Source: Saprospiraceae bacterium
Lineage (GTDB): Bacteria; Bacteroidota; Bacteroidia; Chitinophagales; Saprospiraceae
Reading direction: 5' to 3'
Assembly (NCBI GenBank): GCA_013214355.1
Contig: JABSSL010000005.1
Location: 105,934 to 169,879 of the forward strand
DNA length: 63,946 nucleotides
Shown here: positions 1 to 63,946 of the stretch, piece by piece
Numbering within the stretch: position 1 is the first letter of the stretch
How the letters are laid out: the number at the start of each line of letters is the position of its first letter
The notes under the pieces: model-generated
The model's input: only the letters and a program-made list of their open reading frames with translations
What the model was told of the DNA's origin: nothing
Databases searched by the model: none
Program-made: the position numbers and the translations under genes

Positions 1-1257
1 TGGGTTTTACAAGTAGATCAGCTTTGGAAAGAATATAGATTGGGTAAGGGCATGTTGAACAACCTGACTGCCCGGGAGTTTGCCATGGACTTAATTCGTA
101 GATATACATCAGTTGGGAAGGAAAAATCCAGGTCATCTGAACCCACTACCTTCTGGGCACTAGAAGATGTATCTTTTACGGTAGAAAGAGGCGATACCAT
201 TGGCATAATTGGTCGAAATGGGGCTGGTAAGAGTACCTTGCTCAAGGTGCTATCCAAAATTACTCCTCCTACCCGGGGTCTGATTCGTAGCAAGGGCCGG
301 ATCACCTCTCTCCTAGAAGTGGGGACGGGCTTTCATCCAGAATTGTCTGGAACAGAAAATATATATCTCAACGGAGCTATCCTAGGCCTAAAACGTAAGG
401 AAATCAAAGAAAGGTTCGATGCCATTGTTGATTTCTCTGGAGTGGAGAAGTTTCTCGAAACACCTCTAAAGCGATACTCCAGTGGCATGTTGGTTCGCTT
501 AGCCTTTGCGGTCGCCGCTCACCTCGATCCAGATCTATTGATCATCGATGAAGTGCTAGCTGTAGGAGATCTAGATTTTCAGAAAAAATGCTTGCGTAAA
601 ATGGAGGATGTGAGCAAAAGCGGGCGTACGATTATTTTTGTTAGTCACAACAATGAACACATCCTTAGAATTTGCAAGAAAGGCCTCCTCTTAGAGCAAG
701 GGAAAGTGATTCAGCAGGGCGTGGTTACGGATGTGATCCAGCGGTATATGGAACATTCCAGGAATCTAGCCGCTAGCGCTCTCGAAGATCGCATGGACCG
801 CAAAGGCTCAGGAGAACTTCGGATCAGAAGTATCCAAGTACTAGATGAACATCAACGTGCTTGTACGAGGCTTTCTCCTTCACAAGCTTTATCACTAGTT
901 TTTCCATTCGAACAAACTGGAGCCTTCCCGGCAGTTGATCTGATGATTAAAGTCCAGCTGCACAACAGTATGGGAATTAAAGTATTTGAACATTCCAATC
1001 GGCAGAATGGGGTCTACTTCAACCAAGCAGAAATTCTAGAGTCTAAATGCTTTTCATTGGCCATATCCGAATTACCCTTTCCACATGGGGACTATTATCT
1101 TAGCTATGAAGTTTGGAATAAATCCCATTGCATAGATAGCCTACAAGATGCCAAGATCATCACTATTGGTAATGATCCGTTCGGACCAAATCTACGTAAC
1201 CCCGGCTTATCTGGGGGCACCACCCTAGTAAGAGGAATCTGGACTAGCCAGAACTAG
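1..1257 (+). CDS. Polysaccharide ABC transporter ATP-binding protein, Wzt-like (5' end outside window)
   Basis: The reading frame is open to the first base (visible start WVLQVDQLWKEYR), so the true start lies upstream; a TTG at 40 is not needed. Visible residues 71-79 are the Walker A motif GRNGAGKST, YSSGM near 159 is the ABC signature, and LLIIDE near 179 followed by VLAVGD is Walker B. After about residue 275 the sequence becomes a beta-rich C-terminal domain, as in Wzt proteins that recognise the capped end of an O-antigen-type glycan before export through the Wzm permease. The protein acts on the cytoplasmic face of the inner membrane. The permease would be expected just upstream. The family call is firm; the exported glycan is unknown. 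Confidence 0.9.
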   Translation, partial: WVLQVDQLWKEYRLGKGMLNNLTAREFAMDLIRRYTSVGKEKSRSSEPTTFWALEDVSFTVERGDTIGIIGRNGAGKSTLLKVLSKITPPTRGLIRSKGRITSLLEVGTGFHPELSGTENIYLNGAILGLKRKEIKERFDAIVDFSGVEKFLETPLKRYSSGMLVRLAFAVAAHLDPDLLIIDEVLAVGDLDFQKKCLRKMEDVSKSGRTIIFVSHNNEHILRICKKGLLLEQGKVIQQGVVTDVIQRYMEHSRNLAASALEDRMDRKGSGELRIRSIQVLDEHQRACTRLSPSQALSLVFPFEQTGAFPAVDLMIKVQLHNSMGIKVFEHSNRQNGVYFNQAEILESKCFSLAISELPFPHGDYYLSYEVWNKSHCIDSLQDAKIITIGNDPFGPNLRNPGLSGGTTLVRGIWTSQN

Positions 1258-1400
1258 ACTCCCAATTAGTATTCCGGCTTATGGTTATTAAAAAGTGCGG
1301 AAGTCATCTATTTTGGTGACAATCCCACTTTCACGTCCTCCCTATCTTGGACAGATCAGCATTCTTTAATATTTTCCGAGCAATCACAAACTCAAACATA

Positions 1401-4288
1401 ATGCGGACTGTCCTTCCTATCTTTTTCAGATGGCAACTACTATTTCTATTAATCATTGGTCCTACTTTCCTCTTTGCCCAAGACGCTAAACCTAACGTTG
1501 TTTTCATTTTGGCAGATGACTTGGGCTATGGAGATCTTGCTAGCTATGGGCACAGACATATCCAAACCCCACACTTAGATCAGCTGGCTAAAGAAGGACT
1601 AAAGCTTACTAATTTCTATAGTCCCTCCCCGCTCTGCTCGCCCGCTCGTGCCAGTTTCCTCACCGGAAGAACCCCTTATCGGACAGGTATAAAAAGTTGG
1701 ATTCCGGAAGGTACGGATATCTATCTCCAGCAGCAGGAGTTGACCCTAGCTACGCTTTTGAAACGACACAATTATCAAACCTTCCTATCAGGCAAATGGC
1801 ATCTAAATGGTGGATTAGACGACAGCCAGCAAACGCAGCCGGAGGATCATGGCTTCGATAAATGGCTGGCCCTACACGCCTTCGCTACCCCTAATCATAA
1901 GAACCCCAATAATTTTTTCGAAGACGGAAAAGCCCTTGGACAAACACAAGGCTTTGCCGCACAAATAGCGGTGGACAAAGCAATTGAATACCTTGAGGGT
2001 AGAGATACGGACAAACCTTTCTTCTTGTTCTTACCCCTGGCTGAACCCCATTCCGAGATCGCAAGCCCGGATGAATTCTACCAGCAATACCAATCCTTCA
2101 CAGATGGGGAAGTTGATTTAGAACATGTCACAGCAAGAGGACCTGGTGAGTACTATGCCAATATCACCCACATGGATTACCAAATTGGGAGAGTCCTGGA
2201 AAAACTCGAAGAGTTACAATTAGATGAAAATACCATCGTGGTCTTTACCAGCGACAATGGTCCCGTTACTTCGGACTGGCGCCAATGGTGGGAAGTAAAT
2301 ATGTACGGAGAGACTGGCGGATTGCGGGGCCGAAAAGGCGATTTGTTTGAAGGTGGGCTGAAGGTTCCCTGCCTAATCCGATATCCAAATCATATTGCTC
2401 CTGGGATTGTTTCTGACGAACCTGCTCACGGTTATGATCTATTCCCTACGCTCTGTGAGCAACTAAATATTCCTTTACCCGATGATCGGCAAATTGATGG
2501 CATAGATATATCCCCACTCTTCCAGCAACAAAAATTGGAACGCTCTGTACCTCTGTTCTGGGCCTTCCAAACCGCGCTAGGGAACAAAGGAGACATTTTT
2601 CAGTATGCTGTGAGATGGAATAAATGGAAGATGATCGCTTCGGAATCCTTACGCAAAACACTTCTATATGACCTGGAGAACGACCCCTCCGAAACCCGAG
2701 AAATTAGTACACAATTTCCGCAAGTTGTTTCCAAACTCAAGACTTTCATTGAAGAAAAGAAAAACAGTATCGCCAAAGATAAACTTCGTCCCCTGGCTCT
2801 AGAGGAAAAAGAACAGGAAGTAACCATTTTGTATACCAATGACATCGAAAGCGTTTACGATCCTATCGATGCCTATTGGAATGATACTATACAGCGCATC
2901 GGCGGCATGGCTCAATTGGCCCACCTGATCAACGAAACTCGCGCGCAGGAAAAGCTCTCTTTCCTATTTGATGCTGGCGATATCTTTACTGGAGCACTAT
3001 CCAAAGCCACCTCTGGTCAACTCCCATTTGATATCTACAGCGCCATGGGCTATGATGGTTTAAACCTGGGGAATCATGAGTTTGAATACGGCTGGGAAAA
3101 GCTACTGGAAAGCAAGCAGCGTGCCCGTTTTCCCGTTCTCAATGCCAATATTTTTTATAAAGGGACTGACATCAATTATGGACAATCTTATACCATACTG
3201 GAAAAAGAAGGTGTGCGAATTGGGGTGATTGGCTGCATGGGCATAGAGGCCTTTAAATACACCATCAACCCTATCCATGTGAAAGACCTGGAGGTCAGGG
3301 ACCCTACCCCAATTGTACAAAAATGGGTCGATCATTTACGGCCAGAAGTGGACCTGATCGTTGTCTTAACTCATCAGAACAAGTCAGCTCCCATGCAGTC
3401 GGATAAGGAAGTAGATCCCACTGCTCAAAGAGGTTTTGACGAAGACTATGCCATGGCCGGAGCCCTCAAAGGGGTAGATGTCATCCTAGGAGGGCATTCG
3501 GACAATGGTCTTTGGGAGCCCGTCCGTCATCCGAAGACAGGAACATTAATCGGCATTACCTTCGGACAGGGTAAATATCTAGGTTACATGAAGTTATCGT
3601 TCAATCGGAGCTCGAAAAAAGTAGATCTTATCAACGGAAAACTCATCCCAGTCATAGCAGACCATATTCCGCCTGCCCCCCAATCAAGAGACTCATTGAG
3701 GCTTCTAGAGCGAGCAACCCTCAACTCACCACAGTCATCGGCACTAATCACAGAACTGGATTCCGAAAGTACAATGCGGAATCTAACCTCGGCAATTTCA
3801 TGGCCGACGCGATCAAGGAAGGAGCCAAATCCGATATCGGCATGATCAACCCAGGTAGCATTCGTGCAGATCTTGATATTGGTGAAATCACAGTTGAGGA
3901 GATCGTAAACATCTACCCCTTCATTGACAAGACCGTAACCGTGGAAATTGATGGTAAGGCCTTGTTCGAACTCTTGGAATATTCTGCAAGTCTGACTTAT
4001 GGCCTTGTACAATTCTCAGGTCTAGAAATCGAATACGATTTTCGGAAAGCGGTGGGTCAACGGCTTGTTGCTGCCACAGTTAATGGCAAGGATATCAAAG
4101 AAACGAACAAATACACTGTCTCTTGTAGCTCCTTTGTAGCTGGTGGTGGGGATGGCTTCAGTATGCTAAAAAATGGGAAGGTCATTGCGCGAAGTGAGAC
4201 TAAACAAATCGACTATTTACTGGACTATATTAAGCAAAGAAAAAACATCTACCTGCCAGAGATTGGTCGCCAAACAATCCATAAATAG
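1401..4288 (+). pseudogene. Sulfatase fused to 5'-nucleotidase/metallophosphatase, interrupted by a -1 frameshift near 3715-3725
   Basis: The ATG at 1401 is preferred over the in-frame TTG at 1347 because it starts a clean signal peptide (MRTVLPIFF...LFAQ). Residues about 30-440 form a type I sulfatase: metal-binding DD in ILADDLGYGD and formylglycine motif CSPAR with Cys79. From about residue 475 a calcineurin-like 5'-nucleotidase begins (TNDIES at 479-484, DAGD, GNHE at 557-560, THQNK, GGHSDNG). The 5'-nucleotidase C-terminal domain (GNFMADAIKEGA, NPGSIRADL, CSSFVAGGGDGF) continues only in the -1 frame, ending at 4288. Adding one base near the CCC at 3718-3720 would restore a protein of about 962 residues. 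The first metal motif is D-x-E, not the usual D-x-H. It could be a pseudogene or a sequence error. The fusion itself lies in one frame and is secure. Confidence 0.85.
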
Positions 4289-4527
4289 GCGTGATTCTAG
4301 TGCACATTTCGATCTATACCGAGCGGCGGACCCAGCGTCGATTTCTTTATGACTTCCTAGATGACAAAATGACCAGTTTGGTCAAAAAATCATGATCTAG
4401 ATCCTAAATATTTTGTTAGAGCTAATAGTAAATGGATAGCAGGGATAGCACTTTTCAAATTGAGTACTGCTTCTCTCTGCTTGGCAAAACAATACATACC
4501 GAAAGATCAACTAAAGTATCTAGATTA

Positions 4528-6039
4528 ATGAGCCAAACTTTAATTCGTCTATCTCATCAATTATTAGCCATAAGCCTCATCCTAGGCTTTGTAGGAACAC
4601 ATCATCAACTGCTAGGCCAGAAATCCTGGACCAAAAGAATACCCGGTGTCGGCACCTTCTCTTCTCCGCGAGTAACTGACCTTAACGGGGATGGGACAGA
4701 CGATATTATTCTTGGTGCCGGTCGGCTGGAATTTGAGCCCTGCGATTCTTCGGTGATGGCTCTAGATGGCAAAACGGGCGAGCTGCTATGGAACGTTTCA
4801 GCCAAAGACCAAATCTTTGGATCAGCTACTTTCTTGGATATTACAGAGGATGATATTGCTGACATCTTCATTGGAGGGCGTTCAGCAGAGTTGATGGCGA
4901 TCAATGGCGCTAACGGGGAAGTGGTTTGGCGTTTTTCATCTAAGACTCGTAATAAAAAGGGAAAGAAAATCCAATGGTTCAATTTTTACAATCCTCAATT
5001 TATACCTGATCAGGATGGAGATGGACTGGAAGATATTCTAATTTCTAATGGTGGCGATGTGATGGTTGAAGCCTACGATCCAGATCGCCCTCCTGGATAT
5101 CTACTGGTAATTAGCTCTGCCGATGGAGAGCTTATAGCCCTGGCAGAAATGCCGGACGGTCGAGAAATCTACATGTCGGTATCCGTAACTGCTACCCCAG
5201 ATGGCAAGGATCACGAAATAGTCTTTGGGACCGGTGGCGAGACAGTAGGTGGTAATCTTTACGTTGGTTATTTATCCGATGTGATGAAAGGTGATCTTTC
5301 CGGAGCCAAGTTGTTGGATAGTAGTAAAGATAAAGGCTATATCGGGCCTCCCGTGCGGGTGGACGTAACGGAAGATGGCATTACGGATATATTTACCTGT
5401 TCTGTTGACGGGCGACTATTGGCCTATGATGGGAAAGGGCACGAACTACTATGGGAGGTTAAAGTACCAAATACGGAATGCTACAGCTCCATTGCGGTGG
5501 GACAGTTCACTGCTGATAGTATTCCCGATTTCTTCCTCACTTTTGCTCGTGGTGTCTGGCCTAAACTAGAATGGAACTGGCAACATATGATCAATGGACG
5601 AACAGGGCAAATTGAATTTACGGATTCTCTAGGCTATTACCAGATGACCAGTCCAGTGGTGCTTGATTATGACAATGATGGGAAAGATGAAGTTTTGTTG
5701 AGCGTCAACATCCAGGAAATCCGAGAAGGTTATCTTAAGTTCTTCTACAACATGTTAGTGGTTGCTGACTTCCAAACGGGTCAGTGGCTTATGTTTGGAG
5801 ATACTTTTGAAGGAAACAACCTTTCCTCAACCCCGTGGATTGGAGACCTGGATCAAGACGGTCGCTTAGACATCCTATATTGTCATGGCGATAATCTCCG
5901 CCAAACCTATACCTTTGATGGCATTATGATCAGGCGTATCGCCACCCAATTTAGACTACAAAAGCCCATTCTTTGGGGTGCCTATCAGGGTAGTAATTAC
6001 AATGGCATTTATCGATCAGACGGTCCTATGCAAAATTAG
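4528..6039 (+). CDS. Secreted FG-GAP/PQQ-like beta-propeller protein
   Basis: The ATG at 4528 is chosen over the ATG at 4432 because it opens a signal peptide (MSQTLIRLSHQLLAISLIL...LLGQ); the 32 codons before it look like noncoding leader. The mature protein of about 470 residues has repeated calcium-binding loops of the D-x-D/N-x-D-G type, such as DLNGDGTDDIILG, DQDGDGLEDILIS, DYDNDGKDEVLLS and DLDQDGRLDILY. PQQ-like blade sequences lie between them (MALDGKTGELLWNVSA, LMAINGANGEVVWRFS, LLAYDGKGHELLWEVK). These predict an exported seven- or eight-bladed propeller that binds ligand or protein. No catalytic residues can be named. It follows the sulfatase fusion on the same strand and ends 23 bases from a convergent UnbV gene. 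Confidence 0.75.
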   Translation: MSQTLIRLSHQLLAISLILGFVGTHHQLLGQKSWTKRIPGVGTFSSPRVTDLNGDGTDDIILGAGRLEFEPCDSSVMALDGKTGELLWNVSAKDQIFGSATFLDITEDDIADIFIGGRSAELMAINGANGEVVWRFSSKTRNKKGKKIQWFNFYNPQFIPDQDGDGLEDILISNGGDVMVEAYDPDRPPGYLLVISSADGELIALAEMPDGREIYMSVSVTATPDGKDHEIVFGTGGETVGGNLYVGYLSDVMKGDLSGAKLLDSSKDKGYIGPPVRVDVTEDGITDIFTCSVDGRLLAYDGKGHELLWEVKVPNTECYSSIAVGQFTADSIPDFFLTFARGVWPKLEWNWQHMINGRTGQIEFTDSLGYYQMTSPVVLDYDNDGKDEVLLSVNIQEIREGYLKFFYNMLVVADFQTGQWLMFGDTFEGNNLSSTPWIGDLDQDGRLDILYCHGDNLRQTYTFDGIMIRRIATQFRLQKPILWGAYQGSNYNGIYRSDGPMQN

Positions 6040-6062
6040 GAGGTTCCAGAATCCAACAAAAT

Positions 6063-9000
6063 TCAGTACTCCAGAATCACCACCTTTTCATTATTTGAAG
6101 TCACTATTACTACTGGTTTACCACTACTAGTTTTGGTCCTCTCCATTTTTTTCACGTCATAGGGTAAATACAGGCCACTTGTGGCTGGAGAGATAGGCTG
6201 GAAATTACCTTTCCCGTCACCTTTCAACAAAAGGCCAACACTCGCATCATTCCGAGGTGTTTCTACCTCAGATACAAACAAGTTACCTGCTAGCAATAGG
6301 TCGCGTTTACCATCTCGGTCAAAATCTTCGGCCATAATCGCATTGACGGAGGACAATTGAGCTTCATTCGGTAGTGCACATACGCGAAACTGTCCATTCC
6401 CCAGATTCTCCAAGTAGGAGCTGGCAAAAGTTGCCGCATGGTAGTGAAGTGATTTATCTAAAGCTTTAGGACCATAAACCGTTTCTAATTCAGCATCTGC
6501 AAATAGGTCGTAGGTGGGAAACTTGTCTTGCAGCATGGGCACTTGCTCCGCAGAGCAAGACCGGCCACGTAGTGGATATTTTTTACCGTAGTTGTAATAA
6601 CTAAGGACTATATCGCTTGTGCCATTTTCATCAAAGTCATGGTAATAGACTTCAAATGGTTCTTCCTTACTTGCCTTATATTTATAGTTTAGTCCAAGGT
6701 TACCAGCAATGAGATCCTCATCTCCATCCCCATCCATATCTTCTGCCGTAATGCTAAACCACCAGCCTTCCGTACCTGCTAATCCGGCCGCTGTAGATTC
6801 GATTTTCTTGAAGTTTAGTTGAGTGGTCTGCTTAAAGATCGTGATCGGCATCCATTCCCCTACCATGACAAGATCATCCTTACCATCCTTGTCATAATCC
6901 ATCCACAAGGCATCTGTCACCATTCCTAATTCAATCAATGCAGGGGCCCGCTCGGAAGTTACATCTTTAAAAACTCCACCTTCATTTTCTAAAAGTCGGC
7001 TAGTGGTGGGAGAAGGATATTGCCAGGGCAGGTGTCTCCCTCCAACGAATAGATCGAGGTCACCGTCCTTGTCAAAGTCATGGGGTCGTACGCAAGCACC
7101 ACTTTCTAAGAGTGGCGGCAAAACGCCCTCTTTCCGGATCATAACCCCAGTACCATTATTTTCATAAAGACGGTCCATGTACAATTCCGAGTTAGCCGGA
7201 TGCCCATTACCTCCAGAAACCACGTACAAATCTTGGTCGCCATCCCCATCGTAGTCAAAAAAAGTGGCATCTATATCTTCGTATGCAGCATCAACTGCAA
7301 AGGCGTTTAGTCGTATTCCTCGATATCCATTCTCTCTTTGCAGAAACAAACGGGCAGGAAACCCTGCTGCACCACCTACAAAAACATCTTCCCGTCCATC
7401 ATTATTCACATCTCCCACCGCCATGGCGGGACCGAATTGTGACATTTTATGCGGCAACAGCACCTGCTTTTCGAAATCGTCAAATGTATTTTCCCGATGC
7501 TGATAATCAATGCCAATCTGATCCGTTATTTCCCGAAATACGGTGGCTGCTTCTGCTTCTTTCGCACTTACTGATTTCCCTGCCTCTGCATAATCCACCG
7601 TCAGCAGTTGATTTGTAGCCACATTTTGGAGCCTTGTCTCTTGGCCATCCCACCAAGTAATAGTTATCGACTGGACTTTTTCGGAAGAACCCACCCCAAA
7701 ATGAGCGATTTGTTCAGAAGTAGAATACATGCCTCTAATATTGGTGAAGTCATACCATTGACAACGGTCCTCCTCTAAGCAAATCTTGACCCGTACACCA
7801 AAAGAAGATCGATTTCCTACTTTATCTGTTACGTTTATTCTCAGATAGTTCTTTCCAGTTTTTTTGTCAGAATGGTTTTGATAAAGGAAGGCTCTTTCGT
7901 TTATATTATTGACGGCTAAGTCCAAATCGCCATCCCCATCGAAATCAGCATAGGCGGAACCATTTGAAAAGGTTTCTTTTTTAAAACCCCATTCATCAAT
8001 CACCTTACTAAAGGTAAGATCTCCATTGTTCTTGTAGGCATAGTTATGTAAAGGTACCGAGGGAATTATTTTAAGTATCTCTTTCAAGTCTAGGATGTCC
8101 CAAATACTCACATCCCCCGCATTGGGATTTGCCCTAATGAACTCGTTGACGACTTGTTGGACATACTTGGCCGTATTCTTGTCCGAATCGGTATTACGGA
8201 TATCCCTCAACAATCCATTCGTGATAAAGAGGTCCTTCCAACCATCGTTATCAAGGTCAGTGATCAGGTTGGACCAACTCCAATCGGTACTTGAAACGCC
8301 AGCCATTTGAGCAATATCACTAAGCGCTAAGGATTTATTGGCACTTTCCCCCTGGTTGAGCTGCAGAACATTGAACATGTATTGGTAGTGACCTCCGTCG
8401 TTGAATACTTTCCAAAAGGCTTGCGGATCCATACCACTCATATTCGACTTGATTCGAAAATTATCCTCTGCCTGCATATCCAATACCATGAGGTCATTCC
8501 AGCCGTCATTATTAATGTCGCCAGCATCAACTCCCATACTGAAGAAAGAGATGTGGCGTGCCACCGAATCAATGCTATTAGTAAAGGTTCCGTCGCCGTT
8601 ATTGAGGAAAAGCCAGTCAGGTTTGGCAAAATCATTGGCTACGTACAGATCTGTCCAGCCATCGTTGTTAAAATCAACAGCACTGGCGCTATTGGGATAG
8701 CCGTTGCGCAGGATACCTGTTTCCACCGATACATCTACAAACTTACCGGCCCCATCATTTCGATAAAGTCGTGAAGCAAATTCCTCCAAATTCTCATCCA
8801 CCCCCAAATAATCTGAATAATTCCCAGCGTTTGGTGGGTGATTCAGTAGATAGAGGTCCAGCCAACCATCTTTATCATAATCAAAAAATACGGCATGACG
8901 CGTACGAGCCTCTGAGTCTATTCCATACTCAGCCGCCATTTCCCGGAATGTTCCATCACCCTGATTTATATACAGCTCATTCTTGCGAAGTTCGGGTCGA

Positions 9001-9401
9001 TCATCATATAGTTCCTTACTTACATAAATATCTTCCCAGCCGTCGTTATTGATATCCGCTACCGTGACACCAGAGGACCAACCTCCTCGATCGGCAATAC
9101 CCGCTTGCTTAGTCACGTCCTCGAACTTAAAATCACCCTTGTTATAATACAAGCGATCAGCAACCAGATTGCCCGCAAAATATATATCCGGTCTTCCGTC
9201 CCGATTAAAATCCCCTACTCCAACACCCGCTCCTCCATAATAATTGGAGTAAATCAGGATATTATGCTCTTTTGCATCAACGACTTCGTTCTTAAATTCG
9301 ATACCGGTATCCTTCGATTTCAATAAAGTGAAAAGTGCGCTCTGAGCCCACACCATGGATATTCCAAGTAAACAACTCACAAAAATTAATACTCTTTTCA
9401 T
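6063..9401 (-). CDS. Large secreted FG-GAP/VCBS and ASPIC/UnbV protein (CRTAC1-like), paralogue 1
   Basis: The 1112-residue product has signal peptide MKRVLIFVSCLLGISMVWAQ. An N-terminal set of FG-GAP loops spans about 60-510 (DFNRDGRPDIYFAGN, DINNDGWEDIYVS, DYDKDGWLDLYLL, DFNNDGWTDLYVANDF). An ASPIC/UnbV domain follows at about 525-605 (ending with ITITWWDGQ and TNQLLTVDY), and a second propeller occupies about 630-1110 (DVNNDGREDVFVGG, DYDGDGDQDLYVVSGG, DKDGDLDLFVGG, MDGDGDEDLIAGN). Family members are exported calcium-binding beta-propellers; some databases label them RNA-binding without good evidence. It is the last gene of the SusC-SusD-UnbV-UnbV cluster, 89 bases after its paralogue. Glycan or protein capture at the surface is inference. 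No sorting domain is visible at the C-terminus. Confidence 0.85.
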   Translation of the reverse strand: MKRVLIFVSCLLGISMVWAQSALFTLLKSKDTGIEFKNEVVDAKEHNILIYSNYYGGAGVGVGDFNRDGRPDIYFAGNLVADRLYYNKGDFKFEDVTKQAGIADRGGWSSGVTVADINNDGWEDIYVSKELYDDRPELRKNELYINQGDGTFREMAAEYGIDSEARTRHAVFFDYDKDGWLDLYLLNHPPNAGNYSDYLGVDENLEEFASRLYRNDGAGKFVDVSVETGILRNGYPNSASAVDFNNDGWTDLYVANDFAKPDWLFLNNGDGTFTNSIDSVARHISFFSMGVDAGDINNDGWNDLMVLDMQAEDNFRIKSNMSGMDPQAFWKVFNDGGHYQYMFNVLQLNQGESANKSLALSDIAQMAGVSSTDWSWSNLITDLDNDGWKDLFITNGLLRDIRNTDSDKNTAKYVQQVVNEFIRANPNAGDVSIWDILDLKEILKIIPSVPLHNYAYKNNGDLTFSKVIDEWGFKKETFSNGSAYADFDGDGDLDLAVNNINERAFLYQNHSDKKTGKNYLRINVTDKVGNRSSFGVRVKICLEEDRCQWYDFTNIRGMYSTSEQIAHFGVGSSEKVQSITITWWDGQETRLQNVATNQLLTVDYAEAGKSVSAKEAEAATVFREITDQIGIDYQHRENTFDDFEKQVLLPHKMSQFGPAMAVGDVNNDGREDVFVGGAAGFPARLFLQRENGYRGIRLNAFAVDAAYEDIDATFFDYDGDGDQDLYVVSGGNGHPANSELYMDRLYENNGTGVMIRKEGVLPPLLESGACVRPHDFDKDGDLDLFVGGRHLPWQYPSPTTSRLLENEGGVFKDVTSERAPALIELGMVTDALWMDYDKDGKDDLVMVGEWMPITIFKQTTQLNFKKIESTAAGLAGTEGWWFSITAEDMDGDGDEDLIAGNLGLNYKYKASKEEPFEVYYHDFDENGTSDIVLSYYNYGKKYPLRGRSCSAEQVPMLQDKFPTYDLFADAELETVYGPKALDKSLHYHAATFASSYLENLGNGQFRVCALPNEAQLSSVNAIMAEDFDRDGKRDLLLAGNLFVSEVETPRNDASVGLLLKGDGKGNFQPISPATSGLYLPYDVKKMERTKTSSGKPVVIVTSNNEKVVILEY

Positions 9402-9490
9402 CCTATGTGCCGAATTGCTTTTAAAAATAGAGGGATTTGAGGTTTAGGTCAGGAGCGAATTAACGGCATGACTATGGTCACACTACTTAT

Positions 9491-12400
9491 TTACCTTACC
9501 TGAATCATTCTAAGCCTCTCATTATTAGGAGCGACCAAAATCCTTTTGCCTTTCTCCGTGTTGATCCATTGCATCCGCTTTACATCATAAGGCAAATACA
9601 AACCACTTTCGTGGGCCGGTATCGCCGAAAAGGCACCTTTACCATTCCCCAATAGTAAAGCCCCTACCCCAGCATCATTCCTTGGGGTTTCTACTTCGGA
9701 AGCAAATAGGTTACCAGCCGTAATTGCATCCAAATGACCATCCCCATTAAAGTCATCAAGCAGGAAGCTATTGATTGCAGAAAATTGGGCTTCGATTGGC
9801 AGCGCGTGTACCTCAAAGCGTCCATTACCCAGGTTTTCAATGTAGGAGGAGGCAAAATCAGTCACCTTATAGTTGAGCGATTTCTCTAGGGATGATTCAC
9901 CGTAGATCTCAGATAAATTGGCTTGTCCAAAAAGGTCATAAGTTGGAAACCTATCCTTAATGAAGGGCATTTGCTCAGCCGAACACTGGCGCCCTCGTAC
10001 AGGATATAGCTCATTTTCCTCAAAATATCCTAGAACAATATCGAGGCTTCCATTCTCGTCAAAGTCGTTCAGATATACCTCAAAGGGCTCCGCCGCCGAT
10101 GCTTTGTATTTGTAGTTGAGTCCCAAGTTCCCAACCAAAAAATCTTGATCACCATCTCCATCCATATCAGCCGACTCGATGCTGAACCACCAGCCAACTT
10201 TGTCTTCTAGACCTGTGTCTTCAGCCAGTGTGAATTGACTGCCTGTATTTTCCAGAATGGTTATGGGCATCCATTCACCAGTCAAAACCAAATCCATATC
10301 TTGATCCTGATCATAATCACACCAAACCGCATCGGTGATCATACCGATTTCCTTTAAGGCCGGAGCTAGTTCATGCGTAACATCCTCAAAAGTGCCGTCT
10401 CCCCGATTCCTCAGGAGATCGCTATTCGCGGGCTTAGGATATGATCGCGGCTGCATCCGCCCCCCTACAAAAAGATCTAGGTTACCGTCACCATCAAAAT
10501 CAAAAGGTCGGACGACGCCTCCACTGGTAAAACAATTGGGCAAAGCGCCTTCTTTATAGCTAAAACCACCTTGACCATCATTTAAGTAAAGTCGGTCAGC
10601 ATACTCCTGTGCTCCGGCAGCAAACTCATTCCCACCACTGACTACATACAAATCTTGATCACCATCCTGATCAGCATCGAAAAAGATAGCGTCGATATCT
10701 TCATTGGCCAGGTGTGCAGCAAATGTATCTTCCTGCTTCTTTTTGAGGGAACCATCACTCTTTTGCACGTATAATTGGCCGGGAAGGCCAGCCGCACCTC
10801 CCAGAAAAAAATCTGTAAGCCCATCACCATTAACATCAGTCGTTGCCAAAGCTGGGCCCCAGTTTGACATCTTATGCGGCAGCAGAACTTCGTGATCAAA
10901 GTCGTCGAATTCATTTTCGACGTGCTTAGCATCCAGCGCTATGTCCGTTGTAATATCCGTAAAAAGATATTGCTGTTCCCGCGCTTTGGAGACTGGCTGC
11001 GTAGCTTTATCATAGGATAGTACAAGGAGTTGATTAGCTGTAATCTTAGTTTCCACGGTTACTTTCCCATCAGGCCAGGTGACCTCGATGGAGTCTATTA
11101 GCGAATGATTAGCCAATCCTACACTAATAATTGGATCCACTGAGGATTGGAAGCCACGAGTCAAATGTGCCTCATAATACTGCACAAGCTCGCCCGCTTT
11201 GACTTTCACCTTGGCACCAATTCCTAAGCTGTTTTTATTAGAACCCAGTAGTTTGAGGCGTATGTAATTCGTCTTTTCCTGCTCTATGGTGTTGTTCCGA
11301 AAAAGGTAGGCAGGTTCATCAATATTATTAATAACAAGATCTAGATCACCATCATTATCTAGATCTCCATAGGCAGCCCCATTGGAAAAAGCTTTGTGAT
11401 CAAAGTTCCAGGCCTCATTCATTTTTGAAAACGTATAGTTCCCATTATTACGAAAAACGTAATTCTCTATTTTAGTAATGGGGGCAGCCTCCAGCAAGGA
11501 CCTGAATAACTCGGCATTTGTAATTTCACCCGTCTTAAAAGCTTTGATCTTTTTCTTTTCAAAGGATAGGTAATCTTTATTGGAAATATCCTTCTTATAA
11601 CCGTTTGTGATGACTAGGTCTTTGTTGCCATCCAGGTCTAAATCCACAAAGAGTGGAGCCCAGCTCCAGTCGGTATTAGAAACACCGGCGAGCTTGGAGA
11701 TATTACTAAAATGTCCATTTCCCCGATTTAGCTGCAGGGCATTATGCATGTACTGGTAGTGAAAACCGTCCTGAACAGCATAGTAAAATATAGAACGGTC
11801 CATCGGTCTCATGGTGGTTTTTTGACGATAATTGTCTTCCGCCACCATATCTACAGAGATGATATCTGTCCAGCCGTCATTATTAAAATCAGCCATATCG
11901 GTTCCCATCGAGAACTGGGATATTTGAGGGAAAGCCTCCTTTACCACATCACGGAAACTACCATCTCCATTGTTGAGATAGCAATAGTCGTGTTCGATGA
12001 AGTCATTGGAAACGTAGATATCTGGCCAACCATCATTATTGATATCGCCAATGGAAACACCTAAACCATAGCCTAATGGGTTGGTATAAAATCCCGCAAT
12101 TAGGCTAGCATCACGGTAAGTCCCATTATCATTTCGATAGAGTTTATCCCCTACGTTAGAATCATAAGCGCTACGCACCTCACTGGGCTTAAAATCATTG
12201 ATCGGCTGGGTATTATGATTTAGAATGAACAAATCAAGATCACCATCACGATCGTAATCAAAAAAAGCGGCTTGCGTCGCATAACCAGTATCCGCAATAC
12301 CGTATTCAGCAGCGCGTTCAGAAAAGGTACCATCTTGATTATTGACAAATAATTGATTGGCGCGATATTCAGTCGGTAAGTTACCAGAGAGACACACGTA

Positions 12401-12775
12401 GATATCCAACCAACCGTCATTGTTGATATCAACCATCGTTACTCCCGTGTTCCAGCCTCGGGTACCAGCCGTACCTGATGATTCTGTGATATCCTCGAAT
12501 TGAAAATTTCCTTTGTTTAAGAAAAGTCGATTAGGAACAAGATTACCGGTCAGGTAAACATCCGCCAAGCCATCATTATTGATATCACCAATGGCTACTC
12601 CCCCACCATTGTGAAAGTACTCATAGGTAATGATATTAATCTTTTCGTTTTCAATGATTTTGTTGTTAAACGTTATATGGGGTTTGGAGGAAGGAAGTTT
12701 AGTAAAAAGGGAGGATTGCGCCTGGACGGTCAACACCCCAAGCAAGGCAATCAAAAAGTGCAGTAGTCGGTTCAT
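9491..12775 (-). CDS. Large secreted FG-GAP/VCBS and ASPIC/UnbV protein (CRTAC1-like), paralogue 2
   Basis: The start is taken as the ATG at 12775, which gives signal peptide MNRLLHFLIALLGVLTVQAQ; an in-frame ATG at 12784 would only add MDV. The architecture matches the neighbouring paralogue: an N-terminal FG-GAP propeller (DINNDGLADVYLTGN, DINNDGWLDIYV, DYDRDGDLDLFIL, DINNDGWPDIYVSNDF), a UnbV domain near 510-590 (IGAKVKVKAGELVQYYEA, IDSIEVTWPDGK), and a second propeller (DVNGDGLTDFFLGG, DADQDGDQDLYVVSGG, DFDGDGNLDLFVGG). The two genes are clearly related but diverged, so the duplication is not recent. It starts 216 bases after the SusD gene, with a strong hairpin at 12877-12914 in the gap. 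The role is presumably at the cell surface with SusCD; the substrate is unknown. Confidence 0.85.
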   Translation of the reverse strand: MNRLLHFLIALLGVLTVQAQSSLFTKLPSSKPHITFNNKIIENEKINIITYEYFHNGGGVAIGDINNDGLADVYLTGNLVPNRLFLNKGNFQFEDITESSGTAGTRGWNTGVTMVDINNDGWLDIYVCLSGNLPTEYRANQLFVNNQDGTFSERAAEYGIADTGYATQAAFFDYDRDGDLDLFILNHNTQPINDFKPSEVRSAYDSNVGDKLYRNDNGTYRDASLIAGFYTNPLGYGLGVSIGDINNDGWPDIYVSNDFIEHDYCYLNNGDGSFRDVVKEAFPQISQFSMGTDMADFNNDGWTDIISVDMVAEDNYRQKTTMRPMDRSIFYYAVQDGFHYQYMHNALQLNRGNGHFSNISKLAGVSNTDWSWAPLFVDLDLDGNKDLVITNGYKKDISNKDYLSFEKKKIKAFKTGEITNAELFRSLLEAAPITKIENYVFRNNGNYTFSKMNEAWNFDHKAFSNGAAYGDLDNDGDLDLVINNIDEPAYLFRNNTIEQEKTNYIRLKLLGSNKNSLGIGAKVKVKAGELVQYYEAHLTRGFQSSVDPIISVGLANHSLIDSIEVTWPDGKVTVETKITANQLLVLSYDKATQPVSKAREQQYLFTDITTDIALDAKHVENEFDDFDHEVLLPHKMSNWGPALATTDVNGDGLTDFFLGGAAGLPGQLYVQKSDGSLKKKQEDTFAAHLANEDIDAIFFDADQDGDQDLYVVSGGNEFAAGAQEYADRLYLNDGQGGFSYKEGALPNCFTSGGVVRPFDFDGDGNLDLFVGGRMQPRSYPKPANSDLLRNRGDGTFEDVTHELAPALKEIGMITDAVWCDYDQDQDMDLVLTGEWMPITILENTGSQFTLAEDTGLEDKVGWWFSIESADMDGDGDQDFLVGNLGLNYKYKASAAEPFEVYLNDFDENGSLDIVLGYFEENELYPVRGRQCSAEQMPFIKDRFPTYDLFGQANLSEIYGESSLEKSLNYKVTDFASSYIENLGNGRFEVHALPIEAQFSAINSFLLDDFNGDGHLDAITAGNLFASEVETPRNDAGVGALLLGNGKGAFSAIPAHESGLYLPYDVKRMQWINTEKGKRILVAPNNERLRMIQVR

Positions 12776-12876
12776 AACATCCATATCAGGTCTATTTGGA
12801 AAGTATTGCTACTAAATGTAACACCACTAATCACAGTTTGGGATATTTTTCGGTCTTCTTCCTGTCAAATAATTAC

Positions 12877-12914
12877 AGATGCGGACTTTCACCGTTCTAG
12901 GAAAGTCCGCATCT
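12877..12914 (-). terminator. Perfect 14-bp hairpin downstream of the SusD gene
   Basis: The arms AGATGCGGACTTTC and GAAAGTCCGCATCT pair perfectly around a 10-base loop. The hairpin lies 77 bases past the SusD stop and about 100 bases before the next UnbV start. On the minus strand the stem is followed by GTAATTATTTG, a weak U tract. It may therefore be a partial terminator or an mRNA 3'-end stabiliser that sets SusCD expression above UnbV. Confidence 0.6.
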
Positions 12915-12991
12915 ACTTGAAAATACTTGGTTCTTGAGAGGCCTAGTCAAGATTCCCGACTATAATCCCCTATCTGAACCTCCGGTATAGC

Positions 12992-14518
12992 TTACTGGTC
13001 CCACCAAACGCGTGAGGTATAGGTATCTCCATTAGGTAGCTTGCTCACGGCATTGTCATAATTGGCAGGATTCAATAGAGGCTCATCATTACTGTAAGTT
13101 AAACGGCGAGGAATAGTTCCTCCAGTATCACCCAGGTTCTGTCCTGGATCCAGTACGGGATACCCCGTACGGCGCCACTCAGAAAAGGCCTCATCTTCCT
13201 GATCAAGTGCAAAGGCTTGCCACTTCTCAACCATGATTTGCTCCAGTTTTTCATCAAAGGAACCGGTCAGTGTACCATTAGCAGTTACGTAATCGTCAAT
13301 GTCCTGCTGGGTAATGCCAAAATTGAGAAAATCTCCACGGGAGAGCGCCGCACGAATCCCTTCTTCAAAGAAAGTCTGGGCATCAGCTTCTGTTCCTCCC
13401 CAGCCCCTGAGAGCTGCTTCAGCCTTAGCAAAGGATACTTCGGCATAACTCATGGAAGTTTGCCCACGCGTGGTCGTAGGACCAGCAAATAGTACTCCAT
13501 TCGGACGAGAATAAAAGTCCAGATTAGCATTAACATCGGCGTACTGTGCATCTGAAAGGGCTGGCGATACACCTCGATATTCTAAATCCCCACCAGCAGC
13601 CACAGAGCGAGGCGTTGGTGCTGCTATAATCGGTAAACGAGGATCATTTTTATCGATCATCGTTTGGATAAAAGCTTCCCCTAAGAAAGGGGCATCGGCC
13701 GGAGACCGTATGAGCAATTCCGCAGCACGGTGCATATCGCTAAATACAGTACCACTATTTTCCGTAGGCAAAACAGCATCGTCGTCATTGCTAGATGGCA
13801 AAAGTCCGCTATTCATCACTGCCGTAGCTTGAGCCTGGGCCGTACCTGGGTCAACCTTACTTAAGCGCAAGGCAATGCGAAGTCTCAAGGCATTACCAAA
13901 TTTGATCCACTTTTCAGGATCACCCTGAAAAAATAGGTCAGCTGAACCAAAGAAAGCTCCATCGTTCGGGTCTAGACTATTGACAGCATCCTCTAATCGT
14001 TGAGCTAGGTCCGCATAGATCTGTTGTTGTGCATCATAAGACGGAGTAAGATCTGCTCCTCCTTGTAATGCTCCGAAATAAGGAACATCTCCGACCATAT
14101 CTGTCAAACAAATCCAATTAAGGATCTCCATAATCTCGAAGATCGCAATCTTCTGGGTGGCAATGTTGGGTGCGTCCTGGGCTTCTGCTAGTTCTTTCCC
14201 TTTACGCGCATTGTTCATATTACCATACATATTGTTCCAGAAGTCATCATTGTAATTTAGGATATCTTGGTAGTGCGCTGTAGTAAAACCTTGGTTGTGG
14301 TTCCCGTAGTGCTGAATCCATGCCCCCCACTGGAGGATTTGATTGGTCCAAGAGTTACCCTTCTCGCGAACTGAACGGTACTGCACATGAGAAAGGGAGA
14401 ACTCTGAGGGAACAGCCGCTGGACGAGTAGGCGGGGTGTTGATCTCCTCGAAATCACCCGTACAGGCCGGAAATATCAAGAAAGTTAAGAGAATATATTG
14501 CAAAAATTTATTTCTCAT
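12992..14518 (-). CDS. SusD/RagB-like outer-membrane lipoprotein
   Basis: The 508-residue protein has a lipoprotein signal (MRNKFLQYILLTFLIFPAC, lipid-carrying Cys19), then a helical TPR-like core typical of the SusD-like 2 group. It has NQILQWGAWIQHYGNHNQG near the N-terminus, WICLTDMVGDVPYFGALQGG in the middle, and KLEQIMVEKWQAFALDQEDE near the C-terminus. SusD proteins sit as lids on SusC transporters and capture oligosaccharides or peptides. It begins 38 bases after the SusC stop, so the two are almost certainly one transcript. The ligand cannot be predicted from sequence. Confidence 0.93.
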   Translation of the reverse strand: MRNKFLQYILLTFLIFPACTGDFEEINTPPTRPAAVPSEFSLSHVQYRSVREKGNSWTNQILQWGAWIQHYGNHNQGFTTAHYQDILNYNDDFWNNMYGNMNNARKGKELAEAQDAPNIATQKIAIFEIMEILNWICLTDMVGDVPYFGALQGGADLTPSYDAQQQIYADLAQRLEDAVNSLDPNDGAFFGSADLFFQGDPEKWIKFGNALRLRIALRLSKVDPGTAQAQATAVMNSGLLPSSNDDDAVLPTENSGTVFSDMHRAAELLIRSPADAPFLGEAFIQTMIDKNDPRLPIIAAPTPRSVAAGGDLEYRGVSPALSDAQYADVNANLDFYSRPNGVLFAGPTTTRGQTSMSYAEVSFAKAEAALRGWGGTEADAQTFFEEGIRAALSRGDFLNFGITQQDIDDYVTANGTLTGSFDEKLEQIMVEKWQAFALDQEDEAFSEWRRTGYPVLDPGQNLGDTGGTIPRRLTYSNDEPLLNPANYDNAVSKLPNGDTYTSRVWWDQ

Positions 14519-14556
14519 TGTCGTTTTGTTTTAAGCATAAAATTTAAGAAGGCTTT

Positions 14557-17500
14557 CTAGAAACCAATATTCAAATCAAACCCAAAGGTTCTGGCTATTG
14601 GGAAAGAGTTGTTCTCGATCCCCAATCCTACACCTGAACCACCACCGGCTGTATTACGGTTAAAGATGTAAGCGTCAGGAGCTACGCCTGGAACATTATT
14701 CTGTAGATAGCCAAGATTTCTGCCTACCAATGAGAGTCGAAGCGAACGAATCGGCAATTTATCTACTACTGATTTCGGGAACGTATAGCCTAGCACTATC
14801 TCTCGAATAGCCACGTAGCTACCATCGTATACAAACTCCTCCGTAATCGCCTGTGTAGACCCAGGAACAGCATTTAGCCAGTACTCTTGGGCAGTTACCG
14901 CAGTAGTATTCTGCTGACCAGTGGGCACCCAAGAACCATCTGCATCTTGGTTAGCTACAATACCTTCTGCCACAAGGCCGCCCTCACGGAAATCCTCTGT
15001 CCAAGCTCCTGTACCGTACAAGGTCATATACATATTACTTTGGCTGTAGATATCAGCCCCTTGGCTGATGTCCAAGAGGATGCTGAGGCTAAGATTCCGG
15101 TAAGAGAATGAGTTGCGCAGGCCACCAGTCCAGTCTGGCAATGCATTTCCTACTAGTCTTCGACCCGATTGTCTGATTGGCAATCCTGTACTTGCATCAA
15201 TCAATCGATTTCCATCGTCGTCGCGCAAATAGAAGTTACGGGAATAGATGTTACCAAACAGATCACCCACATCGGCGAACACATCAGCATTACGATCTGC
15301 TGCCCCTGTTCTCAAACGTTCGATATCATCGGTAAGCGCAACCACCTCTGAGACATTTCTGGCAAAGTTAAATGACACTTCCCAATTCAGTCCTCTTGCG
15401 GAGCGCAGTGGTGAGCCTGTTATCAAGAACTCAAAACCACGGTTGTCAATCTGACCAGCGTTAATCAGTTGGGTTCCAAATCCTGAAGCCCTGGAAACGG
15501 CTGCACTGAGGATCTGATTTTCAGTAGCTGCATTGTAGTAAGTCGCATCCAAGCTCAAACGTCCTTTGAAGAAACTAGCCTCCAAACCGAATTCAATTGA
15601 TTCCGTTAACTCATTCTGAAGGTCCTCAAAGGGAATTCGGTTCGTGAATGAGGCAGTCGTAAAGCTTCGGAAGGCACCTAAGCCATAAGTACCAAAAATC
15701 TGGTACGGATTACCAGAGTTACCCGCTTGTGCCCAAGATCCTCTGATTTTCAAGAAAGAGAAAGACTGAGGCAGATCGAGTACCTCAGACAGCACGGCAC
15801 TTACACTGACCGAAGGATAGAAAAACGACCAGTTGTCTGGACTAAGGGTAGAAGACCAGTCATTCCGCGCCGTCCAGTCTATATAGTAGGCGTTCTTATA
15901 AGAGAACTGCCCAAAGGCATACAAAGAGTTGATTCTCGAATTATTAAGACCAAAATTACTATTCCGGGAAGGTCTGATGGTGTTGTTTACCACTGGCAAA
16001 CCTGGGAAATTGAAGGTATTACCACTGAATCCTACTCGGCGGATTTCCAATTCCTGCGCATTACCTCCAAAGCTTAAAGAGAAGCCCAAGTCATCAGTGA
16101 TATTTCGGTTGGCAGTTAGAAGGAAATCTGCATTGGTCTCACGTACGCGGTTCACGCGTTCACCAACGCTACCTACAGGTTGTACCCGAGTACCTACTTC
16201 CTGCCATTCTAGGATCTGATCCGTGTATGAATCATTACCGATACGAGCACTCAATGAAAGCCAATCAGTAATATCATAGGTCAACTTGGCAAAACTGATG
16301 GTACGATCCCGTGTATCCTCATTACGAGTATTGTTAACTGACCAGTATGGATTACCCGTAAAGGTACCACTCGACCAATGTCGCTCGTAACCAGGCGTCA
16401 AAGCACCACCAGACAAGCCGACTAATTGATCCAATTCGTCAGCAGTAATAGCGAATTTCTCAATGGAAGAAAGTGGAACATCACGCGGGATGTAGCGGAG
16501 TGCGTACATCACATTCTGCTGCTCATCAGCTAGGTTAGGGCGGTTGAAGGATTCCTGCCGGACATAGGTCAACTTTGCGTCCAGTGTAAATTTCTCAGAT
16601 AATTTAGCACCAACACGTAGTGTACCATTGTAGCGTTTCAAAGTATTGGTGGGCAACATACCCTGGTTGTCCATGAAAGTACCCGTTAGGGCATAATTCA
16701 AAGCATCTGTACCTCCTCTAACACTCAGCGTGTTAGTCCAGGTTTGCTGGTTTTGTAGAAAGTCCCTAGCATTATCTGGCTGAGGAGAAAAAGTACGTAA
16801 ATTACCAAATACATCATAGTATTGTTGACCATCCATACGTGGTCCCCAAGATGGAGGTCCCTCTGGTGCGCCACCAGTAGGTGCGGGAAAACCTTGCGGA
16901 GTACCACTAGTAGATCCATCATTAGCTACGATAGAGCCATCCGCTTGACGAAAATGGGTAAATTCGCCGTTAAGTCCCTGACCATAAGTGTTTTGGAATT
17001 CAGGAAAAATAGCCGGAGTACCTACTGTGAAGTTACTAGAGAAATTCACTTCTGTACGTCCTACTCCAGCACCGGTCTTGGTGTTGATAAGAATAACACC
17101 ATTCGCACCACGCTGACCATAAAGTGCTGCTGCATTAGGACCTTTAAGAACAGATACCGATTCAATATCATCCGGATTGATATTAGAAATACCGTCTCCG
17201 AAATCACGACCACCCCAAGCACCTGCCGAACCAAGAACATTGTTGTCAATCACAACACCATCCACTACGTAAAGGGGTTGGTTGTTGCCGGTTAAGGAAG
17301 CGTTACCTCGAATAATAACCCGGGTAGATCCACCAGGTCCCGAGGCTCCCTGGTTGATATTCACCCCCGCTACGCGTCCCTGCAGGGCGTTCAAAGCATT
17401 GGTTTCCCTTGCTACATTGATATCATCGCCGCTCACCTCAGTAACCGAATACCCTAGGGCCTTTTTTTCGCGACTTACCCCCAAGGCTGTAACGACTACC

Positions 17501-17808
17501 TCATCCAATTGTGCAATGCTTTCTTCTAGCACCACATCTATGACATTGGAGGCAGTAAGGGTTATTTCCTTTTCGGTAAAACCGGTATATCGGAATATCA
17601 ATACGTTGAGTCCCTCCGGTACGTCAAGTGAATAATTACCGTCAATATCAGTCACCGTACCGGTGCCAGTACTTTTTATCAAGACGGTTGCACCTACTAA
17701 TGCTTCACCGTCCGATGCAGTGACGGTACCTCTTATTTGTCTTTGTCCGAAGGCTGTAAGCCCCATCAACAGACATACAAGTAAGAGTAAGTTGGTTTTC
17801 ATTTTCAT
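14557..17808 (-). CDS. SusC/RagA-family TonB-dependent outer-membrane transporter
   Basis: The start is placed at the ATG at 17808 (or the ATG at 17802), where signal peptide MKTNLLLLVCLLMGLTAFGQ begins; a longer frame upstream is leader sequence. The product of about 1083 residues has a carboxypeptidase-regulatory-like domain (IRGTVTASDGEALVGATV), then a plug with LNALQGRVAGVNI, TRVIIRGNASL and the SusC signature LYVVDGV, then a 22-strand barrel ending in an aromatic residue (FDLNIGF). There is no STN domain, so regulation through an anti-sigma factor is unlikely. It is the first gene of the SusCD-UnbV cluster and is preceded by a consensus promoter and a long leader. It imports a large ligand using TonB energy; the ligand is unknown. 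Confidence 0.95.
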   Translation of the reverse strand: MKMKTNLLLLVCLLMGLTAFGQRQIRGTVTASDGEALVGATVLIKSTGTGTVTDIDGNYSLDVPEGLNVLIFRYTGFTEKEITLTASNVIDVVLEESIAQLDEVVVTALGVSREKKALGYSVTEVSGDDINVARETNALNALQGRVAGVNINQGASGPGGSTRVIIRGNASLTGNNQPLYVVDGVVIDNNVLGSAGAWGGRDFGDGISNINPDDIESVSVLKGPNAAALYGQRGANGVILINTKTGAGVGRTEVNFSSNFTVGTPAIFPEFQNTYGQGLNGEFTHFRQADGSIVANDGSTSGTPQGFPAPTGGAPEGPPSWGPRMDGQQYYDVFGNLRTFSPQPDNARDFLQNQQTWTNTLSVRGGTDALNYALTGTFMDNQGMLPTNTLKRYNGTLRVGAKLSEKFTLDAKLTYVRQESFNRPNLADEQQNVMYALRYIPRDVPLSSIEKFAITADELDQLVGLSGGALTPGYERHWSSGTFTGNPYWSVNNTRNEDTRDRTISFAKLTYDITDWLSLSARIGNDSYTDQILEWQEVGTRVQPVGSVGERVNRVRETNADFLLTANRNITDDLGFSLSFGGNAQELEIRRVGFSGNTFNFPGLPVVNNTIRPSRNSNFGLNNSRINSLYAFGQFSYKNAYYIDWTARNDWSSTLSPDNWSFFYPSVSVSAVLSEVLDLPQSFSFLKIRGSWAQAGNSGNPYQIFGTYGLGAFRSFTTASFTNRIPFEDLQNELTESIEFGLEASFFKGRLSLDATYYNAATENQILSAAVSRASGFGTQLINAGQIDNRGFEFLITGSPLRSARGLNWEVSFNFARNVSEVVALTDDIERLRTGAADRNADVFADVGDLFGNIYSRNFYLRDDDGNRLIDASTGLPIRQSGRRLVGNALPDWTGGLRNSFSYRNLSLSILLDISQGADIYSQSNMYMTLYGTGAWTEDFREGGLVAEGIVANQDADGSWVPTGQQNTTAVTAQEYWLNAVPGSTQAITEEFVYDGSYVAIREIVLGYTFPKSVVDKLPIRSLRLSLVGRNLGYLQNNVPGVAPDAYIFNRNTAGGGSGVGLGIENNSFPIARTFGFDLNIGF

Positions 17809-18131
17809 AAATAAAAATTTAACAGTGTAGATCTTAAATAAAGTATTGATCACTAATTCTGAAGGAGTTTCTTTTCTGTTTTCATCTGGCAAAACTCTCT
17901 TGATTAGCTATATAAATACACGGCAATGACAGGCATACCGACTGTGATCGATCGCAAATACTGTTAAAATCTTATTGTGAATCAATATTCAGATGATGGT
18001 CCTGAAGCTCTTACATGAGGACACAGAATATTTGTTCCTTGCCTTATAGACATAAGTCCGCAAGGAAAGACTAGTAGCTTTTAAAGGAAATTTTAGTTGG
18101 AAAGCGTTGTTAGCGTGCGTTAATACGCTGC
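17809..18131 (-). other. Long 5' leader of the SusC gene
   Basis: About 320 bases separate the predicted -7 box (18132-18139) from the SusC start. A weak frame continuous with SusC (MPDENRKETPSEL...) exists in the last 84 bases but has no signal-peptide logic. The stretch holds one strong hairpin at 18035-18067 and no other gene I can support. Long leaders of SusC genes are known sites of post-transcriptional control in Bacteroides; that it acts so here is inference. Confidence 0.4.
18035..18067 (-). promoter_or_regulatory. Hairpin inside the SusC leader
   Basis: The outer arms TTCCTTGC and GCAAGGAA pair over 8 bp and the inner arms CTTAT and ATAAG over 5 bp, with a 4-base loop and a 3-base bulge on one side. 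It lies in the transcribed leader of SusC. There is no U tract next to it, so it is not a simple terminator. Confidence 0.4.
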
Positions 18132-18162
18132 CAAAGGTATAGTTTTATGGAAAAATTCCAAA
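18132..18162 (-). promoter_or_regulatory. Bacteroidota consensus promoter for the SusC operon
   Basis: On the minus strand the sequence reads TTTG (18162-18159), a 19-base spacer, then TACCTTTG (18139-18132). This is an exact match to the Bacteroidota housekeeping promoter TTTG-N19-TAnnTTTG. The expected transcription start is near 18125. Confidence 0.7.
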
Positions 18163-18314
18163 AAAAAAGCAAAAAATCAAGTTCATCGTGAGCAGAGACG
18201 ACATTTAGTTAGGATAAAAAAGGAACCTGCCTTGGAGAATAGATCACCTAATACATTGTATAATACAGTCAACCCATTCATAACGTAGATAGGGATTGAC
18301 TGCAGCCATTTTCC

Positions 18315-18352
18315 AGGTACTTTTGTAATCATCAAAAAGTACCTACCTTTTG
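18315..18352 (+). promoter_or_regulatory. Dyad overlapping a promoter-like sequence before the esterase gene
   Basis: A perfect 10-bp inverted repeat (AGGTACTTTT, 10-base spacer, AAAAGTACCT) spans 18315-18344. It overlaps TTTG at 18322-18325, which stands 18 bases before TACCTTTTG at 18344-18352, one base away from the -7 consensus. The ATG of the esterase follows 32 bases later. An operator covering the -33 box is a reasonable reading. Confidence 0.4.
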
Positions 18353-18384
18353 CCAAAGACTGAGCCACAAATATTCAACGAATA

Positions 18385-19251
18385 ATGATGCATTTACCCA
18401 TTCTAAATTCACCTCCTATAAGATCGTTCCGCGGGTTCTGCGGTAAGTATCTGTCCTTCGTGTTGTTAGTTTTCCCAGTACTTCTTACTGGACAAGAAGG
18501 CTATCAACTATTGACTGACATCCCCTACTATGGTAGCGAGTCCATGGTCAAAGACACCTACCTTAAGGAACGCTGCCAGCTAGATATTTACCATCCTCCT
18601 TCGAATGGTTTTCCGACAATAGTTTGGTTTCACGGTGGTGGGCTGAAGCGTGGGAATAAGCATATACCTGGAGGGCTCAAGGAACAAGGAATAGCGGTAA
18701 TTTCGGTAAACTATCGCTTCTCCCCCAAAGCCAAAGCCCCAGCCTATATCGAAGATGCTGCGGCAGCTATTGCGTGGACTTTCAAGAATATCGCTTCTTA
18801 TGGAGGGGATCCCAATCAGATCTTTATTAGCGGACACTCGGCGGGAGGATACCTCGCCAGCATGGTGGGACTAGATAAACGATGGTTGGCCAAACATGAT
18901 ATTGATGCCAATAGAATTGCAGGTTTACTACCGTTGAGTGGACATACCATTACCCACTTCACGGTACGTGAAGAAATGGGTATTGATGGCAAGCAACCCA
19001 TTATTGATGAATTGGCTCCGCTCTACCATGTTCGGGCAGATGCTCCTCCTCTCCTTTTGATTACCGGCGATCGTGAACTAGAATTGCTAGGTCGATATGA
19101 AGAAAACGCCTACATGATGAGGATGATGAAAATTGCTGGGCACCAAAAAACACGGATCCTAGAATTAGATGGCTATGGTCATAATATGGTTGCTCCTGCT
19201 ATTCCCTTAGTAGTCAAAGAAATCAAGACCCTAATCAAAGAAAATAATTAA
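18385..19251 (+). CDS. Secreted alpha/beta-hydrolase, esterase/lipase type (BD-FAE-like)
   Basis: The 288-residue protein has a signal peptide that cleaves near LLTGQ at 33-37. The alpha/beta-hydrolase elements are complete: oxyanion motif HGGG at 83-86, nucleophile elbow GHSAGG with Ser152, acid Asp229 in TGDRE, and His266 in YGHNM. Such enzymes hydrolyse short acyl esters, including acetyl groups on plant or algal polysaccharides. It is divergent from the SusC operon. Its stop overlaps the convergent pseudouridine synthase stop in a shared TTAA. The substrate is not deducible; glycan de-esterification fits the context. Confidence 0.85.
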   Translation: MMHLPILNSPPIRSFRGFCGKYLSFVLLVFPVLLTGQEGYQLLTDIPYYGSESMVKDTYLKERCQLDIYHPPSNGFPTIVWFHGGGLKRGNKHIPGGLKEQGIAVISVNYRFSPKAKAPAYIEDAAAAIAWTFKNIASYGGDPNQIFISGHSAGGYLASMVGLDKRWLAKHDIDANRIAGLLPLSGHTITHFTVREEMGIDGKQPIIDELAPLYHVRADAPPLLLITGDRELELLGRYEENAYMMRMMKIAGHQKTRILELDGYGHNMVAPAIPLVVKEIKTLIKENN

Positions 19252-20144
19252 CGATCAAAGCGAGCCGCTTCTCGTTCAAGTACCCTTTTAAATTTCGCAG
19301 GAACAGGGATGCTTAAGGCCAAAGGTTGACGAGTAATGGGATGCACTAGCTCCAAAGAACAAGCTGCCAGGAATAAGCCCTTGCCCAGGATCGTTTTCTG
19401 ATCTGCAGCGTACATCTTATCGCCCATAATGAGATGTCCGATCTCTTTGAGATGAATGCGCAATTGGTGGGTTCTGCCGGTAACAGGTCGAAGTTTAACC
19501 AGCGAAACAGCTTCAAAAATACGCGATGGGGCTTCATCGACTTTCTGATAATGCGTCAGTGCCGACTTACGATTTACAGGCAAGTCGATAGTTCCTTCTG
19601 CAGGAGTGGACCCATGAACCACCGCCACATATTCCTTTTGTACTTCACCTTCCTGGAAAGCCTTACTTAGCTTAATCAATGCTCTCTTTGTCTTCGCCAA
19701 AATGACCAAGCCCGAGGTCGGTACATCTATTCGATGCACGGCGATGGGACGAGGTAAGGCATCCTCTAGCTTATTTGCCTGATTCACTTGCACTAAGGCA
19801 TTTTCCACCGTCTTATTTCGGTTTCCATTGACAGCAATTCCACTAGGTTTGTTCACGACAATCAAATGATCGTCCTCATGGATAACCTCCAAGTCTATCA
19901 CAAGTTTTTTGACTTGTCGAACCCCAGCACCAGATAGTTGAAGAAAAGCCCCGTTCTTTACTCGATCTCCATATTTCGCAGGCTGTCCATTTAGGAATAA
20001 GCGGCCACTTTCGATGGCTTTTTTCACCGCCGTTTTACTACCCAAAATAGGAAAGGCTTTCGCTGCATACGACAATAGATCAACCTGCCCGTTTACAGCC
20101 TCTACCTTATGTGTCCATTTCTTTTTCCGCTTGCCTGCAGCCAT
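19248..20144 (-). CDS. RluA-family RNA pseudouridine synthase
   Basis: The 298-residue protein has an N-terminal S4 RNA-binding domain (about 20-75, with AIESGRLFLNGQPAKYGDRV) and a catalytic domain with HRIDVPTSG, where Asp140 is the nucleophile that isomerises uridine in rRNA or tRNA. Further family blocks are VVNKPSGIAVNG at 97-108 and PVTGRTHQLRIHL in the C-terminal half. It is a housekeeping enzyme. The minus-strand genes upstream (SGNH, AGCS, cupin) are unrelated in function. Target position is not assignable. Confidence 0.92.
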   Translation of the reverse strand: MAAGKRKKKWTHKVEAVNGQVDLLSYAAKAFPILGSKTAVKKAIESGRLFLNGQPAKYGDRVKNGAFLQLSGAGVRQVKKLVIDLEVIHEDDHLIVVNKPSGIAVNGNRNKTVENALVQVNQANKLEDALPRPIAVHRIDVPTSGLVILAKTKRALIKLSKAFQEGEVQKEYVAVVHGSTPAEGTIDLPVNRKSALTHYQKVDEAPSRIFEAVSLVKLRPVTGRTHQLRIHLKEIGHLIMGDKMYAADQKTILGKGLFLAACSLELVHPITRQPLALSIPVPAKFKRVLEREAARFDR

Positions 20145-20177
20145 TTTACTTTATTTTATTCTCTCAAGCACTGGCCT

Positions 20178-20216
20178 CCTAAGTCGATGTTGCGTATTTC
20201 TTACCAACATCTCTCC
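20178..20216. repeat. 39-bp repeat, copy 1
   Basis: This copy matches the one at 20276-20314 at about 34 of 39 positions; the last 21 bases (ATTTCTTACCAACATCTCTCC, given here by position 20196-20216) are identical in both. It sits in the 218-base gap between the SGNH and pseudouridine synthase genes. Confidence 0.6.
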
Positions 20217-20275
20217 CTGCTAAAGGTCTGATAGCTTCGCCGTCTTCAACCTAAAACCAAAAATCAGACTGACCC

Positions 20276-20314
20276 CCTAAGCCGATCTTGTACATTTCTT
20301 ACCAACATCTCTCC
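20276..20314. repeat. 39-bp repeat, copy 2
   Basis: This is the second copy of the direct repeat, 98 bases start to start from the first. The spacing is too irregular and the copy number too low for CRISPR. It may be a dispersed intergenic element of this genome or a tandem duplication remnant. Confidence 0.6.
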
Positions 20315-20362
20315 TCAGCCGAGTCAGGTTCTCTTTTTATATCCGCCTTCCTTACCTATCCC

Positions 20363-22162
20363 CTATTTCAACAACAGCTTTCGCCAGGCCTCCCCCATAA
20401 TCTTATACCCTGCCTCATTCGGATGTAATCCATCCAAGAAGTATCGCTCTATCAGTTTGCTATCCTCTAGAAAGATGTGACCAACATCATTATAAGAAAC
20501 CTTTTGTCTACCCGCTAATTGAGCAATCCCTGAATTCAATTTCGCCACCCTTTCCTCTCGACCTCTCCGAGGTAATATCCCCAACAACAAGATTTCCGCT
20601 TCTGCTTGTCGATTTTTGATCGCTTCAATTAGCATTTCTAGACCCGCCAATATCTCCTCATTGGTGTTTAAATGAAGATTATTAGTACCAATCATGACCA
20701 CTATCTTTTCCGCTTCAAAGCCATCGATTTCTCCATGATACACCCGCCATAAGACATTCTCAATTCTGTCCCAACCGTAAGCCTGATTCCGAACACCAGC
20801 AGGTGTAAAATATTCATCCCAACTTTGTGATTCTCGAACCAATTTAGTCTTCGGCAAACCGCCCCAGAAGTGTACAATAGAATTAGCAAAAACAACCATC
20901 TTAGGTGGATCTTCGGCATTCATCTGTAGAATGCTCCTATGCCTCTCTTCCCAATCGTAATTATCCGGTTCTCGATATTGTGTCACGGCCTGGGTGGTAC
21001 TACTCTCACCTTTAGGCTCCTGAAGGATCTTTCGAATGGCTTTTTCGTAGGCTTCGGCGTAATGCTGCATTCCTAAATCATTCGGATGTGTTCCATCCAC
21101 CATATCATCCACTTGGAGGTTGAATTCTTCCTTGGTGATATAATGTAGTTCAGTGTGTCCTTCCTTAAGCAGAATCTGATAGGTGGCTTGCTGGATTTCA
21201 TTTACGCGCTCATAGGAGGTCAAGCGACCTGGGACTACTGCGCCATCCGTATATCCGGCATGATCCGCTATAAGAATAGGAATATTTGGATGAGTCCTTT
21301 TTAGCTTTCGAACAGTACTTATAATCCGACCTTTCAGCTCTTCCGCCGGGTAGAGTTTAGGATTAACAAGATTGGGAAGACAATCCAATATGTACAACTT
21401 TGGTGCTTGTTCAACCAAAAGGTTACTGATTGCATCTTCTAAACGGCCATTCCCAGAAAATGCCAGATTGATCAATGGACGATCCAACTTCCGACCCAGA
21501 ATACTGGTCCAAGCCATTCCTGGGCGTGAGGCACAAGCTCCTTGAGCTATAGAGGTACCATACACGACAATTGGCTTCTCCATACGGGTTGGTAAAAACT
21601 CAAACTCATTGGAATCTGCAACTCCTACTTCCAGCCAAGTAACTTGATTATACAAGGGTAGATACAATCTATATTCTCTACCGTGCTTATGATAGCTATC
21701 GTTGGGTCTTAGATTAGCATATCGGAAAGTGATCGTATCTGCAAAGTTCCATCGCCCTCTCACCCAATGCCAATCCCCATCACTATCGATCGTGTATAGG
21801 TCCAAGCCACTAACGCCAGTAGCTGGCATATGCGGCAAGGCATGGGGTCCGCTAACCTGGTATCGCACCTGTATTTCCGAAGCGTTGGAGCGAAATCTCA
21901 GTAATACGCCGGCGGCATTTTTTCCCAAATTCCAGACTGGCTCCCGGACGGTTTCCTTGGCTCGAAGGGGAAGCCGGTCAAATGGGGATTCAGTTTCATT
22001 ACCCCAGCCCTGTCCTTCAATGACGTCAAAATCTTGATCTACCGGATTCCTCCAATTCATCCCACCGGAAACCTGAGCTAACAAGCAGTAGTTCGAGCTA
22101 AGTAGTAAGAGGGCTAGAAGGCAAATTGGCTTGAAATGAGTGAACATATACATCGACATCAT
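20363..22162 (-). CDS. Secreted protein with two SGNH/GDSL hydrolase domains
   Basis: The 599-residue protein starts with a signal peptide (cleavage near CLLAQ at 26-30). A jelly-roll N-terminal region (about 40-190) precedes a first SGNH domain with nucleophile motif YGTSIAQG (Ser204) and C-terminal block DGTHPND. After a linker near 395 a second SGNH domain follows, with FANSIVHFWGG, VMIGTNNLHLN and DGLHPNEAGY. The second domain has ANSI where GDSI is usual. Both domains keep Ser and the D-x-x-H pair, so both may be active, probably as acetyl-esterases on glycans. Its ATG overlaps the symporter stop as ATGA, indicating translational coupling. Confidence 0.85.
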   Translation of the reverse strand: MMSMYMFTHFKPICLLALLLLSSNYCLLAQVSGGMNWRNPVDQDFDVIEGQGWGNETESPFDRLPLRAKETVREPVWNLGKNAAGVLLRFRSNASEIQVRYQVSGPHALPHMPATGVSGLDLYTIDSDGDWHWVRGRWNFADTITFRYANLRPNDSYHKHGREYRLYLPLYNQVTWLEVGVADSNEFEFLPTRMEKPIVVYGTSIAQGACASRPGMAWTSILGRKLDRPLINLAFSGNGRLEDAISNLLVEQAPKLYILDCLPNLVNPKLYPAEELKGRIISTVRKLKRTHPNIPILIADHAGYTDGAVVPGRLTSYERVNEIQQATYQILLKEGHTELHYITKEEFNLQVDDMVDGTHPNDLGMQHYAEAYEKAIRKILQEPKGESSTTQAVTQYREPDNYDWEERHRSILQMNAEDPPKMVVFANSIVHFWGGLPKTKLVRESQSWDEYFTPAGVRNQAYGWDRIENVLWRVYHGEIDGFEAEKIVVMIGTNNLHLNTNEEILAGLEMLIEAIKNRQAEAEILLLGILPRRGREERVAKLNSGIAQLAGRQKVSYNDVGHIFLEDSKLIERYFLDGLHPNEAGYKIMGEAWRKLLLK

Positions 22163-23607
22163 TTATAGGACTTCAATTCTCCACTGGCTAAGCGACTTTG
22201 ATAGGACTTTAACTCCCGTTTGATTACCGGAGCCAAAATGTATAGCCCTATGATATTCGGCAGTGCCACAATAAACACCATGGCATCGGAAAAATCTAAA
22301 ACAGCTTTCAACTGAATGGTACATCCCAAGGCGACAAAGGCGCAAAAGATGACTTTAAAAATCAATTCTATCACCCTCGATTCTCCAAAAAGATAGGTCC
22401 AGCCTTTTAAACCATAATAAGACCATGAAATCATGGTTGAAAAGGCAAATAGGATAGCAATCAGGGCTAAAGGAGCTGTAGACCAGGAAAGTGAACTCCC
22501 GAAAGCTGCCGAGGTTAATTGAATACCTACCATTCCATCCTGTCCTAAGTCTGGCGTATAAACAGTGGTGAGAATTACCAAGGAAGTCATCGTACAGATG
22601 ACTACAGTATCTATAAAGGGTTCCAATAATCCTACAAAGCCTTCGGTAACTGGCTCTTCGGTGCGAACCGCAGAGTGAGCAATCGCCGCCGAGCCAATAC
22701 CTGCCTCATTAGAAAACACGGCCCTACGTACCCCCAAAACCATCACGCCCAACATCCCTCCAGCAATTCCTTGTGGATTAAAAGCTTCGGAAACGATGGC
22801 TCCTACCGCCCAGGGAATCTTACCTGCGTTTAAAATCAATACGGTAACCGCTAGAATCACGTAGGCTACCGCCATAAATGGGACCAGTCGCCCCGTAACC
22901 TTCGCAATACTTCTGATACCTCCAATAATCACGGCGCCCACGAGCAGGGCGATGACTAGGCCAAACAACCACCCTTTACCAACAAAAACGCTCGCTTCTC
23001 CGCCAGTTGCTACTACAAATTGCTCGAAGGCTTGATTGGACTGAAACATATTTCCTATACCCAAACAACCAATTACCATAGCCACCCCATAGAAGATGCC
23101 CAGGGGTTTCCCAATAGCCCCCCAACCCCGTTCTTTCAAGCCTCGCTCTAGGTAATACATCGGTCCTCCAGAAATACTTCCATCCGGATTGATCTTTCGG
23201 TACTTCACCCCGACTACACATTCAGCAAACTTTGTGGCCATACCAAAGAGACCTGCCATAATCAGCCAAAAAACTGCTCCAGGGCCACCGACCGAAATCA
23301 CCACAGCCATACCTCCGATGTTACCAATCCCCACTGTCCCTGATAAGGCCGTTGCCAGTGCCTGAAAATGACTTAATTCTCCGTCCGCTTTGGGTCCATC
23401 ATAATCTCCTCGGATCAAACGAATAGCGTGCCCAAAGCCCCGCACGTTTAGGAAGCCTAAATAAAAGGTAAAGAAGACCGCAGCACCAATCAACCAAATC
23501 ACAATCAAAGGAACAGCCGCCCCCGCTATGGTGACTTCAAAAAAGATAAATTTGCTAAATGCGTCAGCGATAGGTCGTAGCGCCTGATCTATAGTTTCGT
23601 CAATCAT
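22159..23607 (-). CDS. Sodium:alanine/glycine symporter (AGCS family)
   Basis: The 482-residue membrane protein has about ten to eleven hydrophobic segments. The AGCS signature is clear near 85-130 (ALSGTVGIGNIGG, GGPGAVFWLIMAG, FGMATKFAECVVG), with GGPMYYLERG and RRAVFSNEAGIGSA further on. The family imports alanine, glycine or D-amino acids with sodium. It lies between a cupin gene (53 bases upstream) and the SGNH gene (4-base overlap), so these three are probably one transcript. Why a glycan esterase is coupled to an amino-acid carrier is not evident from the sequence. Confidence 0.93.
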   Translation of the reverse strand: MIDETIDQALRPIADAFSKFIFFEVTIAGAAVPLIVIWLIGAAVFFTFYLGFLNVRGFGHAIRLIRGDYDGPKADGELSHFQALATALSGTVGIGNIGGMAVVISVGGPGAVFWLIMAGLFGMATKFAECVVGVKYRKINPDGSISGGPMYYLERGLKERGWGAIGKPLGIFYGVAMVIGCLGIGNMFQSNQAFEQFVVATGGEASVFVGKGWLFGLVIALLVGAVIIGGIRSIAKVTGRLVPFMAVAYVILAVTVLILNAGKIPWAVGAIVSEAFNPQGIAGGMLGVMVLGVRRAVFSNEAGIGSAAIAHSAVRTEEPVTEGFVGLLEPFIDTVVICTMTSLVILTTVYTPDLGQDGMVGIQLTSAAFGSSLSWSTAPLALIAILFAFSTMISWSYYGLKGWTYLFGESRVIELIFKVIFCAFVALGCTIQLKAVLDFSDAMVFIVALPNIIGLYILAPVIKRELKSYQSRLASGELKSYK

Positions 23608-23660
23608 ATTTCTTGCTTACTCTAGTGCAGTTTCGAGAAAGGGGTTCAACGGCTATCCTC

Positions 23661-24023
23661 CTATTTCCCTTTCAGATAATTGTCTGTTCCATCAATCCAA
23701 TCCCGCCGCGGTGGGGAGAAGGTGTCAGTCGCTACAACTTCGCCGATAATCAAGGCTTTATGAGGTACATTCCCTGGAATGATTAAGGACTCCCCTGCGT
23801 GTACATCAATGTGCTCTTCCTCATTATTATTAAACCAAAACCGGATTGTCCCGCTGATCACTTCTGATAGTTGCTCATTCTCATGACTGTGCCAGGGTAC
23901 GATGAAACCGTCTTTGAACGTCATCTTGGCAATCATTACTTTATCGCCATAGATCATTTTTCGTGTCATGTCTGCAGTCACCTGTTCGGCTGGCAATTCG
24001 TCCCAGTTTATTTTCTTAACCAT
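23661..24023 (-). CDS. Small single-domain cupin protein
   Basis: The 120-residue protein is one cupin barrel. Motif 1 has H45, H47 and E51 (PWHSHENEQLSEVISG), and motif 2 is GESLIIPGNVPHKA. These side chains would bind one divalent metal. Proteins of this size are often sugar isomerases, small dioxygenases or metal-dependent sensors; no specific reaction can be assigned. It is the likely first gene of the cupin-AGCS-SGNH group. Confidence 0.8.
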   Translation of the reverse strand: MVKKINWDELPAEQVTADMTRKMIYGDKVMIAKMTFKDGFIVPWHSHENEQLSEVISGTIRFWFNNNEEEHIDVHAGESLIIPGNVPHKALIIGEVVATDTFSPPRRDWIDGTDNYLKGK

Positions 24024-24069
24024 TTTACTTGTGTCTTACTTTTAGAATTTTTCAAATATGGTTAAAAAA

Positions 24070-24103
24070 AAGAACTTTCCTTCTGTCACGTACTGAAGTT
24101 CTT
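24070..24103. terminator. Bidirectional terminator-like hairpin between divergent genes
   Basis: The 8-bp arms AAGAACTT and AAGTTCTT enclose an 18-base loop. The plus strand continues with ATTTTTTCT and the minus strand with TTTTTTTAACC, so it looks like a terminator on either strand. It sits upstream of both the cupin (-) and the sulfatase (+), which is an odd place for a terminator; attenuation is one possibility. Confidence 0.4.
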
Positions 24104-24213
24104 ATTTTTTCTTTCCTTTGGTTAGTTCAAGATCTATTTCCATGGTTTGGAATAGTAGCATACCGCTGATATCGAGTCACTTAGTCTTGATACTGTAACT
24201 ACTACTTCCATAA

Positions 24214-25683
24214 ATGTCGAAAACCAACTATATGTCTCCACATGCAGCCACTACTAGATGCCTTGGATTATTCCTTCTATGCACCATGGTGCTGAGTTGC
24301 CAATCAGCCCCAAAATCGGATAAGAAGGAGCATACCCAGCCTCCTAATATCATTTTCATTATGGCGGATGACCTAGGGTATGGAGACATTGGACCTTACG
24401 GTCAGGAGAAGATTAAGACCCCATTCCTCGATCAATTGGCGGCGGAAGGTATGCGCTTCACTCAACATTATGCGGGAACTGCCGTTTGTGCTCCATCTAG
24501 AAGCGTATTAATGACCGGCCTGCATACGGGGCATACGGAGATAAGGGGTAACAAGCAATTCCCGCCAGGGGATAACGGACAGCAACCTCTATCGGATTCC
24601 ATACAAACGCTAGCTGAGGCTTTGCAAAGTGCAGGTTACTATACCGCCTTGATTGGGAAATGGGGTTTAGGGAATGTAGGTACGACCGGAGAACCAAGCA
24701 AACAAGGTTTTGACCATTATTTTGGTTATCTGGATCAAGTGTTGGCACACAATTATTTCCCCGATCACCTAATTAGGAATGGTGAGCGTGTAGAGCTAGA
24801 AAACGAAGTACAGTACCTGGACACCTCTTTTTGGCATAAAGGTTTGGGCAGTTATGCCACGGTAAAGAGACAATATAGTCATGACCTATTGCTGCAAGAA
24901 GCCTTAGAAATCATTAGGACTAAGAGGGAGCAACCATTGTTCCTCTATCTTCCGATTACCATTCCGCATGATAATGGTGAAGCTCCTAAAGGAGAACGAA
25001 TGGAAGTGCCCAGTCAAGGTATTTACGCCACAAAAGATTGGGGCAAGGACGAAAAAGATTACGCGGCCATGATTACCCGCATGGATGAAGGTATAGGAAG
25101 AATTCTAAGCCTCTTGCAGGATGAGGAGATAGACGAAAACACGATCCTATTTTTTACTTCCGATAATGGCCCTATGCCCGGAGAATCCTTCACGGAATTC
25201 TTTGACAGTAATGGACCACTCCGAGGTGGCAAGAGAGATCTGTATGAAGGAGGAATTAGAGTTCCTTTAATCGTGAGATGGCCAGGAAAAATCCAAGCAG
25301 GAATAACAAATGATCATCTGTCCGCTTTCTGGGATATTTTCCCTACTTGTTTAGACCTGGCGCAGCAGCAGGTTCCAGATGGCTTGGACGGACTAAGCCT
25401 CTTGCCCAGCCTCCTTGGCAAAGGGGATCAAGCTGAACATTCGAGTCTATATTGGGAATTTCATGAACGGACTGGTGCACAAGCGATTAGACAAGGTAAA
25501 TGGAAAGCCGTCAAGAACAATGCTATCACAAATCCGGCGGGTGCAATTGAATTGTACGACCTAAGTGCAGATATTGCTGAGGAGCACAACCTCGCCGCTG
25601 AATACCCCGATAAACTAAAGGAACTGAGCGAATTGATCCGCCAATCTAGGTATCCTAGCGACTTGTTTCCACGCATCCAATAA
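24214..25683 (+). CDS. Lipoprotein sulfatase
   Basis: The 489-residue protein has a lipoprotein signal (lipobox MVLSC, Cys29). It shows the type I sulfatase order: metal-binding DD at 52-53 in MADDLGYGDIG, formylglycine motif CAPSR with Cys92, LIGKWGLG, FFTSDNGP with the second Asp/Asn metal pair, and GGIRVPLIVRWPG. Cys92 must be oxidised to formylglycine by a maturase that is not in this window. It hydrolyses sulfate esters, most likely on an algal or animal glycan, at the periplasmic or outer face. It lies 76 bases before the amber-interrupted UnbV gene, and the two may be cotranscribed. Confidence 0.93.
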   Translation: MSKTNYMSPHAATTRCLGLFLLCTMVLSCQSAPKSDKKEHTQPPNIIFIMADDLGYGDIGPYGQEKIKTPFLDQLAAEGMRFTQHYAGTAVCAPSRSVLMTGLHTGHTEIRGNKQFPPGDNGQQPLSDSIQTLAEALQSAGYYTALIGKWGLGNVGTTGEPSKQGFDHYFGYLDQVLAHNYFPDHLIRNGERVELENEVQYLDTSFWHKGLGSYATVKRQYSHDLLLQEALEIIRTKREQPLFLYLPITIPHDNGEAPKGERMEVPSQGIYATKDWGKDEKDYAAMITRMDEGIGRILSLLQDEEIDENTILFFTSDNGPMPGESFTEFFDSNGPLRGGKRDLYEGGIRVPLIVRWPGKIQAGITNDHLSAFWDIFPTCLDLAQQQVPDGLDGLSLLPSLLGKGDQAEHSSLYWEFHERTGAQAIRQGKWKAVKNNAITNPAGAIELYDLSADIAEEHNLAAEYPDKLKELSELIRQSRYPSDLFPRIQ

Positions 25684-25759
25684 CAGGACGTTACAGGACA
25701 CCGATCTAAAGCACTACTACTACTTTCAAAGGATAAGTTCAACTCAGGTGACAACAGCT

Positions 25760-28700
25760 ATGCCTATGCGATTCTGGATTCTTCTTTTGATCAGCTACAC
25801 TGTGTATTTCTTAACTAGTTGTAAGCAGGAAAAACCTTTATTCCTGGAACGATCTGCAGTTGAGACAGGAATCACCTTTACCAATACTATCACCACTACG
25901 GATAGTTTCAATGCTATTTTCTTCGAATATATCTACAACGGAGGCGGAGTAGCTGCCGCTGACTTCAATAACGATGGGCTAAGCGATCTTTTCTTCACCG
26001 GGAATCAAGTAAGCAGTGAGCTTTACCTAAACCAAGGTAATCTGCAATTCAAAGAAATTAGTAAACAGGCTGGGGTTGAAACTACCCGATGGTGTACCGG
26101 AGTGGCAGTTGTAGATATTAATCAAGATGGCAAAAAAGACATATACATCTCCGTAGCTGGCTTTGAAGTTGATACTAGTGAGATGGAAAACCTACTCTTC
26201 ATTAACCAGGGGTGGGATGCATCAGGCGTACCCGTCTTCAAGGAAGAGGCAGCCCAATACGGATTAAATGATGGAGGCTATAGCACACAGGCCGCATTTC
26301 TGGATTATGACCTGGACGGCGACCTGGACCTCTACCTACTCACCAATGCCATGGAGAGTTTTAATCGGAATAATATCCGCCCCAGGCGTGTAAATGGAGA
26401 GGCAGCAAGTACCGATCGGCTTTATCGAAATAATGGAAATCAAACATACACAGATGTATCCGGCGAAGCGGGTATCCAAATCGAGGGTTATGGCCTAGGT
26501 GTGAAGGTGTCTGACATCAACCTAGATGGCTGGCCAGATATCTACGCCGCCAACGATTTCCAATCTAATGACTTACTCTGGATCAATCAAAAGGATGGTA
26601 CTTTCAAAAATGAGGCAGCTCAATATTTAAAACATCAAACCCATAATGGAATGGGGGTTGATATTGCAGACTTTAACAATGATGGCTTACCAGATATCAC
26701 CGTTCTAGATATGCTTCCGGAGGATAACTATCGTCAAAAGATGATGATTCCTCACGTCAGTCAAGAAAAATTCCGCTTGAAGCAGCAACAGGGATACGAA
26801 GATCAGTACATGCGGAATACCGTACAATTGCATCAGGGTCTGGACCCTAAAGGTGTCCCACACTTCAGTGAAATCGGCTTCTTAACCGGCATGGCCAGTA
26901 CGGATTGGAGTTGGTCAATTTTATACGCAGATTTTGATAACGATGGCTGGAAAGACGCTTTTATCACCAACGGTTATCGCAAGGACGTGACGAATCTAGA
27001 TTACATCAACTACAGCGGGCTCAATCAAATCTTCGGAACGGTGGAGGCACGTCGGCAAAAGGCCGTCGAGGATCTGGCCAATGCGCCTGATGTAGAAGTC
27101 AGCAATTATCTATTCAATCATCAAGGTAACTTGCAATTCTTAGAAGTTTCTGAGCAATGGGGTATAAATAAACCCTCCTTTTCCAACGGAGCAGTATATG
27201 TAGATTTGGATAATGATGGAGATCTAGAGCTAGTTGTCAATAACATTGATAGTCCGGCCACCGTTTACGAAAACAGCTCTCGATCAGCACCTAGTCCCAG
27301 TCATTATTTGCAAATCTCGCTTCGGGAATCCAATGATAAACTGACAGCCTATCAGAGCAAAATTAAGTTGTATCATCAGGCCGAAATTCAATACTAGGAA
27401 TACAGCCCACAAGCTGGCTATAAATCAAGTTTGGATGATGTAATCCACTTTGGATTGGGTGAGCAAGACCAGATTGACAGCATTGAAATAGTCTGGCCAG
27501 ATGGGAATCGGCAAGTTATTGTGAATCCTCAGGTTGATCAACTGCTACAAATCGAGTACGATAAGGGATCAGGTCTAATCGTTCCAAATAATAGCCAGCC
27601 GATTTTTGAAGAGGTATCTGTACAACTCGGGCTACAGTTTGAGCATCTAGACAACGAAGAATCGGATCTACGAACACAAAGAACAAAGATCCATGATCAT
27701 GCTAAGCTTGGACCCGCCCTAGCCATTGGTGATATAAATGGAGATGGCCTTACGGATGTATTCCTGGGAGGAAATGTGAATCAATCTGCCCAATTATTCT
27801 TCCAAAACCCTAATTCTACTTTTAGTCAAGGGCCATTTCCATTAGATAGCAGCTACCAAGATATAGCTGCCGCATTATTTGATCTGGACTCTGATGGAGA
27901 TCTGGATTTATACCTTAGCAGTGGGCATGTAGGGAAGACTAGTAAACAACCAGCTTTCCAAGATAGACTCTATTTGAATGATGGCACTGGCACTTTCGAA
28001 GTTCATCCGATCCCACTTCCTCCCATGACTGGCCTGCGCGCCTCTATCAAACCAGCAGACTATGACCAAGATGGGGATATCGACCTCTTCCTGGGTGGGC
28101 GTATCGAGCCAGGAAAATACCCGGAAACACCTAGAAGTTACCTACTAGAAAATCAAAATGGACAACTCGTCGACAACACCCCCCTAGCATTGCAGAGGAT
28201 TGGTATGGTCACTGATGTACGATGGGTATTATCAGATAATTCCCTATATCCCGATCTACTCGTGATTGGGGAATGGATGGAACCCCTGCTTTTCAACAAT
28301 GATAAGGGTACTTTACGTACAGATGCACAGCCCATTATCGAGCAAGCTACAGGATGGTGGACACACATTCAACCTTTAGATTACGATCAAGATGGCGACT
28401 TGGATTTATTGCTTGGCAACTGGGGCCAAAATAGTAAATTGCAAGCCACTCCCCAGCAACCCCTTCGCCTATACGCAGCAGACTTCGATGAAAATGGCAC
28501 CATTGATCCCCTATTATCCTGTTACATCCAGGGAGAAGAGTATATCATGCATGAGAGGGATCTGCTAATTACGCAGATTCCCGGTATGAAACGTCGATTT
28601 CCACAGTACAACAAGTATGCACAAGCGGGATTGCCCCAAACCCTATCTCAAAAGGATATCGGTCGAGCCACCGTACTTGAAACCCAGACGATGTCATCCA

Positions 28701-29080
28701 TTCTTTTACTGAATCAGGCCGAAGCAGGGTACGAAGTATCCGCGCTACCAGAAGCTTTTCAAATCTCCCCCATCATGGGAAGCATACCCTTGGATATCAA
28801 CGGAGACGGAAGACTAGATCTAATCACCGCTGGGAACTTTCAAGCCACTGAAACTACACAAATTGGGTGGTATGACTCCTCCTTTGGGCAGATTGCCTAT
28901 CAAGATCAGAATGGGAACCTAATTTCTCAGCCTACGCTTGCATTGGGACTCAATCTTGACGGTGATATTCGCGCTCTAGGCACCTTATCCTTAGCTAATG
29001 GTAAACTTCTAATTTTAGGGGTCAGATATGGCGCCAAGCTTGTGGCCTATCAATTTATTCCTCCAACTAATCCTCTCTAA
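25760..29080 (+). pseudogene. FG-GAP/VCBS and ASPIC/UnbV lipoprotein, paralogue 3, with in-frame amber stop at 27395-27397
   Basis: The ATG at 25760 (or 25766) gives a lipoprotein signal (ISYTVYFLTSC); a GTG at 25748 is less likely. The frame runs 545 codons, meets TAG, then continues in the same frame for 560 more codons to 29080. Both halves are family sequence: an N-terminal FG-GAP propeller (DFNNDGLSDLFFTGN, DYDLDGDLDLYLL, DINLDGWPDIYAANDF), a UnbV domain split by the TAG, then a second propeller (DINGDGLTDVFLGG, DYDQDGDIDLFLGG). Paralogue 2 has a tyrosine at the aligned place (QYYEAHL versus QY-stop-EYSPQ), so one base change from TAC or TAT explains it. TAG ends several intact genes here, so recoding is unlikely. 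Confidence 0.85.
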
Positions 29081-29083
29081 ATG

Positions 29084-30493
29084 CTAATTTGAGTTCACTT
29101 TCTTGGGCTTAGCCCAGGCCCTGCGCATACGGTACGGAAGCTGCCAAACCTGTCCCTCCTCATCCGCAAAGTACAATCTGGATATGGAGAAAGCATTTGG
29201 ATCTCCATCTGCCCAGAAATAGAAAAACGCCGAGTCACCATCGTGTACTCTCCGCACGTAATTGTGATTATAGGTACTCCCAGCGGTAAGACTTCGCACT
29301 GACTTCCAGTTTTTGCCAGCATCATCGCTACGCCATTCTACTACTTCTCCACCTCCTCCATGAGGCTGAGGCCCAGCTTGTGCTGGTGCAACTACCTTCC
29401 AGGATTCACCGTCTACCCACAAACTTCCCATATCATAATTATGATCAGAAGTACCAATGACTGAGGTATTCCATTGACCATTCTTCCAGTAGCAAACGAT
29501 CCACTCCCGTGGCGCATTCTTGGGACCTGGCTCATGGCCACCACTGGTTAAATAAAGGCAGATTGGATTTCCCTTGTCATCAAATTGCATATCTTTTAAG
29601 TATACATTCTTCCCTTGAGAAGCATAGTCCTGCACGAGTGCAGGTGAATTGACCTGCCTTAGGGGTGTCTCTATGGATCGTCCATCTACGGTTTGCCACG
29701 TTTGACCCATATCAGTGGATTCGACATAGTATAGATTAGTGCGTTTATCTACATTTCCATTTGGATGCCTGCTGAAAAAGCTAGCTACTTTTCCTTGGTA
29801 ATGGTAACTAACTTGATAATGGCCACTCTTATCTTCCATTGGCCCAATAATTCCAGCAAGCTGCTGGTCTTCCGACCAGGTAAAACCGTCTGTGCTAGAT
29901 TCGAAGTACAACTCCCGCACTCCGGTGTACTTCGTGAAAAAATGGAAAAAGCCCTTTCCTGGCAGCCACCAAATTTGGGGATAAGTCATCTCTTCTTCGG
30001 AGACCTCCTCAAACTGCTTAATTGAATGAGGTTCCTTACTCCGAAACTTAAACCCGGGTCTCTTTTTGCCTCTTCCACTCACAAATACCCAGATGTAACC
30101 CTCATCATCCAGCGCAATGCTCGGATTATCATGTGGGTCATCCACGCCCATTTTGTCATATACGATCCTAGGCTTTGAACATTTTCCAGTCGAATGATCA
30201 AAACTACCAATCATACAAAGAAGATGTTTAGCCTTAGGTTTTGTGGTGCCGCCGTAAACGAAGTACGTCTGACGAGCTACCGTGTCATAGATGGCTAATG
30301 GTCGATGCTTAGCAGTATAGGTTCCTAGGCCCCCAGAATATTTATCGCCAAATTCGGATACTTGTCCTAAGGTAAACCAGATCCCCCGATAACCGTTAAT
30401 CGTATTTGATGCCTGTGAAGGTTTTTGAGAAATCGCTAACAAAGGAAAAACCAGGCTAAAGACTAAAAAGAAGTAGAGGCGGTAATGCGGCAT
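29084..30493 (-). CDS. Secreted BNR_4 beta-propeller protein, possible polysaccharide lyase or glycan-binding propeller
   Basis: The 469-residue protein has signal peptide MPHYRLYFFLVFSLVFPLLAISQ. The mature part opens with NGYRGIWFTLGQ and YSGGLGTYTAKHRPLAIY, then carries BNR/Asp-box-like blades such as ESSTDGFTWSEDQ, ESTDMGQTWQTVDG and RSDDAGKNWKSV. This fits the BNR_4 family of seven-bladed propellers, which includes ulvan-lyase-like enzymes (PL24/PL25 relatives) as well as uncharacterised proteins. Conserved His and Tyr residues are present (NPSIALDDEG, SGHYQVSYHYQGK), but I cannot place the catalytic pair with confidence. It ends three bases from the convergent UnbV gene. Confidence 0.7.
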   Translation of the reverse strand: MPHYRLYFFLVFSLVFPLLAISQKPSQASNTINGYRGIWFTLGQVSEFGDKYSGGLGTYTAKHRPLAIYDTVARQTYFVYGGTTKPKAKHLLCMIGSFDHSTGKCSKPRIVYDKMGVDDPHDNPSIALDDEGYIWVFVSGRGKKRPGFKFRSKEPHSIKQFEEVSEEEMTYPQIWWLPGKGFFHFFTKYTGVRELYFESSTDGFTWSEDQQLAGIIGPMEDKSGHYQVSYHYQGKVASFFSRHPNGNVDKRTNLYYVESTDMGQTWQTVDGRSIETPLRQVNSPALVQDYASQGKNVYLKDMQFDDKGNPICLYLTSGGHEPGPKNAPREWIVCYWKNGQWNTSVIGTSDHNYDMGSLWVDGESWKVVAPAQAGPQPHGGGGEVVEWRSDDAGKNWKSVRSLTAGSTYNHNYVRRVHDGDSAFFYFWADGDPNAFSISRLYFADEEGQVWQLPYRMRRAWAKPKKVNSN

Positions 30494-30585
30494 GCATGTA
30501 CAATTTAGGAGGTGAAACCAATTAGAAATGCCAACCTCTAAGGTCCCAAGCGCTCTCCTCTACGGGCGAGAAATTTGCTTTAAAA

Positions 30586-30951
30586 CTAATCAGTCGTACC
30601 TTGACCAAAGGCTAGTCGATGGCCACTTGGCAATTCCAAAACAAACTCTCGCATGCCATAATCCGTGCTACTTAAAGGTTCTCTAAAAGGTACGCCTTTG
30701 TCCTGATATTCCTTAAATAATCCCGTTATATCCTCGCAAAAAATGTAGGCGCTGTTATTGGGTAATAGCTGCGGTGGATTATCCACTAAACTAAGGTTGA
30801 TGGTAATCCCATCTCTCTTTACTACAGCGTAGTCCAGAGGGGCTTCAGTCTGAAAGTGTTTGCTGAAACCCAGCTTATCAACAAAGAAGTTCAATGTAGT
30901 GGAGATATCGGTAAGAGGAAGAATTACTGCTAGATGTGAAAGCCTGGACAT
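30586..30951 (-). CDS. VOC-superfamily (glyoxalase/bleomycin-resistance fold) protein
   Basis: The 121-residue protein has the two beta-alpha-beta-beta-beta units of the vicinal oxygen chelate fold. It starts LSHLAVILPLTDISTTLNFF and ends REFVLELPSGHRLAFGQG. The usual first metal His is present near the start (SHLAVIL), and Glu near the end (LELPSGH) could be another ligand. Members act as small dioxygenases, isomerases or antibiotic-binding proteins. It lies between the AraC regulator and the BNR_4 gene; its reaction is not assignable. Confidence 0.78.
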   Translation of the reverse strand: MSRLSHLAVILPLTDISTTLNFFVDKLGFSKHFQTEAPLDYAVVKRDGITINLSLVDNPPQLLPNNSAYIFCEDITGLFKEYQDKGVPFREPLSSTDYGMREFVLELPSGHRLAFGQGTTD

Positions 30952-31159
30952 AGCTATAATTTAATTAGATAAGGAGTTATAATATCGTATTCAAGTTCTC
31001 CCCTTTTGACAGTAGATTAACCAATAAAGCTGCTAAAAATGAATACTAAGTGAAGTCAGTCCTAAATAGAGAAAGCTCCGATCTCCCCTGTGTTCACAAC
31101 TAACAGGTATAGGTCTTCCATGGGGTCAATACCGCCTTCTAGATCCTTTTTGTTGAAAA

Positions 31160-31960
31160 CTAGGCTTTTAACCGCAGGCGAAATTGGTGGGGTGAGATCC
31201 CGTAATGTCGCTTAAATGCCCGTATTAAATGAGCATCGTCATAGAATCCCGATTCAAAAGAGATTTCGCTCAGTTTAAGTTTCGTATTTAGCAATAGTTC
31301 CACCGTGTGAGCCAGCTTAATCCGCATCTGGTATTGGCTGATCGTCTTACCCGTATATTTCTTGAAAGTCCTGGCCAGGTAAACGGGGTGAACAAAAACT
31401 CTTTGGCTCAGGCCTTGTAGAGAATGAAACTGATCTAGCTCAGTAGACAGAATTTGTTGTACTTCTAGCACTACCCGACGGGACTTTCGACAGGAAATTT
31501 CACGAGCGTTTATCTCGTCAAGCCAATTATACAGTATCTGTAAAACAGCTTCCGAATTGGGATCTCGATGATGAGCCCAAAGGATTTTAAAGATCGCAGG
31601 GTGGCTATCGGAGGAATAGGTAGCAAAACCACTTGGAAAGGCAAAGCTATTGACAGCTTCTTTCTCCCATCCCGCTTTAAATTCTATATTAAAACAAGTG
31701 GAGGCTCGATCCTGGAAAATGTTCTGATGAATATATTGGCTAGGCCTAAAAACGATATCACCCGCACGTATCAGTCTGCTATCGCGCCCATTATCTTCGA
31801 TATAAGTGCCATGGGTAAGAATACTGAGATAGGGGTTGCTATGGCAGTGCGCTTCTATTCGTTCCCCCTTTTCGTAGGAGGTCAAGCTAAGTTTAAATCT
31901 GAGCTCGTCCGTTGATTGTAAAGCTCTTCCGAAGTATTGTCCCTCATCTAAGTTTATCAT
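31160..31960 (-). CDS. AraC-family transcriptional regulator
   Basis: The 266-residue protein has an N-terminal cupin-like sensing domain (SLTSYEKGERIEAHCHSNPY, FRPSQYIHQN) and two C-terminal helix-turn-helix motifs in about 165-262 (LSQRVFVHPVYLARTFKKYT, SFESGFYDDAHLIRAFKRHY). AraC proteins usually activate nearby catabolic genes when a sugar or metabolite binds. It lies 41 bases downstream of the GH97 gene on the same strand, so it is the likely local regulator of the sulfatase-to-GH97 block. No operator could be recognised with confidence. Confidence 0.9.
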   Translation of the reverse strand: MINLDEGQYFGRALQSTDELRFKLSLTSYEKGERIEAHCHSNPYLSILTHGTYIEDNGRDSRLIRAGDIVFRPSQYIHQNIFQDRASTCFNIEFKAGWEKEAVNSFAFPSGFATYSSDSHPAIFKILWAHHRDPNSEAVLQILYNWLDEINAREISCRKSRRVVLEVQQILSTELDQFHSLQGLSQRVFVHPVYLARTFKKYTGKTISQYQMRIKLAHTVELLLNTKLKLSEISFESGFYDDAHLIRAFKRHYGISPHQFRLRLKA

Positions 31961-32001
31961 GAATAGCCATTTAAATCACCTGGTATAGATAGAAGGACAC
32001 A

Positions 32002-33891
32002 CTAAATTGCTTTTAGTTGGATGGCAGCTCCACCCCCGCTTTTCAGGTCAAGTTGTAAACGATCGGTACTGGTTAAAACGCTTTCAACAACACGGTAATC
32101 CTCTGCATGTCGGTTAGCATTAATACCATCGACGAAGACACGAGCTTGAAAACGTGACTCGGATAGAAAGGACAGGTCTAGCTGGAGAACTCGTTCTGTC
32201 CAATCCGTTAAAGCCCCAATGTACCAGTCCTTCCCTTTCTGCCTAGCTATGACCACATATTCTCCAATTTTTCCATCTAGTACTATGGTCTCATCCCAGG
32301 TCACTGGCACCTCGGAAAGGAAAGACAGAATATCCGGATAAGGCAGGTAAGCTGTAGGTGCGTCACAGAGCATCTGCATGGGGCTATAATAAACGACATA
32401 CATTCCCAATTGATGACAACGCGTACCATGGCTCATCGGATTATTATAGTCGGTAAAGAACTTCCCTTTAATGGAGTTTCGCATAGAACCGGGTGTGTAG
32501 TCCATCGGCCCTGCGATCATGCGTGTGAAGGCCAGATCTACATTGTGTCCTGGCGTTTCATCCTTGTCAAACTTGTTATACTCATTACCTCGAACGCCCT
32601 CATAATTGATAACGTTCGGATAGGTACGATGAAGTCCGGTAGGTTTACTACAGCCGTGTATATTTAGTAAGAGCTTTCGCTTGGCCGTTTCCCTGGCTAG
32701 TCGCTCATAGAAATCAATCGCAATTTGATCGTCTCTGTCAATAAAATCCACCTTCACCCCAACTACACCCCATGCTTGAAATTGATCTAAGGCTGCTTGC
32801 ATCTGTCGATCCAGGGTGTGCCAAACACACCACAATACAATCCCTACGTTACGCTCGTTAGCATATTGGACGAGATGGGGGACGTCGACAGTAGGTTTCT
32901 GTAAAAGCAAGTCAAACACATCAGACCAGCCTTCATCCATAATTACGTACTCCAGTCCGTGTTGAGCAGCAAAGTCAATGTAATATTCGTAGGTTCTATT
33001 ATTTACCCCTGTTTCAAAATCGACCCCTATTAAGTTCCAGTCATTAAACCAGTCCCAGGCTACCTTCCCTGGCTTTATCCAATCCGTTTCAATTACCGAC
33101 GGACGCGACAATTTGAAAACCATATCACTATCTGCCAGGTCTCGATCCGATTCGGCTACGATGATAGCCCTCCAGGGAAAATCACGTACCCCATGGCTTT
33201 CCGCTAAATAATCCGCCCGTTCTGTCACTTTCAGATTAAACTGGCATAAGCCTCCTGGCTCCCATGTCGTCGGATAAGCGGGAAACAGACCATCCAAAAA
33301 AAATCGGTTGTTATTCCCTAATTTCCGGATATACATCCCAGGATAATCGTAGAGATCAGCCTCGGTAATCGCCAACTTACAAGCGGGAGTATCTACGATC
33401 AGTGGCAAGCTGATGAATTCCTCTTCCACTACCTCGCTAATCTTGTATTTAGTATACAGTTTTTCATACGAGGTTTGAAAATCGCCCACTACATGTGCCA
33501 CCAAGGCATGGTCTTGCAAAAAGCGAAAGCCAACTTCTTCTGCGGTGACTTTGATTATCTTGTCCAAATGGGTTTGAAATCGGTAGGCCACTCCATCATC
33601 GTAGGCTCTAAAGCGTAAGTTATACCCGCCGTCCATCTCCAACAATAATTCATTGTAGGCATTGCGAACCTCCGAACGAATCCCCCATACTGTGGGAATC
33701 ATCTCCTCTTCTTGCCGAATGCTTGTGTTAAGCACCTTAGGATGAGTACCTAATACTTGACCGTCTTGTAAGCTCAGACTCAAGGGAGAAAACCACATAA
33801 CGTTCTGCCCTTGGAAGTCTATAGCATAATAAATCTTATCAGTAAATTGTATACGGATGCGTATATTCCGACTTGGAGATTCTAGCTGCAT
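32002..33891 (-). CDS. Glycoside hydrolase family 97, retaining type (alpha-galactosidase-like)
   Basis: The 629-residue protein has an N-terminal GH97 super-beta-sandwich (about 1-265), a TIM barrel (about 266-525) and a C-terminal beta domain. In the barrel, GVKVDFIDRDD carries Asp382, aligned with the nucleophile of the retaining GH97 subgroup (alpha-galactosidases), and EGVRGNE at 430-436 supplies the probable acid/base. The SusB-type inverting subgroup lacks that Asp. Unusually there is no signal peptide: the only ATG is 33891, and the frame upstream meets a stop without another ATG. It may be cytoplasmic and act on imported oligosaccharides. It belongs to a long same-strand catabolic block. 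Confidence 0.88.
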   Translation of the reverse strand: MQLESPSRNIRIRIQFTDKIYYAIDFQGQNVMWFSPLSLSLQDGQVLGTHPKVLNTSIRQEEEMIPTVWGIRSEVRNAYNELLLEMDGGYNLRFRAYDDGVAYRFQTHLDKIIKVTAEEVGFRFLQDHALVAHVVGDFQTSYEKLYTKYKISEVVEEEFISLPLIVDTPACKLAITEADLYDYPGMYIRKLGNNNRFFLDGLFPAYPTTWEPGGLCQFNLKVTERADYLAESHGVRDFPWRAIIVAESDRDLADSDMVFKLSRPSVIETDWIKPGKVAWDWFNDWNLIGVDFETGVNNRTYEYYIDFAAQHGLEYVIMDEGWSDVFDLLLQKPTVDVPHLVQYANERNVGIVLWCVWHTLDRQMQAALDQFQAWGVVGVKVDFIDRDDQIAIDFYERLARETAKRKLLLNIHGCSKPTGLHRTYPNVINYEGVRGNEYNKFDKDETPGHNVDLAFTRMIAGPMDYTPGSMRNSIKGKFFTDYNNPMSHGTRCHQLGMYVVYYSPMQMLCDAPTAYLPYPDILSFLSEVPVTWDETIVLDGKIGEYVVIARQKGKDWYIGALTDWTERVLQLDLSFLSESRFQARVFVDGINANRHAEDYRVVESVLTSTDRLQLDLKSGGGAAIQLKAI

Positions 33892-34080
33892 GAGTTGCTC
33901 TATCTGCTGGATCCCGGGATGAAGTACAGGCTTTATCTTGATCCGGGAAGTTTAATGTTTTGAGTCTCACGCAAGTTATAAACTACCAGCTATATTCCAC
34001 GATGTCTATCAGACTTTTAATCAGCCCTTTTTCCTCTCTAGCAAAGAGCTTATTGAGCAGCCGGAGCGTCATCCACTTGA

Positions 34081-35178
34081 TCAACATTCCGCCAACCAAG
34101 TCCTTAAGTATTGTGCCAGTTCAGTTATATTGGGACTATGTCCAAGCGAAACGTACGCACCAGAATTGGCTATCCCCGCCACTAAGCAAGCTCTACTAGA
34201 AACACCTAGACACATCCCTAGGCAATATCCGGCATTCAAGTTATCGCCCGCTCCCGTTTGAACCTTTGGATGCTCCACCACTTTACCCAACTGCTCCATA
34301 GCGCCCTCTTTTGTGACCAACAAAGCTCGGTCGATCGGATGGATCACTAATTGACGCAGGTTCAATTGGCCGAAAAGTGCAGTTCCTAGTTCTTTCAATT
34401 CTGTAAGTACGGGTTCATCTGGAAAATGGATTTGATATAGGAAAATGGCTTCATTTTCATTGACCCCTAGGGTTACCTGTCCAAATTGAGAAAATTGGCC
34501 TATCGTCTGTAGTAAGGTACGAATAGCTTCTGCTGGTTTAGCGCTGGGATCGGCTAGATCAAAAAAGAACTGTTGATTTCCTTCTGCACATTTTGGCATC
34601 AAATGTTCTAGTATCCCTAGTAGTAGATTATTTGCCATTGGCAGATTACTCCAGTCCACCAGCGCTTGTAGTTCACTTTCACGAAAGAGTCTCTCCAACC
34701 TTTCTAAGCCGACCACCTCCACTAATTTTTCCCATCCCAAGTTCCGAAATGCCTCGACGTCGGAAAGAATCAATTTTCCATCCCCAAATTCTAAGGCAAT
34801 TGTTTCAGCAGGAATGCCTAGGGAAATCAACTGAGTAGGTAGATCTTTGAAAACAGGATGGATAGATGGACTCCCCAAGGTACCCACACAAGTGGTTTCA
34901 AACCCCAAATGGGCCAAAGCATTGGCCATAATTGGAGCATTACCACCCAGCTTCACCTCCTGAGAGACCAATTCAATTTGGGCGCTCTTACCCGCTGCAA
35001 ATGCCAAGCGGTCTGCAAAGGCTGCAATCGTAGGAAATGGCTCAAAGTCTGCTCCCTTTCTTTTCTTTACAACCTTTTTAATCTGGTCAACATACCCGTC
35101 AAATCCTACCAATGCCTTTTTTCTGATGGGTCGCTCCAGCGCCCCTAGCAATTCTTCAATAGCCTCGCGAGTACTCAT
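34081..35178 (-). CDS. PfkB-family carbohydrate kinase
   Basis: The ATG at 35178 overlaps the deoC stop as TGATG; a TTG three bases upstream is less likely. The 365-residue product has GFDGYVDQI near the N-terminus, sugar-binding block GGNAPIMANALAHLG near 78-92, and the C-terminal ATP/catalytic motif TGAGDNLNAGY, whose Asp is the general base. It phosphorylates a sugar at the expense of ATP. Coupling to DeoC suggests the product may be the aldolase substrate, as in deoxyribose catabolism by a deoxyribokinase. The protein is longer than typical ribokinases (about 300), so another substrate is possible. Confidence 0.85.
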   Translation of the reverse strand: MSTREAIEELLGALERPIRKKALVGFDGYVDQIKKVVKKRKGADFEPFPTIAAFADRLAFAAGKSAQIELVSQEVKLGGNAPIMANALAHLGFETTCVGTLGSPSIHPVFKDLPTQLISLGIPAETIALEFGDGKLILSDVEAFRNLGWEKLVEVVGLERLERLFRESELQALVDWSNLPMANNLLLGILEHLMPKCAEGNQQFFFDLADPSAKPAEAIRTLLQTIGQFSQFGQVTLGVNENEAIFLYQIHFPDEPVLTELKELGTALFGQLNLRQLVIHPIDRALLVTKEGAMEQLGKVVEHPKVQTGAGDNLNAGYCLGMCLGVSSRACLVAGIANSGAYVSLGHSPNITELAQYLRTWLAEC

Positions 35179-35936
35179 CAATATCCCTTTGTCTCCCCGT
35201 AAGATTTTCCATCGCCTGCTTGCCCGCCAAATCGTTCTGCAGCATCATCCAAAATCTTGGCCGTAGCGGTAGCACCAATCCGGGTTACCCCTAAGGCTCT
35301 CACCTTGAGTAGATCATCTAGTGTCCGTACTCCGCCGGCAGCCTTAACTTGCACGGTAGCTGCGCTATGGGAGCGCATTAGCTTTAGATCTGGTTCAGTA
35401 GCCCCCTTGTAACCATATTTACCGTCCGAGCCCTTTACCATACCATATCCTGTAGAGGTTTTGACAAACTCAGCTTTCAATTCACTGCAGATCTCGCACA
35501 ACTTAATTTTGAATTTGTCTGCGGGAAGAAAGTCGTTCTCAAAGATCACCTTCAGAGCTGCGCCATGTCGGTGGGTCATCTCAGCTACAGCACCAATCTC
35601 CTGTCGGATATAGTCCCAATCTTCTCCCAAGACTTTACCGATATTCACTACCATATCAATCTCTACTGCCCCATCTAGGCAAGCCTGTTCTGTTTCCGCT
35701 ACCTTGATCGCAATTGTACTGTTACCTTGTGGAAAACCAATTACCGTTCCAACCATTACTGAAGAACCAGACAACCACTCTACGGCCTGTTTCACTGCAT
35801 AGGGTTTAATACATACCGAGGCCACATCATAAGCCTTGGCCAATGCGCACCCGGCCTCCAAGTCCTGTTCTGTCATAGTAGGATGCAGCAAAGAATGATC
35901 AATCATCTTTGCCAGATCTTTAACACTTACTTCCAT
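35178..35936 (-). CDS. deoC: Deoxyribose-phosphate aldolase
   Basis: The 252-residue protein shows the DeoC active site in full: Asp94 in EIDMVVNIG, Schiff-base Lys159 in FVKTSTGYG, and Lys198 in VKAAGGVRTLDD. It cleaves 2-deoxyribose 5-phosphate (or a related 2-deoxy sugar phosphate) to glyceraldehyde 3-phosphate and acetaldehyde in the cytoplasm. Stop and start codons overlap with the PfkB kinase downstream (TGATG), so the two are translationally coupled. The Gfo/Idh dehydrogenase gene precedes it by 75 bases. No nucleoside phosphorylase or phosphopentomutase is in the window, which points to free or glycan-derived sugars rather than nucleosides. Confidence 0.93.
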   Translation of the reverse strand: MEVSVKDLAKMIDHSLLHPTMTEQDLEAGCALAKAYDVASVCIKPYAVKQAVEWLSGSSVMVGTVIGFPQGNSTIAIKVAETEQACLDGAVEIDMVVNIGKVLGEDWDYIRQEIGAVAEMTHRHGAALKVIFENDFLPADKFKIKLCEICSELKAEFVKTSTGYGMVKGSDGKYGYKGATEPDLKLMRSHSAATVQVKAAGGVRTLDDLLKVRALGVTRIGATATAKILDDAAERFGGQAGDGKSYGETKGY

Positions 35937-36011
35937 TTGTTTTTGTTTAGCTCTCCAGTAATGTAGCGGGAGAAGATGATAAAGTTGATATCAATAAATC
36001 TATTCACGGGT

Positions 36012-37160
36012 TTATAAGCTAACCCAACGTTCCTCTTGATGGCTTAACAAAATGGCGTCACATAAGCGAACCTCTTGATGCCCATCCTGAAAGGTAGGAT
36101 ACAAGGCTTCTTGGCTAGATTTACCGGCTGCGATGGCATCATAGAAGGACCGGAAACACTGTTTGAAGGTATCGGGGAATCCTTCATTATGCCCTCCTGG
36201 ATAATTGGCAAAAGGCCGTACACCCGCGTGTAAAAGACTAGGATCCTTTATAAGTGTTTGATTTGCCGCCTGGCGCTGTCCCATCCAAAGTTGATTCGGT
36301 TGTTCACTATTCCAGGCAATAGCATTCTTAGATCCTGAAATCTCATATCTAAGGCAGTTTTTGCGACCTGCGGTAACTTGGGACACCCAGAGCTGACCTT
36401 TCCCGCCACCTTTGAAACGGAACAAGATGCTTCCACAATCGTCAGTAGAAATATCAACCGTCTCTAGCTGATCTTCTGGGATGGCATCATCGCTAAAGGT
36501 CGCCACTTCTCCTTTAGGTCTTTTGCGAACAGGATGAACAGTGGAAAGATCCGCAAATACCGCCTCTACCTCTAAACCCGTAATGTCATGAATCAAATCC
36601 ATCCAATGGGTTCCAATATCGGAAACCGCCCGCAAAGCCCCGCCTTGATCCGCTAGAACTCTCCAGTTGTAATCGGTTTCATAAAGTAGCCAATCCTGTA
36701 CATAACTTCCCACAATCGAGAAAACGCGCCCCAATTCACCACCTCTAACCCGTTGCCGCGCCTCCAAATTCAAAGGATAATATCTAATGTTGTAGCAAAC
36801 CCCAGCCGCTAGGCCCGTTGAATCCGCCAAAGCTACCAATTCAGCTGTCTCTTCAGCATTCATCGCCAATGGCTTTTCACACATCACGTGTTTCCCGGCC
36901 AGCAGCGCCCGTTTCGACATTTCAAAATGCAGAACGTTAGGCACGGCCAGATGTACTGCATCTACTTCCTTATCCGCCAGTAATTCATCGAATGAGGCAT
37001 AAGCCAGCTCCAGTCCATGGTTATCTCGCACTCGCCCTCCCTTTGCAGGGGAACTTCCCAGCACCCCTTTAACCTTTACGCCTAGGCGTTGAAGCGCTTC
37101 GATATGAACGGGACCAATAAAGCCCGTACCTGCCACAGCAGCTGTAAATTGACTGTACAT
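36012..37160 (-). CDS. Gfo/Idh/MocA-family NAD(P)-dependent sugar oxidoreductase
   Basis: The 382-residue protein starts with a Rossmann motif ([11 protein letters not shown], 9-19) and carries CEKPLAMN near 95, the conserved Lys-Pro of the family. In the middle, [16 protein letters not shown] supplies the catalytic Asp/His region. Members oxidise hydroxyl groups of sugars, inositols or anhydrosugars, or remove modifications from glycans. No signal peptide is seen, so it is cytoplasmic. It lies between the exported deacetylase and deoC in the same-strand block; 162 bases upstream separate it from the deacetylase gene. Confidence 0.9.
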
Positions 37161-37322
37161 GTTGTAGTAAGTTTTCGTTTCTCAATTATCTTTCAACAGC
37201 CATCCCTATTCCTATACCGCATGAATGACCAGATAACAAGATACGAATTCGAATCTCGATAGGATCTTCTTCACAAATAACTATCAAACATCAGGAGAAA
37301 CGTATCATCACCTATTCAAGTA

Positions 37323-38204
37323 TCATTTCAAATCCTTATAACTAATCAACTCAATATTAAGCTTTTGCAGTACCTCTTTTACTGCTTCACTTGTAAACAC
37401 TTTGGTTACCCCCTCCCGATCCGCAGCTACATTCTCATATCCTTTATGCCCTACGGTCTCTAATTCTAAAACATCATAGCCAGGGTGTTCTAGGATCAAC
37501 CAATCTCCAGGACCCAAGTTTTCCAGTACTTGGATCAAACGGGCTTCTTTTTCTTCAGCGGTGTATTCACTCCCTGACCATGAGGGCGCAAATTCCACTC
37601 CTTCTTTTTCCCAATGAATAGCTAAATCATACTCCTTGGCCAACCTATACATTAACTCTTTAGCTTCCGGACTAATATTGGAGCAGCCCATGTGATCAGA
37701 CATATGACTGAGCTGGGGTATCTTCTTCTTGGCTAGTTCAATCTGTGCGCGCCACTCTGCCTCAACCTCGGCTAATAACCAATCCTTTGATTTCAGGTAC
37801 CCCAATTCAGGAATCTTCTGATTCTGCCACAGCATAGGAAAAAAATAGCCATCCTCGTCTACCAAGCTTTGGGCTTTAGTTAGCGGTCGCCATTTTAGGT
37901 AAGTCCACTCACTAGTCAGAGCAAGATGTACACCTGCGTCCAGGCCAGGATTATCCCGTAGCATCTGGGCGGCCTCTTCAAACCAGGGTCCCGTTACAAG
38001 CACTTCTACCGACCGTGCAATCCCTTTCTTATAGGTTTCCAAGCAAGCGACATTTACGGCGTGCGAAAAACCCATATCATCAATCCTCACCAACAATCGA
38101 GTCTTGCCATTTTGTGCAGCGCAACCGGAGATCGATAAGCAGCTAGAAAATGCCAGTAGAACTATGAAACTAAGCAGGACTTGGCCCATTGATTTCTTGA
38201 ACAT
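37323..38204 (-). CDS. Exported YdjC/ChbG-type carbohydrate deacetylase
   Basis: The 293-residue protein has a signal sequence with a lipobox-like end (SSCLSISGC). The ChbG/HpnK family motifs are present: RIDDMGFSHAVN (metal-binding Asp pair), DAGVHLALTSEW with His, and SHMSDHMGC with the His-x-x-x-His-like pair. ChbG removes an acetyl group from N-acetylated oligosaccharides with a divalent metal. The conventional ChbG is cytoplasmic, so the export signal is notable. It is 46 bases after the FAD oxidoreductase in the same transcript direction. Confidence 0.85.
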   Translation of the reverse strand: MFKKSMGQVLLSFIVLLAFSSCLSISGCAAQNGKTRLLVRIDDMGFSHAVNVACLETYKKGIARSVEVLVTGPWFEEAAQMLRDNPGLDAGVHLALTSEWTYLKWRPLTKAQSLVDEDGYFFPMLWQNQKIPELGYLKSKDWLLAEVEAEWRAQIELAKKKIPQLSHMSDHMGCSNISPEAKELMYRLAKEYDLAIHWEKEGVEFAPSWSGSEYTAEEKEARLIQVLENLGPGDWLILEHPGYDVLELETVGHKGYENVAADREGVTKVFTSEAVKEVLQKLNIELISYKDLK

Positions 38205-38250
38205 CAGATTGATTTAGTTATTTCATGGTACCTTAAGCCGGTCACACTAT

Positions 38251-39942
38251 TTACTTTGTAGCTGAAGTCGCCTCCTTGGTATAGGCTAGAATTTGTCCGT
38301 CCGACTCAAGTCGTTCCTTGATTTTATCATAAGGTACATCTTGCACCGCAATCTCTTCCTCAATAGCCTGGACCGCAACTGTGGCTGCGCTTTGTCCCAA
38401 GATCATAAAAACAGGCTCCATCCTAATCGAGCCAAAAGCAATATGCGAACTGGAAACACAAATCGGTACCGTCAAGTTAGTACATTCCGCTGCCCTTGGT
38501 AATAGCGCACCCAGATGTATTTGGTAGGGTTGTTCAGGTTTAACCCCTATATCTCCTTCATTTTGCACAAATCCATCAGGCTTGATATAACGTTGGACAT
38601 TGTGTGAGTCCATCGTATATGACCCCATACCGACCGATTCCGTTACAGGTCTTTTGCCCATTACTTCATGCTCTGTCATCACATAATTCCCGATCATTCT
38701 TCTTGCTTCTCGAATGTACAATTGGTGTGGCCAATTCCCGTTATCTATAAACTCATCCTTGGCCAACCCCCATTGGTTTAATTCATCTTGATGCTCCTTG
38801 GGGATTCGCGGGTCGTTAGCCAAAAAGTACATCAAACCCTTCTGATAGGTTTCATGTTCCGCAATGATCTCTCGTCTTCTTTCATAAGTAGCGTCCGGAT
38901 AATCGTAATTCATTCCAATATTATCTGTACTAAAGGGACCATGATTGTTGGTATCCGTCTTTCGGTTAGGAATCGGATCAAATTTTCGGAATAGTTCATC
39001 CCAGCCATCCTCAAATACACGTACCAACAATTCATACTGTTCAGGATCATAACCTTCAGGTTTGGGAAAGGGAACGCGGTTATCCGGATGATTACTCAGG
39101 CACATGCGGAAACAATAAGCCTGTATGCGCTTATCTCCCTCTCCAAATTCTCCTGGCGGCTCCGTTGAGATCCGAGCTAAGACACCACTCTCCGGATTTC
39201 CCTTCTCCTGGTATGGATCAGTAGGTTTTTTGAAGTAATGATCATGGTGCAAAACACCGGTTTGAATACCGTTCCATTCCTCTCCATACACACTATTTGC
39301 TTCTCGCCCAACATGATAGCTTACTCCAGCTGCCGCCATCAAATCTCCTTCGTAGGTGGCATCTATAAATTGCTTGGCTTGATATTTTTTTCCGCTCAGT
39401 GTACTTATCCGATTAATGCTTGATCCAAGCATTTCTACCCCAGATTCTCGATCCAACCATTCGTTTCGATACAGTTCAATATCATATTCCTGGATAAAAT
39501 CCTCAAATGCCGCTTCAGCAGCACTCGGTTCAAAAATCCACATCGTTCTTTCTGCACCATCAATCGCAGGTGTGCCTTGTCCACGATTGCCATATGCGGA
39601 CTGGGTTTGCCATTTCCAAGCTGCGCTATCTTGGTAATGCTGGTAGATCTTGTGATAAAACTGCCTGGCCAGTCCTCCGATCACCCGTTTGTTACCGGTA
39701 TCAGTCCAGCCCAGTCCCCCTGATGATAAGCCACCTAAATGTTGGTCAGGAGATACGACTATTACCGATTTACCCATTTGCTTAACCTGCACTGCCGCCA
39801 TGACTGCAGCAGCCGTTCCACCGTAAACCAGCACATCAGCTTGAATCACGTCATCGCCTTCGGCTGGCTGTTGATTGCAGGATGTCCACATTCCGCTGAG
39901 GAATAGAGCTAATACCAGACAGGCAAAATTTCTCTTCTGCAT
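38251..39942 (-). CDS. Exported FAD-dependent oxidoreductase (FAD_oxidored family)
   Basis: The 563-residue protein has a lipoprotein-like signal (MQKRNFACLVLALFLSGMWTSC). The FAD-binding Rossmann block is VLVYGGTAAAVMAAVQVKQM with LGGLSSGGLGWTDTG after it; ATYEGDLMAAAGVSYHVGRE is a family hallmark. Enzymes of this group are common in glycan-use loci of Bacteroidota and Planctomycetota; substrates are mostly unknown, presumably sugar alcohols or hydroxyls. The gene starts 17 bases after the sulfatase stop, so sulfatase, oxidase and deacetylase form one tight exported set. Confidence 0.85.
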   Translation of the reverse strand: MQKRNFACLVLALFLSGMWTSCNQQPAEGDDVIQADVLVYGGTAAAVMAAVQVKQMGKSVIVVSPDQHLGGLSSGGLGWTDTGNKRVIGGLARQFYHKIYQHYQDSAAWKWQTQSAYGNRGQGTPAIDGAERTMWIFEPSAAEAAFEDFIQEYDIELYRNEWLDRESGVEMLGSSINRISTLSGKKYQAKQFIDATYEGDLMAAAGVSYHVGREANSVYGEEWNGIQTGVLHHDHYFKKPTDPYQEKGNPESGVLARISTEPPGEFGEGDKRIQAYCFRMCLSNHPDNRVPFPKPEGYDPEQYELLVRVFEDGWDELFRKFDPIPNRKTDTNNHGPFSTDNIGMNYDYPDATYERRREIIAEHETYQKGLMYFLANDPRIPKEHQDELNQWGLAKDEFIDNGNWPHQLYIREARRMIGNYVMTEHEVMGKRPVTESVGMGSYTMDSHNVQRYIKPDGFVQNEGDIGVKPEQPYQIHLGALLPRAAECTNLTVPICVSSSHIAFGSIRMEPVFMILGQSAATVAVQAIEEEIAVQDVPYDKIKERLESDGQILAYTKEATSATK

Positions 39943-39959
39943 ACGTATTATAAAGTTAT

Positions 39960-41867
39960 TCAGTTAACAGCTACCTCCTCACCTAATTCTTGCAAGGCCC
40001 ATTCTAATGCCCAGCTGGTAAAGGCGGCATAGTTAAAGTCTTTGTATTTGCGTTTGGCGTTTGGCCCGCCAAGATTCTTGTCTAGCACGCGATAAAGTGT
40101 TGGAATCAAAGGTCGGGCGGCAGGTCCGATCAGTTGAATACTTCTCGCCGCTTGTAAAGCTAGCCAAGGGCGATCATCTTCCACCCATTTTCCCAATACT
40201 TCGATGGCCTTGGTATGGGAATCATTCATACACAAGGTCTCTGCAGCCATAATCTGTACGCTAGGAGATGCATCATTCAACAGTGGCTCCAGCAGTTTCA
40301 AGGTCCCCGGGTCTAAGCTTGAGCTATTTCTAACCGCCATCACCCCCCAATACCTCGATCCACTATCCTCATTCTGCAAGGCATTGGTAATCGCTGCCCA
40401 ATCTTGATGACCAACCAGTTCCGCTGCCGCAATTATCTCCTCGACTTGATATTCCGTTGATCTGGCATAGTCATAAGGTGTACTGGCCTCTGACCGAATC
40501 ATGTATTCTGCCTCAGCCAATAAACCAAGGTCCCTAGTACCTCGCATCCAGGCATGTAGTTCAGCCTTTAGTTCAGCCTTTGTTTCCTGGAGATCTTCGT
40601 GGAGGGCTATATTATTCAATTCATATGGATCGGCCTCGAGGTCATATAGCTCTTCTAATGGCTTAGGTTCCCAAAGTTTCTCTTGTTCAGCATTATTCAA
40701 GCCAGCCCCTTTTGCCGCACGCAAGGCTCTAAATGCTGGTTTTTGGTCCCCATAAATAAAACCTGATTGGATGGGAGGTAGATGAGGCATATAATGTCGA
40801 ATGTAAATATAGCGATCGCTTACCACAGCTCTTGACATTTCATACATGTCGTCCGCTCGATCTCTAGCCGCAAAGACATGATTGCGGGCGGAAGGAACAT
40901 CTGTACCGAGGAAGGCTTGGCCTTGCATTTCAACGGGCGGGCTTAGCCCTGCTAGGGCCAGGACGGTTGGCGCAAAATCTACAAAACTAACCAACTGATC
41001 TGTTTCGCTACCGGGGCTTCCCGTACTTAATTGTTGATAAGCTTCCGGTACTTGCACCAACAAAGGAACCCGAAGGCCGGTCTGATAAAGCCATCGCTTG
41101 TATCGAGGCATGCCAAAACCATGGTCCCCAAAAAAGAAAATGATTGTATTTTCTAGGAGACCATCAGCTGCTAGAGAATCCATAACCTGCCCGACATTAT
41201 CATCCAGCGCTCCCAATACATTGTAATAGTGCGACCATACCTTTCTCGTATCCTCTGTATCCGGATAATAAGGAGGAACAGAAACTTGATTTGGATCCGT
41301 GAGCCGGTCTTTACCTAAGGTCGCAGCGATTTCCTCATAACGTTTTTCATTGTTTACACTTCCCTCGTGCGATGGACCTACGTTAATGAAGCTAAAGAAT
41401 GGTCGATCAGAGGTTCTCTTACGCCACGGAGCCAAACTACCTGACCAATGTTCCCAGCGTCCTTCGGGATCAAAGTTATAGTCTGTCTTATTGCGATTTG
41501 AGGTAAAATATCCAGCCTTTGCCAAATGCTCTGGCAGGGTTTGCAATTGTTTAGAAAAGGGAATTTCGGACCGCAGATGCTGCGTTCCCATTGCGGTTGC
41601 GTATAAGCCCGTGATCAAACAAGAACGGGCGGGTGCACAGATCGGTGCAGTAGCGTATGCCTTATGGTACAGTATTCCTTTACTGGCTATCGCATCAATA
41701 TTAGGTGTCTTGGCCAGGCTGTCGCCATAACAACCTAAAGCAGGGCTGATGTCTTCAGCTACTAACCAAATGATGTTAGGAGGAGGCAGATCAGAACTTT
41801 CGGAAGGAGAAGTACAAGAAAAGCATAGACCTACGAAGCATAGGCAAAGCCAATAAATCGACCGCAT
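39960..41867 (-). CDS. Lipoprotein sulfatase with C-terminal HEAT-like repeats
   Basis: The 635-residue protein has a lipoprotein signal (lipobox CFSC, Cys18). The sulfatase domain has metal pair Glu38-Asp39 in VAEDISP (ED where DD is commoner), formylglycine motif CAPAR with Cys77, and FFFGDHGFGMPRYKRW with the second metal set. Residues after about 505 are short alpha-helical repeats (WGVMAVRNSSSL, VQIMAAETLCMND, ALQAARSIQLIG) like HEAT repeats. This resembles sulfamidase/heparan-type sulfatases in Bacteroidota. It heads the minus-strand catabolic block and is divergent, by 119 bases, from another sulfatase. Confidence 0.9.
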   Translation of the reverse strand: MRSIYWLCLCFVGLCFSCTSPSESSDLPPPNIIWLVAEDISPALGCYGDSLAKTPNIDAIASKGILYHKAYATAPICAPARSCLITGLYATAMGTQHLRSEIPFSKQLQTLPEHLAKAGYFTSNRNKTDYNFDPEGRWEHWSGSLAPWRKRTSDRPFFSFINVGPSHEGSVNNEKRYEEIAATLGKDRLTDPNQVSVPPYYPDTEDTRKVWSHYYNVLGALDDNVGQVMDSLAADGLLENTIIFFFGDHGFGMPRYKRWLYQTGLRVPLLVQVPEAYQQLSTGSPGSETDQLVSFVDFAPTVLALAGLSPPVEMQGQAFLGTDVPSARNHVFAARDRADDMYEMSRAVVSDRYIYIRHYMPHLPPIQSGFIYGDQKPAFRALRAAKGAGLNNAEQEKLWEPKPLEELYDLEADPYELNNIALHEDLQETKAELKAELHAWMRGTRDLGLLAEAEYMIRSEASTPYDYARSTEYQVEEIIAAAELVGHQDWAAITNALQNEDSGSRYWGVMAVRNSSSLDPGTLKLLEPLLNDASPSVQIMAAETLCMNDSHTKAIEVLGKWVEDDRPWLALQAARSIQLIGPAARPLIPTLYRVLDKNLGGPNAKRKYKDFNYAAFTSWALEWALQELGEEVAVN

Positions 41868-41986
41868 GTAATTGTGTTGGTTTTTCTTTTCTCGAAATTA
41901 CAAATTCTCCCAGACTTTTTCTGTCCTGCGGTATCCTGCGCGGAATCATTTAACTTCACTATTACTTTTCTCATACTCCTCAGCTC

Positions 41987-43833
41987 ATGAAAGATCACTC
42001 ATTATGTATCCTTAAAGGATTTCAGTCACCGTCACCCTCTTATTCCCTTCGTTTTTTTCTGTTGAATTTCTGTTTCCTGCTACTTTGTTGTAGCGGTGAG
42101 AGGGAGACATTCAATACCTCGATTGATCAACCCAATTTATTGTTGATTTTGGTCGATGATATGGGCTACGGAGACTTGTCTTCTGCTGGGAATCCCGATG
42201 TGAAGACTCCCAATCTTGACACCCTAGCTAAGAATAGCGTTAGGTTCAAGCATTTTTATGTTTCTCCCGTTTGCGCACCCACTAGAGCTAGCTTATTAAC
42301 AGGAAGATATCCACAGAGAGCCGGGGTGTACAGTGTCACTAACGGTTATGAAAGCATGGCCCCTGAGGCTGTAACTTTGGGAGAACTTCTCCAGCCTTTA
42401 GGCTATAAAACCGGGCTTTTCGGTAAATGGCATTTAGGAGAATACTACCCGATGACACCAGCAGCTCAAGGTTTTGACGAATTTATAGGCTTTAGAACTG
42501 GCCATCATGCCGATTATTATGATCCCATCTTAGAACATAATGGCAAGGATCAAGCCTATCAAGGATATATTACAGATTTGTTAACAGAGGAGGCCTTTAC
42601 TTTCATGGAGAAGGCAGAATCTCCCTTCTTCTGCTATCTCTCCCTAAATGCCCCCCATACCCCACTCCAAATTGACAGCAGCTACTATATAAGTTTCCTT
42701 GAGAAAGGGCTAAACGAAAGAACAGCAAGGGTTTATGGGATGATGGAAAACATTGATGAGAATGTTGGAAAACTGTTAGATCAGCTGGAAAAAATCGATA
42801 AACTAAGAGAGACCATTGTCATATTTATGAGTGATAATGGTCCCATTAATGGATGGCGTGTTCCACAGGAAAAAATGCGATACAATGCGGGATTAAGGGA
42901 TCAGAAATTCACTATCTATGAAGGCGGCATTCGTACCCAATGCTTCTGGCATTGGCCGGAGAATGGACAGCGAGAATAGTGGAACAACAACTGGCTGCAC
43001 ATATCGATCTCGTACCCACTTTCTTAGATATCGTATCCAAAGACCGTAGCCAGATGGAACAGCTCGAACTGGATGGCCTAAGTTTACTTCCCGTGCTCAA
43101 CAATGAAGAGATCCCGGATTTTCTCCGCGATCGGTTCATATTTCAAAACTATCATCTTTCAACCTTAGGAGCACCAGCCCCTTTTCCTGGGGGCATCGCA
43201 CTACAATGGCCCTTCAAAATGGCAGAAGACAGCTTGCTGTACCAGCTTTCCCAAGATCCCGCCGAGGCCCAGAATAGGGCCATTGAACATCCTGAAGTGT
43301 TGCAAACCCTTCGCGAGGCTTATCTCGATTGGTGGCAAACACTCCCCCATGACAGCTCCGAATTTGCTTTAGCTATTCCGGTTGGTTACAAAGAGGAAAA
43401 TCCGATCTTACTCCAACCTCATCATGGGAAGGCCATCGGGCAAGTGAAGTTTCTTGGGCAGAAAGGGTTACTCGGTGAGCGCATTGGTTCTCATCCAACT
43501 GGAGTAGATGGAGATTGGTTAGGTGCATGGGGAGCACCGGGAGATGGTGTACGTTGGTTAATTGATGTCCAAGAAGCTCACTCCTACGAAATTGCGGCAG
43601 TCGTGCGTGGCAATATGGGCGTAAAAGAGGCCGAATTTATCCTTGCAACAGCTGAAGGCAGTCGGTCTGTCAAGCTGTCTCAACCTGAGCTAGAAAAAGG
43701 ATGGCAAAGAATCCCACTTTGCGATTTAACACTACAGCCAGGTACAAAGGAAATTTCTGTTCGCCTACAATCCTCTCTTCCAACTGGCAACCAGTTGGAT
43801 GTTCAAGGATTATCAATTCGCAAAAAGTCTTAA
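41987..43833 (+). pseudogene. Lipoprotein sulfatase with C-terminal CBM-like domain, interrupted by a 1-base deletion near 42958
   Basis: The first part (41987-42979) has a lipobox-like signal (CFLLLCC), metal pair DD at 57-58 in LVDDMGYGDLS, formylglycine motif CAPTR with Cys96, GKWHLGEY, and IFMSDNGP. It then runs off frame after FWHWPENGQRE. The sequence resumes in the -1 frame (GEWTARIVEQQLAAHIDLVP) and continues to 43833 with DGLSLLPVL and a beta-sandwich C-terminal domain (GDWLGAWGAPGDGVRWLIDV). Adding one G to the GG at 42957-42958 gives HWPGEWTARIV, the expected family sequence, and a 615-residue protein. Decay or a sequence error are both possible; no slippery heptamer is present. 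Confidence 0.88.
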
Positions 43834-43876
43834 GTCCTATTCGAATTGAATTGGAAATCTCTCTTGAAGATTTAAA

Positions 43877-44779
43877 CTAGGAAGGATCTCGCGGCATTTG
43901 ATCCAACTCTCTCAAGTACTTCACGATCTCGTCAAATTGAGCTCGCTCTAGGTAGGTAATGGGCGGCATTTTACTATTATAGCGGAAAGACTTGGGGTCA
44001 TTAAGGAAGGCCCACATATTATCTGCTTCCCAGTAAGAGAGGATATTTCGAGGGTAGTTGAATTCAGGGCCCATCACACCACCTATCTTATTCAAAGAAT
44101 GACATTTCAAGCAATGCGTTTCGTACAATTTAAATCCCTCTAGGTTTTCTTTGGGCATGATGCTTGCATAGGCAGCTTCATACGGGGTCAAGGTGAGCTT
44201 AGATAATCCATAAGGCCAAAGCAGCGAGTGGTCATCATAGGGTACTTCTTCCCAGACGAGATAAAAAGGAGGCATCTTACTCGCCATCCGCCCTGTCCAA
44301 GCTTCTGTCTCACTGTTTAGGTCAGTAAAAGCGATATAGCTCTCCTGCGAAAGGGCTACGTCCAAGGTTGTGGAGGCGTTATAGCCATCCACGCATTTGT
44401 AGGTTATCAATATCTTGGAAGGATCAGAAGCTTGTATCCAGTCATAGTCTCCTTGAGCGAGCAGACTTGCAAAAACTTTGCTGAAGGGATATGCTTTATA
44501 CTTTTGCTCATGCTTCAGCGTGTGGTCATACTTCACCAAAACTTCTACCGCCTCGAGGTCGTGTTCTTCTCCTAGCAAGAACTCAAGGTCGAATTGGGCA
44601 AACTTCTGTTCACTTAGCGTTTTCTCGGCTACCTGTTTCAACTGTTCTCCCATTTTACCTTGTTCCGTACAGGCTCCCAACGCTAAGGCCAGAAAGAGCA
44701 AAAAATAGAGTACATAACACAGTGGAAAACAGTTAAAAACCCTCAGAAAGTAAAGTCGCTGAAACTCTTGCAATCGCAT
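43877..44779 (-). CDS. Monohaem cytochrome c lipoprotein with N-terminal molybdopterin-binding-like domain
   Basis: The 300-residue protein has a membrane/lipoprotein signal (lipobox LGAC, Cys37). Residues about 50-200 look like the SUOX-type molybdopterin-binding fold seen in small redox proteins (YKCVDGYNASTTLDVAL, YLVWEEVPY); this resemblance is tentative and no Mo-ligating Cys can be assigned beyond Cys129. Residues about 205-295 are a class I cytochrome c: haem motif CLKCH (Cys223, Cys226, His227) and axial Met candidate in SKMPPITY. It would pass electrons in the periplasm or at the outer membrane. Neighbouring genes give no partner. Confidence 0.75.
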   Translation of the reverse strand: MRLQEFQRLYFLRVFNCFPLCYVLYFLLFLALALGACTEQGKMGEQLKQVAEKTLSEQKFAQFDLEFLLGEEHDLEAVEVLVKYDHTLKHEQKYKAYPFSKVFASLLAQGDYDWIQASDPSKILITYKCVDGYNASTTLDVALSQESYIAFTDLNSETEAWTGRMASKMPPFYLVWEEVPYDDHSLLWPYGLSKLTLTPYEAAYASIMPKENLEGFKLYETHCLKCHSLNKIGGVMGPEFNYPRNILSYWEADNMWAFLNDPKSFRYNSKMPPITYLERAQFDEIVKYLRELDQMPRDPS

Positions 44780-44886
44780 GCTTAACTCAAAATTTAGGCT
44801 CGAAAGTAACTAATAATGAAACGATTTCCTACCCTCCTCAAAAATTTAACGGCTACAATTCATTTTCACTATTTTACGCTAGTCCA

Positions 44887-46488
44887 CTACTTTAAGAGAC
44901 TATTCAATCCGCCAGGTAGATGGTACAGCATTTGCACTTCCTCTTGGGTCAAAGAACGCTTAAATAAAGCTACTTCGTCCATCAAACCAATGAAGTTCAA
45001 TCCCAGGAAAACTTTGGCTTTTTCTACCTCCCATGTAAAAGGTTCTTCTATTTTACGTTCCCCTTGAAATTTACCGTTGATGTAAAACTTCGCAACGCCC
45101 TCTTTTGTATTCAATCCCTCATAGGTAACAACTACATGTGTCCAAATGCCCTTTCCAAAAGGGAGATCAGTGGCCGGTAGTAAGCGTTCATTGAAGGCTG
45201 GATTCTTATCCGGTGAAATATTCTCAGGATTCCATACCGCCAGATCACCATATACACCCATACGAAATGATCGAGGATTCTTGTCCGAGAAGTCCACCCA
45301 TAAAGCCGCATCATTATATCCCACATCCGTGATTTGAATGGGATCAGTGTAACCAGGAGCCAATTCTTCATCCGGATCAAGACTGAGCCAAAGAGAGATT
45401 GCACCGCTCCAGTTCTCAGAACTATAAGCTACATTCTCAGCAGCCTGGTAGAAAGCCACGGGCTTAGCCTTTGCGGGAAACTCCAAAGCATGGCCGTGCA
45501 AGCCTCCATTCGCTTTAACTTTGGCAGCCGCATGATGAAGCCCCACTTGCTGTGTTTTCAATTCGTTGTAGGCTGCAGCTGTAAACAGCTTGGGGTTACC
45601 TTTGGCAAAGTCTGCCTTAATCCCCTCGTCAAAAGTAGCCGCTAGTGTTAGTTCCTCAGCAAGCGATTGCCGAAGCAAAGCTCTTTGATTTTCTACGTAC
45701 TGGGCGATTTCTCCAACCGGAGCTATCCATATCCCGTATTGCGGATCATGTACATATTCCATCAGCTCCCTCAACATCTCCACTTTGGTCGTTTGAAAGC
45801 CCTCCTCTCCTATTTCATGCCCCGCTAAGATCACCCAGTCTTCATCATTGGCGGCGCGCTTCAAAATGGGCTTGATATCTTCTTTGAAATCTTTACCATC
45901 CATTGAAAAGGCTTGCAATTGAGAAAGATCCGCATACACCGGGCTATTCGGAGCTTCATTCAACCAATCTCTACCAGTCATAAACAGGTCTGCTATCAAA
46001 GGGACATAGCTCTTTGTTTGTGGCCCTCTACCTACAAAGGTCTGGCCACAAGGGTAGGCAAAAGAGGCTGGTCTCACACCGGTCATTTCTTCAATCTGCT
46101 TGCTCGCCTCTAACAACTCTGCTCGCATGGCTGTCAAATTGTAATTCTCCAAGGCCCTGTTTCGAGCCCATGGAAAGTTACCAGAACAGGGATGCAACAA
46201 GGAATGATTGCCCAACTCATGGCCCGCCGCTACCATTGCCTTCCATTCCGTTTGATATTTCTGCATAGCACTGGGCAAGACATAGAAGGTAGCCTGGGCA
46301 TCCAACTCTTCAAACAATGGAAGGCCAACCGTTGGATGAGATTCCCTTGCATCATCAAAGGTGAGACTTAAGGCCATCATTTTGCCTTCTGGCCACTGAA
46401 TTTGCTGGGCTTGCCCCTTCTCGATGATCGTAACTAAGAGAGAGCAGATTACTAATAACTGAAGTAAAACGGCTTGCTGGTTTTTCAT
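44887..46488 (-). CDS. Secreted polysaccharide deacetylase with C-terminal LamG-like domain
   Basis: The 533-residue protein has a signal peptide ending near EKGQAQ. The NodB domain (about 35-270) carries LTFDDARES (Asp45, Asp46) and GHELGNHSLLHP, whose His95 and His99 are the usual metal ligands; PASFAYPCGQ is motif 3. The C-terminal half (about 335-525) is a concanavalin-like LamG domain (WSGAISLWLSLDPDEE, GLNFIGLMDEVALFKRSLTQ). The enzyme probably removes acetyl groups from a polysaccharide, with the LamG domain binding it. It is monocistronic as far as spacing shows. Confidence 0.88.
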   Translation of the reverse strand: MKNQQAVLLQLLVICSLLVTIIEKGQAQQIQWPEGKMMALSLTFDDARESHPTVGLPLFEELDAQATFYVLPSAMQKYQTEWKAMVAAGHELGNHSLLHPCSGNFPWARNRALENYNLTAMRAELLEASKQIEEMTGVRPASFAYPCGQTFVGRGPQTKSYVPLIADLFMTGRDWLNEAPNSPVYADLSQLQAFSMDGKDFKEDIKPILKRAANDEDWVILAGHEIGEEGFQTTKVEMLRELMEYVHDPQYGIWIAPVGEIAQYVENQRALLRQSLAEELTLAATFDEGIKADFAKGNPKLFTAAAYNELKTQQVGLHHAAAKVKANGGLHGHALEFPAKAKPVAFYQAAENVAYSSENWSGAISLWLSLDPDEELAPGYTDPIQITDVGYNDAALWVDFSDKNPRSFRMGVYGDLAVWNPENISPDKNPAFNERLLPATDLPFGKGIWTHVVVTYEGLNTKEGVAKFYINGKFQGERKIEEPFTWEVEKAKVFLGLNFIGLMDEVALFKRSLTQEEVQMLYHLPGGLNSLLK

Positions 46489-46592
46489 GTCTTGTTTATG
46501 TATCTTGTTACTGGGAAGATAGCAAGAATTCGCTTTTAATTGTCAACTAGATAGAACTTATTGTACCCTTCAGTCATCCTTAAAACTGACCT

Positions 46593-47171
46593 ATGGAAAT
46601 TACGGAGATTTATTACCCGAAGGTTCGGGCAGAGTGGCGATCCTGGCTAGAGGAGCACCACACCCAAAAGACTGAAATCTGGCTACGCCGCTTTAAGAAA
46701 GCCACAGGCAAGCCCTGCATCACCTACGATGAGTTGGTCGAAGAGTGCCTATGTTTTGGGTGGATTGATGGTGTCATTAAAAAGCTGGACGAAGAAAGTA
46801 ATGTTCAACGCATCACACCCAGACGTAAGAAGAAGACCTTTCTATCAGAACTGAACCGTCAGCGGGTCTGGAAGCTGCAAGCTTTAGGTCTCATGACCGA
46901 GGCAGGGGTTGAGCCCATTAAAGATCAGATTGGATCTCCAGAAGATGCCTTTGAAGTTCCAGATTGGATCCACCAGCAGCTAGTAGAAGCTGGCTTAAAA
47001 GAAAAATTTGCAGGGTTTCCCTTAATGTACAAAAGACTGAAGATTGGATGGATAACGGAAGCTAGTAAATATCGCCCTGAAGAATCGCAAAGGAGGTTGA
47101 ATTACTTGATCAAAATGACAAGCAAGGACAAGATGTATGGAACTATTCCGGAGATACCGGGGTATTATTAG
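46593..47171 (+). CDS. YdeI/OmpD-associated family protein
   Basis: The 192-residue protein has the family signature ITYDELVEECLCFGWIDGVI, then TPRRKKKTFLSELNR and the C-terminal part RLKIGWITEASKYRPEESQR. Members are small soluble proteins linked to envelope stress or peptide tolerance in enterics; their biochemical function is not settled. No signal peptide. It is divergent from the deacetylase gene. Confidence 0.8.
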   Translation: MEITEIYYPKVRAEWRSWLEEHHTQKTEIWLRRFKKATGKPCITYDELVEECLCFGWIDGVIKKLDEESNVQRITPRRKKKTFLSELNRQRVWKLQALGLMTEAGVEPIKDQIGSPEDAFEVPDWIHQQLVEAGLKEKFAGFPLMYKRLKIGWITEASKYRPEESQRRLNYLIKMTSKDKMYGTIPEIPGYY

Positions 47172-47506
47172 TGTCGTCTATCATATGAACATAGATAAAA
47201 TACAGACTTTTATCGAAAAAACTCACCTCCAGTGTATCGTTTTGGGTCATTTATGCATTAATAATTATAGATACATATTTCATTGATAATCTAAATAGAA
47301 CAGATTAAGACCAGATAATAAACGATTAACTAATTAGTCCATTTTGCAATACAATAAAAACCAAGAGTATGCCCATTCAGCACGCTTGCGAATATTTCGC
47401 AACTAAGAGGCCAGCGTGGGGCAATCTTTCCTAAAAAGAGCGCTCCATGATTGATTCTGGCCCAATAAAAAATGTAAGACGGGAATACCCCTAAATCACC
47501 AGAATC
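47172..47506. other. 335-base gene-free stretch with one perfect dyad
   Basis: The stretch is AT-rich and shows no plausible reading frame, tRNA or terminator. The only clear structure is a 17-base palindrome at 47386-47402, TTGCGAA-TAT-TTCGCAA, 104 bases before the next start. It could be a repressor site. Confidence 0.4.
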
Positions 47507-48013
47507 ATGTTAACTTCTATCATCCCTCAACGCAAAGGACAATTCACCATCAAGGGTCGAAGGGAAGACCTTGCCAATCATCTGCGAAAGGCTGGAAATG
47601 CTATCGGAAAACTGGAGATTGATATCTACAGCTTCCGCATGGCCCGTGTTATTGGTTATTTCGAAGCCTATCTCGTGACTGGTACAATCCAGAACCTAGA
47701 AGATGGTTATCAGGTGGAGTATCACATTCGGCCACATTACTTTACTCAGTGGCTATGGTGGATCGCCATTCCTGGCAATTTCCTGTTGCTATTGTACTCT
47801 GATTTAGATCTTGCTAGCTTGGCGGAGCTCACTATGGCTCCTGCTTGGCTTCGATATACGGCTTATCTGCTTTTCATCCTCTCAGCCTTATTGGCCTTCA
47901 GCTGGTTAGTGCAATCAGATATGGCCATCACGGAGCGGCATCTGAAAGATATCCCATTTCCATCTCCAACACAGCCTTTGGCCGTCGAAGATAATGGTAC
48001 TCCAAGATCCTAG
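47507..48013 (+). CDS. Hypothetical protein with two predicted membrane helices
   Basis: I do not recognise this 168-residue protein. The N-terminal ~80 residues are soluble and mixed alpha/beta (RREDLANHLRKAGNAIGKLE, VIGYFEAYLVTGTIQNL). Two hydrophobic stretches follow, at about 83-98 (WLWWIAIPGNFLLLLY) and 116-133 (YTAYLLFILSALLAFSWL), and a short polar tail ends the protein. It is probably an inner-membrane protein with the N-terminal domain on the cytoplasmic side. The stop codon lies within a 12-base palindrome (48006-48017), and the next gene is convergent. Confidence 0.6.
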   Translation: MLTSIIPQRKGQFTIKGRREDLANHLRKAGNAIGKLEIDIYSFRMARVIGYFEAYLVTGTIQNLEDGYQVEYHIRPHYFTQWLWWIAIPGNFLLLLYSDLDLASLAELTMAPAWLRYTAYLLFILSALLAFSWLVQSDMAITERHLKDIPFPSPTQPLAVEDNGTPRS

Positions 48014-48099
48014 GATCAGGATTTTGGTAAGCGTACAACGGGCATCCTCATCAAGAAATTCTCTTGCTAGCGGATGCTCTTTGTTTCATCCCATGCTCA

Positions 48100-48483
48100 T
48101 TATTCCAAAACTTGCCGGACAGTCACTTCTTCCCCATCCCGGACGGATCGCAGCAGATCTCGATCCACTTCCAGCAACTTACCAAATACATTTACAGGGC
48201 TAGCTGCCCGTGCTTCTTGACCATGGCTGACGGGAGTGGGTCCGAAGAAAACGCAAAAGGCAGGCATGCTAGGCCAGTAGGCCAGCGCACCAATGTCTAC
48301 CACATCCGTGGCCTCGGCCTCTAGTTGGGCCTCAGCTTCAATACCAAAATAAAACTCATCCCCCCAAGTCATTACTTGAGTCGTCACTGGCAAAGCCTCC
48401 CAAATGCTTCGCCCAGTCGGTGTATCAAAGATTTTGGCTTTGAGGATGAAAAGTTCGAATTCTAATTCAATTTCCATGCGCAT
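48100..48483 (-). CDS. Cyclophilin-like fold protein (TM1367/DUF369 type)
   Basis: The 127-residue protein matches the small cyclophilin-like family: SIWEALPVTTQVMTWGDEFY near 26-45, DIGALAYWPSMPAFCVFFGP in the middle, and ARAASPVNVFGKL near 93. Proteins of this fold have no proven peptidyl-prolyl isomerase activity. It begins three bases after the TSUP stop, so TetR, TSUP and this gene look like one operon. Its role is unknown. Confidence 0.8.
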   Translation of the reverse strand: MRMEIELEFELFILKAKIFDTPTGRSIWEALPVTTQVMTWGDEFYFGIEAEAQLEAEATDVVDIGALAYWPSMPAFCVFFGPTPVSHGQEARAASPVNVFGKLLEVDRDLLRSVRDGEEVTVRQVLE

Positions 48484-48486
48484 AGA

Positions 48487-49245
48487 TTAACGGAAGAATA
48501 TGACAAAGGCTCCTAAAGCTGTCAGGATCAGAATTAGCTGGCGATAGTGTCTTTCCTGGATCTGCCTCACCACCCATAAACCCGTTACAAAACCGATAAG
48601 CGAAACAGGAATCAAACGGAGGTTTATCGCAAAAGTATCCATGGAGATTGTACCCCAGACCCAAATGTGAAAAGGTGCTTTAATCAAATTGACGATAAAG
48701 AATAGCCAAGCAGCTGTTCCAATAAATTCCGTTTTTGGCAGTCGCATCGCCAAGAAGAATACATTGGAGAACGCCCCTGCTAGATTGCCGATCATCGTAG
48801 TAAAGCCTGCTGCTAGGCCCATAATACCCGCAAACCACCACTGCGTAGGAACCTTGGCAGACTTTTGGCGATCCCATGCGTACATGATTACAACGCTGAT
48901 AAAGATGATAACCGCCATTCCCCTTTTGAAAATGGTCTCCGGTAAATCCTTTCCAACAAAAACACCTAACAAGACTCCAATAATCATCCAAGGTAATAGC
49001 TTGAGGAGCAACAGCCATTGAGCATCTCGCTTATAATAAATTACTGCACAGATATCGGCGGTAATGAGGAGAGGCAGCATGATTCCGGTGGAAGCCTTTC
49101 CTCCAAAAACGATGGCTAAGATGGTAACATTTACCACAGCAATTCCCTTCAGCCCAGCCTTAGAAAGCCCAATCAAGAAGGCAGCTAGCATTGCAAACAG
49201 CCAGCTAGTCGTAGAGAGCTGGAACTCAGCCGGAAGTTCAAACAT
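48487..49245 (-). CDS. TauE/SafE (TSUP) family membrane transporter
   Basis: The ATG at 49245 (MFELPAEFQLSTTSWLFAML) is preferred over a TTG 27 bases upstream. The product of about 252 residues has eight or so hydrophobic segments and the TSUP-type start AAFLIGLSKAGLKG. Members export sulfite, sulfoacetate or other organosulfonates, or carry other anions. Given the four sulfatases nearby, sulfite or sulfonate export is tempting, but the adjacent genes give no direct link. It is 50 bases after the TetR stop. Confidence 0.88.
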   Translation of the reverse strand: MFELPAEFQLSTTSWLFAMLAAFLIGLSKAGLKGIAVVNVTILAIVFGGKASTGIMLPLLITADICAVIYYKRDAQWLLLLKLLPWMIIGVLLGVFVGKDLPETIFKRGMAVIIFISVVIMYAWDRQKSAKVPTQWWFAGIMGLAAGFTTMIGNLAGAFSNVFFLAMRLPKTEFIGTAAWLFFIVNLIKAPFHIWVWGTISMDTFAINLRLIPVSLIGFVTGLWVVRQIQERHYRQLILILTALGAFVIFFR

Positions 49246-49295
49246 GAGGCAGTTTAAGTTGGCAAGCGGCAAAGGTAAGATGGAATCCTTAATCC

Positions 49296-49877
49296 CTAGT
49301 CATTATTCTGCATTCCTTTCAAAATAAAATCAGACATCTGCTTTTCTAGTTCGACAGGGTTAACAGCGCTACCTTGCTCGATGTACCAGCTGAACAACCA
49401 GCGAATGGAGGAAAGAAAAGAATAGGTAGCTACCTCAAGGTCCATAGTTCTTAATTCTTGTACCTCCATACCTTGTCCTATGATATCGCGTACCATTTGC
49501 TCATAGCTCCCTCTATTGTCCAGGAATGCCTGTTGTCTAACTTCTTCCAAATGTTTCCATTCTCCTACTAGTAGCGCTACCTGATAGGGATACGCCGTTG
49601 TTAATCGAACATTTAAGTCCACGATTGCTTTCAGTTTTTCCGATGGGCTATAGGAGGAGTTATAGATATTGCTAAGTCCATCGTGAAATTGATCCGCGAT
49701 TTCAAAAACGAGATCATCTAGTAATTGCTGCTTGGAACGAATGTAATTGTAAAGCGTAGCCGCTTCCACTTGTAGAGCCTTAGCAATATCCCTCATCGTC
49801 GTGGCTTTAAACCCTTTATTATGAAAGAGCTCCAGTGCTGTTTCTATAAATCTCTCTCGCGTGATCTTCCTTTCCAT
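49296..49877 (-). CDS. TetR-family transcriptional repressor
   Basis: The 193-residue protein has a TetR DNA-binding domain at 1-50 (FIETALELFHNKGFKATTMR, DIAKALQVEAATLYNYIRSK) and a helical C-terminal ligand domain. It is divergent from hmgA, with 130 bases between. That gap carries two overlapping perfect 16-base palindromes, the expected form of a TetR operator. It most likely represses the homogentisate operon and itself; the inducer might be homogentisate or another aromatic intermediate. It is followed by the TSUP and cyclophilin-like genes on the same strand. Confidence 0.92.
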   Translation of the reverse strand: MERKITRERFIETALELFHNKGFKATTMRDIAKALQVEAATLYNYIRSKQQLLDDLVFEIADQFHDGLSNIYNSSYSPSEKLKAIVDLNVRLTTAYPYQVALLVGEWKHLEEVRQQAFLDNRGSYEQMVRDIIGQGMEVQELRTMDLEVATYSFLSSIRWLFSWYIEQGSAVNPVELEKQMSDFILKGMQNND

Positions 49878-49944
49878 GACTGAATATAAGTAATTGGTCG
49901 ATTATCAAAAAAGCGTCAAAATCAATCTTGCAATCCGATGTCTC

Positions 49945-49975
49945 TTGCAGATAAAAACAATTATTAGTAAATTTA
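49945..49975 (+). promoter_or_regulatory. Candidate promoter of the hmgA operon
   Basis: TTG at 49945-49947 is followed after 20 bases by TAAATTTA at 49968-49975, a 7-of-8 match to TAnnTTTG. The -7 box lies inside the first palindrome of the operator, so repressor binding would block it. Confidence 0.4.
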
Positions 49976-49995
49976 CTAACAATTGTTAGTACTAA
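49964..49995. promoter_or_regulatory. Double palindromic operator between tetR and hmgA
   Basis: TTAGTAAATTTACTAA (49964-49979) and ACTAACAATTGTTAGT (49975-49990) are perfect 16-base palindromes that share five bases. The half-site TTAGTA or its complement TACTAA occurs four times or nearly so, the last pair as TTAGTACTAA (49986-49995). The site ends 12 bases before the hmgA ATG. Confidence 0.7.
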
Positions 49996-50007
49996 AAAAT
50001 TAGCAGT

Positions 50008-51168
50008 ATGCCTATTTATCATAAAATGGGAAAAATCCCCGCCAAAAGACATACCATTTTCGAAAAACCAGATGGTAGCTTGCACTATGAACAGCTATTT
50101 GGAACGATCGGATTTGATGGCATGTCGTCCCTGCTTTACCACCTGCATCGCCCGACTATGGTTAAGGAGGTGGGACAGAGTATAGATATGAGTCCGAAGG
50201 TGGCGATTGACCGAAATATGAAATCCTTGAAATTCATTGGATTCAATATTGAGGCAAAGGAAGATTACCTGGAAAGTAGGATCCCTCTATTGGTCAATAA
50301 AGACGTTCACATTGGACTCGCTGCCCCCAAGCAATCCTTGACCGACTACTTCTACAAGAATGCCGATGCAGATGAATTGCTATTTGTGCACAAGGGTTCG
50401 GGTACTTTACGGACTATGGTTGGGAATATATCCTTTGAATATGGTGACTACTTAGTCATACCTCGAGGCATGATCTATCAGATTAGCTTTGATACAGCGG
50501 ACAATAGACTCCTATACGCGGAATCCTTTCACCCTATCTATACACCAAAGCGTTATCGCAATTGGTTTGGACAATTGCTAGAGCACTCGCCCTTTTGCGA
50601 ACGAGACTATAAACGTCCGGCAGAACTAGAGACTCATGATCAGTTAGGAGACTTTGTCATGAAAATCAAGAAACAGGGACACCTACATGAACTGGTATAT
50701 GCTTCACATCCTTTTGATGTAGTGGGTTGGGATGGCTACAACTATCCTTATGGCTTTTCCATTCACAATTTTGAGCCAATTACAGGCAGAGTTCATCAAC
50801 CACCACCGGTTCACCAGACCTTTGAGACCTCCGCCTTTGTCGTATGCTCTTTCTGTCCTCGGCTCTACGATTACCACCCCAAAGCGATCCCTGCTCCCTA
50901 CAATCACTCCAACATAGATTCAGATGAAATGCTTTATTATGTAGATGGAGATTTCATGAGCCGAAATGATATCGACCAAGGGTATATTACCCTACATCCC
51001 GGAGGAATCCCTCACGGTCCACACCCTGGAGCCTATGAGCGCAGCATTGGCAAGAAATCTACGGGGGAATTAGCCGTTATGATAGACACCTTCAAACCCT
51101 TGATGGTTACCGAAGCAGCCTTGCAGATCGAAGACGGCAAATACTACCAATCCTGGCTAGAACATTAA
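50008..51168 (+). CDS. hmgA: Homogentisate 1,2-dioxygenase
   Basis: The 386-residue protein is a cupin-type ring-cleaving dioxygenase that opens homogentisate to maleylacetoacetate using Fe(II) and O2. Visible blocks are VHQPPPVHQTFE, the iron-ligand region NHSNIDSDEMLYYVDGDF, and TLHPGGIPHGPHPG with the last histidine ligand. It is shorter than mitochondrial enzymes (about 440) but matches bacterial forms of this length. It is the first gene of a plus-strand tyrosine-catabolic operon and sits next to the double operator. Maleylacetoacetate isomerase and 4-hydroxyphenylpyruvate dioxygenase are not in the window. Confidence 0.95.
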   Translation: MPIYHKMGKIPAKRHTIFEKPDGSLHYEQLFGTIGFDGMSSLLYHLHRPTMVKEVGQSIDMSPKVAIDRNMKSLKFIGFNIEAKEDYLESRIPLLVNKDVHIGLAAPKQSLTDYFYKNADADELLFVHKGSGTLRTMVGNISFEYGDYLVIPRGMIYQISFDTADNRLLYAESFHPIYTPKRYRNWFGQLLEHSPFCERDYKRPAELETHDQLGDFVMKIKKQGHLHELVYASHPFDVVGWDGYNYPYGFSIHNFEPITGRVHQPPPVHQTFETSAFVVCSFCPRLYDYHPKAIPAPYNHSNIDSDEMLYYVDGDFMSRNDIDQGYITLHPGGIPHGPHPGAYERSIGKKSTGELAVMIDTFKPLMVTEAALQIEDGKYYQSWLEH

Positions 51169-51201
51169 TCACATTACATCCAAAAGAACTCATTATACTA
51201 T

Positions 51202-52449
51202 ATGTCTGAATTAAATCCTTGGTTGAACATAGCAGCTGATTCCGATTTCAGCATACATAATTTGCCCTTCGGCATTTTTTCTACCCCTAACCAAAGACCA
51301 CGGGTAGGCGTAGCTATCGGCGAATTCATCATTGATTTACCGGCCGCAAGTCAAGCGGAGGTGTTTGCTGGTTTGAATATTCCCCCGATAGTCCTGGAAC
51401 AACCCCAGCTCAACAATCTGATGCAACTGGGAAAGGTCATCAGTCTACAAATTCGACATCGCTTACAGCAGCAGCTGTGCGACCCGGAGTCAGCGCTAAA
51501 GGCATCTACTGGAGTGCTAGTTCCCATGAGGGAAGCCAAGATGCATATGCCGGTTCAGGTCGGAGATTACACTGATTTTTATTCCAGCATAGAACATGCC
51601 ACCAATGTCGGCAAGATGTTCAGAGATCCCGCCAATGCGCTTCTGCCCAACTGGAAGCATATCCCAGTGGGCTACCATGGTAGAGCCTCCTCTATCATCC
51701 CTACGGACGAGCCCATCCGCCGGCCGAAGGGACAAACCCTTCCCAAAGGTGCTGATCAACCCGTCTTTCAGGCCTCTCAAAGATTAGATTTTGAATTGGA
51801 AATGGCATTCATTATTGGTAAGGAGTCCCAGCTAGGTGAACCCATTTCTACCCATGAAGCTAATGACTACATCTACGGCATGGTACTCTTCAATGATTGG
51901 TCTGCGCGGGATATTCAAAAATGGGAATATGTACCCCTTGGTCCTTTCTTGGGTAAAAATTTTGCCTCTTCCATCTCTCCCTGGGTGGTCTTGCTCGAAG
52001 CGCTGGAACCGTTTAAAGTCGCTGGACCCATTCAAGATCCTCCAGTGCTCCCCTATCTAGAGTACGAGGGAGAGCGCAACTACGATATCGAACTGGAAGT
52101 GGGAATTGCACCAGACGGGGCAGCAGAAACGCTTGTCAGTCGATCAAATTTCAAGTACATGTATTGGAATATGCAGCAACAATTGGCGCATCATACGGTG
52201 AATGGCTGCAATGTCAGAGTCGGCGATATGCTAGCATCTGGAACTATTAGTGGCCCGACTCCAGACTCCTATGGTTCTATGTTGGAATTATCCTGGTCAG
52301 GAAGCAAGTCCGTGCCACTTAATGATGGCAACAGTAGGACTTTCATCGAAGATGAAGACACCGTCATCATACGAGGATTTTGTCAAAGGGAGGGCAAAAG
52401 AGTAGGATTCGGAAAAGTAAGCACCAAAATACTCCCAAGTCATGCTTAA
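51202..52449 (+). CDS. fahA: Fumarylacetoacetase
   Basis: The 415-residue enzyme hydrolyses fumarylacetoacetate to fumarate and acetoacetate. It has the N-terminal SH3-like domain (FGIFSTPNQRPRVGVAIGEF) and the catalytic FAH domain with DYTDFYSSIEHATNVGKMF (metal Asp and catalytic His), PVGYHGRASSI, and ELEMAFIIGKES with further metal ligands. NDWSARDIQKWEYVPLGPF is also typical. It is 33 bases after hmgA, so both are cotranscribed. Confidence 0.96.
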   Translation: MSELNPWLNIAADSDFSIHNLPFGIFSTPNQRPRVGVAIGEFIIDLPAASQAEVFAGLNIPPIVLEQPQLNNLMQLGKVISLQIRHRLQQQLCDPESALKASTGVLVPMREAKMHMPVQVGDYTDFYSSIEHATNVGKMFRDPANALLPNWKHIPVGYHGRASSIIPTDEPIRRPKGQTLPKGADQPVFQASQRLDFELEMAFIIGKESQLGEPISTHEANDYIYGMVLFNDWSARDIQKWEYVPLGPFLGKNFASSISPWVVLLEALEPFKVAGPIQDPPVLPYLEYEGERNYDIELEVGIAPDGAAETLVSRSNFKYMYWNMQQQLAHHTVNGCNVRVGDMLASGTISGPTPDSYGSMLELSWSGSKSVPLNDGNSRTFIEDEDTVIIRGFCQREGKRVGFGKVSTKILPSHA

Positions 52450-52596
52450 GTGGAGGAAAGTTTGTTCAGTTAGTTCTTAAAAAGAACCTCCACGAGCAAA
52501 AAAATAAGCCGATATCAAATTCCGGAGGCTAAATTCAAACAGCTTCTAGGTGTAAATATTATTTTTGGCATTCTTCTCCGTTCAGGGAAAACGGAG
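52450..52596 (+). promoter_or_regulatory. Two hairpins in the fahA-scoA gap
   Basis: The first (52450-52493) pairs GTGGAG with CTCCAC and, inside, GTTCTT with AAGAAC; no U tract follows, so it is not a normal terminator. The second (52576-52596) pairs CTCCGTT with AACGGAG, 37 bases before the scoA ATG. Together they may set the ratio of the CoA-transferase to the upstream genes. Confidence 0.35.
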
Positions 52597-52633
52597 TCGA
52601 ATCGTCAACTTCCATAACGCAAAGCGAAAGCAT

Positions 52634-53338
52634 ATGAATAAATTGGTTAAAAATGCCGCCGAAGCCATTGAAGGAATTCAGGATGGGATGACGCTCATGC
52701 TCGGAGGCTTCGGTCTTTGTGGTATCCCTGAAAACTGCATAGCTGCCTTAGCAGAGCAGGGAATTAGTGGATTGACCTGCATTTCCAACAATGCCGGAGT
52801 CGATGATTTTGGATTGGGCCTTTTGTTACAGAAGCGACAAATTAGGAAGATGATCTCCTCCTACGTGGGAGAGAATGCAGAGTTTGAGCGACAGATGCTT
52901 AGCGGTGAATTGGAGGTTGATCTGGTACCGCAAGGATCGCTCGCCGCTCGCTGCTACATGGCTGGGGCAGGTGTGCCCGCTTTTTTCACTCCAGCAGGCT
53001 ATGGCACAGAAGTAGCTGAAGGTAAGGAAGTTAGATACTTCAACGGTAAACCGCACATTCTAGAAACGGCTTTAGAAGCTGACTTTGCCATCGTCAAAGC
53101 TTGGAAAGGTGACCGTTTTGGGAACCTCGTTTATAAGGGAAGTGCACGAAATTTCAATCCAGCCATGGCCATGGCTGGAAAGATCACCATCGCAGAAGTA
53201 GAAGAAATCGTAGAACCCGGAGAATTGGATCCCAACTTTATCCACACTCCTGGTGTTTTCGTACAGAGGATATTTGAAGGAACGAATTATGAGAAGCGAA
53301 TCGAGCAAAGGACCGTTCGCCAAAAAACACAATCCTAA
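52634..53338 (+). CDS. scoA: 3-oxoacid CoA-transferase, subunit A
   Basis: The ATG at 52634 (MNKLVKNAAEAIEGIQDGMT) is the family start; an upstream in-frame ATG at 52565 adds 23 unlikely residues. The 234-residue subunit shows LMLGGFGLCGIPENCI, ISNNAGVDDFGLG and the C-terminal AEVEEIVEPGELDP. With subunit B it moves CoA from succinyl-CoA to acetoacetate, the product of fumarylacetoacetase. The order hmgA-fahA-scoA-scoB therefore completes the route from homogentisate to fumarate and acetoacetyl-CoA. Confidence 0.94.
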   Translation: MNKLVKNAAEAIEGIQDGMTLMLGGFGLCGIPENCIAALAEQGISGLTCISNNAGVDDFGLGLLLQKRQIRKMISSYVGENAEFERQMLSGELEVDLVPQGSLAARCYMAGAGVPAFFTPAGYGTEVAEGKEVRYFNGKPHILETALEADFAIVKAWKGDRFGNLVYKGSARNFNPAMAMAGKITIAEVEEIVEPGELDPNFIHTPGVFVQRIFEGTNYEKRIEQRTVRQKTQS

Positions 53339-53356
53339 CCATCAAAAATTCGATCC

Positions 53357-54010
53357 ATGCTAGATAAGAAAGGAATTGCACAACGCATTGCTCAAGAATT
53401 ACAAGATGGTTGGTATGTGAATTTAGGGATTGGTATCCCAACGCTAGTCGCCAACTACGTTCCGGAAGGCCTCAGCGTGGAGTTTCAGTCTGAAAATGGG
53501 ATTCTCGGAATGGGTCCCTTTCCTTACGAAGGTGAGGAAGACGCAGACATGATAAACGCGGGAAAGCAAACGGTAACGCTTTTACCGGGTGCCTCTATAT
53601 TTGACTCAGCGACCAGTTTTGCGATGATCAGAGGAGGGCACATCCAGCTGACGGTGCTTGGCGCCATGGAGGTGGCGGATAATGGAGATATCGCCAACTG
53701 GAAGATTCCAGGTAAGATGGTGAAAGGCATGGGCGGGGCCATGGATTTGGTTGCCTCAGCTGAGAACATCATCGTTGCCATGATGCATACGAACAAAAGA
53801 GGACAGTCAAAACTCCTCCGACAATGTTCGCTACCGCTTACCGGGGTGAAGTGTGTAAAACGTGTTGTCACTAACTTAGCCGTTATGGATATCACCCCGC
53901 AAGGCTTTAAATTGATTGAAAGAGCGCCGGGCGTGAGTGTAGATGAAATCAAGAGTGCGACGGAAGGCCGCCTGGTAATCGAAGGAGATATTCCTGAAAT
54001 GCAATTATAG
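53357..54010 (+). CDS. scoB: 3-oxoacid CoA-transferase, subunit B
   Basis: The 217-residue subunit carries the catalytic glutamate in QSENGILGMGP (near 43-53), which forms the CoA thioester intermediate. VNLGIGIPTLVANYVP near the N-terminus and GAMEVADNGDIANWKIPGK in the middle are family blocks. It starts 18 bases after subunit A, as usual for this pair. Confidence 0.95.
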   Translation: MLDKKGIAQRIAQELQDGWYVNLGIGIPTLVANYVPEGLSVEFQSENGILGMGPFPYEGEEDADMINAGKQTVTLLPGASIFDSATSFAMIRGGHIQLTVLGAMEVADNGDIANWKIPGKMVKGMGGAMDLVASAENIIVAMMHTNKRGQSKLLRQCSLPLTGVKCVKRVVTNLAVMDITPQGFKLIERAPGVSVDEIKSATEGRLVIEGDIPEMQL

Positions 54011-54050
54011 TTTTCGAACGATGGCAAAATCCATCGATAAATAGTAGACA

Positions 54051-54998
54051 ATGGCAGAAGAACAAAAAGAACCAATTAAATGCCTAATCATAGGCTCTGG
54101 CCCAGCAGGTTATACCGCGGCGATCTACGCTGCTCGAGCTAATCTAAGCCCTGTAGTATATACAGGTCAAGAGCCCGGAGGTCAATTGATGATTACCACT
54201 GATGTGGAGAACTATCCAGGTTATCCCAAAGGCATTAGAGGTCCTGAGATGATGGATGACTTCAAAAACCAGGCAGAACGGTTTGGAACAGAAGTACGCT
54301 ACGACCTAGTAGAAAAGGTAGACTTTAGTGGTCCGATCCATAAAGCTTGGACCGCTAATGGGGATGAGATACATGCTCACAGTGTAATCATTTCAACGGG
54401 AGCAAGTGCCAAATGGCTAGGTCTAGAATCCGAGCAAAAATTGATGAACCAGGGCGTTTCAGCCTGTGCAGTTTGTGATGGCTTCTTTTTCAAAGGTAAG
54501 GAAGTAGCGGTTGTAGGAGGAGGAGATACGGCGGCTGAAGAAGCCACCTATTTGGCAAAGCTTTGTCCAAAAGTGCATTTGTTGGTGCGTCGAGACGAAA
54601 TGCGTGCTTCTAAGATCATGCAAGATCGCGTGATGAAAACGGAGAACATTGAAGTTCATTGGAATACAGTTACGCAAGAAATTCTAGGCGAAACAGACGT
54701 AACAGGTGTACGTGTATTGAACAGAGTTACGGAAGAAGAGCGTGTACTGCCCGTACAAGGTTTTTTCGTAGCCATTGGACATAAGCCGAATACCGATATT
54801 TTCAAGGATTGGCTGGACATGGATGACACCGGTTACTTAATCGTAAATCCAGGTACTTCTAAAACTAAGATCAAAGGTGTTTTTGCCAGTGGTGATGCTG
54901 CTGATAAAATCTACCGTCAAGCTGTGACTGCTGCTGGCACTGGCTGCATGGCAGCACTTGATGCGGAAAGATATTTGACGGAAGAAGGGATTATATAA
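54051..54998 (+). CDS. trxB: Thioredoxin-disulfide reductase
   Basis: The 315-residue flavoprotein has an N-terminal FAD motif (IIGSGPAGYTAA, 13-24), redox-active CAVC at 139-142, an NADPH motif VVGGGDTAAEEA, and C-terminal FASGDAADKIYRQAVTAAGTG. It reduces thioredoxin with NADPH in the cytoplasm. It starts 40 bases after scoB and ends before a strong terminator, so it may be the last gene of the tyrosine operon or have its own promoter. Confidence 0.96.
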   Translation: MAEEQKEPIKCLIIGSGPAGYTAAIYAARANLSPVVYTGQEPGGQLMITTDVENYPGYPKGIRGPEMMDDFKNQAERFGTEVRYDLVEKVDFSGPIHKAWTANGDEIHAHSVIISTGASAKWLGLESEQKLMNQGVSACAVCDGFFFKGKEVAVVGGGDTAAEEATYLAKLCPKVHLLVRRDEMRASKIMQDRVMKTENIEVHWNTVTQEILGETDVTGVRVLNRVTEEERVLPVQGFFVAIGHKPNTDIFKDWLDMDDTGYLIVNPGTSKTKIKGVFASGDAADKIYRQAVTAAGTGCMAALDAERYLTEEGII

Positions 54999-55025
54999 TC
55001 CCACTTTCGATGATGTAGAACTACT

Positions 55026-55060
55026 AATCCCGTGCTTCAACTGAGGCACGGGATTTCTTT
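55026..55060 (+). terminator. Rho-independent terminator after trxB
   Basis: A perfect 10-bp stem (AATCCCGTGC and GCACGGGATT) with a 10-base loop is followed by TTCTTT. It lies 27 bases after the trxB stop and 20 bases before the convergent GH144-like gene end. Confidence 0.85.
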
Positions 55061-55080
55061 GTGGTAAATAAAGGGAATTC

Positions 55081-58000
55081 TTAGTGCTTAAACACTCGCT
55101 TGGAACGCCGCACGCCATCAATTTCAAGTGACACAAAGTATAAGCCAGCGGAAAGGTTAGATAGATCAAAAGTTTCACGATATAAGCTTTCCAAAAACTC
55201 TTCCTGGTGAAGTAGCTGGCCAAAGGCATTCTGGACTGAAACAGCGCCATTGGCGCCGAAGGGTAGCTCAACGATGATGTTTAACAGATCTGTGGTAGGA
55301 TTAGGATAAATCTCAAATCGAAGCAATCTATAAGGTTGTTCCCCTGCATTAACAAGGTTCATCAGTGAGTTTGAAGTTGTGAATAGAAAGTCGTCACAAC
55401 TTGAAAGTGGAAGCAATAAATTGCAACTAATTTGATCACTAGAACTGAGCAGATCGGCATCTATTGTGAGTGTTGAGTCCGAAGTCCGATCCACAAGTAT
55501 ACTATCATTGAACCACCAACGATACTCATAATCAAAATGTTCTTGGTTGGCAATGGTGGCATAGACTTCTACTTCTCCAGCGGCTCCTGCCTCAGATCCT
55601 AACTGAACCTGGACGGATTCCGGCATATCTAAGACCACAATGGTGTCGAAGGTTGGCAAGTGTTGAGCAATTGGTGGATAAGTCGAAAAAAGGTCTCGAA
55701 TGGAATTCCCGGAAAGAGCACCGGCTTCCACCAAATAACTATCGGTGTTAATCAACATAGGTCCTACATCTATTGCGAAACGTGGAACAGATAACCACGG
55801 TCCATTAAAATCAAGGCCATTAATGGAAGTGTCGTACGCATTGTCAGGGTCAAGATGAAAGGCATCTGGGAAACCAAAGATGGGAGACCAAAAGTGATAA
55901 CCATACTCGTCCTGAAAGAGGGAATCCAAGGTATAGTAGTAGTACTTGTTCAACTCTATTGCCTCAGCAGGAGTGAAAAGAATAGTTGATAATCCGCCAT
56001 ATATGGCCATCGTTCCGTTGGGGTCGTTATTCGTATCTAACTTACAACAGTAACCATAAGCATGATAATTTGAGATATTTATGGTGTCAAGGCCAACCAC
56101 AATAAATCCAGATGAATCTGGTCCTTCACAAGCTGAAACGCCTCCAATTCTTTCGTCGTAAGAAAGGATAAAATCACCAAATTGGTTTTGGTCAATGCTG
56201 AAATCTTTCAACAAAGCATGTCTAGCGTTTTCGTAACGCTGAGAATTTTCACTGAATCTAGCGTACATCTGCAAAAACCAATAGGTGAAACCGGTACCAG
56301 GGGCAGAAAAAACGTAATCTCCTGTCTCCTCTTCACATAAAGGGCGTCGGTAGCCATTTGCAAAGTATGGATTGTTAGGTAACCGATGTTCTGGGACAGG
56401 TGTTGAAATTCCAAGCAAGAAGGCGAGATCTAATTCTTCGGAGAACCAATCTGTTTTGAACCTTGATAAGCCTTCTCCAGGAGTCCAATGAAAGTGCATT
56501 AAGTTTGTTTCTTCATCATACAAGAAGTTCCAATCTGTCATAGCAATGAGTGAATCGGCTTTAGCTACGATGGACTCGTTTTCAGCAAAGTATTGACGGG
56601 CGACCACTATACCAGATAACAAAAGAGCGTTGGTAAAAAGGGAATATTCCGTTTGGAGATTCTTGCGCTTTAATGTGCCGCTGTCCAGGAAATGTGCCCA
56701 GTTACCATTGACACTTGCGTACCGAAGCGGATACGCTTTAGCGGAATCTATCTCTGTAGTATGTTGACATCGATATAACAAATTGAACAGTATTTGTTCC
56801 GTACGATCTTCAATGGCCTCTGGATCTACCCAAGCATTCCGGTGAGCTATGGTATACGCTGAAAGTTGCCAGCCAATACCATCAACAGAGATTAGATCAT
56901 CCCAAAGGTGCCTATCAAAGATTAGATAGGAACTGGGGGCTACTGCCTCCCAAAAGAATTTAAATCGAACCTTATTGAGGTAGGCTAACAATTCCTGATC
57001 ATTTTGGAATTGAGGTTTCTCGAAATTGCTTTCGATCAGATAAATATCATCCAAAGAGAAAATTCCTGATTTGTTTTGATTTACTTGAACTCCACCAACT
57101 GTTTGGGCAAAGATGAAACCTAGAAATTTTGCTTTCGCTGGATTAAAAGGTGGTGTGCCAGATGGACTATTGAAATCGCCAATGGCAACAGCAATTCTTT
57201 GCCATTCATCATGGCTTTCTAAGGCTAGAATATGCTCTCCTTTATGACCATCCACATCAGACAATTCCAATTTCATAGTTAATGGAGCATCAGCCACCAA
57301 TTTGAAAAAAAAGGCAATGGAATCAATTCGTCTATTCTCGAAACCCTCTCCTAAAAATTCTGGAAAGAGATTCGTCAAATCAAAAGCAGAATTATTATCA
57401 AACCAGTCCCATTTAAAGGATTCGAGATAGCCCGCAAAATTCTCCTTAATGTCATAGCTGATATCCAAGTGTCGACCAGACCCCATTCTAGTACCAGCCT
57501 TCGTATAGTTTAATTGCAAAACTGATATATCCCCTACGATTCCAGCATTACCAGTAAAGGCATTGGAAAACTTCTTGATTCTATCTACATCATCATTGTA
57601 GTTCTGAAGAGAGTGGCAGTACCCTGCTCCAAGTACAGTCCGTAGTTTAATTGGAATCCAGTCCGTAAACTGGAAGTTGTTCCAATCATCTGTATCTTCA
57701 GGAATCCAACTGGCTTGCCATTCGTTATTTACATATATTTCTACCGGCGGGGCTTCCATGAAGTGTCTTCTAGAATATCTTATCCTAATAAACACTTCTC
57801 CACTACCGGCGACATTATTATACCACACTCCCCCTTCGCTACTTCCAAACTGTCCCCACACAAGATCATTGGAGGCATTTCCTCTAAAAATGGGGAGCCC
57901 TACTGTAGCCGCCCCCGGAAACTCCGCTTCGTAAACGCTGCCGCTCACCGCAGTGTCCATCGTAACTTCAAAAAAATCAAGATCTGCCACTCCAAATTGT

Positions 58001-58104
58001 TGGGCACTGGTATTAAACTGAATGGTATTGTTGGATAATAGAAATGGCGTGAAGCCAATAGAGAAAAGTACTACTCCTAATAGGTTACACAAGGCATTTT
58101 TCAT
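55081..58104 (-). CDS. T9SS-exported glucoamylase-like (GH144-type) glycoside hydrolase
   Basis: The 1007-residue protein has a signal peptide, then an N-terminal region of beta-sandwich sequence (about 25-365, ending SGIFSLDDIYLIES), likely carbohydrate-binding. Residues about 370-830 are an alpha/alpha-barrel of the glucoamylase-like (PF10091) family: LLAYLNKVRFKFFWEAV, TDWFSEELDLAFLLGI, GTGFTYWFLQMYARF, GAIYGGLST-like MAIYGGLSTILFTP. GH144 endo-beta-1,2-glucanases belong here. An Ig-like domain and a type IX sorting domain (YPNPTTDLLNI, LSNLSAGLYFVSL) end the protein. So it is secreted and surface-attached. beta-1,2-glucan as substrate is inference. Confidence 0.8.
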   Translation of the reverse strand: MKNALCNLLGVVLFSIGFTPFLLSNNTIQFNTSAQQFGVADLDFFEVTMDTAVSGSVYEAEFPGAATVGLPIFRGNASNDLVWGQFGSSEGGVWYNNVAGSGEVFIRIRYSRRHFMEAPPVEIYVNNEWQASWIPEDTDDWNNFQFTDWIPIKLRTVLGAGYCHSLQNYNDDVDRIKKFSNAFTGNAGIVGDISVLQLNYTKAGTRMGSGRHLDISYDIKENFAGYLESFKWDWFDNNSAFDLTNLFPEFLGEGFENRRIDSIAFFFKLVADAPLTMKLELSDVDGHKGEHILALESHDEWQRIAVAIGDFNSPSGTPPFNPAKAKFLGFIFAQTVGGVQVNQNKSGIFSLDDIYLIESNFEKPQFQNDQELLAYLNKVRFKFFWEAVAPSSYLIFDRHLWDDLISVDGIGWQLSAYTIAHRNAWVDPEAIEDRTEQILFNLLYRCQHTTEIDSAKAYPLRYASVNGNWAHFLDSGTLKRKNLQTEYSLFTNALLLSGIVVARQYFAENESIVAKADSLIAMTDWNFLYDEETNLMHFHWTPGEGLSRFKTDWFSEELDLAFLLGISTPVPEHRLPNNPYFANGYRRPLCEEETGDYVFSAPGTGFTYWFLQMYARFSENSQRYENARHALLKDFSIDQNQFGDFILSYDERIGGVSACEGPDSSGFIVVGLDTINISNYHAYGYCCKLDTNNDPNGTMAIYGGLSTILFTPAEAIELNKYYYYTLDSLFQDEYGYHFWSPIFGFPDAFHLDPDNAYDTSINGLDFNGPWLSVPRFAIDVGPMLINTDSYLVEAGALSGNSIRDLFSTYPPIAQHLPTFDTIVVLDMPESVQVQLGSEAGAAGEVEVYATIANQEHFDYEYRWWFNDSILVDRTSDSTLTIDADLLSSSDQISCNLLLPLSSCDDFLFTTSNSLMNLVNAGEQPYRLLRFEIYPNPTTDLLNIIVELPFGANGAVSVQNAFGQLLHQEEFLESLYRETFDLSNLSAGLYFVSLEIDGVRRSKRVFKH

Positions 58105-58301
58105 ATAGATGGTTTTTCAATTAGAGGATCTTTGGCAACAGCAATGAGCTGTCACACTAATTTCTATTCCAATACAACTAACAGGTCATTTTTTTGAATT
58201 CAAAATCTATTTATTAGAATATGTGCATAGCTTTATTATATTTATAAGTCTATTTATGAAAACTTCTGACATACAATGCCTTACAATCCAACTTTAAGCC
58301 A

Positions 58302-59132
58302 ATGAGTCCTGGTGAAAAAATTCAGTATCTACGGAAAAACATTCTCAAATGGAATCAGAAAAAGCTTGCTGAAGAGGTCATAAAGATAAGTAAGACCAAG
58401 GGCCTTTATCAAGAATTAATCAGTAAGTACGAAACAGGTAAGGAACAGATTCGCCCCCAACATCTTGATGCCTTCGCCCAATTCTTGACCCATCGATATA
58501 AAAATACCATCTCAAGAATCGACCTACAAGAATTGTCCTTAGACGAATTACAAGCAAAACTAAGGGGCAAGGTCAATAACGAAATTGATAAACCCAAAAA
58601 GCCAGATTCGGGCCCCAAACGTTACCTCTTGGCCATTCCTGCATTGGTAATATTACTACTGACCATGTATGTAGGATTCCAGGCTTTGAAGCCCGTAAGT
58701 GCTCCCTCCGCGAGAATTCATTCCCCCAAGAATTCGATGCAATTGCCCTTTAGTAACTTTCGAGTCACAGGCTCAACCCTAGGGTCTGTTAAAGGATTTG
58801 ATCTTTGGCTATTTATCGAAAGGCACGGCAAAGGAGACACCTTCTTCTGGCCAAAATCTGAGATAGATGCCTTTCACAAAACTAGCTCTAGCGATTCTCT
58901 TACATGGGAAAGAGAAGTTTTTCATCATCCCAATCCTTCTGACAGTACACTGTATCAAAATGATTTTGCCATCTCACTCTTCGTGATCCCTGATGATAAG
59001 TCTCTAATCATCAAAAATTGGTTTAACCATTGCAAAGAAATCGGGCATTACCCTCCTCTTGATCAGCTCCAGGCCAATGAACTAATTCAATTTCGCAGAT
59101 CTATGATTAGTGGCCTGACCATTAAAGAATGA
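58302..59132 (+). CDS. Membrane-anchored HTH (XRE-like) regulator with extracytoplasmic domain
   Basis: Residues about 4-65 form an XRE-type helix-turn-helix (KIQYLRKNILKWNQKKLAEE, ELISKYETGKEQIRPQHLDA). A charged linker precedes one transmembrane helix at about 108-128 (YLLAIPALVILLLTMYVGF). The remaining ~145 residues lie outside and look like a beta-sandwich (NSMQLPFSNFRVTGSTLGSV, FDLWLFIERHGKGDTFFWPK). This is a one-component, ToxR-like layout, unusual for XRE proteins. It is divergent from the GH144-like gene with 197 bases between, so it may sense an envelope signal and control that gene. The sensing domain resembles an Ig-like module I cannot name precisely. Confidence 0.7.
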   Translation: MSPGEKIQYLRKNILKWNQKKLAEEVIKISKTKGLYQELISKYETGKEQIRPQHLDAFAQFLTHRYKNTISRIDLQELSLDELQAKLRGKVNNEIDKPKKPDSGPKRYLLAIPALVILLLTMYVGFQALKPVSAPSARIHSPKNSMQLPFSNFRVTGSTLGSVKGFDLWLFIERHGKGDTFFWPKSEIDAFHKTSSSDSLTWEREVFHHPNPSDSTLYQNDFAISLFVIPDDKSLIIKNWFNHCKEIGHYPPLDQLQANELIQFRRSMISGLTIKE

Positions 59133-59172
59133 CCAAGCGATATCGATAAGAATTCTACCCAGAATAAAGTCA

Positions 59173-59868
59173 TTATTTTTTTGGCTTAGCACGGTGATAA
59201 AGTTGATACAGATACTCCTGTGATATCCCCATTCGAAATAGTATAAAAATTAGATAATACAGAAACTGCAAGCGAAATACGCCTACCTCTCGATATCTTC
59301 GGGCAGAAGTAACAACGGATTTCTTAGCAATGATGAATCCTCCTTCACGTTTTAATCGCCGAACTAGATCATAATCCTCCATGATATCTAGAGACTCCTT
59401 AAACCCGCCAAGGGTTTCAAAGACATCTCGCCTCACAAACAAGCTCTGGTCTCCGTAGTGAAAACCGTCCCAATTAAAACGTGTGAACCAAGCATGCCAT
59501 CGCAAAAACCAATGTTTCCAATCAAAGGATAACCTAAAACACCCGGCTACGCTCTCAGTTTGAATAGCCTTCTGTATGTCACTGATAAATTGATCTGGCG
59601 GAAAAGTATCTGCATGCAAGAAGTAGAATATGGCTCCCCTAGCACGATATGCCCCCTTATTCAATTGGTAAGCTCGTTGTTGCACATCGCTTTCTACCAG
59701 GGTTGTGTCGAATCGTTTAGCAATGTCCGTAGAGGCATCTGTACTCCCACCATCTACAATTATAATCTCGACACCCACGTCCATACCAATTTGGGTTTGC
59801 AAATAAGGAAGTAACTTCTGCAAACTCAAAGCCTCGTTCAAGGTTGGTATGATAATACTTAACCTCAT
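59173..59868 (-). CDS. Glycosyltransferase family 2 protein (TIGR04283-like)
   Basis: The ATG at 59868 opens the family start MRLSIIIPTLNEA; a TTG at 59889 is not needed. The 231-residue GT-A protein has IIVDGGSTDAST, then FLHADTFPP with the metal-binding D-x-D equivalent (HAD), and a C-terminal hydrophobic helix (LQFLYYLIFILFRMG). This length and pattern fit the small GT2 subfamily often found beside radical-SAM/arsenosugar-type genes, which are not seen here. Donor and acceptor are unknown. Confidence 0.85.
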   Translation of the reverse strand: MRLSIIIPTLNEALSLQKLLPYLQTQIGMDVGVEIIIVDGGSTDASTDIAKRFDTTLVESDVQQRAYQLNKGAYRARGAIFYFLHADTFPPDQFISDIQKAIQTESVAGCFRLSFDWKHWFLRWHAWFTRFNWDGFHYGDQSLFVRRDVFETLGGFKESLDIMEDYDLVRRLKREGGFIIAKKSVVTSARRYREVGVFRLQFLYYLIFILFRMGISQEYLYQLYHRAKPKK

Positions 59869-59880
59869 ACTGGCTAAGAT

Positions 59881-59919
59881 AAAAAGCAATGGCCGAAGTA
59901 TGCATTACACTTCGGCCAT
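59881..59919 (-). terminator. Rho-independent terminator after the prolyl oligopeptidase gene
   Basis: A perfect 11-bp stem (ATGGCCGAAGT and ACTTCGGCCAT) encloses a 9-base loop. On the minus strand it is followed by TGCTTTTTATC, a good U tract. It lies 38 bases past the prolyl oligopeptidase stop and just upstream of the GT2 start. Confidence 0.85.
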
Positions 59920-59956
59920 CGTTATGTCCTGAAGACGGATATTAGTCCAAGCAGTC

Positions 59957-62110
59957 CTAGTTCGGTACAGCCTTAGACAAATCTGGTTCAATCCCCATAT
60001 TTGCCCAAATAAAGGCATATCTATCCGCAGCCAATTCGATTGTCTGTTTAGTAGATACAGAACCATGTCCCGCATTCGTCTGAATACGGATCAGCACCGG
60101 ATTATCTCCTTGATGGGCTTCCTGAAGACGAGCGGCAAACTTGAAGGAATGGGCAGGAACTACTCGATCATCATGATCCGCTGTGGTAACCATAGTAGCT
60201 GGATAATTCACTCCTTCTTTCAAATTATGGTAAGGAGAATACCCTTTAAGATATTCGAACATTTCAGGAGAATCCTCAGCGGTACCATAGTCTGCAGCCC
60301 ATCCAGCACCGGAAGTAAACTTGTGGTACTTGAGCATGTCCATTACACCTACTGCAGGCAAGGCTACTTTAGCTAGGTCTGGTCGTTGGGTCATGGTAGC
60401 GCCAACCAATAGACCACCATTTGATCCACCGGCAATGGCTAGGTAATCGCTAGAAGTATAGCCCTCCTTAATTAAGTACTCTCCGGCAGCAATGAAGTCA
60501 TCGAATACATTTTGCTTATTCATCTGCGTCCCGGCTTTGTGCCATTTCTCTCCATATTCTCCTCCCCCTCTCAGGTTTGGCTGAGCATAGATTCCTCCGT
60601 TTTCTAACCAGACAATTCTCGAGGCACTAAAACTTGGCGTTAGGCTAACATTAAATCCTCCATAGGCATACAGAAAGGTTGGATTCTTCCCGTTCAACTC
60701 TAGGCCTTTTTTGTGCGTGATAAACATAGGCACCTTGGTACCATCCTTACTGGAATAGAAAACCTGTTTGGTTTCGTAAGCGGATGGATCAAACTCTACT
60801 TTAGATTGGCGATACATAGTAGATTTACCCGAAGCAATATCGTACTTATAGATGGTACCTGGATAAGTAAAGGACGTAAAAGAATAGTACAATGAAGTAT
60901 CATCCTTCTTAGCGCCAAAACCACCTGCTGAACCAATCCCTGGCAATTCTACATCCCTTTCGAGTTTACCAGTCATATCAAACTGCTTGATGGCCGTCTT
61001 TGCATCCACCAGATAGTTAGCAAAGAACTTACCTCCACCAGAACCAACTCTGAGGACATTTTCTGTTTCAGGAATCACATCCTCCCAGTTATCCTTTGTA
61101 GGAGCCGATAGATCCATCTTGATTAAACGGTAGTTAGGTGCATCTATATTGGTGTACAAGTAAAAGGTGGAACCATCATTATCTATGTAAGAGCAACGTG
61201 CGAAGTAGTCTTCCTGAATTTGGATGAAGTCGCCATTCGGATCATTCAGATCCTTGACATATAGCTGAGCTCCACTAGTATTTTGCGCAGCAGACACGAC
61301 CAAATACTGTCCATCTTCTGAAACACCACCACCGATATAGCGGTTTGGCTGCTTCTCTCCACCATAGACCAACTTATCCTCTGACTGAGGAGTTCCTAAC
61401 TTGTGATAGTACAACTTATGATACTGGGTCTTGGCAGACAACTCACTAGTCCCCTTTGGATTATCATAGCTACTGTAGTAAAATCCGTCCTTACCTCTCC
61501 AAGATAATCCGCTAAATTTCACATCGATCAAAGTATCTCCAACTACTTCCATAGTCTCTGTATCCAGGACAATCACCTTTCGCCAATCAGAACCCCCCTC
61601 CGTGATCATATAAGCAGCAAGTGCTCCATCTTTTGTAAAAAAGATACCTCGGAGTGCTACCGTCCCATCTTCTGAAAAGGTATTGGGATCCAAGAACACA
61701 CTAGGTTCTGCCTCTTTATCTCCTATCGGCGTACGGTACACCACACTGTGGTTCTGGAGTCCATCATTCTTGTAGTAATATTCATAGTTTCCTTCTTCAA
61801 AAGGAGCAGACACTTTTTCGTAATCCAACAATTCCTCGATACGTCCTTTCAAATTTTCTCTGAAGTCAATGCCATTTAAGTAGGCGCCAGTAACGACATT
61901 TTGAGCCTCAACCCAGGCTCCAGTCTCTGCAGAAAGGTCATCTTCCAGCCATTGATAAGGATCTGCTACGTCCACCCCATGGTAGGTGTCCATATGTTCA
62001 CCCTTTGTGGTTTCAGGATAGGTGAGGTTGGGGGTTTCCTGATTTTGGTTAGTCTTACAAGCCATCAAAAGAGAGAGCGTAAGCCAGGCAAAAATTGCTA
62101 GTTTTTTCAT
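59957..62110 (-). CDS. Prolyl oligopeptidase (S9A), lipoprotein
   Basis: The 717-residue protein has a lipoprotein signal (lipobox LLMAC, Cys18). An N-terminal seven-bladed propeller is followed by the alpha/beta-hydrolase domain with nucleophile motif GGSNGG, acid Asp in TTADHDDRVVPAHS, and His in TNAGHGSVST. The catalytic order Ser-Asp-His is intact. It cleaves short peptides after proline. Export as a lipoprotein is normal for Bacteroidota members. It has its own terminator. Confidence 0.94.
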   Translation of the reverse strand: MKKLAIFAWLTLSLLMACKTNQNQETPNLTYPETTKGEHMDTYHGVDVADPYQWLEDDLSAETGAWVEAQNVVTGAYLNGIDFRENLKGRIEELLDYEKVSAPFEEGNYEYYYKNDGLQNHSVVYRTPIGDKEAEPSVFLDPNTFSEDGTVALRGIFFTKDGALAAYMITEGGSDWRKVIVLDTETMEVVGDTLIDVKFSGLSWRGKDGFYYSSYDNPKGTSELSAKTQYHKLYYHKLGTPQSEDKLVYGGEKQPNRYIGGGVSEDGQYLVVSAAQNTSGAQLYVKDLNDPNGDFIQIQEDYFARCSYIDNDGSTFYLYTNIDAPNYRLIKMDLSAPTKDNWEDVIPETENVLRVGSGGGKFFANYLVDAKTAIKQFDMTGKLERDVELPGIGSAGGFGAKKDDTSLYYSFTSFTYPGTIYKYDIASGKSTMYRQSKVEFDPSAYETKQVFYSSKDGTKVPMFITHKKGLELNGKNPTFLYAYGGFNVSLTPSFSASRIVWLENGGIYAQPNLRGGGEYGEKWHKAGTQMNKQNVFDDFIAAGEYLIKEGYTSSDYLAIAGGSNGGLLVGATMTQRPDLAKVALPAVGVMDMLKYHKFTSGAGWAADYGTAEDSPEMFEYLKGYSPYHNLKEGVNYPATMVTTADHDDRVVPAHSFKFAARLQEAHQGDNPVLIRIQTNAGHGSVSTKQTIELAADRYAFIWANMGIEPDLSKAVPN

Positions 62111-62478
62111 AAACTATTTAGTTGATAAGAAATAATAGATGAGGGTAGAGATAGGATGTAAAAAATTAGCGATCCGAGTCTTCCTGCTCTCAATCGCAAA
62201 TCCAATAGCTCACACCAACACCTCGTATTATATTGACTAAGATAAAGCATATCTCCCAATTGGAAAGCTCACGGCCTTGAGAGATGCCTACATTAGCAGG
62301 ATTTCACAGAATACCTCACCGCCATTTTTGAGTTATTTATCCCGCTTCGATCCAGACAATGGACAAACTCCATTTTCAGTATTGGACAAATAAGTAGTGT
62401 CAACGACCATCCCATTCTCATATTATTCTTTAATTTATCCATCAGAATCTAAACATCCTGTAAAATTGAATTGCCAAC
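62111..62478. other. 368-base divergent gene-free stretch with short repeats
   Basis: No gene, tRNA or terminator is apparent. TGGACAAA occurs twice (62360-62367 and 62383-62390), 23 bases apart, and the first copy overlaps a 6-bp dyad (AATGGA, CAAAC, TCCATT; 62358-62374). These could be sites for a regulator of the divergent oligopeptidase and flavoprotein genes. Confidence 0.35.
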
Positions 62479-63900
62479 ATGAAGCATTACGATCATTTGA
62501 TTATTGGTACTGGTCAGGCCACAGGAACACTACTTGGGAAACTCATCCCCACAGGTACATCTATAGCCGTCATAGAAGAAGCTAAAGTCGGAGGAAGCTG
62601 TGTCAACTTCGGTTGTACACCTACTAAAACCTTAGTCGCAAGTGCCAAGGCATTGTTTCAAGCGAAGCGGGGTGATTTCTATGGATTCCACACAGGTGAA
62701 ATCAAGGTGGACTACGATAAGATAAGGGCTCGGATGAATGCCGTGCGCGCTGCTAGCAACACTGGTCTAACGAATTGGATGGAGAATACCCCAAATGTAG
62801 ATCTGATCAGAGGCCGGGGCTCCTTTGCTGCACCGAAAACGATCCAGGCAGGAAATCAGCAGATGACTGCTGAAAATATTTACATCAACGTAGGTACACG
62901 CCCTCGCATCCCGGCCATTGCCGGGATCGATCAGGTGCCATGGATGGATAGCGCAAAACTGCTTGATAAAGAAGACCTACCCAAGCGACTCATTATAATC
63001 GGAGGCGGTTATATCGGAGCTGAATATGCCCAAGTATATCGTCGTTTCGGTTCAGAAGTCGTCCTGATTCAAGGAGCAGATCAATTGATGCCTAGAGAGG
63101 ATAAGGACGTGGCCGATGCCATTCAGGAATTTCTAGAGGAGGAAGGCATTGAAATAATTTGCAGTGCCAAGGCATTAAGTGTGAGTAATACTGATGATGA
63201 TATAGAATTAGTTATCTCAAAAGATGGACAAGAAAGTAGCATTCGGGGTACAGATCTTTTAATCGCGACAGGTCGAATTCCCAATAGTGACAGCCTGAAC
63301 CTTGAGGCAACCGAGATCGTCACCAATAAACGCGGCCATATTGAGGTCGATGACATTTGCCGAACAGCGGTTGAAGGTGTTTTCGCGCTGGGTGATGTAA
63401 ATGGTCATGGCGCCTTCACCCATACCTCCGTCAATGATGCTGAAATTGTTTTGGACCATCTTTTTGGAGGAAGTCGTAGTATTTCACAACGTAATACAGT
63501 CTATGCGCTCTTCACGGATCCACCACTTGGGAGAGTAGGCATGAGCGAGAAAGAAGCTTTAGCAACTGGCAGAAAAATTCTGAAGGCGACTAAGCCTATG
63601 TCCAGGATCAGTCGTGCGAAAGAGATGGGCGAAACCAAGGGATTTGCGAAGTTACTGGTTGATGCCGAAACAGATCTTATTTTAGGGGCCTCCATCTTGG
63701 GCGTGGGTGGAGATGAAATTATAAATATGTTCGCCGCCATCATGCACAGTGAGATTGAGTGTCGGAATTATCGTCGCGTAGTATTGGTTCATCCGACGGT
63801 ATCTGAACTAATGCCTTGGATTCTAGATGGAATCAAGGAGGCTAGGGAGGGCGTCCCTGAAAATATTTACAAGGCTGACTACGAAGTAGTTGGCCTTTAG
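62479..63900 (+). CDS. Pyridine nucleotide-disulfide oxidoreductase, mercuric-reductase-like
   Basis: The 473-residue flavoprotein has FAD motif IIGTGQATGTLLG at 8-20, redox disulfide Cys41/Cys46 in GGSCVNFGCTPTK, an NAD(P) motif IIGGGYIGAEYAQV, and the C-terminal VHPTVSELMPW with the His-Pro pair of the family. This gives dimeric disulfide reductases such as mercuric reductase-like and dihydrolipoamide dehydrogenase-like enzymes. The C-terminal Cys pair of true MerA and its N-terminal heavy-metal domain are absent, and no mer genes are near, so mercury is unlikely as the substrate. Confidence 0.9.
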   Translation: MKHYDHLIIGTGQATGTLLGKLIPTGTSIAVIEEAKVGGSCVNFGCTPTKTLVASAKALFQAKRGDFYGFHTGEIKVDYDKIRARMNAVRAASNTGLTNWMENTPNVDLIRGRGSFAAPKTIQAGNQQMTAENIYINVGTRPRIPAIAGIDQVPWMDSAKLLDKEDLPKRLIIIGGGYIGAEYAQVYRRFGSEVVLIQGADQLMPREDKDVADAIQEFLEEEGIEIICSAKALSVSNTDDDIELVISKDGQESSIRGTDLLIATGRIPNSDSLNLEATEIVTNKRGHIEVDDICRTAVEGVFALGDVNGHGAFTHTSVNDAEIVLDHLFGGSRSISQRNTVYALFTDPPLGRVGMSEKEALATGRKILKATKPMSRISRAKEMGETKGFAKLLVDAETDLILGASILGVGGDEIINMFAAIMHSEIECRNYRRVVLVHPTVSELMPWILDGIKEAREGVPENIYKADYEVVGL

Positions 63901-63946
63901 ATTTGGGTATAAAATTCCCCGAAAACAGCCAAAAAAGGCTAAATTC

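Follow-up and report, generated by a model that had tools for sequence, protein, structure and literature searches.

The gene and its two halves

The window (the whole stretch of 63,946 nucleotides of Saprospiraceae DNA that was analysed) carries near its left end a gene in which two hydrolases are joined. From the ATG at 1401 to about 3675, one frame encodes a signal peptide, a complete type I sulfatase, a short linker and a metallophosphatase (Table 1), while the open reading frame as listed starts at a TTG at 1347 and ends at 3845. The signal peptide, recognised by eye, is the only export signal of the fusion. A preliminary description of this DNA had proposed that the sulfatase runs in frame into a metallophosphatase bearing TNDIES, GNHE and GGHSDNG, and both domain matches and all three motifs were located as described; the in-frame join, expected at about residue 450-475, lies at about 463-473. 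The domain E-values, together with the same join in other genomes, confirm that the sulfatase-nucleotidase fusion is more than a product of chance. The same description had treated 1401-4288 as one protein, although its mention of a repaired protein hints that the shift of frame had been seen. This holds for the single frame up to about 3675, but the C-terminal nucleotidase domain (PF02872, 2.6e-32) is encoded by a shifted open reading frame at 3800-4288, so that the order PF00149 then PF02872 is present but split over two frames.

Table 1. Coordinates of the features of the fused gene, numbered from the first base of the window
Feature	Position	Strand	Basis or detail
Signal peptide MRTVLPIFFRWQLLFLLIIGPTFLFA	1401..1478	+	Sec type by look; read by eye from the sequence
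Sulfatase domain PF00884	1491..2468	+	Residues 31-356, 5.8e-63; type I, alkaline-phosphatase superfamily
CSPAR formylglycine motif, Cys type	1635..1649	+	Sequence
SGSH_C PF16347, sulfatase C-terminal subdomain	2343..2762	+	Residues 315-454, 1.7e-12
Linker of about 8 residues (465-472) between the domains	2793..2816	+	Sequence comparison with relatives
Metallophosphatase PF00149 (calcineurin-like), UshA/CD73-type 5'-nucleotidase	2826..3500	+	Residues 476-700, 5e-9
TNDIES, motif I of the nucleotidase	2835..2852	+	Alignment
GNHEFE of the nucleotidase	3069..3086	+	Alignment
GGHSDNG of the nucleotidase	3489..3509	+	Alignment
Stretch of six C where the frame changes	3676..3681	+	Sequence
Nucleotidase remainder in the other frame, with PF02872 (matched 3803-4171)	3683..4288	+	Stop 4286-4288

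The frame change

As sequenced, the predicted protein ends at a stop at 3843-3845, and its last ~54 residues are out of register. The part that has fallen out of frame shares 88.1% amino acid identity with the same-genus genome G001 over 201 codons, and the differences are distributed over codon positions 1/2/3 as 14/12/92. This end has evolved as coding DNA, and the frame change is therefore either a sequencing error or recent. A programmed frameshift is not supported, as the frame of another genome of the genus (G002) is continuous past this point and the piece of the G001 gene on contig C80 is also open across it. The frame change is local to the window copy, and intact fused copies exist elsewhere.

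It is also conceivable, but rather unlikely, that the gene of the window strain is truly broken, with translation stopping at 3843-3845 and a product that consists of the sulfatase and a partial nucleotidase. The frame change is indeed present in the assembled sequence; however, it sits at a homopolymer, comparison with G001 shows continued purifying selection on the C-terminal part, and an unread base directly precedes the window.

Fused copies in other genomes

The architecture can be established without the window sequence, since the whole protein lies in one frame of 962 aa in G002, with 77% identity to the window copy over 755 residues; the nucleotidase domains in this frame were seen both by the UshA model and by a profile of these nucleotidases. 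In G001, the fused frame runs to the contig end and the rest is found at the end of another contig. A fourth genome of the genus (G003, 80% complete) gave no match to the nucleotidase at 1e-60. Across the family, the nucleotidase was found at E<=1e-60 in 13 of 398 genomes, being fused in eight and unfused in five (G040, G047, G179, G193 and G230). The fused eight, which belong to three genera, are the window genome with its frame change (G000), G001, G002, G258, G301, G331, G382 and G253.

A wider scan of 84,980 species genomes, which used two short exact peptide patterns followed by confirmation and hence gives lower bounds, yielded 53 confirmed nucleotidase loci. Eight of these are fused, labelled Saprospiraceae (five), Lewinella (one), Bacteroidetes only (one) and, for a metagenome-assembled genome (MAG), Caldithrix abyssi (L067); the window genome is absent from the 53. 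Intact fused copies are found in the window's genus, in two further Saprospiraceae genera and in the one MAG labelled Calditrichota. With 8 of 53 loci fused, the homologues do not always occur as separate proteins, and the earlier claim that the fusion is no readthrough artefact stands; fused open frames in other genomes rule out that readthrough or misassembly joined two genes. The two-part enzyme is real and conserved in some Bacteroidota, with the join intact in relatives of the window strain.

The copy labelled Caldithrix abyssi lies in a stop-to-stop frame of 1031 aa, in which both halves were confirmed by Pfam (PF00149 then PF02872 in one frame). Among 40 Calditrichota genomes searched, this MAG was the only one with a match above 300 bits; a second record labelled Calditrichaeota, from outside those 40, has a solo nucleotidase (L069). 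The 43.6 kb contig of the MAG also bears genes that resemble, by eye, a hydrogenase and a sigma-54 regulator. Transfer or mis-binning may possibly account for the presence of the fusion there.

The sulfatase half

The residues D39, D40, C79, R83, K132, H134, H217, D285, N286 and K312 are invariant in all 11 aligned sulfatases. Apart from the cysteine, we take these to be the metal ligands and the active-site Lys, His and Arg, and all catalytic residues checked are kept. Likewise, the C, P and R of CSPAR are invariant in the 11, in agreement with the maturation motif C/S-x-P/A-x-R. By motif and residues, the N-terminal half is predicted to be an active type I formylglycine sulfatase. The nearest solved relative of the G002 sulfatase is 3ed4, a putative arylsulfatase of E. 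coli (whole-domain match, 379 bits). The two share the CxPxR motif of type I (S1) sulfatases and all metal and substrate residues checked, whereas 3ed4 is a sulfatase alone, of 502 residues, and here the sulfatase forms the N-terminal half of a longer protein.

The window genome (11.2 Mb) has 15 matches to the formylglycine-generating enzyme FGE (PF03781), the best at 275.8 bits, and none to the anSME model TIGR03942. A maturase of the FGE type encoded in this genome probably acts on the fusion sulfatase, and Cys79 would most likely be oxidised to formylglycine in this way. The listed sulfatase matches of the genome number 100, some of which are two pieces of one gene; among 395 phylum-wide genomes (up to four candidates scored per genome), the subfamily of the fused sulfatase was found at 1e-130 in the window genome only. 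In three Vibrionaceae (L154-L156, from G842, G837 and G833), a gene for a radical-SAM protein, anSME-like by eye, lies before each of the sulfatase genes of the wider group.

The nucleotidase half and its active site

Like enzymes of the UshA/CD73 type, the C-terminal half combines PF00149 with PF02872, and the nearest solved relative of the G002 nucleotidase is c4898 of E. coli (3ivd/3ive). The Phe of the PF motif and the aromatic of GGDG[FY] align with CD73, the latter being F or Y in 53 of the 54 rows that bear the position (57 rows in total); both presumably correspond to the base clamp of CD73. Three other positions differ from these relatives. TNDIES has Glu in 53 of 53 subfamily rows with the column and His in all three outgroup rows (DxH to DxE). 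GNHEFE ends in Glu in 53 of 53 rows with the column, where the three outgroup rows have Asp (NHEFD to NHEFE), at a position which we take to be the acid of the catalytic dyad. Similarly, GGHSDNG has Asp in 53 of 53 rows, a count that is partly by construction because the scan used GHSD as one of its two patterns, against His in the three outgroup rows and Asn in CD73 (GHxH to GHxD); the other two motifs lie outside the patterns. The outgroup consists of two E. coli proteins and the nucleotidase of G230, and one further subfamily row is a fragment that lacks the columns.

The set D, D, N, H, H, H is kept with three positions turned acidic throughout, and the canonical two-metal set with its Asp-His dyad is not present as such, if the metal-ligand and dyad roles of the aligned positions are as we assume. 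Because acids replace these three positions, we make no claim of a canonical 5'-nucleotidase; since the three residues are unlike those of the E. coli and human relatives aligned, the 5'-nucleotidase activity of the subfamily may differ from theirs. For the UshA/CD73 enzyme type, the review PMC8475336 describes an Asp-His dyad, two metals and a rotation of the domains. The fused copies also differ from the UshA/CD73 relatives in having no signal peptide of their own on the nucleotidase. Judged from sequence, the nucleotidase subfamily is a distinct one with its own active-site pattern, and its members carry the labels Bacteroidota, Calditrichota, Myxococcota, Acidobacteriota and Gammaproteobacteria, including Vibrionaceae. 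No description of it was found in literature searches. In the window genome, another 5'-nucleotidase C-terminal domain occurs in an open frame of 1802 aa (G000:C212:47464-47988).

When five of the proteins were scanned with NCBIfam models, every model stayed below its cut-off. The G002 protein scored 168.1 bits with the UshA model NF007109, under its cut-off of 600, and 140.3 bits with TIGR04486, the model of the SoxB thiosulfohydrolase, a partial-length match within a common superfamily that is far below the curated cut-off of 550. A C-terminal half that acts on something other than nucleotides, in which DxE, NHEFE and GHxD hold other metals or serve the release of another group, possibly sulfate as in SoxB, would draw on the conservation of the three substitutions in 53 of 53 rows and on this SoxB match, and would imply that sulfate is released by both halves. 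It is nonetheless improbable, as the UshA model scores higher, the base-clamp aromatics are kept and the best fold matches are nucleotidases. No Sox gene was recognised by eye beside the fused copies. The preferred assignment of the C-terminal half is a two-metal phosphohydrolase of the CD73/UshA type, in which a nucleoside 5'-phosphate would sit between the two subdomains and lose its phosphate.

A structure model of the G002 protein built from 31 aligned rows reached a mean pLDDT of 78.9 and a pTM of 0.56 (the single-sequence fold gave a pLDDT of 32.5). The best matches of the modelled nucleotidase half were 3ivd/3ive (TMt 0.86-0.87), of which 3ivd is c4898 with uridine, and the closed form of CD73. 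The sulfatase half matched 3ed4 best, in a loose superposition (TMt 0.73-0.74, rmsd 6.5-11.4), and contains low-confidence stretches that include residues 288-318. None of the 50 matches listed spans both halves, and at this pTM the relative placing of the two halves in the model is unreliable.

Unfused relatives and the origin of the fusion

In unfused Saprospiraceae, the two genes lie side by side, either divergent or in tandem, or else on different contigs. They are divergent in G047 (L031), for example, and in G230 (L059) the nucleotidase is followed in tandem by the sulfatase, with about 60 bases between them; this nucleotidase is of the ordinary TNDIHG type with 35% identity. The nucleotidase of unfused relatives has its own signal peptide, and the ~8-residue linker occupies the same place in fused proteins. 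The fusion probably arose from two separate genes that became one, the nucleotidase losing its signal peptide and being placed after the sulfatase through the short linker; a single signal peptide would then export both activities in equal amounts.

In the nucleotidase tree, the nine fused rows cluster with the unfused L070 and L072, and this group of 11 is supported (SH-aLRT 99). A single clade of fused copies is not rejected with either half (p-AU 0.089 (0.0886) for the nucleotidase with row L096 left out; 0.551 for the sulfatase with 25 rows, without the broken copy L162 and the long branch L141). In genus g38, the nucleotidase (G040) falls within the fused group and the sulfatase with gammaproteobacterial sulfatases. 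This difference in grouping means that the simple split of a fused gene is no explanation for G040, and that the two genes have not always shared one history.

The sulfatase is present at 700 bits or more in 11 of 398 family genomes, all of which have the nucleotidase, eight of them by fusion; at E<=1e-130 it is present in 14, with the nucleotidase in 12 and absent in G233 and G248. For unfused family genomes, the sulfatase occurs at 700 bits or more in three and the nucleotidase in all three, where the Fisher p of 1e-6 is biased by the three sulfatases being in the search model. Among genomes with the nucleotidase and a label other than Saprospiraceae, 29 of 42 have no sulfatase at E<=1e-90 and 13 have it, one of them fused; the 12 unfused carriers include three Vibrionaceae copies used as the outgroup of the sulfatase tree. 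The sulfatase was thus found at 1e-90 in 12 of 41 unfused nucleotidase genomes versus 0 of 144 others in the gammaproteobacterial order of G863, in which neither gene was found at that threshold, figures that are weakened by genome relatedness and by a control from one order, the 41 spanning several phyla.

That the two functions are linked, as the preliminary description had suggested, gains from the fusions, the pairs in G047 and G230 and the unfused co-occurrence, and the genes are partners in some relatives; a fixed partnership does not follow, with 29 of 42 carriers lacking the sulfatase. Nor was a fixed genomic partnership found in E. coli CFT073, where the c4898 cluster comprises three nucleotidases and a Tsx channel with no sulfatase annotated (two stretches were read for annotation, the first of which lay off the cluster). 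In this cluster (L036, 41996-48243; about 4652992-4659245 of CFT073), two of the three metallophosphatase/5'-nucleotidase genes near the Tsx-like nucleoside channel point in the same direction.

The fusion could also be a neutral accident kept by descent, in which two unrelated exported hydrolases use one signal peptide and share no pathway. A single origin that is not rejected, neighbours that vary between genera and the differing histories of the G040 sulfatase and nucleotidase would suit this explanation. It is unlikely all the same, given that the genes stay together in unfused G047 and G230 and that the sulfatase accompanies the unfused nucleotidase in 12 of 41 genomes versus 0 of 144 in the one-order control.

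Gene neighbourhood and the substrate

Conserved neighbours gave no clue to the substrate, as clustering found none common to the different genera of fused copies. A luciferase-like monooxygenase recurs at four loci of genus g95, and a Na/Pi cotransporter is the second gene upstream at L063. In the window, the stretch 4432-17907 holds a SusC/SusD-like pair (by eye) and three genes of the FG-GAP type (one assigned by Pfam, the others by eye) and separates the fusion from an esterase (18364-19248), which in G002 directly follows the fusion; the two loci are otherwise similar, and this stretch has the look of a cassette carried by only one of them. At the left edge, a translated ABC-transporter gene has an unread residue (X, about 15932-15934 of L163) just before base 1. 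In 21 loci among L078-L113 (Vibrionaceae and one Psychromonas), a conserved frame of ~420-590 aa bearing CxxC motifs of zinc-ribbon-like appearance lies just downstream of a solo nucleotidase; as a neighbour it was uninformative about the substrate.

The divergent pair of G047 lies in a cluster that also holds an adenosine deaminase and a NUP protein. This cluster, together with the fusion, the repeated pairing of both enzymes and a NUP-like frame seen by eye about 3 kb from the sulfatase in the gammaproteobacterial G851, would fit a scheme in which a single sulfated nucleotide is attacked first by one site and then by the other. The sulfatase might, for instance, open adenosine 5'-phosphosulfate or another sulfated nucleotide, and the nucleotidase would then take the freed 5'-phosphate and leave a nucleoside for the deaminase and a phosphorylase. 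To our knowledge, however, type I sulfatases act on sulfate esters, and we know of none that acts on phosphosulfate anhydrides. Further, none of the genes flanking the fused copies was recognised as a nucleoside gene, some having been checked by Pfam and the others by eye, and the nucleotidase is often present where this sulfatase is not. A sulfated nucleotide attacked in turn at both sites is an unlikely substrate. That the two sites act on one molecule of whatever kind is a possibility that we hold more readily, although we would not expect it.

The proposed enzyme and its meaning

The reading that we favour, and consider somewhat probable, is an exported scavenging enzyme with two activities, one on a sulfate ester and the other on a nucleoside 5'-phosphate. 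Its role in the cell would most likely be to scavenge sulfate, phosphate and a nucleoside or sugar outside the inner membrane. Several observations tell against this scavenging enzyme: the window copy is frame-shifted, many nucleotidase carriers (29 of the 42 above) lack the sulfatase, G233 and G248 have the sulfatase (1e-130) without the nucleotidase, and the G040 genes group differently. Moreover, the three changed active-site residues may alter the 5'-nucleotidase activity, the three 3ivd-type nucleotidases of CFT073 lie by a Tsx channel with no annotated sulfatase in the two stretches examined, the clustering showed no gene that flanks the fusion in more than one genus, and the modelled sulfatase has low-confidence stretches and superposes loosely on 3ed4.

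Searches of papers, solved structures and NCBIfam models found no entry for the sulfatase-5'-nucleotidase pair. The fusion joins two known kinds of enzyme, with a nucleotidase whose active site is distinct. A bolder proposal, which we regard as very unlikely, is that the exported enzyme dismantles a sulfated nucleotide in two steps with a UshA-like phosphohydrolase of a new class, in which carboxylates alone form the first metal site. If this were true, sulfate, phosphate and nucleoside would be recovered together from a molecule that is not yet known as a nutrient. For the window genome with its ~100 sulfatases, the fusion points to which of them works with which phosphatase. It links the release of sulfate with that of phosphate, and makes the substrate testable with one protein.
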